This document shows, piece after piece, positions 1 to 64,000 of a DNA stretch of 64,000 bases. Positions within the stretch are counted from its first letter, which is position 1. Every line of letters begins with the position of its first letter. The stretch is from Lepus europaeus (Eukaryota; Chordata; Mammalia; Lagomorpha; Leporidae), in contig NC_084837.1 of assembly GCF_033115175.1 (NCBI RefSeq), positions 90,640,499-90,704,498 of the forward strand, in the 5' to 3' direction. The position numbers and the translations under genes were made by a program. The notes under the pieces were generated by a model that saw only the letters and a list, made by a program, of their open reading frames with translations, had not been told where the DNA came from and searched no databases.

Positions 1-981
1 GCATTGGTACATGCCACCTTGATGGGATTGTATTGGAATCCCCTGGCACGATTCTAACTCTATTATTCGGGGCAAGTCCGATTTTGCATGTCCCCAATTG
101 TATATCTCCTCCCTCTCTTTTTCTCATTCTTATATTTAACCGGGATCACTTTTCAGTTAAGATTTAAACACCTAAGAATAGTTGTGTGTTAATTACAGAG
201 TTCAAGCATTAGTACTAGAACAAAAAAAAATACTAAGATGGATAAAGTATTACATTGTACATCAACAGTCAGCACAAGATCTGATCAAGTCACTGTTTCT
301 CATAGTGTCCATTTCACTTCCACAGGTTTCCCCTTTGGTGCTCAGTTAGTTGTCACCAATCAGGGAAAACAAATGATATTTGTCTCTTTGGGACTGGCTT
401 AATTCACTCAGCATGATGTTTTCCAGATTGCTCCATCTTGTTGCAAATGACCGGGTTTCATTGTTTTTGACTGCTGTATAGTATTCTATAGAGTACATGT
501 CCCATAGTTTCTTTATCCAGTCTACTGTTGATGGGCATTGGGTTGGTTCCAGGTATTAGCTATTGTGAACTGAGCTGCAATAAACATTAATGTGCAGATG
601 GCTTTTTTGTTTGCCAATTTAATTTCCTTTGGGTAAATTCCAAGGAGTGGGATGGCTGGGTTGAATGGTAGGGTTATATTCAGGTTTCTGAGGAATCTCC
701 AGACTGACTTCCATAGTGGCTTAACCAGTTTTCATTCCCATCAACAGTGGGTTAGTGTCCCTTTTTCCCCACATCCTCTCCAGCATCTATTGTTGGTAGA
801 TTTCTGAATGTGAGCCATTCTAACCGGGGTGAGGTGAAACCTCATTGTGGTTTTGATTTGCATTTCTCTGATTGCTAGTTAGTGATCTTGAACATTTTTT
901 CATGTGTCTGCTGGCCATTTGGATTTCCTCTTTGGAAAGATGTCTGTTGAGGTCTTTGGCCCATCTCTTAAGTGGATTAGT
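1..981 (-). mobile_element. L1 fragment, inverted half of a twin-primed insertion
   Basis: This is antisense L1 sequence. Its complement matches the ORF2 C-terminal region and 3'UTR seen in sense at about 2975-3830. The right end is inside ORF2 and the left end of the window is already in the 3'UTR. At about 981 the sequence switches abruptly to sense L1 3'UTR. That arrangement, an inverted 5' piece followed by a direct 3' piece ending in poly(A), is what twin priming during L1 insertion produces. The left boundary and left TSD lie outside the window. No open frame survives. Confidence 0.85.
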
Positions 982-1767
982 ACTGTGGCCTCAGAATCAG
1001 CCCTTAAGGCATTTGGATCTGGCTGAAGAGCCTATGAGAGTATTTTAGGCGTGAAAAGCCAAGACACTCTGGAAAAAAAAAAGAAGAAGAAGGAAGAAGG
1101 AAGAAGAAGACCTAAATGAAGGATCTCAGCGAGTGTGATCCCAGTGGAAAGAACGGGGCCATCAAGGTAGGAGGTACCTTTCTCTGAAGGGAGGAGAGAA
1201 CTTCCACTTTGACTATGACCCTGTCGGAATAAGATCGAAGTTGGTGAACCCTAAAGGCTTCCATAGCCTCGGCAACCCATGACTAGAGCCTAGGGAGATT
1301 ACTGACACCATAAACAAGAGTGTTAAATTGTTAAATCAACATCAAGAGTCACTGTGTATTTACGTCCCATGTGGGATCTGTCCTTAATGGGTTGTCCAAT
1401 GTGAAGTAATGATATAGCTAGTACTGAAACAGTATTTTTATACTTTGTGTTTACGTGTGGGTGCAAACTGATGAAATCTTTACTTAGTATATACTGAATC
1501 GATCTTCTGTATATAAAGATAATTGAAAATGAAAAAAAAAAAAAACCTTGGTGTTAAATTGGAAATTACATAGAAAATTAATCAATTTTTTAAAAAAATA
1601 TCATGTAGGATCTCTGTCATTAATATGCTGTACACTGTTATTTAATGCTATACTCCAACAATATTTTTTCACTTTGTGTTGCTATGTGAGGACAAACTGT
1701 TGAAATCTTTATATATACTAAACTGATTTTCTGTATATAAAGAGAATTGAAAATGAAAAAAAAAAAA
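982..1767 (+). mobile_element. L1 3'UTR, direct half of the twin-primed insertion
   Basis: Sense L1 3'UTR starting at the same module found at about 4014 in the next element. It contains both halves of the leporid 3'UTR (the two 'ctgtatataaag' modules near 1508 and 1732) and ends in 12 A's at 1756-1767. A short GA-rich tract (AAGAAGAAGG-like, about 1073-1110) lies inside. The A-tail served as the landing site for the next composite insertion. Confidence 0.85.
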
Positions 1768-1771
1768 TCCC

Positions 1772-2288
1772 GGGGGGCCGAGAGCGCCGGGCGCTCGCCG
1801 CTCGCTCTCTCCCCGCCGTGCGCTCGTCGCCCGTCTGGGCCCGAGCCAGGCGATGAGGTGGGAGGCGCCAGAAGCCACTTAGCTACCGCCACCCGCCCAA
1901 TGCAGCAGTCGCTCGCTCACAATGCAGCACTGAGGCGGCGGCGCGGCGCAGGCTGCAGCGCGGCCGGGGGCAGCCGACCCGGGCGGGCGGCCTCGGCGCC
2001 CCGGGCGTGAGCAGCGGCGCGCGTCGGGCGAGGCGGGCTGGCGGTGGCACCATGCGGGCGGCGGCGGGGCCCTTCCTGCTGCTCTGCGCCCTGGGGACCT
2101 GCCCCGTGGCGCGCTGCGGCCGGGCAGGGGACGCCTCGCTGGCGGGGCTGGAGAGGAGGAAGGAAAACCGCTTCCTGGAGCGCCAGAGCACCGTGCCCCT
2201 GCGCCTCGTCTACCGCGCGGGCGGCGGGGACGAAACTCGCCACGACGAGCTGGACACGCGGGTGCGGGGCCACCCCGGCGGCCGGCAG
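1772..2288 (+). pseudogene. ADAM22: ADAM22 first coding segment, retrocopied fragment
   Basis: GC- and CpG-rich sequence with a 280-bp leader, then an ATG at 2052 in good context (GCACCATGC). It opens 79 codons that match the ADAM22 N-terminus: a leucine-rich signal peptide (residues 1-22, core [11 protein letters not shown]), then the start of the prodomain with [18 protein letters not shown] and DTRVRG. Homology stops after the Gln codon CAG at 2286-2288, which looks like an exon end. L1 follows directly and the frame stops at 2292. ADAM22 is a catalytically inactive neuronal ADAM that binds LGI1. None of its metalloprotease-like, disintegrin or membrane regions are here, so this copy cannot make it. 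The intact frame and retained CpGs suggest a fairly recent insertion. In human ADAM22 is on chromosome 7 and SPESP1 on chromosome 15, so this is not the parental locus if synteny holds. Confidence 0.85.
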
Positions 2289-4615
2289 AAATGATGCTGA
2301 AATTCATATGGAGACACAGGAGACCTCGAATAGCTAAAGCAATCTTGTACAACAAAAACAAAGCCAGGGGCATCACAATACCAGATCTTAGGACATACTA
2401 CAGGGCAGTAGTTATCAAAACAGCATGGTACTGGTACAGAAACAGATGGATAGACCAATGGAACAGAATAGAAACACCAGAAATCAATCCAAACATCTAC
2501 AGCCAACTTACATTTGATCAAGGATCCAAAACCAATCCCTGGAGTAAGGACAGTCTATTCAATAAATGGTGCTGGGAAAACTGGATTTCCACGTGCAGAA
2601 TCATGAAGCAAGATCCCTACCTTTCACCTTACACAAAAATTCACTCAACATGGATTAAAGACTTAAATCTATGACCCGACACCATCAAATTATTAGAGAG
2701 CATTGCAGAAACCCTGCAAGATATAGGTACCGGTAAAGACTTCTTGGAAAATACCCCAGAAGCACAGGCAGTCAAAGCCAAAATTAACTATTGGGATTGC
2801 ATCAAATTGAGAAGTTTCTGTACTGCAAAAGAGATAGTCAGGAAAGTGAAGAGGCAACCAACAGAATGGGAAAAAATATTTGCAAACTATGCAACAGATA
2901 AAGGGTTGATAACCAGAATCTACAAAGAAATCAAGAAACTATACAACATCAAAACAAACAACCCACTTAAGAGATGGGCCAAGGACCTCAGTAGACATTT
3001 TTCGAAAGAGGAAATCCAAATGGCCAACAGACACATGAAAAATGTTCAAGATCACTAGCAATCAGGGAAATGCAAATCAAAACCACAATGAGGTTTCACC
3101 TCACCCCGGTGAGAATGGCTCACATTCAGAAATCTACCAACAATAGATGCTGGAGAGGATGTGGGGAAAAAGGGACACTAACCCACTGTTGGTGGGAATG
3201 CAAACTGGTTAAGCCACTATGGAAGTCAGTCTGGAGATTCCTCAGAAACCTGAATATAACCCTACCATACAACCCAGCCATACCACTCCTTGGAATTTAC
3301 CCAAAGGAAATTAAATTGGCAAACAAAAAAGCTGTCTGCACCTTAATGTTTATCACAGCTCAATTCACAATAGCTAAGACCTGGAACCAACCCAAATGCC
3401 CATCAACAGTAGACTGGATAAAGAAATTATGGGACATGTACTCCATAGAATACTATACAGCAGTCAAAAACAATGAAACCCAGTCATTTGCAACAAGATG
3501 GAGGAATCTGGAAAACATCATGCTGAGTGAATTAAGCCAGTCCCAAAGAGACAAATATCATTTGTTTTCCCTGATGGGCGACAACTAACTGAGCACCAAA
3601 GGGGAAACCGTTGAAGTGAAATGGACACTATGAGAAACATATATTATTCTTAGGTGTTTAAATTTTAACTGAAAAGTGATCCCTGTTAAATATAAGAGTG
3701 GGAAAGAGAGAGGGAGATGTACAATTTGGGGCATGCTCAATCAGACTTGCCCCAAATGGTGGAGTTAGAAACGTGCCAGGGGATTCCAATACAATCCCAT
3801 CAAGGTGGCATGTACCAATGCCATCTCACTAGTCCAAGTGATCAATTTCAGTTCACAATTCATCACACTGATAGGTTTAAGAGTCAAAAGGATCACACAA
3901 ACAAGACAAGTGTCTGCTAATACTAACTGATAGAATCAAAAAGGGAGAGAAGGATCCAACATGGGAAGTGGGATACACAGCAGACTCATAGAATGGCAGA
4001 TGTCCCAAACAACACTCTGGCCTCAGAATCAGCCCTGAAGGCATTCGGATCTGGCTGAAGAGCCCATGAGAGTATTTTAGGCATGAAAGCCAAGACACTC
4101 TGGAAAAAAAAAAAAAAAGAAGACCTAAATGAAACATCTCTGCGAGTAAGATCCCAGTGGAAAGAACAGGCCATCAAAGAAGGAGGTACCTTTCTCTGAA
4201 GGGAGGAGAGAACTTCCACTTTGACTATGACCCTGTCGGAATAAGATCAAAGTCAGCAAACCCTAAAGGCTTCCATAGCCTTGGAAACTCATATGACTAG
4301 AGCCTAGGGAGATTACTGACGCCATAAATAAGAGTGTCAAATTGTTAAATCAACAACAGGAATCATTGTGTACTTACGTCTCATGTCAGATCTGTCCTTA
4401 ATGTGTTGTCCAATGTGAATTAATGCTATAACTAGTACTGAAACAGTATTTTTACACCTTGTGTTTCTGTGTGGGTGCAAACTGATGAAATCTTTACTTA
4501 GTATATACTGAATCGATCTTCTGTATATAAAGATAATTGAAAATGAAAAAACTTGGTGTTAAATTGGAAATTGCATAGAAAATTAATCAATTATTTAAAA
4601 AATATCATGTAGGAT
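2289..4615 (+). mobile_element. L1 ORF2 C-terminal part and 3'UTR within the composite
   Basis: Starts at the ORF2 stretch 'aaatgatgctg', downstream of the reverse-transcriptase domain; the same stretch lies near 35396 in another L1. It continues through the ORF2 C-terminus in three broken open stretches (2291-2674, 2744-3058, 3070-3588) and the 3'UTR. The C-terminal cysteine-rich motif is visible around 3140-3210 ([18 protein letters not shown]). The 3'UTR breaks off at 4615, within the 'catgtagga' module, where the LTR begins. No endonuclease or polymerase domain is present, so it is non-autonomous. Confidence 0.85.
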
Positions 4616-4942
4616 TGTAGTGGAATGAGAAGGCCATGCCAAGGTGGCCACTGGCAAGCGAGCGTCAGTTAGTCAGGAATGGCTTTGAAACTGCCTAGCA
4701 ACAGGCTGTGATTGGATGGCTCTGGAAACTGCCTGGCGACAGGCTGTGATTGGATGGATTTGAAACTGCCTGGCGACAGGCTGTGATTGGATGGCTGTGG
4801 AAACTGCCTGGCAACAGGCTGTGATTGGTTGGGGTATGGACCGCCCCTTGACCAGATTGGCTGGTCTTGGCTATATAAGCTGTTGTACCAACTGTAATAA
4901 ACGAGTCTGCGGGCTGCTTGCCTCAAGCCTGCTTTCACCCGG
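4616..4942 (+). mobile_element. Endogenous retroviral LTR (U3-R) ending at its poly(A) site
   Basis: Begins with TG (TGTAGTGG) exactly where L1 3'UTR homology stops, as expected for an LTR inserted into that L1. It has a U3-like region with four tandem repeats, a TATA box (TATATAA, 4872-4878), AATAAA at 4896-4901 and a run of 21 A's starting at 4943. The U5 end is missing, which fits an RNA cleaved and polyadenylated in the LTR rather than a genomic LTR. Class and family were not determined. No retroviral genes accompany it. Confidence 0.72.
4679..4828 (+). repeat. Four tandem 37-38 bp repeats with inverted CCAAT boxes in the LTR U3
   Basis: Units start near 4679, 4716, 4754 and 4791 and share the core ACAGGCTGTGATTGG. 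The repeated ATTGG is an inverted CCAAT box (NF-Y type). Direct repeats of this kind are typical retroviral U3 enhancers. They sit 45-190 bp upstream of the TATA box at 4872. Confidence 0.8.
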
Positions 4943-4967
4943 AAAAAAAAAAAAAAAAAAAAATCCC

Positions 4968-5409
4968 AAATAGAGTCAGCAGGGGGCCTCTGCCTCAACC
5001 TGACAGCAGATTCCCCCCGGGCAGAGAAGAGCAAGCTGGGGAAATGAGGGCAAAGGGCTCCCTCTGCACCTGCTCCGGGCTTCTCTGGGTTGTCAACCTA
5101 ATGCAGACAAGAATCAGAGAGAGGGAGGCTCCCTGGAGAATCGTGGCATTCATTTGGGAGAGCCAGAGCATGGCAATGGAATTACCATGGCATCCCAGTG
5201 TCAATATACAATGCTAGAATAAACTATAGGAAGATTCAAGGAGGTTGAGGCAAAGGGAAGGTTTTAAAGGGAAAAATGAGGAGGAGGATTGCATCGAACG
5301 TTTTGAGACAATTATCTTTAGCCACAATGATTAGTAAGCAGAGGCATTAGTCTGAGATTGGACAGACCATCGATGGGCAGGTGTCCTTGCAGAAGTATCA
5401 TTTTGTGTG
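4968..5409. other. Unassigned sequence after the composite insertion
   Basis: No gene or familiar repeat recognised. It continues from the TSD of the composite. The left part is GC-moderate, and short open frames on both strands show no recognisable protein. Confidence 0.4.
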
Positions 5410-5705
5410 TGTGTAAATGTTGATTTATTTGAAAGGCAGAGTTAGAGAGAGACAGAGATTTTTCCATCCACTGGTTCACTCTCCAAATTGTCACCAACGG
5501 CTTGGGCTGGACCAGGCCAAAGCCAGGGGCCAGGGGCTTCTTCCCAGTCTTCCACATGGGTGCAAGGGGCCCAAATACTTGGGTCATCTTCCGCTGCTTT
5601 CCTAGGCTCATTAGCAGGGAGCTGGATGGGAAGAGGAGCAGCTGGGACTCAAACCAGCGCCCTTACAGGATGCTGGTGCTGCAGGCTGTGGCCTAAGGTT
5701 GTGGT
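5410..5705 (-). mobile_element. C-repeat SINE, antisense
   Basis: Antisense C repeat: the A-rich tail complement is at the left with a short GT run, then the GA-rich complement of the CT tract, a typical body (ttcactctccaaattg, aagccaggggcc) and the tRNA-like head complement near 5660-5700. Confidence 0.85.
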
Positions 5706-6099
5706 GTCCTCTGTGTAATGTGGTTCTGGTAGAGTCTTTTGTGATCATTAGTATCAGGTAATTACATCTAACAACCCTTTCTTCATAACCTCCTGGCTGC
5801 ACTGATTGGTTTTGTTAGGGTTGACACAAGTGACTTCGTTTTAACTCTGACCACTCCTGCTCCTGACTTCAGATCTGTCCGGCTCTGGCCAGCCATTGCA
5901 GTTATTTGGGGAATGAAGCAACCGATCAAAGACCGATCTCCCAGCAGGTTTTGGGATGGCATTCACAATCTTTGCGAAAAGATTAGTTGAGTCCAATCAT
6001 ATCCTTGGAAGGGGAAAACAGTAAGGGCAATTACTGAACTGGAATTACTACCAAACTTTCAGTAAACCCAACCATATTTATGTAACCACACGAGGCAAC
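5706..6099. other. Unassigned sequence
   Basis: No coding frame or known repeat recognised. The right end may include the tail of the adjacent CYCS retrocopy 3'UTR. Confidence 0.35.
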
Positions 6100-6590
6100 T
6101 TTATTTAAATCAGGACTGTCAAAGAAAAATATTCTGTCAGCCATTCATGAGAATTTAATTATGGTGCACATAAAAAAGTCATGAGACATTCCTGTTTTGT
6201 AATAAACAAGGCAGTTGCCAGTCATTACTCATTAGTATCATTTCTGAGATGAGCTATCGAGCCTGCCCTTTCATTCTTCTCTTGATGCCAGCGAGGATTA
6301 GTTTGGTTCCAGGATGTATTTCTTGGGATTCTCCAAATCCTCCATCAGAGGGTCCTCTCCCCAGGGGATGCGTTTGCTCTTGGTGGTGTCTGTGCAGGGG
6401 AAGCCAACAGCCTGACCTGTCTTCCGCCTAATCAGACCAGGGAGACTTGGTCCAGTCTTGTGCTTGCCTCCCTTTCCACATTTCTGAACAAAAATGTTCT
6501 TGCCGTGCTCGACAGCACCCATTTTTAACTCTTTCGTCGCTCTTATTTCAGAGGGCTGCACTGGGAAGCTGGACGTCCTGCTCGCCAAAG
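6100..6590 (-). pseudogene. CYCS: CYCS (cytochrome c) processed pseudogene
   Basis: Intronless antisense copy of somatic cytochrome c mRNA. The start codon complement is at 6520-6522 and the stop at 6225-6227. Readable blocks include [15 protein letters not shown] and LENPKKYI. Two lesions are clear. A deletion of about 21 bases after FVQKC removes the CxxCH haem-attachment motif, and a one-base shift after NPKKYI causes an early stop before the frame is regained near the end. Sequence left of the stop resembles the CYCS 3'UTR (poly-T run and 'ctcatgac' block). Functional cytochrome c carries electrons between complexes III and IV. This copy cannot bind haem covalently and is dead. A C repeat abuts its 5' end. 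Confidence 0.92.
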
Positions 6591-6890
6591 CAGTTTTTTT
6601 TTTTTTTTTAATGGTTTATTCATTTACGTGAAAGAGAGGCAGAGGGAGAGGGAGAGAAGGGAGGGATCTTCCAGTCTGCTGGTTCACTCCCCAAATGGCC
6701 ATAATGGCTGGGGTTGGGCCAGGCGGAAGCCAAGAGCTAGGAACTCTATCCAGGTCTCCCATGTGGGTGGCAGGGGCCCACGGACTCAGGCCATCAGCCA
6801 TTGGTTTCCCAGGTGCATTGACAGGAAGCTGGATTGGAAGCAGAGCAGCCGGGACTCCAATGACTCTGACAGGGGATGCTGGTGAGCAGC
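6591..6890 (-). mobile_element. C-repeat SINE, antisense
   Basis: Starts with a run of T's (tail complement) at 6593, then GA-rich sequence and a C-repeat body. The tRNA-like head is shortened near 6890. Confidence 0.85.
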
Positions 6891-7354
6891 TTCATAACTG
6901 GCGATGAATGAAACACCAGCAGCCCCCTCAGCCAGTTTTATTATTCTTTAAAAATTCCCTACAGTGTCGCCCTAGGGTAAGCCTGGGGCAGGCATGCCTT
7001 GTTCTTGGTAACCCCTCCCCAGTCTCTTACATTTTGCCAGTTTAAAGGTGAGCTGACCACTCACCCTGCCCACCCCATTTGGGCCTGTCGCAGCCAGGTC
7101 TCGCATCAACGGGGAACCTCACATTAAGAATTTCGATGTATCAGCTCTGTGGGGTCATCCCTGCAGTCATAGAGTTAGACCAACAGAAAGGAGGAGATGG
7201 TCACCTTACATTTTTTAACTTACGGGGTGTGTATTTTAATGTCCTTAAAAGTTCTGAAATTATTTTACGAATAGCATGAACATAATAAATTGCACATTTG
7301 AGGTGTTTTAAGTGGGTTACTTTGTTAAATGTAAACTTTAAGACATGCTACAAT
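6891..7354. other. Unassigned sequence
   Basis: No gene, RNA or clear repeat recognised. Short open frames only. Confidence 0.35.
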
Positions 7355-7535
7355 TTTTCAAAAACTTATTTTCATTTTTATTTGAGAGAGAGAGAGAAAG
7401 AAACAGAGAGACAGAGAGAGAATCTTGCAAACCCTGATTCACTCTCCCAAAGGGCTTGGTCAGGCCAAAGGCAGGAGCCTGAAGTAACATCTGGGTCTCC
7501 CATGGGGGTGGCAGGGCCACAGCGCTAGTCCCAAG
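7355..7535 (-). mobile_element. C-repeat SINE fragment, antisense
   Basis: GA-rich start, then a shortened body ('cccatgggggtggcaggg'). The head half is missing and the sequence passes into old L1. Confidence 0.7.
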
Positions 7536-8385
7536 CTGGCCTACTTTAAACTGACACATAATAATTGTACATCTCGTTGGAGTTCCATGTGATATTTTGA
7601 TACATGTATACAGTATGTACTGGTCAAATCAGGGTAATTAACATATCGTCACCTCAAACGTGTATGACTTCCTTGTATTGGGAACATTCAAAATCCTCTC
7701 TTCTAGCTGTTTTGAAACATGAATAAATGACTGCCAACCACAGTTGCCCCACTGTGCTATGAAACACTAGCACATCGTCCTCCTTAAAACTGTATTTGTT
7801 CTCATTAGTCCGCTGCTCTCCATCCCCTTCCCTGGTACCCGCCCAGCCTCGGGTAAGCACTGTTCTGCTCTCTGCTTCCAAGAGGTCCACGGTTTCCGCT
7901 TCCATGTATGAGTGAGAACACGCCACGTTTGTCTGCCTGTGCCTGGCTTAGCTTACTCTATTAGCATAGAGCTCCGTCTCTACTGCCATAGATGACAGGA
8001 CTGTGGTCTTTTTTACGACTGACTAATATTCCACTTGTGTACACGTTCCATATTTTTCTTATCCATTCATCCACCGACGGAAGCGTACGCTAATTCCCCG
8101 TCCCGGCTTTGTGAACACTGCTGCCGTGAGCAGAACCTCTTTGACAGACTGACTGCATTTCTCTTGGAACCAAACCCAGCAGTGGGATTGCTGGGTCACG
8201 TCGTATTTCTATGTTTAGCTTTTTGAAGAAGTTCTATTCTGTTTTCCATAATGGCTGTACTAATTTACATTCCAGCCAACAGTGTGTAAGAATTTCTCTT
8301 TCTCTGCATCCTCCCCAGAATTCGTTATTTTTTTTTTTTTAAATTATAGACATTTTAACTGGGGTGAGATGATAACTCATCATGG

Positions 8386-8704
8386 GTTTTTATTTATTTA
8401 TTTTGGGGGAAGAGAGAAAAAATCTGAGAGATCCCATCATTTGGTTCACCCCCCAAATGCCTACAACAGTGGGAACTGAGCCACGCTGAACCTGGGAGCC
8501 AGGCAGTGGGAACACAATCCGGCTCTCCCGTGTGAGTGACAAAAGCCCTACTATTAGAGACACAGCCGTTGCCCCCCAGGGTCTGCACTGGCGGGAAGCT
8601 GGAGTCAGGAACCGGCCGAGTCGTGAACGCAGGGACTCCAGTATGGGACGTGAATGGATGAACCTGCATCCAAACTACTAAAGTCAAATGCTTGGCCCTC
8701 ACTG
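8386..8704 (-). mobile_element. Diverged C-repeat SINE, antisense, in old L1
   Basis: Tail complement (tttatttatttatttt) at the left, then a decayed C-repeat body. L1 sequence resumes on the right at 'cactgtggtttggatttgca'. More diverged than its neighbours. Confidence 0.65.
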
Positions 8705-8871
8705 TGGTTTGGATTTGCATTTTGTGATGATTAGTGATGCTGGACATTTTTTAATGTCGTTGTTGACCATTTATACTTGATCATATGAGAAATGTCTATG
8801 TAGATCATTTACCCATTTTTAATCAGATTTTTTTTTTTTGCTGTTGAGTTGTTTGAGGTCCTTTTTAACTT

Positions 8872-9210
8872 TTTTTTTTTTTTAAAGATTCATTTATCTA
8901 TTTGAGAGGAAAAATTACATAAAGAGAGAGGGAGAAACAGAGAGAGAGGTCTTTTTTCCTCTGGTTCACTCTCCAAATGGCTGCAACAGCAGGAGCTGCG
9001 CTGATCCAAAGCCAGGAGCCAGGAGCTTCCTCTGGGTCTCCCATGTGGGTGCAGGGGCCCAAGGACTTGGACCATCTTCTACTGCTTTCCCAGGCCATAG
9101 CACAGAGCTGGATCAGAAGAGGAGCAGCTGGGACATGAACCAGCGCCCATATAGGATGCTGGCACCGCAGGTGGCGGCTTAACCTAGTAGGGCACTGGCA
9201 CGGCCCTGAG
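8872..9210 (-). mobile_element. C-repeat SINE, antisense, in old L1
   Basis: Full-length: T-run and 'aaagattcatttatc' tail complement, GA tract, body (gccaggagccaggagcttcc) and head complement ending 'cactggcacggccc'. Confidence 0.88.
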
Positions 9211-9345
9211 GTCCTTGTATGTCCTGGATATTTACCCCTTGGTGGACGACAGTCTACAGACATTTTCTCCCATTTAGAAGTTATCTCTCCACTCTGCTGA
9301 CAGGTTTCCTGTGCTGTGCAGAAGACTTGGGTCTGCATGGTTCCA

Positions 9346-9770
9346 TGGGTCTATTTTTGCCTTTTCTCTCTGTACGTCTGAAGCCTTGTCTGTCGATGCT
9401 GAGCTTGTCTGCACTGCGAGCAACAACGACCCTCTGGATTTGTGCGGAACTATGGAGTTCCCCAGGATGCAGGTCTGAACTCGAGCAGGGCCATCGAGGT
9501 AAACCAGGCGCTGCTCAGAGCGCAGTGCTCCCTGATCTAACAGGACGGGGGCTCTCCGCCTGGCTGCTCTGGAAACCTTTCCAGCGAGGCACAGAGTTCA
9601 CCTCCGCTTCGTGCTGAAGCAGGAACATTCAGCTGAGAATCAGGGAGTCCTCCCCATGCCCACTGTCCCCTTCTGCCCTGACCAATGCCCCTCTGACTCA
9701 AATAAAGCTCCGGTCAACAACAACACGTGCAAACCTGCAAGTCCTGGATATAAGTCTTAGGAGAGTGCTT
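9346..9770. other. Unassigned sequence with an AATAAA motif
   Basis: Between the old antisense L1 and the next sense L1. Holds AATAAA near 9701 followed by a short CAA-rich run, so it may be the 3' end of an old retroelement. Not identified. Confidence 0.35.
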
Positions 9771-10883
9771 TATAAGTGAAAATGGGGAGATCCACGGCGG
9801 CTGAATAGGGAGAAGCCACACTGACCTCAGCCACCATGGATACCAGAAAAACAAAGGCACGACCGTGTTCCCAGGGGACTGATTGAGAGATGTTCTCAGT
9901 GAAGAGTGGACAGAACAGGGCAGAGACTCCACAGAACAGTGGGGAGAGGACAAAGACACAGCCACTGGCTGCATGCCACCAGTGACACCTGCATATTCAC
10001 GGCAGGTGCCTGGCTGGGGACCGCCACCTGCTCAGGCGAGGTGAGAACAGGATGCTGCAGCCCACGCCACTGGTGGCTTTGACTGAGGGAGAATTCCCTG
10101 GTCCGCCTTGGCTTTCAGTCTGGCCGGGGGGACTGGCGGGGGTGCCGAGCAACTACTTTACTCCGTGAAGGGAGACCACGCTGCTTCTTCTCTCCCCTCC
10201 ACCCACCAAAGTGCCAGTCTCGGTTTGCTGAGGTGGAGTTGTAGCTGATCTCTGTCCTGATTCGGGAGCTGCGGGCAGCTCACGCTGGGTACGAGGCAGC
10301 TCCCAGGGCGGAGAGCAGGCCTCTGTCCCTGTGACTGAGAGTCCGGGGCACAGGCCGTGGCGCTGAGAGCGCTCTAGGATGTGGCTGGGCTCCTGTGCAC
10401 CTGTGCAGCCTGACTGCAGCAACTCAGAGTCCCTGCAGCTGCGGACAGATCTCACAGCGGGCTCAGGGGACACACCCCGAAGTGGGCTCGTGTTCTGTAT
10501 GCTGGCAGTGTCTGGGTGGGTGGGGTGCATGGGCACCGTGAGTTCACTCTAGGCTGTAAATAAGCTGGTTCATTTTGGCACACAGAAGGGCTGGGATTGT
10601 GAACACACTAGTTCCAAGATCCCCTCCTACTGCTGACTGAAGCCAGAGGTGGTATAGCAGCCCAACTTGGATGTCACTCTAGACTCTTACCCCACTCCCA
10701 ATGGTGGACAGAGCTTCCTGGTTTCACCTAGCACACACTTCTGGAACTCCAGTACAAGTCTCAGGCCCTCCACCGACCCAGAGAGGCACAAGTAAAAGAA
10801 TGAAACCTTCAATAACAATAAAAAAAAATCCATCTCCAAGGGATGACAAGTGATTCCCTCAGATGCATAAAAAACAATGTAGA

Positions 10884-11219
10884 AGAGTTAGCACTGTGGT
10901 GTGGCAGGTAAGGCTACTGCCTACAGTGCCAGAATCCCATATTGGTGCTGGTTTGAGTCCTGGATGCTCCACTTCCAATCCATCTCTCTGCTATGGCCTG
11001 GGAAAGCAGTAGAAGATGGCCCAAGTGCTTGGGCCCCTGCACCCACATGGGAGATCTGGAAGAAGCTCCAGGTCCCTGGCTTTAGGAACAGCCTCGACCA
11101 TGGTGGCCATTTGGAGAGTGAACCAGATGGAAGACCTCTCTCTCTGTCCCTTATCTTTCTCTCTGTAACTCTGCCTTTCAAATAAATAAAATATAAATCT
11201 TTAAAAAAAAAACCCCAAA
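10884..11219 (+). mobile_element. C-repeat SINE, sense
   Basis: Head 'gcactgtggtgtggcaggtaa', body 'ctatggcctgggaaagcagt' and tail 'aaataaataaaatataaatc' plus A's. Flanked by an imperfect TSD ('caatgtagaa' at left, 'caatgtggaa' at right). Confidence 0.87.
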
Positions 11220-11386
11220 CCAATGTGGAAAAAAAATAACATGAACAAGGAAGGCATAATGACTCCCCAGAGGAACACAATAATACATGAATATTCATGA
11301 ATACTGGACTGTGAAGAAGGGGAGACTAATGAAATGCTGAAAAGGTATTCAGAAGAATGATGGTAAGGCTACTTGGGAACACACAG

Positions 11387-11714
11387 AGGCCGGTGCCGCG
11401 CTCACTGGGCTGGTCCTCCGCTTGCAGCACCGGTGCTCCGGGTTCTGATCCTGGTCGGGGCACCGGATTCTGTCCCAGTTGCTCCTCTTCCAGGCCAGCT
11501 CTCTGCTGTGGCCCGGGAGGGCAGTGGAGGATGGCCCAGGTCCCTGGGCCCTGCACCCCATGGGAGACCAGGAGGAGGCACCTGGCTCCTGGCTTTGGAT
11601 CAGTGCAGCGCCGGCTGTAGCGACCATTTAGGGGGTGAACCAACGGAAGGAAGACCTTTCTCTCTCTCTCACTGTCTAACTCTGCCTGTCCAAAAAAAAA
11701 AAAAAAAAAAAAAA
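11387..11714 (+). mobile_element. C-repeat SINE, CSINE2-like subtype, sense
   Basis: Head 'gccggtgccgcgctcactgg' and box-B region 'ggttctgatcctggtcgggg' mark the younger subtype. It ends in about 20 A's. Short TSD 'acacagag' on both sides. Confidence 0.87.
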
Positions 11715-11848
11715 CCAACACAGAGAAACTGTTACATGAACTAAGGAAATCCATACACGACATGGATGAGGAATTCTGCAAAGAGATAGAGGCATTAAAG
11801 AAAAATCTGACAAAAATATTAGAAATGAAACATTCAATAAGTCAAATT

Positions 11849-11850
11849 AT

Positions 11851-11902
<52 letters not shown>
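11849..11902. repeat. (CA)n(TA)n microsatellite
   Basis: Pure CA/AC run to 11872, then pure TA to about 11901, inside the ORF1 remnant of the older L1. Confidence 0.95.
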
Positions 11903-11906
<4 letters not shown>

Positions 11907-12510
11907 CAAGCCAAGTAAAAAGTATGCTCAATAAGTCAAATAAAAAGTTACAACAGGCTTGGTGAGGCAAAAGATTATCTCATCTAGAAGACAGGTCTTT
12001 TGAAATATCTCAGGCAAAAAATAAGGACAAAACAAAAGGACTGAAAACAGTCTTAGGATCTACAGGATATTGTCAAATGACCAAATTTATGAGTCTTAGG
12101 AGTTCCTGAAGATATGGAAAAGAGAACAGCTTAGAAAACTTATTTAGTGAAATAAAGTAGAAAATGTCCCCAATTTTGAGAAAGATATGAACATCCAAAT
12201 GTGAAAAGCACATGGAACCCACAGGCATGATCAGAAAAGATTCTCACCATGACACATTATAGTCAAACTTTAAAAGTAAAACATAAAAAGGGTACCTTAA
12301 AATATGCAAAAGAGGAATGCCAAATCACCTTTAAGTAATCTTCCATCAGAATGACAGCAGATTTCTCAACAGAACCCCTACAGGCCAGGAGAGAACGGAG
12401 AGCTGTAGTCCAAGTCCTAAAATAAAGAAACTGCCCACTCAGCATACTTTACCCAGTGAAGTTCTCATTCATCAATGAAAATGAAATAAAGACATTCCTA
12501 GAAAAGAAAA

Positions 12511-12853
12511 AAAGAAAAAAAATTTTTTTGACAGGCAGAGTTAAACAGTGAGAGAGAGAGAGAGAAAGACAGAGAGAAAGATCTTCCTTTTTCCATTGGT
12601 TCACTCCCCAAATGGCCGCCACGGCCGGTGCTGCGCCAATCCGAAGCCAGGAGCCAGGTGCTTCTCCTGGTCTCCAATGCAGGTGCAGGGCCCAGGGACC
12701 TGGGCCATCCTCCACTACCCTCCCAGGCCACAGCAGAGAGCTGGACTGGAAGAGGAGCAATGGGGACAGAACCGGCGCCCTGACCGGGACTAGAACCTGG
12801 GGTACCGGTGCTGCAGGAGGAGGATCAGCCTAGTGAGCCATGGCGCTGGCCCG
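12511..12853 (-). mobile_element. C-repeat SINE, CSINE2-like, antisense
   Basis: Tail complement 'tttttttgacaggcagag' and head complement 'tgagccatggcgctggcc'. Inserted in the 3' part of the older L1 ORF1. Confidence 0.87.
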
Positions 12854-12865
12854 AAAAGCAAAAAA

Positions 12866-13195
12866 AATTTTAAAAAGATTTAGTTATTTATTTTAAAGTC
12901 AGAGTTACACAGAAAAGGAGAGGCAGAGAGAGAAAGGTCTTCCATTCACTGGCTCACTCCCCAGATGGCCACAATGGCCAGAGCTGAGCCAATCCAAAGC
13001 CAGGAGCCAGGAGCTTCTTCTGGGTCTCCTACATGGTGGCAGGGGCCCAAGGACTTGGACCATCTTCTACTGCTTTCCCAGGCCATAGCACAGAGCTGGA
13101 TCAGAAGAGGAGTAGCCTGGACTTGAACCAGTGCCCATATGGGATGCTGGCACTGCAGGCAGTGGCTTTACCTGCTATGCCACAGCGCCAGCCCG
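12866..13195 (-). mobile_element. C-repeat SINE, antisense
   Basis: Complete copy directly beside the previous one. Tail complement 'aaaaagatttagttatttat', head complement 'tatgccacagcgccagccc'. ORF1 sequence of the older L1 resumes at 13196. Confidence 0.87.
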
Positions 13196-14919
13196 ACAAG
13201 CAAAAATTTAAGGAATTTGTCAGCACCCAGTCAGCCTTATCAATGATACTTAAAGATGTAGCACACACGGAAACAGAGAAAGACATTCAGCATCATGAAA
13301 GAATATGAAGGCATTCTAGTAACAGAAAAATGAGATTCAAAACAAACAACAGGAATATTCATGGAAAAGTGGGAGGATCAAGCCATTAATTATCAATTCT
13401 AAATTCTCAAGTCAAAGATACAGAATGGCTGAATATATTTACATAAACAAGACCCACCTATATGCTGCCTACAAGAAACACATTTTACCAATAAAGATAA
13501 GCACCAACTGAAACTGAAAGGATGGAAAAAAATACTCCATGCAAATGGAAATAAAAAATAAACAGGATCAGTTACTCTAATACACAATAGACTTTAAGAC
13601 AAAAACTGTTAAAAGAGACAAAGAAGGTCATCAGGTAATGATTAAGGGGTCAATTAAACAAGATGTGGTTACAGTAAATGTCCATGCACCCAACGCCAGG
13701 GCACCAGTTTTATGAAACAAATCTTAACGGATCTTAAAGGAGACATTAACTCCAATACGATAATAACGGAGGATTCCAACACCCCAGTTCCATCAAAGGA
13801 CAGATCAACCAGACAAAAAAATAATTAATAAATAATAGAACTAATCTGTACTACAGACCAACTACTGCAGAATGTACATTCTCTAGGACAGACCATATAC
13901 AAGGCCATAAAACACGGCTCAACAAATTAAAAAAAATTAAATCATGTGTATATTTTCTGACCACAATGGAATGAAGGTGGAAGTACACAACAAAAGACTC
14001 TAAAAAATATATAAGGCGGCAAGATGGTGGAATAGGCAGGGAGCACACTATTAGTCCGGGGGAGAGACACTTTAATATAAGTGGAGATACTGCAGGGTCA
14101 AGGAAGAGTAGGGGATGAAACAGCAGAGGAAACTCTTCCGGAACCAGTGATTCACAGTGTACCTGCTGGAGAGCATGGGAGCCCAAGTTCGGGACACCAG
14201 CGGCAGACTCAACACACCAGCGCTGGAACGTGAGGTGAGCCGAACCTCAATAGCCCAAGACACCAGCGGGCAAGCAGAAACAGGAGGCTAGAGGGAACGA
14301 GGCTTGAAACTCTGTGGGGAAAAACTCACCAGGCTAACTAGAAGAGAGAGAGGAAAAAAAAAAAGTGACCGATACGGACACAAGTTTCTCTCTCCACTCA
14401 CCTCTCAAAGGCGAGCAAGACAGAGCAGGCGCCATTTTGGACTTACGTCATAAGCAGGGCGACCTCAGGTCTGCACAGGCCCTGAGCCTAGCAGAAAAAC
14501 CTGACTCTGGGGGGAGGGGTGAAATAACAGGAGATTAGCATCTAACTTGGCAACCCAGTGGGAGACTGCAGGAGAATTGGAGCCCACACTGAGGGCAGCA
14601 GAGATTCCCTGTGTGGTCCTTGGGAAAGAGCTTCCGATCTCTGGCTCCTGTGGGTATATCATTTCCCTGCTAACTACCTCCAATTACGTTCAGCTGTGCG
14701 GAATTACTTCCCTTTTGAATCAAAAAAAGAGAGATTTACCACACCTAACCTGGGAGTGTCATCTTTGACACACCCTCAACCCTGAGGAACCAAACACAGC
14801 TCTCAGGCCACACTCATCTCAAGCCTCTAAGGCTCCACTGAAAGCAGACAGTCCACTTAATATAGAGCCATAGTGTAACAAGAAAAAACACCACAGTGAA
14901 GAAACCAAATATCTCCAAC

Positions 14920-15957
14920 ATGCCAAACAACAAACGCAAAAACCGAGGTAACAAGAACAAGGAAGACACTATGACGCTCCCAAATGAAAAAGACACCCCA
15001 ATTCAAGATTATGAAGATGATGAGATAGAAGAAATGCAAGAAGCAGATCTCAAAAAATTGATAAGAACATTAAGAAGTTCTCAAAAACAAATTCTTGAAC
15101 TACAGAAATCCTTAATGGACAAGATAGAAAATCTCTCTCGTGAAAGTGAAATATTAAGGAGGAATCAAAATGAAATGAAAGAACTAGTGGAACAAGAAAC
15201 TGTGATAGTGACGAGAAATCATAATGAAATGAAGAATTCAATAGATCAAATGACAAACACATTAGAGAGCCTTAAAAACAGAATGGGCGAAGCAGAAGAG
15301 AGAATATCAGACTTAGAAGACAGAGAACAGGAAAGGAAACAGGCAAACCAAAGAAAAGAAGAAGAAATTAGAAATCTAAAAAATATTGTTGGGAATCTAC
15401 AGGATACTATTAAAAAACCCAACATTCAGGTTCTAGGAGTTCCTGAAGGCATGGAGAGGGAGAAAGGATTAGAAGGCCTTTTTAGTGAGATACTAGCAGA
15501 AAATTTCCCAGGTTTGGAGAAGGACAGAGGCATCTTAGTACAGGAAGCTTATAGAACCCCTAATAAACATGACCAAAAGAGATCCTCACCACGACATGTT
15601 GTAATCAAACTCACCACAGTGGAACATAAAGAAAAGATCCTAAAATGTGCAAGAGAGAAACGTCAGATTACTCTTAGAGGATCTCCAATTAGACTCACAG
15701 CAGACTTCTCATCAGAAACCCTACAAGCTAGAAGGGAATGGCGAGACATAGCCCAGGTACTAAGAGAGAAAAACTGCCAGCCCAGAATATTATATCCTGC
15801 AAAGCTCTCATTTGTGAATGAAGGTGAAATTAAGACTTTTCATAGCAAACAGAAACTGAAAGAATTTGTTGCCACTCATCCTGCCCTGCAAAAGATGCTT
15901 AAAGATGTGTTACACACAGAAACACAGAAACATGGTCACCAATATGAAAGAAGGTAA
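14920..15957 (+). CDS. L1 ORF1 protein (RNA-binding chaperone), intact, 345 aa
   Basis: Uninterrupted frame from ATG 14920 (MPNNKRKNRGNKNK) to TAA. The in-frame GTG upstream is a less likely start. Layout: a basic N-terminus; a long heptad-rich coiled coil (about residues 35-155, rich in E, K, N and Q, containing NRMGEAEERISDLEDREQ); an RRM-like central region (about 165-255, NIQVLGVPEGMEREKG); and a basic C-terminal domain (about 265-330) with the conserved REKNCQPRILYPAKLSF block. ORF1p forms trimers that coat L1 RNA in cytoplasmic particles. Length fits the usual 330-380 aa. Retention of the full frame implies a fairly young element or selection for trans-mobilised copies that keep ORF1. 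Expression here is not shown. Confidence 0.9.
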   Translation: MPNNKRKNRGNKNKEDTMTLPNEKDTPIQDYEDDEIEEMQEADLKKLIRTLRSSQKQILELQKSLMDKIENLSRESEILRRNQNEMKELVEQETVIVTRNHNEMKNSIDQMTNTLESLKNRMGEAEERISDLEDREQERKQANQRKEEEIRNLKNIVGNLQDTIKKPNIQVLGVPEGMEREKGLEGLFSEILAENFPGLEKDRGILVQEAYRTPNKHDQKRSSPRHVVIKLTTVEHKEKILKCAREKRQITLRGSPIRLTADFSSETLQARREWRDIAQVLREKNCQPRILYPAKLSFVNEGEIKTFHSKQKLKEFVATHPALQKMLKDVLHTETQKHGHQYERR

Positions 15958-15989
15958 AGGAAGGAAACCTCACAGCAAAAGATCACAAG

Positions 15990-18656
15990 AAGCTCAATTT
16001 CTCTTTGACATAGAATTAAATTCTGATGCTCTGTTAAAGCAATGTGTTAAAGTAATCTATTATGATCTCTTGATGTCTGTTAAATTCTAATTGATCAAAA
16101 ACAGCTGAATTTTTATTAAGAGCTATGGGTTATTTAAATATGTGCTTATTTTCAAAGAGTTGAATAATCACCTTGTAACAATGATCAAATTTGGTCTATG
16201 TTATGTCATGATTTTAAGGAATCTTATTTCAACCAGATATTTTGGATTTTGAGCCTTCTTGGCATTCTTGACAGGCATTCAAAAAATCAAAGTTTCAAAC
16301 AATCAGGTCTCTAAAATTTCCAGTAAATCCTGGACTTTGGTTTTTCCAGTTTGGGCCCAACTGAAAAAATCTAAGGACCTATGTCTCTCATCTTATAGAG
16401 ACACCAACTAATCAGGCTATTTGGATTATATTAGAAGGACTGTCAAGATGTGATGTGGTACCAGACTTTAAGTTTCTATAATGGAAAATGCTATTAATAC
16501 AAATGTTTGAGAATTAAAAAGTCTAATGATCTTGTGTTACTAGACATGATAGTTATCTTAATGAGAAAGCCCCAGAGGCCTAAAGGGTTAAATACTTGTA
16601 AAATCCTACAGGTGCTTTCAAAAATACTGTGAAGTAAGCAAGTGCCTCTTGTTGGTTGATGAGTTTATAATTTTAAACATGGCGACTTAAAGTCTTTTGG
16701 CATACATAGTTATATATGACGTGCTGCTCATAAAACTAAAGCGTTGTTGGTTCTGTGTTTAGCTGTCCTCCTATAGGTTCCTATGGACTTTTTCCAGCCA
16801 CTTTTATTGTATTCAGTACTTTGGGATGGCTCTGTAAACAGATGAAGCCAATAATGTATTAACAGTACCACTGAGAGAAAGTATGCTTAACTGAGGTTAC
16901 TAAAAACAAAAAGCAATTCAAATCAATTGGCAATCTACAAAAAGAGTTAAAGATTTTAAAAGCTATTATTAAAATTGCTATATTGGTCTATTATGCTATG
17001 TTATATGTGTGTACATGTTGTATGTCCACATGGGGAAATTTTATTAAGAGTTTTATTTTCAATGGCTTATAGATAAGATTGTCCATAAATTTAAGCTGCT
17101 AAAATCAATCAAAGATACATTTTAATGTGTGTGACCTGAATATGTGTATCATATGTTTTAAACGTGTTGGTAGAAAGAAACTAAAAACATTTTAGATGGT
17201 TGTGCTTAAGTTTACTGGCTAAACAAACTACACCATGTTAGATATTTAAGAGGTGTTTTCAAGTACATGATTCTTAAAATTTATAGAAGGCATTGGACCT
17301 TCTGGTAAATGTTTTCTTAAGTTGTTATCTAATGGTTGAAACGGTTTGCTAAGTATTCATGTGATATTGCTATTGTCAGCAAGCGATCTAGGACTTGCTC
17401 CCTCATTTCTCTATTCTAAGCCCAACTTGTTCTTTCATTTCTCAATTCTCTTCAAGGTAGGAAACTAATTATATTATAAAGGAATCTGTAGGATGCACAA
17501 TTTAATCTTTAGACCTTATAAAAGAGATGTCTAACATTTTTCTGTAATAGCAGAGCCAAAATAAGAACTTAAATAATAATCTCATAGCTAGATTCACTTC
17601 GCCATCAGCGAAGTATACAGTAAGTAGAAAAAACCTCCCTTTCAGACCAAAGGGAAAGAAAGTTTTAAAGTGAGAATATAATTTTCCTCATGGGCATTGT
17701 CTACCTTAGAAAAACTACTACAGAACATGCCTGTGACTATAGACTTGTAGTTCAGGCCACCGAAGATTAGAGATGGGACTTGGGCACTCCCTTGACTTGC
17801 ATCCTCTGGTCTGCTTTAACACAAACCAGGAGGAAAAGAAAGCTCGGCATCAGAAGCAATGGGTGGCAGGCCTATTAATGGCTGATCTGTACAGTGATCT
17901 GCCCTCAAGGAGACCCAACAGGCCAGTCCCCTGCAGTGGCTTTCAAAGTGGTAAGCCTGGGCTTCAGCAGAAGTCAGCTTGTGAAGAGCCCTGGCAGCTC
18001 TGCCAAGAGTTGGATCACTGGAAATGGACCTGCCCTGGAGTCGAAGGATGCCCAGGTCAGACCCACAGATCTTATTGGCTCTAAGCTGAAAAGCCCTTCA
18101 CTCAGCCAACTTCCAAAGTGACCACTACAGCTGAGGGGATGGTCAAGTAGGGTCAGCAACATTGCAGGCAGAACTGTAAATTTCTTGTTAGAGATGCCCC
18201 CTGCCTTTACCTGGCCAGCTCTCCTCCCAGGCCAGCCAAGTAATGAAAGTCAACAGAGTGCCTTCCCCTAGGAGGTTCACACCTCCCTTAGGATATACCC
18301 CATGTGAAGAGATAGATAGATCTGGGCCTCTTAACTTACAAGGCCTAAAGCCCAACAGATTATTATCAAGCCCCTTCTATCAGGTTCTATTTGCCTCTCA
18401 ATCAGAAAACTTCATTGTAGCTTAGACAGCACCTTTCTTAGCTCCTCTAATAATGACTCTGTCCTTTGTTCTAGGCCCTGTCTAGTGCACTTGGGCCTCA
18501 TTCCTTTGTAATCATAACCTCTACTCTACCACCAATGGCTCTACTCCCAACCTGTGTGTACTGATGGTCCTCTTCCCCACTTAATGCTGTATAATTGTTC
18601 AAACCTGGTAAATGCCACTCTTAGGATCATTGGTTACTATTCTCACTCTGTCTTTT
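15990..18656 (+). other. Non-L1 segment replacing ORF2 in the HAL1-like element
   Basis: L1 homology stops in the ORF1-ORF2 linker (after 'agaagctcaa', about 15990) and resumes in the 3'UTR near 18657. The left 1.8 kb is AT-rich with no frame longer than about 75 codons and nothing I recognise. The right part (about 17770-18560) is GC-richer and resembles decayed retroviral gag/pro. No internal poly(A) run or TSD separates the parts, so it was carried within one RNA. Confidence 0.65.
17773..18330 (+). pseudogene. Decayed retroviral gag (nucleocapsid)/protease-like remnant
   Basis: The frame at 17773-18084 reads like a gammaretrovirus/ERV1-type gag end: a basic stretch (QEEKKARHQKQ), then a zinc-knuckle-like series with GKPG and a terminal DHWKWTCPG resembling the second knuckle. 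Several of the Cys/His positions are lost. A nearby frame (about 18150-18240) has AGRTVNFLLE, resembling the start of a retroviral protease, but the expected DTGA catalytic motif is degraded. Frames are broken and nothing functional can be made. Assignment is by eye. Confidence 0.55.
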
Positions 18657-19256
18657 ATGACCTTGTCTAAATATGATCAGAGTCGGTAAACTTGGAAGGC
18701 TTCCATAGCCTTGGCAATTCATGATGACAGCCTAGGATGGTTACTCGCGCCATAAACTAGAGTGTCAATTTGTTGGGTCAACAAGCGGAGTCACTGTGCA
18801 CTTGCTCCTCATGTGGGATCTCTGTCCTTAATGTGCTGTACATTGTGATTTAATGCTATAACTAGTACTCAAACAGTATGTTTCACTTTGTGTTTCTATG
18901 TGGGTGCAAACTGTTGAAATCTTTATACTAAATTGATCTTCTGTATATAAAGAGAATTGAAAATGAATCTTGATGTAAATGGAAGGGGAGAGGGAGCGGG
19001 AGAGGGGAGGGTTGCGGGTGGGAGGGAATTTATGGGAGGGGGAAGCCATTGTAATCCATAAGCTGTACACTGGAAATTTATATTCATTAAATAAAAGTTA
19101 AAAAAATATATAAACACATGGAGACAGAACAACATGCTCCTGAATGAAGAAATGAAAAGAGAAAGAAAAATCTTTGAAATGAATGAAAATTAAAATACAA
19201 CATAGCAAAACTTATGAGATACAACAAAAGAAACGTTAAGAGGAAGTTTATGCCAT

Positions 19257-20150
19257 GGGACTCCAAATCCCATCAAGGTGGCAGGTACCAATGCCATCAT
19301 ACTGGTTAAAGTGATGAGTTTAAAAACTGATCATAAAGATAAGATTAAGTGTCAAAGGGATCATATAAATAAGACCAGTGTCTGCTAATAATAATGGATA
19401 GAATTAAAAAGCAGAGAACGATCCAACATGGGAAGCTGGATACACAGCAGACTCATAGAATGGCAAATGCCCTAAACAGCACTCTGGCCTCAGAATCAGC
19501 CCTTAAGGCATTCAGATCTGGCTAAAAAGCCCATGAGAGTTTCTCAAGCATGGAAAACCAAGTCACTGTGGCAAAAAATAACCTACATGAAAGATCTCTG
19601 TGAGTGAGATCCCAGTGGAAAGAACAGGCCATCAAAGAAGGAGGTGCCTTTCTCTAAAGGGAGGAGAGAACTTCCACTTTGACTATGGCCTTGTCTAAAT
19701 AAGATTGGAGTTGGCGAACTCAAGAGGCTTCCATAGCCTTGGCAACTCATGACAAGAGCCTAGGGTGATTACTGACATCATAAATAAGAGTGTCAATTTG
19801 TTAAGTCAACAACAGGAGTCACTGTGCACTTACTCCCCACATAGGATCTCTGTCCTTAATGTGTTATACAATGTGAATTAATGCTATAACTAGTACTCAA
19901 ACAGTACTTTATACTTTGTGGTCTGTTTGGATGCAAACTGTTGAAATCTTTACTTAGTTTGTACTAAGTTGATCTTCTGTATATAAAGATAATTAAAAAT
20001 GAATCTTAATGAAGAATAGGATGGGAGAGGGAATAGGAGATGAGATGGTTTGTGGATGGGAGGGTGGTTATGGGGGGAAAAACCACTATAATCCAAAAGT
20101 TGTACTTTTAAAATTTATATTTATTAAATAAAAGTTTTCTAAAAAAATAG
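19257..20150 (+). mobile_element. 5'-truncated L1 3'UTR insertion
   Basis: Sense L1 3'UTR only, starting at 'cccatcaaggtggcaggtac' and ending 'attaaataaaagttttct' plus A's. Inserted in ORF2 of the older L1. Flanks share 'aagtttat' (about 19248 and 20163), a short or eroded TSD. Confidence 0.85.
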
Positions 20151-21212
20151 AAAAAAAGAAGAAAGTTTATAGTAATCAAAAAATCTGAAAAGTATCAAAT
20201 AAATGATCTAACAATGCATATCAAGGACGTAGAAAAACAAAAACAAACTGAATCCAAAAATTAGTAGGAGGAAACAGATAAAAATTAGAGAACTAAAAAA
20301 AAAATAGAATCTAAAAACTTTATGAAAGATGAATGAAAGGAAGAGCTATTTTTTGAAAAAATAAACAATTTGATAAATCATTGGCCCAACTAACCAACAA
20401 AAAAAGGGGAAGTGGGAGAAGACGACCCAAATTAACAAAATCAGATTTGAAAAAGGAGATATTATCACTGCTGCCACAGATTTACAAAGAATAATTAGGA
20501 ATGATTACCGACAACTGTATGCCAACAGACTGGAAAATACAGAGGAAATGGATTGATTCCTGGACACATGTAATTTGCCAGAATTGAGGCACAAAGACAT
20601 ACAAAACTTAAACAGAACAATAACCAAGACTGAGATTGAATCAGCAATAAAGACCCTCCCATCACGGAAAAGCCCAGGACCAGACGACTTCACTGCTAAA
20701 TTCTACCTAACTTCTAAGGAAGAACTAACTGAGATTCTTCTTGTTCACAACTGAAAGGGAAGGAACCCTTCCAAACTCACTCTATGAGGTCAGCATTATC
20801 TTAATCCGAAACCAGATCGAGATGTAACAAAAAAGAGAACTGCAGACCAATATCCTTGAAGAACACAGATGCAAAAGTACTCAGCAAAACACTAGTAAAC
20901 TGAATCCGACGCATCAAAAAGATCACCCACCTGGACCAAGTGGGGTTTATCCCAGGATACAGGGATGGTTCAACATATGCAAATCAATAAACATGATGTA
21001 TCACATCAATAAAATGGATAAAATGCATATGATTATCTCAACTGATGCAGAGATAGCAATTGGTAAACTACAACATCCATCATGACAAAAATCTTTAAAA
21101 ACTGGGAATTCAAGGAACATACTTCCACATACCAAGGCACAAATCCAGTCAGCATCATATTATATGAGGAAAAGCTGAAGGCATTTCCACTAAGAGCCAG
21201 ACCCCAGAAGAA

Positions 21213-22714
21213 AAATATCATGCTTTCTCTTAATTGTAGTGGTTAATATATCCAGCTATACTACTACAGTTTTAATGGCCTGTGATTATTTTAAAATTTA
21301 CTGAGTATGAGTGACATGGACATCTTTTCATCTGATTATTGTTTATAGCCCTTGCCTGAATTCCTGCTGAACTAGGGCCTTTTTATTTTTTACTTGCCGA
21401 ACTCTTTACTTAGTGAAGCATCAAGCTTTGACTAAGATGTAGATTAAAAATGTGTGATCTCAAAAATTAAAAAAGGAAGGAAGGATGGATAGAGGACAAA
21501 GGGAAATATCATGTTCTCAGACTTGTATCAATGAACTATATTGAATCTGTTCTCTTTGTATTACTATTACATTAACATGAGAACTGATGAGAGTTGTATT
21601 TATTATGCACTTGCCATGACCCTGAAAATCTAATATACTAATAAATCCCTTAAAATAAATAAAAGCGAAGCAAGTCTGAAAAAAGAGTTTAAAATGAGAT
21701 AAATACAGAAAGCTTACCATTGTCTCAAGGACCTGGGGGGAGATTCAGCTTTCTCAATATCACCTGGAGGCTGTTGCCATACCTACAGGTACAAATTCAG
21801 AGAGCCCTAGAAATAAGGTTCCAAGGCTGAACTTTTAAATATACAAAAGAATTGAGGGATACAGACTTTTGAATGTGGAATAAAAGAAAAGACTTGGCGA
21901 GTATTATAGCCTGCTAGAATTGTACCACAAGTGAGTTAAATAACTAAAAAGAAAAAAAAATCAATAACAACATTACCAAACTACTGCACTGTGGAGGTGT
22001 GGGGCCAAAACAACAAGAAATAATGGTGATGTTTTCCTTGGGTTATAAGTTGTCTTCCAGCCAATTGCATGGTCCAGGGAATCTGTAAATGTTGATTCAT
22101 GGTAGGACTCAAGTCTTGAAATAAATTCATTGCAATCAAATTTGATTAACACCTTTGCCTGTTGCTACTTAAAAAAACAAAACCAAAACAAACAAAAATG
22201 ACTTCTAGACTGGAAAGAAAACCATCGAAATGTTAACAGGACAGAAAGGTTACAGTAACTTCAATAATCGACCACTGAAGACTTGGCTGTTTGCCCCTCC
22301 AGTAAGATTTAAATTGCGAATTCCTTCAAAACCAAGACAATCTTAACTCATGAGTAACTGAGGATGGATCAGCTTTATCAAGGTGGGGAGAGGGAAAACC
22401 AGAAGACCCCTGCCACAGCCAGGGGCAGAGAGCACCCAGACCTGTGTTTGTGGAAAGGTTACCGAGTGTGAATGTTTTGGAGTGCAATTTGGTCCCATAT
22501 ACAAAGTTTTAAATGCACATATGCCCTCATAAAGTCATGTCTAAGAATCTGGTGTACCGAACTGACACAGACTGGCAAAAATACACGAACAAGAAAAGCT
22601 TACTGGGGACTAAGCATAAGATTTGTAACAGCTAAAAGTTCACAACCTAGATGCTAACAATAGGATTGCCAACTTTATTATGGATCTGTACCTGGGCGAC
22701 TGTGAAGCCATCGG
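21213..22714. other. Unassigned, AT-rich, probably old repeat debris
   Basis: Follows the reverse-transcriptase part of the older L1. Around 21240-21600 it may be an old L1-type 3'UTR ('aaaggaaggaaggatggata'), but I cannot place it firmly. No gene seen. Confidence 0.35.
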
Positions 22715-22729
22715 AAAGAAGGCAGTGGA

Positions 22730-23064
22730 GGGGCTGGCGCTGTGGTGCGGTGGGTAAAGCTGCCGCCTACAGTGCCGGCATCCCATATGGGTGCCAATTT
22801 GAGTCCTGGCTGCTCCACTTCTGATCCAGCTCTCTGCTATGGCCTGGGAAAGCAATGGAAGATGGCCCAAGTCCTTGGGCCCCTGCACCCACGTGGGAGA
22901 AGTTCCTGGCTCCTGGCTTCAGATTGGCCCAGCTCCAGCCATTGCGGCCAATTGGGAAGAGAACCAGTGGATGGAAGATCCCTCCTCCCCGCTTTTCCTT
23001 CTCTCTCTGTGTAAGCCTGACTTTCAAATAAATAAAAAAAAAAAATCTTAAAAAAAACAAAAAC
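22730..23064 (+). mobile_element. C-repeat SINE, sense, perfect TSD
   Basis: Complete copy from 'ggggctggcgctgtggtgcg' to an A-rich tail. 15-bp TSD AAAGAAGGCAGTGGA at 22715-22729 and 23065-23079. Confidence 0.93.
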
Positions 23065-23079
23065 AAAGAAGGCAGTGGA

Positions 23080-23574
23080 TTTGTACACATTGACATGGAA
23101 ATAAGCCTGGAATACGTCGCGGAAACGAACAAGCCGCAGAGCAGTGTGCACAGCGTGACTGCCTTTCATGAAATAAGTGGAAAAAAAACACTAATCCAAA
23201 TACAAGTGTATCTGCGTGCTCATAAATAATTCAGGAGATACTGCACTGACTGTCAAGAGGGGTTAATGCTTGGCAGTAGCACTACTGGTGTTTCATTTTT
23301 TGGGTTGCACGTATATTATTTTTTGTGTTTTAGACTGGGTTATGTTTTTAGTAACTAGGAGGATGTTGGCAGTTAGGTCTGGACCCTGAACATCACAGTC
23401 CTCCCTTGCACTGACTACACTAGTGGCAGAGGCAGCAGTGAGTGTAGAGAAGAGAGGGAAGCCTGTGGAGGATCAGGTACCTTCCCACACCGCACGCACA
23501 AATCTGTTAAGAGATTATCGCCAGTATTTTTGGGAAAAGTTTTAAGTTAGGTAACATATTAAAGTCACTTATTA
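23080..23574. other. Unassigned sequence
   Basis: No gene or recognised repeat between two sense C repeats. Confidence 0.35.
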
Positions 23575-23903
23575 GGGGCTGGTGTTGTGGCGCAGTGGGT
23601 TGAACTGCCACTTGCAACCCTGGCTTCCCATATCGGAGTGCTGGGTGGAGCCCAGCTGCTCTGCTTCAGATCCGGCTCCCTGCTAATGCTCTTGAGAAGG
23701 CAGCAGATGGTGGCCCAATTACCTAGGCTCCTGCCACTCACGTGGGGGCCTGGATGGAGGTCCTGGTGCCTGGTTTCAACTTGGTCCAACCCTAGCTGTT
23801 TTGGCTATTTGGGGAGTGAACCAACTGATAGAAGGTCTCTTTCTCTTTCTCTCTCTGTCACTCTTTCAAATAAAAATAAATCTTATTTAAAAAAATAAAA
23901 ACA
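23575..23903 (+). mobile_element. C-repeat SINE, sense
   Basis: Head 'ggggctggtgttgtggcgca', a diverged body and tail 'caaataaaaataaatc'. An older variant than the neighbours. Confidence 0.82.
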
Positions 23904-24908
23904 AAGTCTCTTAGCAAACGAAGCTGGTATAGAGCTTAAAGATTGAAAGTGTACATTTACACTTATTCACACTGACCTAGTTTAGAACCGAGGAGACGGA
24001 GAAAGCTCTTCCTTCCTTCCTAAGCCACATCTCCTTCCCTTGGGTTTTCCAAAGCCTGCATCTGTCTCCATCTAGTTACCACCCAAGCAAATTTTAGGAT
24101 ATTTTTAAAACAGGAAGCAGAAGCTGTCTGTGAGTGGCTCTAAAAAGGAGTGCTATTTCTGGAAGGATCCAAATGGACTGGGGAATGGAGTAGCCAAGAC
24201 TAATAAACAAATTCAAAGCTGCAGGTTACAAGAGCAAGACACACAGGTATGTCTCTATACACAAGCAATAAATAATCTGAAAAGGAAATTAAGAAAATTC
24301 TACTTACAATAGCATCCAAAAAATAATCTACCTAAGCCTACATCTAACCAAGGAGGTGAAAGACTACACTGAAGATCATAGAACACTGTTGAAAGAAGTT
24401 TTAAAAGACATAAATAAATGAAAAGACATCTGGGTTCACGGATCATAGGACTTCATGTTGCAAAAGACTCACTTCCTGATTTCAAAAATTATTACAAAGC
24501 TGTAGTAGTCCCAGCAATGTGGTACCCCCTGAAGGCAGGTGCACGGACCAATGGGACACAACCAGGAGCCCACAAATAAAGTCACGCATCTACAGCCAAT
24601 CGATTTTTTGCAAAATTTCAGGACTGTTCAATGGGACAAGAGCAGTCTCTTCAACAAATGATGCTGGGACAACCAGATATCCATCCCCACCACATCATAC
24701 AAAAAACAACTCAAAATGAATTAACAATTTAAATATAAAAGCTAAAACTGTGAAGTCTCAGAAGAAAACAGAGGTACAGCTTCATGACTTGGGACTTGGC
24801 AATGAATTCTTAGATATGCTACCAGAAGCACAAGCAACTGGGGGAAAAAAACAGATAAATTGTATTTCATCAAAATTAAAAATATTATGCTTTAAAAAGG
24901 CATTATGA

Positions 24909-25172
24909 GGGGCCAGCACTGTGGCGCAGCAGGTAAAGCTGCCGCCTACAGTGCCGGCATCCCTTATGGGCACCGGTTCGAGACCCAGCTGTTCCACTTC
25001 CCATCCTGCTCTCTGCAATGGCCTGGGAAAGCAGTAGAAGATGGCCTAAGTCCTTGGGCCCCTGCTCCCGCATGGGAGACCTGGAAGAAGCTCCTGGCTT
25101 CTGGCTCCTGGCTTCAGATCAGCTCAGCTCCAGCCGTTGTGGCCTATTGGAGAGTGAATCAGCGGATGGAAG

Positions 25173-25208
<36 letters not shown>

Positions 25209-25264
25209 CTCCTCCTCTCTGTATAATTCTTTCAAGTAAATAAATAAATCTTTTTTTTTTTTTA
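24909..25264 (+). mobile_element. C-repeat SINE, sense, with long CT tract
   Basis: Head 'gggccagcactgtggcgcag', pure (CT)n near 25177-25203, tail 'aagtaaataaataaatc'. TSD of about 12 bp ('aaggcattatga') on both sides. Confidence 0.9.
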
Positions 25265-25730
25265 AAAAAAAAAGGGCATTATGAAGAAAGTGAAAAGTCA
25301 ACCATACAATGGGGGAGACTATCTCAAAGCACATATCTGGTAAGGTCTAGTACCCAAAATATCTTGAGAGCTCTATTTAACGCAACAACAGAAAGAAACA
25401 ACCCAAATGAGGAGAGGACTTGAAGACACTTTACTCCAAATTATACACAAATGACCAAGAATCACCTGAAAGATGCTGAGCATCGCTAACCGTTTAGGAA
25501 ATGCTTCAGATCTCAGTGAGACAGCACTTCACTCCCACTAGGGTGGCCTTAATTAAAACAAACAAACAAACTGGAAAATTACAGATCTCACCAGGATGGG
25601 GAGAAATCCCATTCCTTGTATATTTCTGCTGGGAAAGAAAAACATCCAGCCACTGTGGAACAGTGTGGTGGCTCCTCAGAAGGTAGCAGACAGAATTACC
25701 CTTGGACCCAACAGTTTCAAAGAACTGCCC

Positions 25731-25806
25731 CAGGCCGGTGCATCTCCTCTCTCTGCCTCTGCCTTTCTGTAACTCTGCCTTTCAAATAAATAAATAAATC
25801 TTTTTA
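25731..25806 (+). mobile_element. C-repeat 3' fragment, sense
   Basis: Only the CT tract and 'tttcaaataaataaataaatc' tail remain. It runs directly into an antisense C repeat. Confidence 0.7.
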
Positions 25807-26336
25807 GTGAGAGGGAGAGACAGAGAGAAAGGTCTTCCTTCCATTGATTCACTCCCCAGATGGCCGTAACGGCTGGAGCTGCACTGATCCAAAGCCAGGA
25901 TCCAGGAGCTTCTTCCTGGTCTCCCATGTGGGTGCAGGGGTCCAAGGACTTGGGCCATCTTCTACTGCTTTCCCAGGCCACAGCAGAAAGCTGGGCTAGA
26001 AGAGGAGTAGCTGGCCGGCGCCGCGGCTCACTAGGCTAATCTTCCACATTGTGGCGCCGGCACACCGGGTTCTAGTCCCGGTTGGGGCACCGATCCTGTC
26101 CCGGTTGCCCCTCTTCCAGGCCAGCTCTCTGCTGTGGCCAGGGAGTGCAGTGGAGGATGGCCCAAGTGCTTGGGCCCTGCACCCCATGGGAGACCAGGAG
26201 AAGCACCTGGCTCCTGCCATCGGATCAGCACGGTGCGCCGGCCGCAGCGCGCCTACCGCAGCGGCCATTGGAGGGTGAACCAACGGCAAAAGGAAGACCT
26301 TTCTCTCTGTCTCCCTCTACTGTCCACTCTGCCTGT

Positions 26337-26372
<36 letters not shown>

Positions 26373-26462
26373 AAGAGGAGTAGCTGGGACTAGAACTGGC
26401 GTCCATATGGGGTGCCGGCACCACAGGCGGAGGATTAACCTACTGTACCATAGTGCTGGCCC
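25807..26462 (-). mobile_element. C-repeat SINE, antisense, split by a younger CSINE2-like copy
   Basis: Antisense halves at 25807-26014 and 26388-26462 join perfectly once the inserted sense copy and its TSD are removed. Confidence 0.88.
26015..26371 (+). mobile_element. CSINE2-like C repeat, sense, nested in another C repeat
   Basis: Head 'ccggcgccgcggctcactag', CpG-rich body and more than 30 terminal A's (26338-26370). 16-bp TSD GAAGAGGAGTAGCTGG at 25999-26014 and 26372-26387. The long pure tail and intact CpGs point to a young insertion. Confidence 0.94.
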
Positions 26463-26760
26463 CTAAATAAATGTTAAAAAAAAAAAAAAAGAATTGCCCC
26501 AAAGAACTGAAAACAGGAACTCAAATAAATACATTTGCATGCGTGTTCAAAGCAGCACTATTCACAATTGCTCAAAGGTGGAAAGATGTCCATCAGCAGA
26601 AAAAAGGATAAAAAAATTGAGGTACATGCTTACAATGGAATATTGTTTATCCATGAAAAGGAATAAAGTACCAATACATGCTACCATGTCAGTATGCAGC
26701 ACCAGGGAAGTGATTTACAGAGATGTAAAAAATGGGATTTTTCCTTGGGTTTTCTATTCT

Positions 26761-27746
26761 ATTCCATGGATCCTATTTGTCCATTCCTCTGCCACTATCA
26801 CACAGTCCTGATTATTCACAGGACTGCACACCGGCTTCCAGAGAGGTGAGAGCGAGGAAGAGAGAGAGTTTTCTCGGGTAGAACTAAAAATACTCCAAGG
26901 CTCACAGCCTCGCAATCCCTCGCCAGCTATTCCCATCCACCTTCCAGGACTGCTTGGCCATCCATGTATTAGAACAAAAAACACCCCACAGAGACTATTT
27001 AAAGTCCTGTATAGTGAATAGAAAATGCATTTTGCCCATTTCAGATGGGGCAGAGCCTGCAGAAAGAGGGCACTCCCCAGGGTCAGCCTGCCTGTCCTGG
27101 GTGCTCCCAGATCTCATTTATAATTTGATGTCAGCCCAGGCCTGGCTGCAGTGTGGCTGCACTGGCTCAGCTGACAGTCAGAGAGACACTGGATTGCAAC
27201 ATTCTTCTAGGCAGCCTGCACTGAAGACAACCTTATTGGGAGAGCAAATGCTATCGTTACTAAATAATTTTAAACATTATCGAATGTTAGTTTGTGCATT
27301 TAGGATGCAAAGCATTGAGAATCATGTAAAACACACAAGCGCAAAGTATTCTCTAGTGCAGCAAAATCAAAACCAGTTCCAGCCGTACAGCCAAGGGGAG
27401 GCTCTGAATTGCTGTCATCGCGAGGCCGTCTGCTGCTGGCGAGGCTCTGCTGCCCCCGGGTGGCTGAAGTCCTCCTTGACAAAGCTGCTGGGCCCCGGGC
27501 TGATGGATGGGAGGTTTACTCTCAACAGCAGGATGGATGAATGGATGGATAGAAGCATGGGTGAATTCATCCATTTGCTCATTCATTGTATTGTATTTCA
27601 ACTCATTTTCCAGGCACTGAGCCAAGTGTGTAAGGAAGTGACATTTGAGAGCCGAGATGTGAAAACTGTACTGGTGTTAGGTAGGCGAGGGACATGGTTG
27701 GAGCTGTCCTGTATACTGAGAGGCTATGGAAAGAATCAGGAAAATG
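26761..27746. other. Unassigned sequence with a long open frame of doubtful meaning
   Basis: No recognised repeat, apart from a short ATGG-type run (about 27532-27551). A + frame stays open from 26954 to 27766, but its translation shows no known domain and its end runs into a C repeat. I do not call it a gene. Confidence 0.4.
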
Positions 27747-28066
27747 AGGCTGGCACTGTGGTGTAATGGGTAAAGCTGTCGCCTGCAGTGCTGGCATCCC
27801 ATGTAGGCACTGGTTCGAGTCCCAGCTGCTCCACTTCCGGTCCAGCTCTCTGCTGTGGCCTGGGAAGGCAGCAGAAGATGGCCCAAGTCCTTGGGTCCTT
27901 GCACCCATGTGGGAAGACCCAGAAGAAGCTCCTGGCTTCAGATCAGCTCAGCTCCAGCCATTGCTGCCACTTGGGGAGTGAACTAGTGGATGGAAGACCT
28001 GTATGTCTCTCTGTCTCTCTCTCTGTAACTCTTTCAAATAAATAAATAAATCTTTAAAAAAAGAAA
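27747..28066 (+). mobile_element. C-repeat SINE, sense
   Basis: Head 'aggctggcactgtggtgtaa' and tail 'caaataaataaataaatc' with A's. Confidence 0.88.
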
Positions 28067-28993
28067 AGAACGAAAATACCAGGAAAGTGACATAGGACCT
28101 CCTACTATGCTTCCTCCTCCTAAGAGACAAACCTGTCTTGGGCTAACCCCAGCCTGCCAACCCAAACCTACTTGGTAGAGACAGGAGAAGGAATCACAAG
28201 CAGCACCTGCACGCTTTCACTGAACGCTGGGCGTACAGGGGAAGTCCACCGTGGGGACAGGGAGGGAGAGTGGGCAGAGCCCCCCATGTCCCTGAAAAGG
28301 AAGTGAATGAGATTGAACATGACACCACATTTCACAGGGCTGTCTTCAACGGTGAGGCCCCCGGGGTCAGTAAGTTACTACAGGCCAGAGGAGCCTGCAA
28401 ACACAGAGATTCCACAGACGGCAATCCCCGTGCAAGGTACAGGAAAAGCAGACAGTGGCTGAGACCACGCCTCATTCACTCCACCTGGACCTCAGTCACA
28501 GCGCCACAGGCACGCAGAGCGGAGATTCTTCCCGGAAGCTGAAAACTGACTTGCAACTTGTCTCTGTAGTTGAGTTACTATTATTAGCTCCTCTTAGGAT
28601 TTTGTAAAAAAGCCCATGTAGAAAATTCTAACCTATTCACTTCAGTGAGACTCCAACATGCATCTGTGAGCACTTGGTGAATGCAAGAGCGGCTGTGCTG
28701 GGGAGGGAGCAATGCCAGGGTGACTTTGACCTCTCCCTCAAAGTCTGTGGTCTAGGGGTGCTGGCTGCAAAGAAACAACGTAGCAATCAGACTGTAACCT
28801 TTACATGGGACGGGAAATGTGAGCTAGGATGAGGTAGCTCATCCTACCTGCAGGGAGCACGCGGCGGGGAGGGGGGCATCGGTGCCTTGAAACACGGGAG
28901 AAAGATTTTGATAGCTCGGAGAGGAGAGGGGGATGGACTCTCTTTCTTCATTTTGGAGGAACAGGCACTGTTATTTGTTAAATCTTTTCTGAG
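28067..28993. other. Unassigned sequence
   Basis: About 930 bp with no recognised repeat, RNA or coding domain. Moderate GC, short frames only. Confidence 0.4.
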
Positions 28994-29220
28994 GGCCGGC
29001 GCCGCGGCTCACTAGGCTAATCCTCCGCCTGTGGCACCAGCACCCCCGGTTCTAGTCCCGGTTGGGGTGCCGGATTGTGTCCCGGTTGCTCCTCTTCCAG
29101 TCCAGCTCTCTCCTGTGGCCCAGGAAGGCAGTGGAGAATGGCCCAAGTGCTTGGGCCCTGCACCTGCATGGGAGACCAGGAGAAGCACCTGGCTCCTGGC
29201 TTCGGATCAGCGCAGCGCGA
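28994..29220 (+). mobile_element. CSINE2-like C repeat, sense, missing its 3' end
   Basis: Starts with a full head ('ggccggcgccgcggctcact') and stops at 'ggatcagcgcagcgcg', without the CT tract or A-tail. A later deletion or an unusual insertion would explain this. Confidence 0.85.
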
Positions 29221-29493
29221 TCCTGTGTGATTAGCATCAGAACAGCCTGAAAGCCCACAGGTGAAACAAAAGTGCCACTTTAGAAAACCTTTGAGTGAAG
29301 GAAGGGAAAACTTGATACACAGGACATCCATTCCAGCGACCGGCCCTCCCGTCTCTAAGCATTTTGATTTTGCAAAAAATGATTTTTTTTTTACAAAGAG
29401 TCTACTCTTTCATAAAAGAATAAATGAGACAGAGTACAATTTTTTAGTTCACTAATACACTAAAAATCCCTTTCTGAATGTTTGTCCCTTTCT

Positions 29494-29823
29494 TTTTAAA
29501 GGATTTCTTTATTTTTTTGAAAGGCAGAGTGGCAGAGGGGAGCGAGGAAGAGGAGAGGGAGGGAAAGATAGATCCTCTGTCTGCTGGTTCACGCCCCAAC
29601 AGCCGGGGCTGGGCTAAGCCAAAGCTAGGAGCAGGAATTCCATCCGGGTCTCCTACATGGGAGGTGGGAGCCCACGTATTTGGGTCATCATCTGTTGCTT
29701 CCCAGGTGCGTTAGCAGGGAGCTGGATGGGAAGAGAAGCAGCTGGGACTGGAACCTGCACTCTGATATAGGATGCAGGCAGTGCAAGCGGCGGCTTAACC
29801 CGCTAAGCAACAACGTCCACCCC
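29494..29823 (-). mobile_element. C-repeat SINE, antisense
   Basis: Tail complement near 29494, body with 'gggctaagccaaagctagga', head complement 'taagcaacaacgtccacccc'. A diverged variant. Confidence 0.85.
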
Positions 29824-30002
29824 TGGATGTTTCTTTCTTGTGAATAACTCATTTATTAGTAAGCAAAGCCTCTAAAGAGAGGTGTCACCTGCTCTTTAGA
29901 TTCGGACCCAACCACATCTTAACTAATCTGGAGGTAACGAAGCTCCTCAGTCTCTTTGTCAGATGCAGCCACACAAAGCCACCCACAAAGATTGTTCTGT
30001 TG

Positions 30003-30300
30003 GGGCCAGCGCTATGGTGTAGTGGGTGAAGCTACTACCCATAGTGCCAGCATCCTATAGGGGCGCCAGTTCTAGTCCCTGCTGCTCCACTCTTTTTCCA
30101 GTTCTCTGCTGTGGCCTGGGAAAGCAGTAGAAGATGGCCCAAGTCCCTGGGCCCCTGCACCCGCATGGGAGACCCGGTGCAGCTCCAGCCGTTGTGGCCA
30201 ATTGGGGGATGAACCAGCAGATGGAAGACTCTCTCTCTCTCTCTCTCTCTCTCCCCTTCTCTGTGTAACTCTGCCTTTCAAATAAATAATCTTTAAAAAG
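30003..30300 (+). mobile_element. C-repeat SINE, sense
   Basis: Head 'ggggccagcgctatggtgta', (CT)n near 30229-30252, tail 'caaataaataatctttaaaa'. An internal gap lies in the 'aagctcctggctcc' part of the body. Confidence 0.88.
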
Positions 30301-30316
30301 AAAGAAAGTTTGTTCT

Positions 30317-30494
30317 ATTTAAAAATATTTATTTATTTATTTATTTGAAAGGCAGAGTTACAGAGGGAGAAGGAGGGAGAGGCAGAGAGAGAGAGAGAGA
30401 GAGAGATCATCCATTCCCTGGTTCACTCACCAAATGGCTACAACAGCCAGAGCTGGGCAGGTCAGGAGCCAGGAGCCAGGAGCTTCTGGGTCTC
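30317..30494 (-). mobile_element. C-repeat SINE, antisense, head half missing
   Basis: Tail complement 'atttatttatttatttgaaa' and GA tract, ending abruptly after 'gccaggagcttctgggtctc'. A normal 5' truncation of the SINE. Confidence 0.85.
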
Positions 30495-30644
30495 TTAAGA
30501 TTGTTGTTAAGGCACATCTTAGGATAGTCTTTCAAACACCTTTTAGAAAATTGTCTCTCAGAAACAACTGTGATTTTAGCTTTGACATTTTCAATACCTT
30601 TGCTGAGATTTCCAGTTTTTCTCCTGGAGAAGCAGCCCAAACTT

Positions 30645-31220
30645 TCCTGAACTGCGCCACTATTGTGGCACAGTGCATTAAGCTGCTGCCTTTGAAGTCA
30701 GCATCCCATATGAACTCTGGTTTACGTCCTGGGGGCTCCACTTCTTATTAAGTATTTAAAGTCAGAGCAACAGAGAGAGAGGAGAGAGAGATAGAGAGAA
30801 AGATCTTTCATGTACAGCGGCCAGAGCTGGGCCAGGCTAAACTCAGGAGACTGGAGCTTTTTTGGAGTCTTCCACACAGGTGACAGGGGCCCAAGCACTC
30901 GGGCCATCTGGGCTGCTTTCCCAGGTCATTAGCAGGAAGCAGGGTGGGAAGCAGAGCAGCCAGGACATGAACTGGTGCCCACATGGATGCCAGCTGGCAT
31001 AGTAGGTGGCAGCTTTACCCACTATGCCACAGCACTGGCCCTGCTCCACTTCTGATCCAGCTCCCTGCTAGTATATCTTGAAAGCAGTAGATGAAAGCCC
31101 AAGTACTTGGGTTCCTGTACCTGCATGGGAAACCTGGATGGAGTTCTAGGCTCCTGGTATCAGTCTGGTCCAGCCTTGACCATGTGGCCATTTGTAGAGT
31201 GAACCAGATGACGGGAGATC

Positions 31221-31256
<36 letters not shown>

Positions 31257-31300
31257 CCTTTCTCTCTCTCTGTAAGTGTATGTGCGTGTCTTCTAAAGGT
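30645..31300 (+). mobile_element. C-repeat SINE, sense, split by an antisense copy
   Basis: Sense halves at about 30645-30745 and 31040-31300, with a CT tract near 31222-31273. The split carries an 11-bp TSD (GCTCCACTTCT). Confidence 0.85.
30746..31039 (-). mobile_element. C-repeat SINE, antisense, nested in a sense copy
   Basis: Runs from 'attaagtatttaaagtcaga' to the head complement 'tatgccacagcactggcccc'. The 11-bp TSD GCTCCACTTCT flanks it. Confidence 0.88.
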
Positions 31301-32426
31301 GAGTAAGGTCCAAATTAAACCTCCAGATGGATCTTTTGGGCTTTTTGCCTTTTGGCACCATCTTGAAAGATTGTGGCATAAGCAGAAAGCAAAAAGTGAT
31401 TGCGTTTATTTTAAGTTACAAGAGCATTGCACAATACATAATATAATCTTGTTTGGAAAAACTTAGGAAACACGCTTACAGTAAAAATAAAATTCTCCCT
31501 TCAAATTCCCTATTCAGCTCCCAATCCCGCTTCTCTTCCTAGAAGCAGGCATGTCACCAGCTTGCTGGGTTTCCTTCCAGAATGATTTCTGGTGAATTCA
31601 TGTAAAGACAAAACTATGCTGTGACTGGTATATAAATGGAAAGAAGTTATTTTTCTGCACTCTCTATTTTTTTTTTTCACTTACCACATACTGGAGAGTT
31701 CTCCATGTTGGTATGTCAATCATAGACTTGATACAGTTAAAACTCATTCTTTTCAATTGGAATTCCACAGTAAGTTACACCTTGGCTGTTTCACCATTTC
31801 CTTTACAACAGCTCAGGAGATGAAAGCTGCTGAGTTACCAAACAAGCAAACAACAAGCCCAGCTCTGGGACTGCAAAGCAACATCTCACCTGAACCTCTC
31901 ACAGCCCTGTACTCAGTTCCCAGACTCGAGATCATTTACAAATCCAGTGTCTCCTAAATGAAGGGGGAATCGGAAAATCCTGGAAGAATTTGGTAATGCT
32001 GCCACAGGTACGTACTGCAGCTGTTCCCTCCCTGCCTTCCCAAAAGGGAAGAGTAGCCATCTACTGGGACAGCTGTTGCAAAAAAGGAAAAGCCCTGGTC
32101 CTCTGGGGTTATGCACTTCTGGCTAATCATCCACTCGTTAGAACTGGGCCTACAGGGTGACGTGACCATTTCTAACTTCAGTCCACCTTAAGCTATGTTC
32201 AGTGGAACACTAGACCCTTCCGACAGTTCTTTTTTTAATTCTTGGGTGCACATTTGAAAGAGCTACAATTCTGCATGAGCAGAATCTTCACTTTGGTTCC
32301 CGATCTTTAGAACAAAGTAAGTGGAAACTCACAGAGCTTTATTCTACTCCCTTCTCCAAACCCCCATCAAAATAGCAAAACGGAAGTTCTACCACTTCCT
32401 TGGAGAGCAGCCACTGTGTTGCCATC
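31301..32426. other. Unassigned sequence
   Basis: About 1.1 kb with no gene or clear repeat, including an AT-rich part near 31400-31700. Confidence 0.4.
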
Positions 32427-32439
32427 AAGGATGTGAAGA

Positions 32440-32764
32440 CGGGGCAAGCATTTGGCACAGCAGGGAGGGTGATGCCTGGGACGCCGGCATCCTCTGTCGG
32501 AGTGGCTGGTTCTGGTGCAGGTTACTCTGCTTCTGATCCAGCTTCCTGCTGGTGTGCAGCCTGGGAGGAAGCGGAGGACAGCTCAGGCAGCTGGGTTTCT
32601 GTCACTGAAGTGGGAGACTCAGAATGAGATCCCCACTCCTGGCTTTCACCTGACCCAGCCTGGCCATTGAGGGCATGTGGAGACTTAACTAGCAGATGGA
32701 AGATCTCCAATTGTCTGTTTCTGACTCTGCTTTTCAAATAAAACAAAATAATTATATTTTTAAA
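32440..32764 (+). mobile_element. Diverged C-repeat SINE, sense, with TSD
   Basis: Older variant: head 'ggcaagcatttggcacagca' and tail 'tttcaaataaaacaaaataa'. 13-bp TSD AAGGATGTGAAGA at 32427-32439 and 32765-32777. Confidence 0.85.
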
Positions 32765-33072
32765 AAGGATGTGAAGATCATTTAAGCTGCCATGTGGGGA
32801 TGAAAAATGGATGGATGTTGAAGCATAATTGATGACTATGAACTCAATCAATAGGGTACCAACTGCAGGTGTTTTCCAGGTGTGGCTTTTCCAGGCATGG
32901 CTTCTATGGATTGCATATTAACAGACACAGTTGTAGGTAGCTATCGCCCAGGATCTTATATCCCTCTACTTTATAACAAGTATGTGTCACCTTACCTTCC
33001 ATGGGTCAGGACCTGAGCTCCCTGTTGCTGGCTCTATGGCTCTCAAGAGGCTGCAATCAAGACATCAGTGGG

Positions 33073-36000
33073 TGAATGGATTAAAAAACAAAACGCATCT
33101 ATTTGCTGCCTAAAAGAAACACATCTCACCAACAAAGACACATGCAGACTTAAAGCGAAAGGATGGAGAAAGATATTCCATGCTAGCAGAAACCAAAAAA
33201 GGACTGGCACAGCCATCCTAATATCAGAAAAGATAGACTTTAAAACAAAAACTGTTAAATGAAACAAAGGGCAGTATGTTAGATGTGACTACTATAAACA
33301 TAAATGCAACTAATTACAGGGCACCTGGCTATTTGAAAGAAATGTTAATGGATTTAAAGGGAGACGCAGACTCCAGTACAATAGTAATGGGGGACTTCAA
33401 TACCCCACTTTCAGCAATGGACAGATCAACCAAGAGAACAGAAAATCAACAAGGAAACAGAGTTAATCAACACTATAGACCAAGTGGGCCTAATGAATAT
33501 CTGCAGAACTTTTCATCCCACAGCCACAGAATGCACATTCTTCTCCCCAGTGCATGGAATCTTCTCTTGGCTACACCGCATGCTAGACCATAAAACAATT
33601 CTCAGCAAATTCAAAAACATCAAAAATCAAAACCATGTGTCTTCTCTGACTACAATGGAATGAAGCTGGAAATCAACAAGTCAGGAATCTCTAGAGCATA
33701 TGCAAACACATGGAGACTGAACAACATGCTCCTGAATGAACAATGGGTTCATTTGATTTAAAGAAATCAAAAGAGGAATCGAAAAATTTCAGGAAATGAA
33801 TGAAGCCGACAATACAAAATATCAAAACTTATGGGATACAGCAAAAGCACTGTTAAGAGGAAAGTTTATAGCAATCGGTGCCTACATCAAGAAATTGGGA
33901 AGGGACCAAATAAATGAGCTATCAATGCATCTCAAGGACCCAGAAAAACAACAGCAAACCAAACCCAAAACTAGTAGGAGAAAAGAAATAATTAAAATTA
34001 GAGAAGAAATAAACAGAATTGAAACAAAACAAAACAAAACAAAATACAAAAGATCAGCAAAGTGAAGAGCTGGTTTTTTGAAAAAATAAACAAAATTGAC
34101 ACACCATTGACCCGACTAACAAAAAAAAAAAAAAAAAAGGAGAAGACCCAAATCAATAAAATTAGAGATGAAAAAGGAAATGTAACAGACACCACAGAAA
34201 TAATAAGAATCCTCAGAAATTACTACAAATAGCTGTATGCCAACAAACAGGAAACCTGAAGAAGTGGATAGATTCCTGGACACATACAATTAAGCCATGA
34301 AGACACAGAAAACCTAAACAGACCCATAACCAAGACAGAACTTGAATTATTAATAAAGACCTTACCAACAAAGAAAAGCCGAGGACCAGATGGCTTCACT
34401 ACTATATTCTATCAGATGTTTAAAGAAGAACTAACTCCAATTTTCCTCAGGTTGTTCAAAACAATTGAAAGGGAGGGAATCCTCCAAAACTCATCTATGA
34501 AGCCAGCATCACCTTAATTCCTAAACTTGAAAAAGATACAACAGAAAAAGAGAACTACAGGCCAATTTCCCTGATGAACATAGATGTAAAAATCCTCAAC
34601 AAAATACTAGCCAATCGAATCCAACAACACATCAGAAAAATCATTCACCCAGACCAAGCAGGGTTTATCCCTGATACGTAGGGATGATTCAACATTTGCA
34701 AATCAATCAATGTGATACACCACATTAACAAATTGAAGAACAAAAACATGATTATCTCCATAGATGTAGAGAAAGCATTTGAGAAAATATAATACCCTTT
34801 CGTGATGAAAACTTTAAGCAAATTGGGTATAGAAGGAACATTCCTCAACATAATCACAGCAATTTATGACACACCCATGGCCAGCATCCTATTGAATGAG
34901 GAAAATTCCAAAGCATTCCCTTTGAAATCCAGAACCAGACAAGGATACCCACCCTCACCATTGCTATTCAATATAGTCCTGGAAGTTTTAGCCAGAGCCG
35001 TTAGGCAAGAAAAAGAAATCAAGGGGATACAAATTGGGGAGGAGGAAGATAAACTATGACTTGATTGCAGATGACATGTTTCTATATTTGGGGGGGTCCA
35101 AAGATTCCTGGTAAGTGGCAGGATACAAAGTCAACACACAAAAATCAATAGCCTTTGTATACACAGACAGTCCCACAGCTGAGAAAGAACTTCCAAGATC
35201 AATCACATTCACAATAGCTACAAAAACAATCAAATAATTTGGAATAAATTTAACCAAGGATGTCAAAGATTTTTATGATGAGAACTACAAAACATTAAAG
35301 AAAGAAATAGAAGAAGTGGCAAAAAAAAAGCAATATACAGACTCAATGTGATACCAATCAAAATACCAATGACATTCTTCTCAGATATGGAAAAAATGAT
35401 GCTGAAATTCATATAGAAACACAGGAGACCCAGAATAGCTAAAGCAATGTTATAAAAAAATGCTGGAGGCATCACAATACCAGATTTTAAGACATAGTAA
35501 AGGGCAGTCATAATCAAAACAGCCTGGTACTGATACAAAAACAGATGGATAAACCAATGGAACAGAATAGAAATGCCAGAAATTAACACATGCATCTACA
35601 ACCAAGTTATTTTTGACAAAGTCAAAGTCAATCCCTGGAGCAAGGACAGTCCCTTCAACAAATGGTGCTGGGAAAACTGGATCTCCACATGCAGAAGTAT
35701 GAAGCAAGACCTCCACTTTACACTTTACACAAAATCCACTCAAAATGGATTAAACACCTAGATCTATGACCTGGTACCATCAAATTATTAGAGAATATTG
35801 GGGAAACCCTGCAAGACATTGGCATAGGCAAAGAGTTCTTTGAAAAGACCCCAGAGACAAAGCAATCAAAGCCAAAATTGACAAATGGGCTACATCAAAT
35901 TGAGAAGCTTCTGCATTGCAAAAGAAATACTCAGGAAAAGTGGATAGGCAACAGACAGAATGGGAGAAATTATTTGCAAACTATGCAACTGGTAAAAGAT

Positions 36001-36973
36001 TAGTAACCAGAATATATATAAAGAGATCAAGAAACTCAGCAACAACAAAACAAACAACCCAGTTAAGAAATGGGCAAAGGACTTAAACAGACATTTTCAA
36101 AAGAGGAAATCCAAATGACCAACAGACACAAATGCTCAGAAACACTAGCCACAAAGAAATGTAAATCAAAACTATGATGAGATTTCCTCTGTTAGAATGG
36201 CTTTCCTACAGAAATCAACAAACAACAAATGCTGGTGAGGATAATATGGGGGAAAAGGTACTCTAATCCACAACTGGTGGGAATGTAAACTGGTACAGCC
36301 ACTGGGGAAGACAGGATGGAGATACCTAGAAATCTGAATATAGACCTTCCATATGACCCAGCCATCCCACTTTTGGGAATTTACCCAAGGGAAATGAAAT
36401 CAGCACATGAAAGAGTTATCTGTACCCATGTTTATTGCAGCTCAATTCACAATAGCTAAGATATGGACTCAACCCACATGTCTGTCAATTGAAGAGCTGA
36501 TAAAGAAATTATGGGATATGTACACCATCGAATACATTCCATATGAACATCAGATTGAGTCCTGGCTGCTCCACTTCCAATCCAGCTCTCTGCTACGGCC
36601 TGGGAAAGCAGTACAAGATGGCCCAAGTCCTTGGGTCCCTGCACTCACTTGGGAGACCCGGAAGAAACTCCTGGCTCCTGGCTAGGATCAGTGCAGCTCC
36701 GGCTGTTTTGGTCATCTGGGGAGTGAAGCAGTGGATGGAAGACCTCTTTCTCTCTCTACCTCTGCCTTTCAAATAAATAAATATTTAAAAAAAATAAAAT
36801 TGATCTTAGTTAAAAATAAGAGTGGGAATAGGAGAGGGAGGAGGAAGAGGGGTGTGGGTGTGGGTGTGGGTGGGAGGGCAGGTCAGGTGGGAAGAACGAC
36901 TATGTTCCTAGAGTTGTACTTATGAAATGCATGAAGTTTGTATTCCTTAAATAAAAGGTTTCTGGGGGGGAAA
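33073..36973 (+). mobile_element. 5'-truncated L1, sense, with TSD
   Basis: 3.9 kb L1 starting in the ORF2 endonuclease domain. 14-bp TSD AAGACATCAGTGGG at 33059-33072 and 36974-36987. It spans the endonuclease (33068-33660), reverse transcriptase (about 34300-35080, with an IADDM variant of the YADD box near 35067) and C-terminal regions, then a G-rich 3'UTR (36795-36960). Several frameshifts break ORF2. The end of ORF2 and the start of the 3'UTR are replaced by a C-repeat piece. Inactive. Confidence 0.9.
36538..36795 (+). mobile_element. C-repeat fragment inside the L1, sense
   Basis: Begins in mid-head at 'catatgaacatcagattgag', carries the body and tail ('tttcaaataaataaatattt'), then passes into L1 3'UTR. 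The normal ORF2 end is absent, so this is a replacement rather than a clean insertion. Confidence 0.8.
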
Positions 36974-36987
36974 AAGACATCAGTGGG

Positions 36988-38090
36988 CTAGCTGTGGTCC
37001 TCTTCAGGCTTGCCCAGGAAGGATCTCGTCCACATCACTCACGTGACTGTGGTTAGGCCTCAGGTCTTCACTGGCTGTTGGCCAGAGACATCAGCCTCTT
37101 GGTGCACAAGGCAGCTCACGACACAGCAGCGGGCTTCTTTTACACTAACAGAGGGCTGGGGGTGCACAGATGCAAACATGGTTCTTTTTGTAGCCTGATC
37201 TCCAAAGTGGCATCCCAGTACTTCTGTGGTACTCCCTCCATTAGATTCCAGTTGCTCGGTCCAGTGCACACTTGAGCTAAGCTTGCCAAGTACTTACTTT
37301 AGGTCGGTGCATATCTCAGCACTTGGCTTCCTTCTGATCTGAGCCCCAGGCCCTCACTCAGCATTTCTGAGCCTCCCTGGCGAGCGGCCCACTTGACCTG
37401 CCCACTTCAGTAACTGAGTCAGCTCTAGGTGCACAGCCTCTTTGGCCGCGAACACACAGCTTGTCTGAAAAGTCTGCAGTTTCCCTCAACTCTGAAAAGG
37501 TGAATGTGAACATTCTCTGCCCCCTCCAAAACCTGTCAGGTGGTTGTGTGTGTGCACTGCAACCTGGCCCCTCTGCTGGAACAACCAGGATCCTTTACTG
37601 GGAAAACCAACCTCATACCATTCTGAATCCCACACCAATCTGTGGCTTTCTGCTCTCAGGTCCAGTGGCCTTGTGTTTTGATATTCAGAACCTGGCATTT
37701 TCACTAAAACCACCAAACTTTTCACCTGAGTAGCAGCTCTTCCAGAAGTTCTACATCTGTCAACACTGCCATGAACTGGGAAAAGAAAAAATCAGCATGT
37801 TTGAGATGCTAGTATCCTATCCTGAGACAGTGCATTAAGATTATGACTGGGGGTCCGGCTTCACCTCTTACTCCTCAGACAGGGATTAAGATTTTAACAT
37901 CTGAATTTAGGGGGTGACAAAAACCCTCAGCCCATTTCCTTAATTTGTATTTTGTTTGTCTTTATATTATAGGATAATACAGTACAGTTGACATAGAACA
38001 TTAAGTGTGATCATTTTATTATACAATTTATATCATAGTGTTTACATAAGGATTTTATTACATATTCCACATTGCTTTCCAAATAGTTGC
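36988..38090. other. Unassigned sequence
   Basis: 1.1 kb of largely unique-looking DNA. Short frames without known domains; no RNA gene seen. Confidence 0.4.
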
Positions 38091-38400
38091 AATTTTTTTT
38101 TAAGATTTACTTATTTGAAAGGCAGAGTTAAGAGTAAGAGGGAGAGTCACAAGCAGAGGGAAAGAGATATTTCTTGCATTTGCCGGTTTACTCCCAAGAT
38201 GGTTGAAACCAGGAGCCTGGAACTCAATCCAGGTCTCCCCCGTGGGTTGCAGGGGCCCAAGCACTTGGGCCATTGTCTTTGGCTTTCTCAGGTGCATTAG
38301 CAGGGAGCTGGATCAGAAGTGAAGCATCTGGGACTTAAACTGGTGCTCACATGGGATGCCAGTTTGCAGGTTTAACCGGCTGTGCCACAACACCTGCCCC
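38091..38400 (-). mobile_element. C-repeat SINE, antisense
   Basis: Tail complement 'ttttttttaagatttactta', head complement 'tgccacaacacctgcccc'. TSD 'agttgcaa' on both sides. Confidence 0.87.
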
Positions 38401-38758
38401 AGTTGCAACATCGAGAGTGGAGAACGCAGCTGTATTCTGGATTAAGCGCGGGTGAGTGCATTACAAGCTCCTGAGCAACCCTGACAGTCGGCTGCACTGT
38501 ACCATCACCCCTTCATCACCTCTTTCTCATTCCTCAGCTCACGGTGCTCTGGCTTCTGTCCAAACACCTCCACAGAGACTGCCTCTGCTGAGGATCTAGT
38601 TGCTAAGCATCAGCCCTTCTCTCTCTCCCCCTCTCATTTTTGCCTGCCACCACCACGGTCACCCCAGATTTTGCTAGTGCTACCCCCTCGCTAGTCACAC
38701 CCTCCCCCATCCCTAACCCTACCCTTTCAGAAAATGCCATTTTAAAAAAGTCACCTTT
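38401..38758. other. Unassigned sequence upstream of SPESP1
   Basis: C-rich on this strand near 38600-38730. No repeat or gene recognised. Confidence 0.35.
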
Positions 38759-39090
38759 GGCCGGCGCCATGGCTTAACAGGCTAATCCTCCGCCTTGCGG
38801 CGCCGGCACACCGGGTCTAGTCCCTGTTGGGGTGCCGGATTCTATCCCGGTTGCCCCTCTTCCAGGCCAGCTCTCTGCTATGGCCGGGGAAGGCAGTGGA
38901 GGATGGCCCAAGTTCTTGGGCCCTGCACCCGCAAGGGAGACCAGGAGAAGCACCCGGCTCCTGGCTTCGGATCAGCAAGATGCGCCGTCCGCAGCGGCCA
39001 TTGGAGGGTGAACCAACGGCAAAAAGGAAGACCTTTCTCTCTCTCTCTCTCTATCCACTCTGCCTGTCAAAAAAAAAAAAAAAAAAAAAA
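38759..39090 (+). mobile_element. CSINE2-like C repeat, sense, upstream of SPESP1
   Basis: Head 'ggccggcgccatggcttaac', pure A tail 39069-39090. TSD 'aaaaagtcaccttt', right copy partly inside the A-tail. Confidence 0.92.
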
Positions 39091-39359
39091 GTCACCTTTA
39101 AAACAATAAAGCAAAAAACAATCCGAGCCCTTGAGGCGACATCTACGCCCCTACCTCTCCTCCCCCACCTCCCAAATCTGACCCCTGCCCCGCTTTGGGC
39201 ATGGGGTGCAGAGGGGGTCCCCGCGTGACAACCACTGCACACTTTGTGATCGCCTGCTATCTGTATGTACCCGACAGCGCCTTCTACACAGGGTCCGTGT
39301 TCCGCCCAAAGCGGGAAAGGCCTGGCCTGCCGGCCCCAAAGCCCTCAAGTCCCCAGTAG

Positions 39360-39960
39360 CAGCCATGGCGTCAAGACGTTCGCGCCCCCACCGGCCTGAG
39401 CTGTGAAGGCAGAGCGAGCATGCGCGTCGGGGCGGGGCCGGTGCGCGCGCGGTCTCCACGCCCCCACACGTGACCTCATGAGTGGGCGGGCCTCGGGCGC
39501 TCGTGCTCCCCTCCCCCACCCCGCTGCGCTTGCGCACTGGGGACAACCGTTGTGAGGAGGGCGCCCTGGGCGCTGAGGTGGGACTGTCGGCTGCTGACAC
39601 CCTCTTCCGGCCCTGAAGCACCCGGCCTGGTGGCCCCGGGACGTTCTGGTCGCATGGCGGAGTGCTGCGGACGACGCCCATGAAGCCCTTCGTCCTCCTT
39701 GTTGCGCTGTTGCTATGGCCTGCGTCCGTGCCGGCATTTCCGGGTGAGTGACCACCCCGGCACGCCGCTGGCGACCCTCCCGGGTTTGTGACCGCCCGAG
39801 GCCGGGGCCTTCCCCGCTGGCCAGGGCCCCGAGCCTTGCGCCGCAGCCAGCCTGCCAGGCGCGGGGACCGGGCGGCGGGCCCTCGGGTCTGCCCGGTGCC
39901 TCGCTGCGCGCGCGCCTGGCCCGGCCGGCTCAGAGAGGGCGGTGTGAACTCTGGGGAAGC
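39360..39960. promoter_or_regulatory. SPESP1 CpG-rich promoter
   Basis: Dense CpG around exon 1. Visible candidate sites: an NRF1-like TGCGCTTGCGCA (39525-39536), a second GCATGCGC (39418-39425), an E-box CACGTGAC (39467-39474) and a GC box GGGGCGGGGC (39429-39438). No TATA box is evident near the ATG at 39680. NRF1-type GC-rich promoters are often divergent, but I see no gene on the other strand. The transcription start cannot be set from sequence alone. Confidence 0.7.
39680..39743 (+). CDS. SPESP1: SPESP1 exon 1 (signal peptide)
   Basis: ATG at 39680 opens 21 codons plus one base (MKPFVLLVALLLWPASVPA...), a classic signal peptide with a likely cleavage site after Ala19. It is followed by a consensus donor (CGG|GTGAGTG at 39743/39744). 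The split Gly codon (G|GT) is completed by exon 2 at 62292, giving ...[11 protein letters not shown], as in SPESP1 of other mammals. SPESP1 is a glycoprotein of the acrosomal equatorial segment linked to sperm-egg binding and fusion. The short signal-peptide exon and very long first intron match the two-exon layout of the human gene. In human this exon can also splice onward into NOX5; that locus is not in this window. Confidence 0.95.
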
Positions 39961-39984
39961 ATGGGCTTCCCCTGTCGTCGTTCA

Positions 39985-40130
39985 TAGATAAAGTTTTATT
40001 GGCACACAGGCACGCGCACGCCTCTGTGTCCTGTGTGGCTGCTTTCCTGCAGAGCCATAGCAGCAGGAGTCCCCTCCACCACCGGCTTGCAAAGCCTAAA
40101 GTATTTACTGCTTGTCCCTTTACAGGAAAA
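39985..40130 (-). mobile_element. MER5A-like DNA transposon fragment, antisense
   Basis: Landmarks 'aaagttttattggcacaca', 'tggctgctttcctgcag' and 'gcaaagcctaaagtattta' match the non-autonomous hAT element MER5A in antisense. Truncated on the right by a C repeat. Confidence 0.85.
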
Positions 40131-40167
40131 GATTTTTTTAAAGATGATTTATTTAAAAGGCACAGTT

Positions 40168-40217
<50 letters not shown>

Positions 40218-40435
40218 TCCATTCCCTGGTTCACACCCCCCCCCCCCCCATGCCTGCAAGCGTTGAAGCTGGGCCCAGCGGGAGCCAGGAGCTTCCTCCA
40301 GGTCTCCCACGCAGGTGCAGGGGCCCAAGCACGTGGGCCATCTTCAGCTGCTTTTCCAGGTGCATTAGCAGCGAGCTGGATGAGAAGTGGAGCAGCCCGT
40401 GCTGGGGATGCCAGCGTGGGTGGTGGTGGCCCCAA
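40131..40435 (-). mobile_element. C-repeat SINE, antisense, with (GA)n and poly-C runs
   Basis: Tail complement 'aaagatgatttatttaaaag', pure GA run 40179-40214, ten or more C's near 40238-40249. The head end is shortened. Confidence 0.88.
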
Positions 40436-40710
40436 CAGGAAACTGGAAGAGTTTGTGGGTTGTGGGCAGCAGTTGAGGTCTGTTAAGCAGAATTACAAAA
40501 TATGGCTTCCCAGGAGCTCCTTGGCCCCTGCCCAATAGCTGAAAGGTACACATGGCGAGTGTTTAAGTCAGGTGTTTGGTGGGGCTTGCCCATCTAGTCT
40601 AACTGCAGTTCATTGTACGGTTTAGTACTGTTGGGGTTTGGTTTAACCAAAGTGATCAACAGATCAAACAGGTGGGTGTGAAAAAAGTATTACAGTGCAC
40701 GCGAATTTTA

Positions 40711-42234
40711 TTTTTTTATTAAACTTTTATTTAATGAATATAAATTTCCAAAGTATAGCTTATGGGTTACAATGGCTTCCCCCCTCCCATAACTTCCCTC
40801 CCGCCCGCAACCCTCCCCTTTCCCGCTCCCTTTCCCCTTCCATTCATGTTAAGATTCATTTTCAATTCTCTTTATATACAGAAGATCAGTTTAGTATATA
40901 TTAGGTAAAGATTTCAACATTTTGCCCATATAGCAACATAAAGTGAAAAAACTACCATTGGATTACTAATTATAGCATTAAATAGCAATGTAGAGCACAT
41001 TAAAGACAGAGATCCTACATAATTTTTTTTTTCAAATTAATTAATTTTCTATGCCATTTCCTTTTTAACTCCAGGTTGTTTTTTTTCATTTCCAATTCTC
41101 TTTATATACAGAAGATCAATTCAGTATATAATTAGTAAAGACCTCATCAGTTTGTGCCCACACAGAAACACAAAGTATAAAGATACTGTTTCAGTACTAG
41201 TTATAGCATCACTTCGCTTTAGACGACACATTAGGGACAGATCCCACATGGGGTGTAAGTACACAGTGACTCCTGTTGCTGATTTAACAATTTGACACTC
41301 CTGTTCATGGCGTCAGTAATCTCCCTAGGCTCTAGTCATGAGTTGCCAGGGCTATGGAAGCCTTTAGAGTTCACTGACTTTGATCTTATTCCGATAGGGT
41401 CATAGTCAAAGTGGAAGTTCTCTCCTCCCTTTGGAGAAGGGTACCTCCTTCTTTGATGGTCCCGTTCTTTCCACTGGGATCTCACTCACAGAGATCATTC
41501 ATTTAGGTCTTTTTTTCTTTTTTCCATGATATCTTGGCTTTCCATGCCTGCTATACTCTCATGGGCTCTTCCGCCAGATCCGAATGCCTTGAGGGCTGAT
41601 TCTGAGGCCAGAGTGTTGTTTAGAACATCTGCCATTCTATGAGTCTGCTGTGTATCCCGCTTCCCATGTTGGATCTTTCTCTCCCTTTTTGATTCTATCA
41701 GTTAGTATTAGCAGATACTTGTCTTGTTTGTGTGATCCCTTTGACTCTTAGACCTATCAGAGCTATCAATTGTGAGCTGAAATTGATCACTTGGACTAGT
41801 GCGATGGCATTGGTACATGTCATCTTGGTGGGATTGTGTTGGAATCCCCTGGCACATTTCTAACTCCACCATTTGCGGCCAGTCCGATTGAGCATGTTCC
41901 AAATTGTTCATCTCCTCCCTCTCTTTTTCCACTCTTAGATTTAACAGGGATCACTTTTCAGTTAAAATTTAAACACCTAAGAATAATTGTGTGTTAATTA
42001 CTGAGTTCAACCAATAGTACTAGAACAACAACAACAACAACAAATACTAAAAAGGATAAAGTATTACATTGTACATCTAAAGTCAGGACAGGAGCTGATC
42101 AGTTCATTGTTGCTTATAGTGTCCATTTCACTTAACAGGTTTCCCCTTTGGCGCTCAGTTGTCACCGATCAGGGAAAACAAATGATATTTGTCTCTTTGG
42201 GACTGGTTTAATTCACTCAGCATGATGTTTTCCA
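40711..42234 (-). mobile_element. 5'-truncated L1, antisense
   Basis: L1 3'UTR plus the last bases of ORF2, antisense, beginning with the tail complement (ttttttattaaacttttatt). TSD GAATTTTA at 40703-40710 and 42235-42242. It preserves the whole two-module 3'UTR, which helps in reading the other L1s here. It contains a short CAA run near 42027-42041. Confidence 0.92.
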
Positions 42235-42287
42235 GAATTTTAGAATGCTTGCAAGATCTTAGGGTTTTTGTTTTGTTTGTTTGTTTG

Positions 42288-42597
42288 TTTGTTTTTAGAT
42301 TTGTTCTTTTATTTAATTGAAAGACAGAGTTACAGAGAGAGAGGAGGAGAGACAGAAAGCTTCCATCCGCTGGTTCATTGCTCAAGTGGCCACAGTGGCT
42401 GAGGCTGGACCAGGCTGAAGCCAGGAGCCACGAGGGTGCAGGGGACCAAGCACTTGGGCCATCGGCTGCTGCTTCTCCTGGCACATTAGCAAGGAACTGG
42501 ATCAGACGTGGAGCAGCCAGGACTGGAACCAGTGCCCATATGGGATGGTGGCATCCCAGGTGGAGGCTTAAACTACTACGCCACAATCCTGACCCCA
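42288..42597 (-). mobile_element. C-repeat SINE, antisense
   Basis: Tail complement preceded by a (GTTT)n run, head complement 'cgccacaatcctgacccc'. TSD 'aagatcttag' on both sides. Confidence 0.88.
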
Positions 42598-43234
42598 AAA
42601 GATCTTAGTTTAAAATCAGATTTAAATATTGAAAATACTACACAACCTAAATTATAGATAGTTGGGATGAAGTGTCCTAGATAACTAACATAAGCCCTTT
42701 AAATATTAACACTTCATTTTTAGCTATTTTACCACCATGAAATTTTTTCCCTTTCCATAAAGGAATAGAACATATTGAAGAGGCTATCTTCCTGATACTT
42801 AGTGGTCATTGTTAATAACACCAGTTACTGCATTTTGGTCATGCTAGATCAGTGGCTCACAACTGACTGATGTATATAGACTGTAATTGGAGGGACATCA
42901 GTACTGCCTCGTGGTACACTCAGTGCAGTCTCCTGCTAACTTCGTGATTTTATGACCCAGTCTTTTCCTTTGCATCCTTTTCCCTAAGCTTTCTTTCAGG
43001 TCCCCAGAAAAAGGAATGATTTTGTGTTGAATACATAGAAGTTAGAAAACATAAGGAAAATACATACAGATTGTAGATGATATATTTTGAAAAAACTAAT
43101 TTATCTCTTTGTCATGGAAATGGATTAAGAGATATATGTGTATGGAAAAGTTATATGGCTACTTTCCCCTATGTCTTGTTTTCTTATTCTTTTTCTCCAA
43201 ATAATTCACATTTTTCTCTTTAAAAATAAGTATA
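42598..43234. other. Unassigned intronic sequence
   Basis: AT-rich SPESP1 intron without a recognised repeat. Confidence 0.4.
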
Positions 43235-43790
43235 ACAGAAGGAACCGTGGAGTGTTTAACCTTATGATTAGAATGTTTGCATCCCATATTGAAGTACTGG
43301 CTTTGTTAATTGGGATCAGGCTCTTTTTTTATGATTTTATTTATTTATTTGAGAGTTAGAGTTGCAGACAGAGAGAGAGAGAGAGAGGTCTTCCGTCCGC
43401 TGCTTCTCTTCCCACATGGCTGCACTGGCCGGAGCTGGGCTGATCTGAAGCCAGGAGCCAGGAGCTTGCTCCAGGTCTCCCACGCAGGTGTAGAGGCCCA
43501 GGCACCGAGGCCATCTTCTTCCCAGGTCGCAGCAGAGAACTGGATGGGAAGAGGAGCCGCCGGGATCAGGCTCTTGATTCCACCTTGCTGCTAATGCAGC
43601 CCCTGGGAGACAGAAGTAGTGACTCAGTGATTGGGCTCTGTCATCCACATGGGACACCTAGAAGATGTTCTTGGGGTCCAGCTTCAGCTGGCCATTTGGA
43701 TAGTGAGCCAGTGGTTGGGAGCCTGCGGTCTCTAGGTCCCTCTCCCCATCCCCTCCCCTTTTCCTTCATCTCCCCCTCCCCTTAAATTTA
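43235..43790 (+). mobile_element. Diverged C-repeat SINE, sense, split by a younger copy
   Basis: Halves at about 43235-43325 and 43576-43790, decayed but collinear. C- and T-rich 3' part at 43737-43785. Confidence 0.7.
43326..43561 (-). mobile_element. C-repeat SINE, antisense, nested, head truncated
   Basis: 14-bp TSD GGGATCAGGCTCTT at 43312-43325 and 43562-43575. Tail complement 'gattttatttatttatttga'. Confidence 0.9.
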
Positions 43791-45654
43791 TTAATTTAAA
43801 AGGAATCCAGGCTTCTTGTGTTTGCTTTACATCAGTTATGTATCCTTTTTTGTAGCCATGACTGGAACAATTGTTAGAGAGTCAAACTCAAAAGTTGTCG
43901 CTCTCTTGGGCCGAAGATGAGGCACATAGGTTTTTAAATGAAAAGTGAAGCTTTGACACAGTTTTTTCCTAGGCAAGTAAGACAGTTTTGAGGTTATCCT
44001 ATATAGCAGAACAGGCATATAAAATAACCATATTTGTTGAAAACCCCAGTACCGCTTGTAAAGCTTTCAAACAGACCCCACTGATTTACCCTAAATTCAA
44101 GCTTGCATGCAAACGTGTGCATCCTGATGGTGCCAGATAAACATCCTTTATTATATGCCTAAGTTTTTATATATTTGATCAATATTCTGTATCTGATTTT
44201 TCTGTAGTTTTGAATGCTTTCCAGTTTTTAAAATAATGATTTCATGTATTTTCACTGTAGAAGTGGCTTTACTTCTTATGAGAGTTTCTTTGCTTAAAAA
44301 AGGTACAATAATTTCTAAGGTAATATGACAGTTTATATTAAAATTACATAATTTTCCTTTTATAATTTTAAATTACTAAACATTCATTGGCCTGAAGCTA
44401 TAAAAACAAGACTAAAATATTAATTATGGGTTTATTTTATATCAAATGAGTAAATTGGTATTTTTTCCACATCAACTTTCAGATATATCAGCTAAAAGAG
44501 GTGGTGGTCCAGGTTTTCGTCTTGGATGACAAAACCTCTTGACTTGCCTCTCTACTTCGATATTAAAAGAAGGGTCGATTTGTGAGTCCTCAGCCTGTGT
44601 CGTCCTGAAGGAGGCCTTTGTCCTGATGAACCACACAAGCAAGGGAATTATGAGGGTGCTTGAAAAGATTCACGGAGAAATGAAATTATGAGATAACTTT
44701 ATTGTGATGCAAGAAAACTTTACAGCCCATACACAGGTTTTTCATAATACACATTTTCCAGGAACTTTTCGAAGAGCCCTGGCACTAAGGCAGTAACCAG
44801 AAACAATGTTCAAATCTATCACAAAATAAAGGCAAAGCAAAGGCAGATTTGTTCTATTCCAAGTGCATTCTGAAAGTGAAATCAGCCTGGGCCTGTGCTG
44901 CAAGTTCACTTCATCCTGTCTCAGTGCCCCAGGAGGCTGTGGGTCTCAGGAGGGTCTCTGGAAACCGTGACCAGACTGTTGTGACCTACTCATTGATGTC
45001 TGAGATAGTGAGGGCGTGAGTGTTTGGAGAGTGGCCTTTGTGGGAATAGCAGGAAGTTTCATAGTCCACTGATGTCTTATGGGGGGAAAAGTCCTATCAT
45101 TTTGTTCTTTTGACCATAGTAGCCCTTAAGTAATATACTGTAGTCTTCTGAAAATTTATTTGAAATCAAACATAAGCAACAGTTTTTATTATCTGAATAA
45201 CATAAGCATAAGAAAAATATTAGTTGAAGAGAATATTTTCCTTTCTAAAATATCATTATGTATTTGTGGTTTTTAAAAACAAATTATTATACTTAAATAA
45301 AATTTTCTTCTGAGGCTCAACTACTTATTACTTGGCTAGATGCAGCCACAGTGAGATGCCTTTTGTGTTCTTTTGATAGGATCCTATATATTTTTTTGTT
45401 TCATTTTCTGACAGTAACTGGTTGTTCCAAGCCCACTTTGTATTTTCTCTGCTCTGAGTAGAATTACCATAGAAGACCCAGTAGAATACATTTAGTTACC
45501 AAAGCGCCAGACTCATGTGGTAGGGTGGTTTTGTTACTTTGGTCATTTTAGTGAATAGAACTAGAAGAGATGTATTTGAAAATCTTGAGTTTATTTTGGT
45601 TCCAATAATATTTTAACATTTCTCCTGGGGTAACTGCAGTTTGTTTCTTCTTTA
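43791..45654. other. Mostly unassigned AT-rich intron
   Basis: 1.9 kb with no gene. About 44655-44790 resembles a mariner-like remnant ('gatgcaagaaaactttaca', 'ttttcataatacacatttt'). A splice-acceptor-like site lies at 44481 (see findings). Confidence 0.4.
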
Positions 45655-46140
45655 TATCATAAGCCTTCCTCCTCTTCTGGTGGGGATGCAGCTGCTTTGG
45701 TGGTTTCTCAAAGGTTAAACATGGTATTAGATCTGTGAGCCAGCAATTCCACTCCTGGGTGTGGACCCAAGGAAAATGAAAACTTGGACCTGAAACCTTC
45801 TCAGCAACACATCCATAATCTCTAAAAAATGGAAAGAGCCGTATGCCATCAACTGATGAATGTATGAATAAGATGTAATGTGAGCATAGAATGGAATATG
45901 ATTTGGCAAAAGGGGGGGGGTGAGATATTGATAAATGCTACAACACAGATGGCCTTGAAAACATGATGCTAAGTGAAAGAAGCCAATCACAAAAGGACAC
46001 ATCCTACATGAGTCCTTTATATGAGATGCCTAGAACAGGCGAATGCACAGAATATAGATTAATATTCTTCTAGGACTAGAGGCAGGGGCTGAGGAGAGAA
46101 GGTTTCATTTTTTATATGAAACTGTTTTCCACTTAGATTT
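45655..46140 (+). mobile_element. Old L1 ORF2 end and 3'UTR, sense
   Basis: Landmarks 'tggtggggatgcagctgctt', 'ccagcaattccactcctggg', 'tgctaagtgaaagaagccaa' and 'caaaaggacacatcctacat'. Strongly diverged, with a run of G's near 45913. Confidence 0.85.
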
Positions 46141-46188
46141 TAGTAATGGTTGCACAATTATTGCTTAAAGTGTTACATTAAAATTATT

Positions 46189-46563
46189 ATTATTTTTATT
46201 TATTTATTTATTTATTTATTATTATTATTATTTTTTTTGACAGGCAGAGTGGACAGTGAGAGAGAGACAGAGAGGAAGGTCTTCCTTTTTGCCGTTGGTT
46301 CACCCTCCAATGGCCGCCGCAGTAGCGCGCTGCGGCCGGCGCACTGCGCTGATCCGATGGCGGGAGCCAGGTGCTTCTCCTGGTCTCCCATGGGGTGCAG
46401 GGCCCAAGCACTTGGCCATCCTCCACTGCACTCCCTAGCCACAGCAGAGAGCTGGCCTGGAAGAGGGGCAACCGGGACAGGATCGGTGCCCCGACTGGGA
46501 CTAGAACCCGGTGTGCCGGCGCCGCAAGGCGGAGGATTAGCCTAGTGAGCCGCGGCGCCGGCC
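46189..46563 (-). mobile_element. CSINE2-like C repeat, antisense, with TSD
   Basis: Begins with TTA/TTTA repeats in the tail complement and ends 'gagccgcggcgccggcc'. 14-bp TSD ACATTAAAATTATT at 46175-46188 and 46564-46577. Confidence 0.93.
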
Positions 46564-46577
46564 ACATTAAAATTATT

Positions 46578-47330
46578 TTAATGCAGTGTTACTTTAGAGA
46601 TTGATAAGATCCAACAAAAGAAAATCATTAGAACTTAAATTTAGCTAAGTTTATGTAATCCAAACTTACATTAGGCCATTTAGTAAGGGACAGTTAGAAG
46701 ACATAGTGGAGCACTCTGAAAATTGGAGTTGTGTAACTACAGTATTTATGATGTCCAAACTAAGAATATAGAAAAACATGGTTGAAGCTGGATCTTTAAT
46801 TATCAGAAACTTTGTGCTTTGCCTAAAATAAAAGAAAGTTTATTATCTAGGTTTGCTCCTTAATATACATAATTATTGGACTGTTATCCTACAACTCCCC
46901 ATTTTCTCCCGAACCAAAAAGTAGTCTTTAGATAGCAGATTTATTTTAAACATAACATGAAGTCTCATTTTCCTCTACAACATTCTTCCATAGACTTTTT
47001 TGTACCTGTGATTATCTGCTTAGGATAAATGACTGGAGGTACAATTAATTTCTGTACCTGCCAGGATCCTGTTCACATGCTTGATCATTCAGCTAAAAAA
47101 TACTGTTAACTGTCTACCATGACTCTAGATGTTGAATAGATGGATAGATACAATGAATTGTATAGTTGGAATTGGATAGATACCAGTGACAACACAGATA
47201 TGTTCACAGTTCTCAAAGAACATAAACACATACATATAGTTAAAATTATCCTGAATTCTATAAAGACAAGATTGGCGTGCTCTTAGAGAGACACTAATGA
47301 AGGATCTGGGGATCAAAAAGGAGGCAAAGG
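46578..47330. other. Unassigned intronic sequence
   Basis: AT-rich, no recognised repeat or gene. Confidence 0.4.
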
Positions 47331-47642
47331 TGTGGCCAGCATCATGATGCAGTGCATTAAGCTGCCACTTGTGATGCTGGCATCCTGTTGTGAGTGATGA
47401 TTTGAGTCCACTTAGGATCCAGCAGCCTGCTGAATGTGCATGGGAAGCACAGTGTCCGATGGCCCCAGTGCTTGGGGCCCTGTCGCCCATGAGGGAGACT
47501 ATGTTGGAATTCCTGGCTCCTGATTGGCCTGGTTCATATTTGACCATTGGGGCATTTAGGGAGTAAACCAGCAGACGGAAGATATCTATCTGTCTCTGTC
47601 ACTCTGCCTTTCAAATAAACAAACAAATCTTTAAAAAAACAA
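47331..47642 (+). mobile_element. C-repeat SINE, sense, diverged
   Basis: Head 'gtggccagcatcatgatgca', tail 'tttcaaataaacaaacaaat'. Confidence 0.82.
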
Positions 47643-47654
47643 AGAGGAAGCCAA

Positions 47655-48225
47655 GAAATAACTTCTTTTACTAAGGAGTTAACATATACAGTAAATCCTA
47701 GGTTTTAAGAAAAATTTTAGTTAAGGTTTACAATTTCATGCATTTCATATATACAAATTCAGAAACAGTGATTCTTCCCACTCTACCCTCCCTCCCACCT
47801 GTGCTCCCACCCTTCTTCCTCCTCTGTCTCCTATCCCCACTCTTAATTTTTGCAAAGGTCTGTTTTCAGTTTTCAGTTTCCTTTATACTCATAAGATTAA
47901 CCCTATAGGAAGTAAAGAGTTCAACAAATAGTATGAGAAAAACAGCAACAACATTGTTCCTCAACAGTAGACAAAGGCTGCAAACAATCATTGAATCTCA
48001 AAATGTCAATTTCATTCTTATACATTTTAGATTATTAGTTACCACAGATCAGGGAAAACATGTGGTGTTTGTCTTCTTAGGATTTACTAATTTCACTAAG
48101 GATAATGGTTTCCAGTTGCATGCATTTTGTAGCAAAAGACAGGATCTCATTTCTTTTTAACTGCTGAGTAGTAGTCCATAGTGTATATATGCCATAATTT
48201 CTTTACCCAGTCATAGATATTTCCA
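47655..48225 (-). mobile_element. Older leporid-type L1 3' end, antisense
   Basis: Antisense 3'UTR (C-rich 'cctccctcccacctgtgctc' part) and end of ORF2 ('agatcagggaaaacatgtgg', 'actgctgagtagtagtccat'). A different subfamily from 40711-42234. Confidence 0.85.
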
Positions 48226-48417
48226 TTTAAAAATATTTGCTTATTTCAATAGCAAAGCAAAATTTGTTTTTAATTTGCATATATTTTATGTACAGCGAAT
48301 CTCAGCAATTTTTATGCTAATTGGCTCATGTTATTCCTCATATTTTCCTGTTTCTCTTTTAGTTGGCCATCTCTGAAAAGGATTGTATGTGTATGTGTAT
48401 TTCAAATGTATTGTTTA

Positions 48418-48735
48418 TATTTTTTATTTAAAAAAATATTTATTCAAAAGTCAGAGTTACAGAGAGGGAGAGAGATCTTCCATCTGCTAGTTCACTCTCC
48501 AAATGGTCACAACGGCCAGGGCCAGGCTGGATTGAAGTGCCAGGAGCCAATAATTTCCTCTGGGTCTCCCACATGGGTGCAGGGGCCTAAGCACTTGGAC
48601 CATCCTCTGCTGCTTCTCCCAGGTGCATTAGCAGGGAGCTGGATTGGAAGTAGAGCAGCTGGGACTTAAGGTGCCCATATGGATGCTCGTGTTGCAGGCA
48701 GTGGGTCTACTTGCTATACTACAATTCTGGCCCCT
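48418..48735 (-). mobile_element. C-repeat SINE, antisense
   Basis: Tail complement 'tttaaaaaaatatttattca', head complement ending 'tactacaattctggcccc'. Confidence 0.87.
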
Positions 48736-48737
48736 TT

Positions 48738-49014
48738 TATTTTTAAAAAAATTATTTCTTTATTTGATAGAGTTGCAGAGAGCAAATGAGAGACAAATAT
48801 TCTGTGTACTGATTCACTTCCCAGATGGCCACAACAGCTGAAACCAGGGTCTCCCATGTGTGTGCTGGTGCCCAAGCACTTGGGCCATCCTCTGTTGCTT
48901 TCCCAGGCACATTAGCAGGGAGCTGGATCAGAAGTGGAGCACGAACTAGCACCCATATGGAATACTGGCTTTGCAGGTAGCAGTTTAACCCACTACATCA
49001 AAATACCAGCCCCT
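48738..49014 (-). mobile_element. C-repeat SINE, antisense, internally shortened
   Basis: Adjacent to the previous copy. Tail complement 'aaaaaattatttctttattt', head complement 'catcaaaataccagcccc'. Confidence 0.85.
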
Positions 49015-49039
49015 GTGTTGCTTATTTTTAAATGTTTAC

Positions 49040-49360
49040 ATTTTTTAAATTTTCATTTCAATTGAAAGGCAGACACACACACACACACCCACAGAGAATC
49101 TTCCATCTGTTTTTTCATTCCCCAAAATTATCAACAACCAGAGCTGAGCCAGGCTGAAGCCAGCAGCTGAGAACTCAATCTGGATCTCCTACGTGGGTGG
49201 CAGGGATCCACGTCCTTGAGCCATTACTTTCTGCCTCCCCTGGTGCTTGTAACTATGAAGCTAGAATCAGAAGTGGAGCTGGGACTTGAATCCAGGCACT
49301 TCGATATGTGACGTGGGCCTCCCAAGTGGCATCTTGACTGCTGTGCCAAATGTCTGCCCC
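49040..49360 (-). mobile_element. Diverged C-repeat SINE, antisense
   Basis: Body 'gagccaggctgaagccagca', head complement 'gtgccaaatgtctgcccc', (CA)n near 49073-49088. Confidence 0.78.
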
Positions 49361-49844
49361 TGATTGCTCATTTTAAATCCTTATTTTATCACTTTCCTCA
49401 GTATAAAGTCAAAAGTATCCTGGGTTGTACCTTTGTGTGGAGTGGATTTGTTCTTTTCTTAGTTGTTGAATGTGAATCTCCACTCACATTTTATAATAAG
49501 GAAACATTATATTTGGATTACCTTTACTGTTTCTAGGTACATCTTAATATATGAAAGAGATTCATTTTAGTCCAATTGACAATACAGCAAAATTGTGTCT
49601 TATTTTATTTTACTGTTCACACGTATTTTAAAATATTTTAATCCAGTTGACAGGATTCAGATTTTGTTTATTTGTTTAATATCACATATATTTTAAAGTA
49701 GAATTGTATTCCTTTAGGATAACTTTATTACCATCTTTTTAGCAGCATCCCTGCATAATGTGACCTCCTTGTGTGATATGACAGTATTGTGTGGTTTCTC
49801 TAAACTCATTCTTACCACTTACAAATTTAATATAATCTTCGGCA
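49361..49844. other. Unassigned intronic sequence
   Basis: AT-rich, nothing recognised. Confidence 0.4.
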
Positions 49845-49856
49845 AGTTATGTATTC

Positions 49857-50200
49857 CTTTTTTTTTTTTTTTTTTTTTTTTTTGACAGGCAGAGTTAGAC
49901 AGTGAGAGAGACAGAGAGAAAGGTCTTCCTTCCATTGGTTCACCCCCCAAATGGCCGCTACGGCCGGTGCGCTGCACTGCGCTGATCCGAAGCCAGGAGC
50001 CAGGTGCTTCTTCCTGGTCTCCGATGCAGGTACAGGGCCCAAGCACTTGGGCCATCCTCCACTGCACTCCCGGGCCACAGCAGAGAGCTGGACTGGAGGA
50101 GGAGCAACCGGGACAAAATCCAGCGCCCCAACTGGGACTAGAACCTGGGGTGCCGGCGCCACAGGCAGAAGAGTTGTCTAGTGAGCCACAGCGCCGGTGT
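49857..50200 (-). mobile_element. CSINE2-like C repeat, antisense, with TSD
   Basis: About 25 T's then 'gacaggcagagttagacagt', ending 'gagccacagcgccggtgt'. 12-bp TSD AGTTATGTATTC at 49845-49856 and 50201-50212. Confidence 0.93.
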
Positions 50201-50526
50201 AGTTATGTATTCTTTATAACTGGCTTCCTTTTCCTCATTATCACAACATCACTCACATTCAAAGCCCTTCATAGCATACTTGGTACATAGTAATCACTTA
50301 GTGAGTGAGAGCTATAACGATCTTTACAATCACGGTCTTCCAGTTCCTCCTGTAGATTTGCTGCCACTTTTGTTCCTATCGTTTTTAGTTGTTTACTTTG
50401 CCATTATTTCTGTCCCATGACCAGTTCTCCTTGTACTACATCAAGAAGAGAGAGTTCCGCAATTAATCAGCAACCTCATCCTCAGATACAGGCCCTATAT
50501 CTTAGATTTCAGCAAAACCTTAAGCC

Positions 50527-50608
50527 GACTTCCTTCCTTCCTTCCTTCCTTCCTCCCTCCCTCCCTCCCTCCCTCCCTCTCTCTCTCTCTCTCTCATTCT
50601 CTCTCTCT
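50527..50608. repeat. (TTCC)n-(CTCC)n-(CT)n simple repeat
   Basis: Pure pyrimidine tract of tandem TTCC, then CTCC, then CT units, directly before an antisense C repeat. Confidence 0.92.
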
Positions 50609-50935
50609 TAAAGCTTTATTTATTTATTTGAAAGTTATTTATTTGTTTGAGTTACACAGAGAAGGAGAGGCAGAGAGAGAGAGAACCATCCGCTGGTTCA
50701 CTCCCCAATTGGCCGCAATGGCCAAAGCTGTGCCGATCTGAAGCCAGGAGCTTCCTCTCGGTCTTCACATGCGGGTACAGGGGCTCAAGGACGTGGCCAT
50801 CTGCTACTGCTTTTCAAGGCCATAGCAGAGAGCTAGATCGGAAGTGGAACAGCTGGGACGTGAACCAGTGCCCATATGGGATGCCAGCACTGCAGGTGGT
50901 GGCTTTACCCACTATGGCACAGCACTGGCACCGTG
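50609..50935 (-). mobile_element. C-repeat SINE, antisense
   Basis: Tail complement 'aaagctttatttatttattt', head complement 'tatggcacagcactggcacc'. Confidence 0.87.
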
Positions 50936-51821
50936 ACTTAAAGTTAACCGTGCTGCCTGCATGAGGCAATGGAGAGCAGCATTCCCATTTCTCGAACTGG
51001 AAGAGATCCTTATCTTAGTTATGTTCTGGGCTAGGATTACTAACCTGTAAAGGTAGAATATTTTAAAGAATACCAGTGTAGACTACAAATATCCAAAGCA
51101 TTTAATCCAGCTGCTAGCAAGGTAGTCTGTCCTTTGTAAGAATTTGAATTTTGTTCAACACCTCTAGTTTTTTTTTTTCCTCCTTAGCAACAGAGAAAAA
51201 GGGTTTCTGCTATAGTCAGGGCTGACTGTAAGCAAATTTGAGACTCAATTATTTTTCACTACCATGCCTGCAAAAATTTTTATAAAGATTAAATGATTTG
51301 GAAAAGCAGTTCTACTGATTAGTAGAACTGAGAGGGTCAATATGAAATGCGTAGATGTTTTGGGGGACAAAAGCAAGAGGTAGGAAATGTGTGGAGAGAG
51401 GATGGATTTAATAATAGAACCATACAGAGACAAAGCATACAGGGAGACGGGAAGAAAAGTGGAGTAGGAGGTAGGGTGCTCTGTTGCTAAGCAGCTGTGA
51501 ACAGTCTTTGGTGTTGCCTGAGTAACAGTAGAAGGGGATAATGACTACTTGAGTTCTTTTTTGGCGTCAGCTAGTAGTGAGTATGTCCTCTTCTGCCTTT
51601 GACATCCCAGCTCACCCACTAGCCATCTGGTGGGAAGTTCATTTATTACTTTGAGCAAAGACAAGAGATCTGCTATTTGAGAAGAGATAGGCTAAATGAT
51701 TTGAAAATCAAGGCTTAGCACGCAGTGTCTTTTTAAAAGCATGTACGCCTTCATTGTTTGCACCTTTTAGATTTGCTTATGGTAGTTGCTTGAAGGTCAA
51801 ATATTTCCAAAACAGATTTTT
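50936..51821. other. Unassigned intronic sequence
   Basis: About 890 bp, no recognised gene or repeat. Confidence 0.4.
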
Positions 51822-51882
51822 TTTTAAAAAAACTTATTTATTTGAAAGAGTTATAGAGCAAAAGGGAGAACAGAGATAGAAG

Positions 51883-51924
<42 letters not shown>

Positions 51925-52170
51925 TCTTCCATTCACCAATTCACTCCCCAAATGGCTGCAATGGCTGGGCTGGGTCAGACCAAAGCCAAGAGCCAGGAGC
52001 TTCTTTCAGGTCTCCCATGTGTGTAGCAGGGGCCCAAGCACTTGGGCCATCTTTTGCTGTTTGCCCAGGCACATTAGCAGGGAGCTGGATGCTAGGTCTT
52101 GAACCTTCACTCATATGTTCTGCTGGCATTGCAGACAGTGGCTTAACCTGTTAAACCCCAATGCCACCCC
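51822..52170 (-). mobile_element. C-repeat SINE, antisense, with (GA)n
   Basis: Tail complement 'tttttttaaaaaaacttatt', pure GA run 51887-51920, head complement 'taaaccccaatgccaccc'. Confidence 0.87.
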
Positions 52171-53464
52171 TTCCAAACAGATTTTAAAAAGTATTTTACT
52201 GATCAGAAGTTGAGCAGGAAGATTCCAAGATGGCTGAATAGGGAAAAGACATACTGCTTTAGAGGAGGGGAAAACAGAAAGAAAAAAAAAAAAGTGGAAG
52301 AACTGCACTCCCAGAGAGAATTGGAGAGAAATATGCATTGGAAATCCTACAGAAGGAGGAAGAACATCGTGGACCTGCGTGGCAGGAGCAGATGCTCAGC
52401 AAGGAGCGTGACACCACAAACAGTCCCCGCAGCTGAGGGCTGGAGGAGATGTCAGCTTTGGAGGCGGAGGTGAGACCAGACTGCAGCAGCTTGTGCCACT
52501 GGTGATATTGCCAGAGGGAAAGCCTTGTGGACCAAACTGCCTTTGAGTCTGGCCTGGAGCCTTAACAGGGGGCAGGGTTCCTACCTAATCCAGTGACAAA
52601 CCTGTTTCTTTCTCCCCATCCCCCTACAAGAGCGCCCAGCAACTGTCGGGGAAAAGACACCATTTTGACACCAGTAGAGGCTGTGGTGGCTCCTGTGCAC
52701 ACATGTGATTGGGGGATTTTACTAGAGGCAAAATATCCTTGTTTCCCACTGACTTTGAGTATGGCTGGGAAGGTTGACAGGGGATTGGATGCCCAGGAAG
52801 GACTGTGAGGTGCCCCCAGCCTCTCAACATGTCACAGACTCTGGGACTCAAGCCGCCAAAGTGAGGACCCACAGGCAGCTGGCACTCAGGACAGGACAGG
52901 CTGGCAGGGCAGAGCAAATCCTCTGCATCCTGTGTGCTGAGACCGTGGGAACTCTGCATGATAGGGTGCAGGGTGTAGCTGGGCCTCTGGGGAATCACTG
53001 TGTCCAGCGCCAGAGGCTCAGAGATCTCTGACTGCCTGGGATGGGTCATTGCAGAGGCATCCATGCACACACTGAGAACTGCACAGATCTTTTGTGTGAT
53101 TCATGCAGCAGCAGGAGTGAGTGTTGTATCCAATGTGAGCAAGCCCCAAGCATTGATCACCTTGGAAGAGAGGAGGTGAGGATGTAATTACACCAGAAGA
53201 GGTGATCATACCCTCCCCACTGTTGACAATAGAGATCTACCACACTCACTTTGGGCATCACCGTTGATACTTGCCCACCCTGGAACACTGACTAGAGCTC
53301 CCTGGCCACATACAGCACACGCCTCTGAGTGTTTATCGAAAGAGCAGACACTCCACTAAACCACAGAGACATAGTTCAGAGATAAAATCCATCAGAGGAG
53401 AAAACCAAGGTATTTCCAAAAATGACTAAAAATAAATGCAGAAATTCAAGTAACAAGAAGACAT

Positions 53465-53830
53465 GGGGCCGGCGCTGTGGTGTAGCGGGTAAAGCTACCA
53501 CCTGCAGTGCCAGCATCCCATATGGGCGCCGGTGAAAGTCCCAGCTGCTCCACTTCTGATCCAGTTCTCTGCTATGGCCTGGGAAAGCAATAGAAGATGG
53601 CCCAAATCCTTGGGCCCCTGCACCCACGTGGGAGACCTGGAGGAAGCTCCTGGCTTTGGATCAGCACAGCTTCAGCCGTTGCTGGCAATTGGAGAGTGAA
53701 CCAGTGGATGGTTCTCTCTCTCTCTCTCTCCCTCCCTCCCTTTCTCCCTTTCTCCCTCTCCCTCTCCCTCATCTCCTTCTCTCTCTGTGTAACTCTGACT
53801 TTCAAATAAATAAATAAATCTTAAAGAAGA
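53465..53830 (+). mobile_element. C-repeat SINE, sense, in L1 ORF1
   Basis: Head 'ggggccggcgctgtggtgta', long CT/CCCT tract 53710-53775, tail 'caaataaataaataaatc'. Confidence 0.92.
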
Positions 53831-54290
53831 AGGGAGACAACATGACTCTCCCAGTGGAGCACAACACTTCAATATTATAATGTGAATATGAACTGATTCA
53901 TGAACTATCTGAAAAGGAATTCAAAAGATTGATCATAGGATTATTCAGAAGCAATGAGGAATAAATTTACAAGTCAAATCCATACATGACATAGAGGAAT
54001 AATTTTCCCAAGATATTGAGCTTTTGAAGAGAAATCAAACTGAAATATTAGAAATGAAGAATTCAATATGTCAAATAAAAAATACAGTGGAAAGCCTTAG
54101 CAACAGACTTGGTGAGGCAGAAGAAAGAATATCTGAGCTAGAAGACAAATCATTGCAAATAGACCCCCAAAAAAGAAGAAATTAGAAAAATTAAAAAGCA
54201 GTATTAGAGATTGATGATGGTGTATTATCAGATGACCTAACATACAGGTCTTACAAGTTCCTAAAGATGTGTAAAGAGAGACTGAATTAG

Positions 54291-54381
54291 AGGCCAGCAC
54301 TATGGCTCAGTAGGTTAATCCTCTGCCTGCGGTGCCAGCATCCCACGTGGGCGCTGGTTCTAGTCCCGGCTGTTCCTCTTT
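54291..54381 (+). mobile_element. C-repeat head fragment, sense
   Basis: Only the tRNA-like head ('ggccagcactatggctcagt' to 'cggctgttcctcttta') remains, at the ORF1/3'UTR join of the ORF2-less L1. Confidence 0.8.
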
Positions 54382-54590
54382 ACTTAGTAGGACTAAGCAG
54401 TGTAGTGTTGAACTCTACTTTCCCAATCTTAGGAGGATAAAGTAAACTGAAAGTAGATCATTGTAAAAATCAAGAGAATAAGAGTGGAAGGAGGAGGAAG
54501 AGTAGGAGCATGGGTGGGAAGTATCAGTATGTTCCTAAATCTATATATGAAATACATGAAACTTGTTTACCATAAATTTAAAAAATTTTT

Positions 54591-55005
54591 AATTTTACTA
54601 CAGAAAACTTTAAATATATACACAAATAGAAATATCACACAAGCATAATAAATCTCCATGTTCCTATAAGCAGTTAAAACTATTAACTGGTGATTAGTCT
54701 TGTTTCAGTGGTAGATCCTACTCACATTACTTTCCCCTCAACTGCACGTCCCATTACCAATTTCTTGGGCTTGGATTATTTAGAAGTAAAGTCTAGACAT
54801 CGTACAATTTTATCAGTAAATATTTTAGTATTGAGCATTAAAATAAAAGAATTTAACAATACGCAAATGTAATGTAATTTCACACCTAAAATGCTAATAG
54901 TTCCTTAGTATCAAATGTGTTCAGTTAGGGCTCATACTTTTCTGATTTTCCATTTTTTCTCCAGTTCATTTGATTGCACTGGGATTGAAATAAGATTCAT
55001 GCATT
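54591..55005. other. Unassigned intronic sequence
   Basis: AT-rich. The 54600-54960 part may be old L1 or LTR debris; not placed. Confidence 0.35.
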
Positions 55006-55390
55006 GTATTAGTCCACTTTTCATTACTTTAACAAAAATACCTGAGAGGAAGTTCTCTGGGAAGGAAAGGGTTTATTTCAACTCATAGTTTGGACATTAC
55101 AGATCAGAATGGGGTGTCCCATAGTCTGACATCTGTGGAAGCTGGTCAGGGCGGGTGTGCAGGAACACACAGTGAGCCTAGGCTCAACTCAAGCTCACAG
55201 TAAACCAACACTCTAATAAGAAGCACCCTCCGAGGGCACACCCCTAAAGACCCAAAGATTTTCCATTGGCTACATCTCCTAGCCACAATAAGATCAAATC
55301 CCACTATTAATCCTTCAGCCATTAGCATTAAGACATTAGTTTAAGCATTTGCTTCAGTGTGGGGAGGCAAATCCTGTTGTACCCTTAACA
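55006..55390 (-). mobile_element. MaLR-type LTR (MST/MLT1-like), antisense
   Basis: 'gtattagtccacttttcatt' at the left and 'ctaaagacccaaagattttc' plus a 'ggaggcaaatcctgt' end resemble MaLR LTRs read in antisense. Subfamily uncertain. Confidence 0.55.
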
Positions 55391-55907
55391 TATGTGTAAT
55401 TTACTGATGTGTTTGTTAATTATCTTTTACTTTCTACATTGTCTTCCACCTTTGCTTTCTACCCTTGAAATTTATCTGTTAAAGAAACTGGTCCTATGTC
55501 CCCTAGTTTCCCACAGACTAGATTTTGCTGATTACATCCCAGTGGTGTGGTTTACTATGTATCTTTTTTTTGTTTGCCTGTATAGCATTAGATCCAGAGA
55601 GACCTGTTGGATTCAGGTTTGACTTCTCCAAGAGCACTTCACAGGTGGTATTGTGTTCTCTTGCGAAGCACTTAATGACTATGTATCTTTTTATAACACA
55701 GGCAACCATTGAAAATCATTGCAAGATGATAATGTTCTAACTGGAAATGTTTTCTTCATGTATTAGCTGAAATGGTTTATAAATTGAAACTTTCCCTCAC
55801 CTTGAACTATTTTTCCACATGCAGGTGTTGTGTGCTGTTCCATTCATCTGCCTTGTCATATGCCAGCACTGTACTATTTTTTATAATAAAAGATTTACAG
55901 TGTCTTT
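55391..55907. other. Unassigned intronic sequence
   Basis: T-rich, no recognised gene or repeat. Confidence 0.4.
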
Positions 55908-56233
55908 TAAAAAAAGATTTATTTTATTTATTTGAAAGACAGAGTTACATAGAGAGGTAGAGCCATAAAGAGGTCTTCCATCTGCTGGTTTACTCCCCAA
56001 ATGGCCACAATGGCCAGAGCTGAACTGATCCGGAGCCAGGAGCCAGGAGCTTTCTCTGGGTCTCCCACGTGGGTGCAGGGACCCAAGGACTTGGGCCATC
56101 TTCTACTGCTTTCCCAGGCCATAGCAGAGAGCTGGATCAGAAGTGGAGCAGCCAAGACTTGAACCGGCACCCATATGGGATGTTGGTGCTGCAGGCTGGG
56201 GCTTTAACCTGCTGCACCACAGTGTTGACCCCT
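55908..56233 (-). mobile_element. C-repeat SINE, antisense
   Basis: Tail complement 'taaaaaaagatttattttat', head complement 'gcaccacagtgttgacccc'. Full length. Confidence 0.9.
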
Positions 56234-56305
56234 AGAGTGTCTTTTAATATCTAGTTTTATTATGTCATAGTGATAACCCCTGCTTTCCTGACTGTAATTT
56301 TTTAA

Positions 56306-56595
56306 AAAGATTTATTTATTTATCTGAAAAAGTGAGGCAGAGAGAGAGGTCTTTCATTCGATGCTTCACTCCCCAATTGGCCACAACGGCTGGAGCTGTG
56401 CCAATTTGAAGCCAAGAGCTTCTTCCAGGTCTCCTACGCAGGTGCAGGGGCCCAAGGACTTGGGCCATCTTCTACTACCTTCCCAGGCCATAGCAGAGAA
56501 CTGTGTCATAAGTGGAGCAGCTGGTACTCAAATTTGCGCCATGCCAGCACTGCAGACCAGGGCATTAACCTACTGCACCACAGCACCAGCCCCGA
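56306..56595 (-). mobile_element. C-repeat SINE, antisense
   Basis: Tail complement 'aaaaagatttatttatttat', head complement 'gcaccacagcaccagcccc'. Confidence 0.9.
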
Positions 56596-56604
56596 TGGTT
56601 ATTG

Positions 56605-57273
56605 TTTTTTAAAGATTTATTTATTTGAGGCCGGCACCGCGGCTCAATAGGCTAATCCTCCGCCTAGTGGCGCCGGCACACCGGGTTCTAGTCCCAGTTG
56701 GGGCGCCGGATTCCGTCCCGGTTGCCCCTCTTCCAGGCAAGCTCTCTGCTGTGGCCAGGGAGTGCAGTGGAGGATGGCCCAAGTGCTTGGGCCCTGCACC
56801 CCATGGGAGACCAGGAGAAGCACCTGGCTCCTGCCATCAGATCAGCGCGGTGCGCCGGCCGCGGCGGCCATTGGAGGGTGAACCAACGGCAAAGGAAGAC
56901 CTCTCTCTCTGTCTCTCTCCCTCTACTGTCCACTCTGCCTGTAAAAAAAAAAAAAAAAAAAAAGATTTATTTATTTGAAAGAGTTAAAGAGAGGGAGATT
57001 CACAGAGAGACATCTGCCCACTGGGTCACTCCGCAAATGCTCACAATGGTCAGGGCTGGTCCAGGCTGAATGAAGCCAGGAGCTTGGAACTCCATCAGGC
57101 TCTTGTATGTGTGGCAGAGGCCAAGCACTTGGTCAGTCTTCCTCTCCTTTCCCCAGGTGCATTAGCAGGGAGCTGGATCAGAAGTAGAGCTACAAGGACT
57201 TGAAGCTGTGTTTATGTGGGTTGCCAGTGCCACAGGCAGTGGTTTAACCTATTTTGCCACAACGCTGGACCCT
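56605..57273 (-). mobile_element. C-repeat SINE, antisense, split by a CSINE2-like copy
   Basis: Tail part 56605-56628, body 56979-57273 ending 'ttgccacaacgctggacc'. The break carries an 18-bp TSD. Confidence 0.88.
56629..56960 (+). mobile_element. CSINE2-like C repeat, sense, nested
   Basis: 18-bp TSD AAAGATTTATTTATTTGA at 56611-56628 and 56961-56978. Head 'ggccggcaccgcggctcaat', A-run near 56943-56960. Confidence 0.93.
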
Positions 57274-57487
57274 TTCCTGGCTATTCTGATTTGTTCTTGC
57301 AAATGGACTTTTTAGTGTATTTTTATAGCTCCAGAAAAAGAGGAATGATATTTTATTAGGAGCATCTTAATGTATAAATTAACAGAGAATATGACTTGCA
57401 AACATTTGATGTTGAATCTTCATGTCTGAGAACGTGCTGTTTGTTGAAGTTTACATTTTAATTTTCCGAAGGATTTATTATATCCCT

Positions 57488-57925
57488 ATATTAGCTTGCT
57501 GTGGTTGCTGCAACAGATTACCACAAACCTGGTAAAAACAGAAATTTATTCTCATATTTCTGGAGGCCAGAAGTCTGAAATCAGTTTTACTGAGTCACAA
57601 TGAAAATGGCGCAGGGCCATTCTCCCTCTGGAAATCCTGTGGAAGAATATGTGCCTGTCTTTCTCAATTTCTGGTGGCTGCTAGCATTCTTTGATTTATG
57701 GCCTTGTCATTCTTATCTCTGCCTCTTCTATAAATTATATCCTCCTCGCCTCTGTGTTTCGAGTCTCTGTGTCTCTTTTATAGGAATATTTATAATTAGA
57801 TTTAGAACCTACACACATAATCCATGATATAGCTTCATATCAGGATCCTAAGTTAATCATGTCTTCAATAAAGAAACATATACAGGTTCTAGGGATTAGG
57901 CCCTAATACACTTGATGTTCATTAT
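57488..57925 (-). mobile_element. MLT1-like MaLR LTR, antisense
   Basis: Clear MLT1 landmarks in antisense: 'ttaccacaaacctggtaaaa', 'atttctggaggccagaagtc', 'tgaaatcag', 'gcagggccattctccctctg', 'ttctggtggctgctagcatt' and 'ctctgtgtctcttttatagg'. Confidence 0.88.
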
Positions 57926-58042
57926 TTAGCATACTATAATTCCTCTCATGATTTTTGACTTGTCTTAAAAATCATGATTAGGTATTTTTGTTATTGTTCT
58001 TGTAATCTGAAAAGCATCTTCTTTCTCATTGTATCTCTTTTT

Positions 58043-58362
58043 TAAAAAGATTTATTTATTTATTTGAAAGAGTTACACAGAGAGAAGGAGAGGCAGAGAG
58101 ACAAAGAGGTCTTCTATTCGCTGGTTCACTCCCCAGTTGTCCGCAATGGCTGGAACTGTGCCGATCCGAAGCCAGGAGCTTCTTCCGGGTCTCCCACATG
58201 GGTGCAGGAGCCCAAGGACTTGGGCCATCTTCTGCTGCTTTCCCAGGCCATAGCAGAGAGCTGGATGGGAAGTGGAGCAGCCAGGACTCAAACCAGCGCC
58301 CATATGGGATGCCGGCACTGCAGGTGGCGGCTTTACCCACTGCGCCACAGTGCCGACCCCCA
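58043..58362 (-). mobile_element. C-repeat SINE, antisense
   Basis: Tail complement 'aaaaagatttatttatttat', head complement 'tgcgccacagtgccgacccc'. Well preserved. Confidence 0.92.
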
Positions 58363-58758
58363 TTGTACCTTCTAACTGGTTAACATTTATATATTGAATT
58401 TTATAACTTGTTTCCTTACTAAATTCTCTTAATTGTAGTAGTTCTTCAACTGATTCTTTTCTGTGGATGGATTTATAATTATATCATCTGCATGTAGAGA
58501 AGTTAAGTAGTTATCTCAGGCCATGCTGCCAGAAAGTAAAAGAGCCAGGACCACAATCACAGATTTTATTTTCAGTTCACTAAGCTACATATTTGTTTCA
58601 CTGACTATTTCACCCTATGGAAACTATAGGCTCAGGGCAATGCATTTTATAAATGGGTATATGTATTTTATTTATGTTATTTGCCTTTTAAAAATGTGAC
58701 TTTTGTTTATGAGGGGATTCAAAATGTTCATGGAAAACTCATAATACCTTTCTACTTT
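58363..58758. other. Unassigned intronic sequence
   Basis: AT-rich. 'aaaatgttcatggaaaactc' near 58723 resembles a mariner-type terminal repeat. Confidence 0.35.
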
Positions 58759-59253
58759 TGAACGACCCCAGGGACAAGGGTCGTCAGGATGGCGACCCCA
58801 GAGACCCAGACCTCAGGCCAGAGGATGCAAAGAACATGAGGTGGTTTATTGAATGTTTGCGCAAACGGGCTCCTCAGCACCACAGGCGGTGAGAGAGCCC
58901 TGAGCAGGGGTTACAGCAGTTTTTAAAGACAGTAGCCACCTGATTAACATATGTATGCGGGGCGTTTGGTGATTAGCTATTTTGAAGGGCAAACTCTTGT
59001 TGCGATTTTATGGAGGGAAGGGATAAGTTTATACAATGGTCATAGAACCTTATTGCAACTCTTTTCCGGACTTCTGCAAGTGTTATCGCGTGAGACAGTT
59101 ACACAGAGCAGTTTCACAAGGCAGTTTCCCAAGGTTATTCTGCAGGCAGGTGGAGACACAGTTATTTTAAGGGATGTCTACTGTCAGCAGCTAAACTTTT
59201 TAACCCTTTACTATAATATTATTTTAATATTTACTTTTAGCAGGGGTCTTACA
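58759..59253 (-). mobile_element. Solo endogenous retroviral LTR, antisense
   Basis: 495 bp. In antisense it starts TGTAAGACCCC and ends GGGGTCGTTCA (TG...CA). It has AATAAA in 'cattcaataaacc' (complement near 58850) followed by a U5-like region, and a TTTAAAA box (complement near 58922). Flanked by CTTT on both sides (58755-58758 and 59254-59257), a 4-bp TSD as in gammaretrovirus/ERV1 integrations. No internal retroviral genes adjoin, so it is a solo LTR. It differs from the LTR at 4616-4942. Confidence 0.8.
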
Positions 59254-59255
59254 CT

Positions 59256-59612
59256 TTTTAAGATTTTTTTACTTGTTTGAAAGGCAGAACAGTAAGAAGA
59301 AGAGGGAGGGAATGAATGAGAGAGAGAGAGAGATAGGGAGGGAAGAAGGGAGGAAGGGAGAGAGAGAGATTTTCTATCTGCTGGTGCACTTCACAAACAG
59401 CCACATCTGAGCCAGGCCAAAGCCAGGAACTCCATCCTGATCTCCCACATGGGTGACAGTAACCAAACAGTTGGCCCATCTTCTCTCTTCCCACACATAT
59501 TAGTAGCAGCGGGATTGGGGGTGGAGTAGCCAGAACTCAAATTGGCACTGCAGTGTGGGTTGCCAACATTGCAAGTGGCAACTTAACCCGCTGCATCACA
59601 TTGCCAGCCCCA
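59256..59612 (-). mobile_element. C-repeat SINE, antisense
   Basis: Tail complement 'tttaagatttttttacttgt', GA/GGA-rich tract 59292-59368, head complement 'catcacattgccagcccc'. It abuts the LTR. Confidence 0.85.
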
Positions 59613-59786
59613 TTTTCCCACAAACTTTTTATACATGCATACCCTGTGTTTTGGAAGTAAAACACTGTAGATGAGTCTGAAGTTGCCTTTAAACTCAGTC
59701 CCATTTCCCCTCCTCAGAGGCAACTACCCCTATGAATTTGGTGTATTATCCTTCCAGTCCATTTCAAAGTACGTTATGTGAGTAAT

Positions 59787-60112
59787 TTTTAAAAAGATTT
59801 ACTTATTTGAAAGGTAGAGTTCCACAGAGAGGGAAATATAGAGAGACAGATCTTGCGTCTGCTGGTCCACTCCTCAAATAGCCACAATGACTGGGGTGGG
59901 CCAACCTGAAGCCAGGAGTCAGGAGCTTCATTTGGGTTTCCTACATGGGTGCAGGAGCCCAAGCACTTGGGCCATTCTCTGCTTCTTTCCCAGGTGCATT
60001 AACAGGGAGCTGGATTGGAAATGAATCAACCAGGGCTGGAACTGGCACCTGTATGGATTGCTGGCATTGCAGGCAGCAGCCTAACCAGTTATGCCACAAT
60101 GCCTAGCCCATG
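59787..60112 (-). mobile_element. C-repeat SINE, antisense
   Basis: Tail complement 'ttaaaaagatttacttattt', head complement 'tatgccacaatgcctagccc'. Confidence 0.87.
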
Positions 60113-60119
60113 AGCGATT

Positions 60120-60330
60120 AAAAAAAAAAAAAATTACAAGTACAGTATCGAAATCCAAAAGAACGAAGGTACTTCAACAAATTCGTGGTAAATGGACTTA
60201 AAAGTTTATTTAGGAGCAAAAAATTTTGAAATCTGTGCTATTACAGGTCTTCAAAAAGTTCATGAAATGTATATTATGAAAATGCTATGTTTGTGATTTT
60301 TTTTGCACCAAAATACTATTTTAATTCTTT
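60120..60330. mobile_element. Mariner-like remnant
   Basis: 'ggtcttcaaaaagttcatga', 'attatgaaaatgctatgtt' and 'tttttgcaccaaaatac' resemble a mammalian mariner-type element. Family not firmly identified. Confidence 0.45.
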
Positions 60331-61015
60331 TACACTGACTGTTTGCAGTGCCCTTGTGTATCTATCTTCCTTTGTCACCCACTATCATTGTGTGCATTTT
60401 GGAGAAGGCAAACTTTTCTATACACGAAATGCAAAATCTGCTATTAGAACCAGATCTCCAGGTGAATCTGGTATCTTTCCATTATCACCTTGCCTCACTA
60501 AACTTTTCTCATTATGAAATTCTTATTAATTTGGAAATATTATTCTAATTTTTATTAAATTTCATCTGGTCTCTTGAAGTTAGAATAATTAATGAAAAGA
60601 GAAGAAAAATGTAAATACCAGTGTAAGGCAATTTTTGAGTATTGTGTACTTACTAAAAAGCCAAATAAAAGTACCTCCTGAGTGGGACGTTTTTTCATTT
60701 AGCCTACAGAAGGATCATTCAGGTGGGAGTTATACCTTGCAGCAGGGTAAAAAATGACTTGCTTACTTGAATTAAATAAATTTGGACATATGATAATGAC
60801 AAAATCAGTTGAAGAATACATGTGATACAAAATACCAGCACTTAAAATTAAAACATTCCTGACTCCAGAGTAGGGGAATTAAACAGAATTCCAGAACATT
60901 TTATTCAATAATCTCTTCTGTTCTCCAAATTGGAAAGAAGAGTCTTCACTATTCAGAAAACCCCATTAAAAATAGAACTTGCATTTTATTGTTGAGTGAA
61001 ATGTTGATGATTTAG
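60331..61015. other. Unassigned intronic sequence
   Basis: AT-rich, nothing recognised. Confidence 0.4.
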
Positions 61016-61182
61016 ACCAGGAATTGGAAAACTTTTCTGTAATGGGCCAGATAGTATTTTCAGCTTTGCAGGCCATGTGGTCTTTTGCCCTACTGTTGTA
61101 GCAAAAACACCCATAAATAATACATAAACAAATGAGCAAAAGTGGCTGGATTCCGATAAAAACTCATTTATGAAAACAGTTA
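61016..61182 (+). mobile_element. MER5A-like DNA transposon fragment, sense
   Basis: 'aaaacttttctgtaatgggc', 'cagatagtattttcagcttt' and 'gcaggccatgtggtc' match the left part of MER5A. The right end is degraded. Confidence 0.85.
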
Positions 61183-61191
61183 TGATGGGGA

Positions 61192-61510
61192 GCAGCAACT
61201 AGGCATTTGGCCTGGAGATTAAGACGCCAGGTAAGTTGCCTGCATCCTGTATCAGCGCTTGGTTCAGTACTGCCGTCTCCACTCTGACTCCAGCTTCTTG
61301 CCTAATGTGCACCTGGTGAAGCAGCGGGTGATGATGTAAGCACTTGGGGTCCTTGCCACTCATACGAGAGATCTGGATTGAATTCCTGGCTCCCCGGCTT
61401 TGAACTAAACTGGCCGAACTTCAACCATTTGGTTAGTGAACCACCAGATAGGCTCTTTATTTGCTCTATCCTCCCTCCCTCTCTCTCAAAGAAGTAAAAA
61501 AAAAAATTTT
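61192..61510 (+). mobile_element. Diverged C-repeat SINE, sense
   Basis: Head 'agcaactaggcatttggcct', body 'ttcttgcctaatgtgcacct', degraded CT tract 61470-61490 and A-run. Confidence 0.7.
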
Positions 61511-61897
61511 TAGGTGGGATGGATGTGACCTGCAGACTGTAGTTAAATCTTTCTTGAGATGAAGACAAGCAGCATACCGTTAAATGTTTGATAACTGGCT
61601 TTTCGGAGGGAGAGAGGTGAGCCCCCACTTGTAGCATTTGTTATTTGTGGAGTCAGTAGTTCATTTCAGGCTACCAATTTGACATTACTGAACAGGGAGA
61701 TAGAAAGGGATCCGTAGTGTACACCACTGCATGTTTTTATCACATAACATAGGGTAAAAAACCTCCAGAGTATAAATGTAAGATGAAATAGAACAATTAG
61801 GAAGTGATGAGTTTTGACTGTCTATTACTTTTGTTTTTTAATATAATTGATTTAATTGCAGACTCAGATAACTTGATTTTAAGGATGTTTTATGACT
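61511..61897. other. Unassigned intronic sequence
   Basis: No recognised element. Confidence 0.35.
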
Positions 61898-62056
61898 TTT
61901 TTTAAAAGGCTTATTTTTTAAAATGTATTTGAAAGGCAGAGTTACAGAGAGGAGGAGAGACAGAGAGAGAGCTTCCATCTGCTGGCTCATTCCCCAAATG
62001 GCTTCAATGGCCAGGGCTGGGCCAGGCAGAAGCCAAGAGCCAGGAGCTTCTTCAAG
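61898..62056 (-). mobile_element. C-repeat SINE, antisense, truncated
   Basis: Tail complement and GA tract present, stopping after 'gagccaggagcttcttca'. It lies 235 bp before the exon 2 acceptor of SPESP1. Confidence 0.85.
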
Positions 62057-62290
62057 GAAATTGTGTTAATATGCAACTTTTGCACCAATCTTATTCATCT
62101 CTTTTAATAAGAACCTTAAAAAATTGTTCATTTAAGTGTGAATTAACTCTGTGTCAAATTTACTTTGCTTCTTGGTTTATCTCAACTTATAAGTGGCAGC
62201 ATGTATAATAAATTTAAGTCCACAGAGTCTGTCAATGTATCATAGAATAATAAATGTTACTTATTGTTTATTTGATTTTCTTCCCCTTAA

Positions 62291-63310
<1,020 letters not shown>

Positions 63311-63474
63311 CAAAATTGATTTGGGCAAACTGCATTCATTGACAGGAGAAATAAGCATATTAGTGTTTTCAACAATTATACAAAAATATTTTCTATTGCA
63401 GCTCAGTATGTTTAACATCTTTATATGTAATGTGTCATGAGCATTTTTTATGCACTAAAAATTCAGTAATTTAA

Positions 63475-63480
63475 AATAAA
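63475..63480 (+). terminator. SPESP1 poly(A) signal
   Basis: AATAAA 165 bp after the stop codon, followed by T/G-rich sequence. This gives a short 3'UTR of about 180 bp. Confidence 0.8.
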
Positions 63481-64000
63481 CTTTTGGTTCAGGAGTCTAT
63501 AGTTTTTGCTTATTAATTTTAAAACTTGTGAAGATATACTCCTTAAAATGTTCAAGCTTTTATTTTACTTGAATAGACTAATTAAATTCACATTTTATAA
63601 CTTAAGAGACTGTGTGTACCATATGCATATATATGGATAAGTATATATATACAACTGTATACATATGACATACATATGACTAACATAAAAGAATTGCATA
63701 TAAATGTAGAGTTTGGGGGATATATAGCTTTTATTACTCTTCGGAGAATCTGTTTTAAGTCAGAAAACCATATTTGGGGCTTGGGTCAAAACTACTTTTC
63801 TTTAGATACATGTGCACTTTCTTTGAAAAGTATGTGATTATATTAAGATACATTCTTGTTCTTTTGTTAAGCACTTTTGAAAGTAACAATGAGCAACTGT
63901 AACCTGGATTTTTAATGAAGTCATTATTATTTCCTCATTTTTGTGTATGTGTACATATACATGGAAACTTTGCAAATCCTTTGTCATGGAGTATAATTGA
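63481..64000. other. Sequence downstream of SPESP1
   Basis: AT-rich with a TA/CATA-rich patch (63620-63690). No gene or repeat recognised. Confidence 0.4.

Follow-up and report, generated by a model that had tools for sequence, protein, structure and literature searches.

A composite ADAM22-L1-LTR-like insert in the Lepus europaeus genome with the features of a retroposed splice chimera

Overview of the Insert

Positions 1772-4963 of the stretch analysed here (64,000 nucleotides of Lepus europaeus contig NC_084837.1, hereafter "the window") form a single composite insert, in which the 5' end of ADAM22, an L1 segment, an LTR-like piece and a run of 21 A's follow each other in the same orientation. 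The ADAM22 exon ends exactly at its donor, the L1 open reading frame is broken and the L1 3' end is missing, and the whole is closed by a tail and enclosed by a flanking repeat. With good confidence, we read the insert as a spliced ADAM22-L1-LTR RNA, made in cis or in trans, that was retroposed by L1 proteins. Such an RNA would start at the ADAM22 promoter, and the first coding exon or exons of the gene would be joined, from their usual donor, to a cryptic acceptor within the ORF2 region of an old, dead L1 on the same strand. This source L1 would most simply lie in the following ADAM22 intron and would have carried an LTR in its 3'UTR, the RNA ending at the poly(A) site of that LTR. L1 proteins supplied in trans would then have copied this RNA into DNA within the poly(A) tail of a different L1, and a target-site duplication (TSD) would have resulted. 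The features of the insert and its surroundings are the following:

1..980, minus strand: inverted part of the resident older L1; inverted-repeat arms with 2960-3821
981..1767, plus strand: forward 3'UTR and A12 tail of the resident older L1 (insertion target); direct repeats with 4014-4615, 84-97%
1756..1771, plus strand: 5' copy of the TSD, A12TCCC, from sequence identity
1772..2288, plus strand: ADAM22 first coding exon(s), from protein homologues; ATG at 2052, end at the donor CAG 2286-2288
2126..2128, plus strand: possible internal ADAM22 exon-exon boundary (2126/2127 or 2127/2128), GCA/GGG or GCAG/GG before GAC
2289..3588, plus strand: C-terminal part of L1 ORF2 (human ORF2p ~843-1275), interrupted by an in-frame stop and by a frameshift
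3589..4615, plus strand: L1 3'UTR, broken off at ATGTAGGAT; two other L1 copies of the window go on with CTCTGT
4616..4942, plus strand: LTR-like sequence; TG start, tandem repeats 4679-4832, TATATAA at 4872, AATAAA at 4896, apparent poly(A) site at the end
4943..4963, plus strand: A21, comprising the poly(A) of the insert and the A portion of the 3' TSD
4952..4967, plus strand: 3' copy of the TSD, A12TCCC, from sequence identity

The original prediction had described a composite of ADAM22, L1 and LTR parts in one orientation, closed by 21 A's. Protein matches, repeat alignments and motifs bear out this composite, the A-run is found at 4943-4963, and the two internal junctions, previously placed within 2280-2300 and 4606-4626, are now fixed at 2288/2289 (ADAM22/L1) and 4615/4616 (L1/LTR-like). 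As to its further claim, that a chimeric RNA was retroposed as one unit, the succession of an ADAM22 5' end, an L1 and an LTR-like terminator is well supported, and the part that places the origin in cis, in an ADAM22 intron, is only likely; splicing in cis alone deserves less confidence than splicing as such. Among the points against a spliced and retroposed RNA is the expression of ADAM22, which is chiefly that of a brain gene; for an insertion to be inherited, the RNA has to be made in the germline or the early embryo.

On the minus strand at 6298-6588, the window also harbors a sequence resembling a cytochrome c processed pseudogene, whose best PDB match is somatic cytochrome c (E 2e-25). 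A Pfam scan of six pieces gives no match, even for L1 ORF2 and for this cytochrome c pseudogene, both found by the PDB search, and this negative therefore carries no weight. Rfam yields 0 matches at the gathering threshold across the whole window.

The ADAM22 Part

The gene part is 517 nt long, and its reading frame from 2052 comprises 79 residues. In a protein search, 2052-2288 matches the N-termini of ADAM22 in 12 of 13 candidate proteins (best E 3e-33); all 12 homologues were retrieved in full and aligned, and identity to eight mammalian ones is 73-82%. The assignment of the 5' segment to ADAM22 in the original prediction is thereby upheld for the coding part, whereas the 280 nt before the ATG (1772-2051) are read as ADAM22 5'UTR because they are contiguous with it and GC-rich in composition. 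A transcript start is deduced from these 280 nt. As in mRNA-L1 chimeric insertions, the gene part is in sense orientation to the L1 and would stand at the beginning of the transcript, with the coding start present. The claim of a CpG-rich 5' end also holds: 1772-2288 contains 77 CpGs, with an observed/expected ratio of 0.98, a high content suggesting that the gene part is young or has been kept unmethylated.

A further ADAM22 intron, absent from the window copy, may separate the signal peptide from GDASL, as four of the 12 homologues (P0009-P0012) lose similarity directly before GDASL and display intron-like residues there. The reading phases of these four disagree, and this putative intron is therefore taken as a hint of splicing, nothing stronger. 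A PDB search with the ADAM22 exon gives no match up to E 1; the ADAM22 structures are not known to include the part that this exon encodes.

The L1 Part and the Source of the RNA

Within the L1 part, 2291-2671 resembles residues ~845-969 of human L1 ORF2p, and 3070-3585 residues ~1104-1275. The in-frame stop lies at 2672-2674 and the frameshift before 3058, and ORF2 is present only from about residue 843, so that the near full-length coding L1 of mRNA-L1 chimeric insertions is not what is found here. Among the best 120 of 7874 rows retrieved with the L1 protein fragment, six from Oryctolagus cuniculus display 88-94% identity, and the remaining ones 52-65%, save one at 93%; judged by these values, the window has a leporid look. 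The CpG observed/expected ratio of the L1 part is 0.17, against 0.98 in the gene part. This contrast favors an L1 that had already decayed when it was copied over one that decayed later, and the L1 part looks like a dead, decayed passenger.

The state of the L1 also bears on a trans-splicing origin, in which the ADAM22 donor would have been joined to an L1-LTR RNA from another locus before retroposition. Law and Burns lean to trans-splicing where an intronic source is not found; of the 17 gene loci in human mRNA-L1 chimeras, they report 15 to be devoid of an intronic source L1, and favor it for these 15 (PMC13174262). Splicing in cis into a same-strand intronic L1 is, however, simpler, and an active L1 RNA is not needed as a partner when the L1 is broken, as it is here. 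Trans-splicing thus takes only a small share of the confidence placed in a spliced RNA, and cis-splicing the larger one.

The First Junction

Past the final Q that they share with the window copy, 10 of the 12 homologues continue with V and then R or S, as reading through a CAG/GT donor gives. P0002 reads LTHVNQASF after this Q, which is taken as the next exon, and 11 of the 12 homologues thus agree, at the protein level, with a gene part that ends exactly at a splice donor. In the last one (P0001), the continuation is different (GLICLL), with the break also at Q. The window copy stops being ADAM22 at the same CAG and goes on as L1. Read against these homologues, the end of the ADAM22 part coincides exactly with an exon boundary, a point that the original prediction had missed. 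The chance that a random break within 517 nt falls on the donor base or on one of its two neighbors is ~0.6% by simple arithmetic. Given this exact coincidence with the donor, the first junction is very probably a splice and not the product of template switching.

Template switching would mean that the L1 reverse transcriptase, while making the insertion, left an L1-LTR RNA and carried on along an ADAM22 mRNA. Both mRNAs and non-coding RNAs are known to become joined to L1 in chimeras (PMC13174262), and a clean acceptor AG cannot be reconstructed on the L1 side. The exact exon end, with its chance of ~0.6%, argues against such a switch, which Law and Burns do not favor where a splice junction is present (PMC13174262); we regard it as improbable.

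The L1 part of the insert opens with AAATGATG. The only other L1 copy of the window that spans the junction reads TTCTTCTCAGATATGGAAAAAATGATGCTG at 35375-35404, with GGAAAAAATG before the junction point. In this copy, an acceptor-like ACATTCTTCTCAG ends at 35384, and the base corresponding to the first L1 base of the insert follows 10 nt downstream. The AG of TTCTTCTCAG ranks fourth among the 128 AGs of the copy when scored with a rough acceptor matrix, and is not the base used at the junction. Among 17 rabbit-type ORF2 proteins (15 from Oryctolagus), three are without the motif, one (P0014) begins at it, and 13 have residues upstream, all 13 of which show F(S/A)D(L/V)EK ahead of the junction. 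As no AG adjoins the breakpoint in these copies, the source L1 would have needed a change in the A-run or a substitution creating an AG. To judge from these relatives, the absence of an adjoining AG speaks against the exact junction base being a routine acceptor.

In a spliced RNA, the reading frame would close one codon past the junction (Q-K-stop). Were the L1-LTR part the last exon, nonsense-mediated decay would be expected to spare the RNA. The ORF2 protein that begins at the motif, P0014, is a rabbit model named PEX2 isoform X2, made of 432 residues of L1 ORF2 starting at MVLKFIW, and this start coincides with the first ATG of the L1 in the insert. It may represent a second rabbit transcript entering an L1 near the same place, bearing in mind that this is a database model whose start methionine could have other causes. 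Should the PEX2 model be correct, a recurrent acceptor may exist at this place in rabbit L1 ORF2.

The Second Junction and the LTR-Like End

The LTR-like piece begins with TG inside the L1 3'UTR, at the point where the other two L1 copies have CTCTGT. Like the LTRs of endogenous retroviruses, it starts with TG and carries a TATA box, a poly(A) signal and U3 repeats. The repeats at 4679-4832 consist of about four copies of a 37-38-nt unit, and the ATTGG motif occurs five times in the LTR-like part. Each of the units carries an ATTGG, an arrangement that resembles an enhancer array. The LTR-like piece has no other copy within the window, so that its ends are not fixed by a second copy. One 21-base LTR pattern has 0 matches in viral contigs, a collection not meant to hold mammals. 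The L1 stretch and the first junction, searched in viral contigs, and the second junction, searched in prokaryote genomes, likewise have 0 matches, and these collections, not being meant for mammals, say nothing on copy number.

The LTR had been described as cut just after its AATAAA. The signal at 4896 does lie near the end; "just after" proves to be loose, the A21 tail starting 41 nt downstream of AATAAA, a distance longer than usual. Beyond the LTR-like piece, the remaining ~145 nt of the L1 3'UTR and the own tail of the L1 are absent, and 4943-5400 has no match elsewhere in the window except for one 33-nt stretch at an A-run. Given this missing L1 3' end, the LTR-like piece probably supplied the poly(A) site at which the RNA ended.

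As LTR insertions into L1s are common, the composite might also have arisen by serial DNA events, an ADAM22-L1 chimera landing first and an LTR inserting into it later. The L1 3' end would then be expected after the LTR; it is missing, tail and TSD adjoin the LTR directly, and a later insertion would also require an exact deletion. A later LTR insertion was rejected on account of the absent L1 3' end, and the serial scenario is very improbable.

The Flanking Repeat and the Target Site

The flanking repeat AAAAAAAAAAAATCCC is 16 nt long, identity being read backward from 1771 and 4967, with a forward extension of 0. This exact identity was correctly predicted as an A12-TCCC repeat, but the length of 16 bp given for the TSD is an upper value. 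Since the A-run merges with the tail of the resident L1 on the left and with that of the insert on the right, the duplication may measure anything from 4 to 16 nt, and TCCC is the sole informative portion. TCCC occurs at ~0.5% of the window positions on either strand, and a chance match of the flanking TCCC is unlikely yet not negligible. TSD and poly(A) enclose the whole unit, as in mRNA-L1 chimeric insertions, the TSD being weakly informative by itself. For this reason, insertion as a unit is deduced jointly from the tail, the order of the parts and the exon-exact junction. An assembly error uniting unrelated pieces is hardly credible, as the exon-exact junction, the TG start, the tail and the matching flanking repeat are all in register.

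The target is the resident older L1, whose A12 tail occupies 1756-1767 and is followed directly by TCCC and the insert. Compared over ungapped inverted arms, the resident L1 and the L1 of the insert differ at 43 of 824 nt, 28 of the differences being transitions. The inverted and forward parts of the resident L1 are arranged in a manner that has the look of twin priming. According to the alignment, its inverted part would run on past the left edge of the window. The insertion reading predicts an empty site made of the resident L1, the A-run, one TCCC and AAATAGAGTC.

Comparison with Known Systems

Ordinary processed pseudogenes are spliced, polyadenylated RNAs inserted by L1 with a TSD and a tail, features which the insert shares. 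It differs from them in consisting mostly of transposable-element sequence, the gene contributing its 5' end only.

The closest relatives are the gene-L1 splice chimeras known in primates, of which the insert has the main features, an adjoining acceptor aside, its dead L1 and LTR-like end making it a variant. For the human reference, Law and Burns 2026 report 17 chimeras that join L1 to an mRNA or lncRNA, six of them with exons ending precisely at donors (PMC13174262). In one of them, RAP1GDS1-L1PA2, the RNA is driven by the gene promoter (PMC13174262). RAP1GDS1-L1PA2, the human mRNA-L1 chimeras and the insert have in common one or several first exons of a gene joined to a sense-strand L1, together with a TSD and poly(A) (PMC13174262). 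The L1s of the human mRNA-L1 chimeras are, in that account, predominantly, although not universally, near full length (PMC13174262). In contrast, the insert harbors no more of ORF2 than roughly its final third, in a broken state, and its RNA ends in an LTR-like piece. An ADAM22-L1 chimera was not found in the titles and abstract beginnings among the literature matches listed, which is not proof of absence.

SVA_F1, with exon 1 of MAST2, and the chimpanzee pt_SVA_D6, with exon 1 of STK40, are described as transposable elements to which a first exon rich in GC has been spliced (PMC6139936, PMC12593883), as is proposed for the insert. The acceptor of pt_SVA_D6 is likewise given as not reconstructable, and its author takes the exact end of the exon as the sign of splicing (PMC6139936, PMC12593883). 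Exon 1 of MRPS18A is reported to enter SVA at the same site, so that splicing of this kind recurs (PMC6139936, PMC12593883). Whereas the insert is known as one copy, both SVA_F1 and pt_SVA_D6, with 84 and 94 copies, are families built on SVA; they show that such families can go together with a captured GC-rich first exon (PMC6139936, PMC12593883). The modules of SVA are a hexamer, an Alu-like part, a VNTR and a SINE-R; the parts assigned in the insert are ADAM22 (2052-2288), L1 (2289-4615) and an LTR-like part with its 37-38-nt unit repeated about four times.

At the RNA level, the L1 exonization suppressed by SAFB offers another parallel, in that a host exon is joined to an intronic transposable element whose acceptor and poly(A) site give a new 3' end (PMC10901741), as is proposed for the insert. 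That process is described for RNA, whereas the insert is a retroposed genomic copy (PMC10901741).

Implications

The safest expectation for the copy number of the insert is a single private event. That it belongs to a leporid family of non-autonomous retroposons, with a CpG-island promoter end, a dead L1 3' body and an LTR terminator, is a long shot. If such a family were real, SVA-like elements would have arisen by a second route, independent of that in apes. The insert also exemplifies in a non-primate how SVA_F1-like elements originate, a CpG-rich first exon being captured by splicing. It suggests, furthermore, that a functional L1 and the L1 3' end are both dispensable, and that an LTR can supply the terminator. 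At its landing site, the CpG-rich 5' part may make the insert a new promoter.
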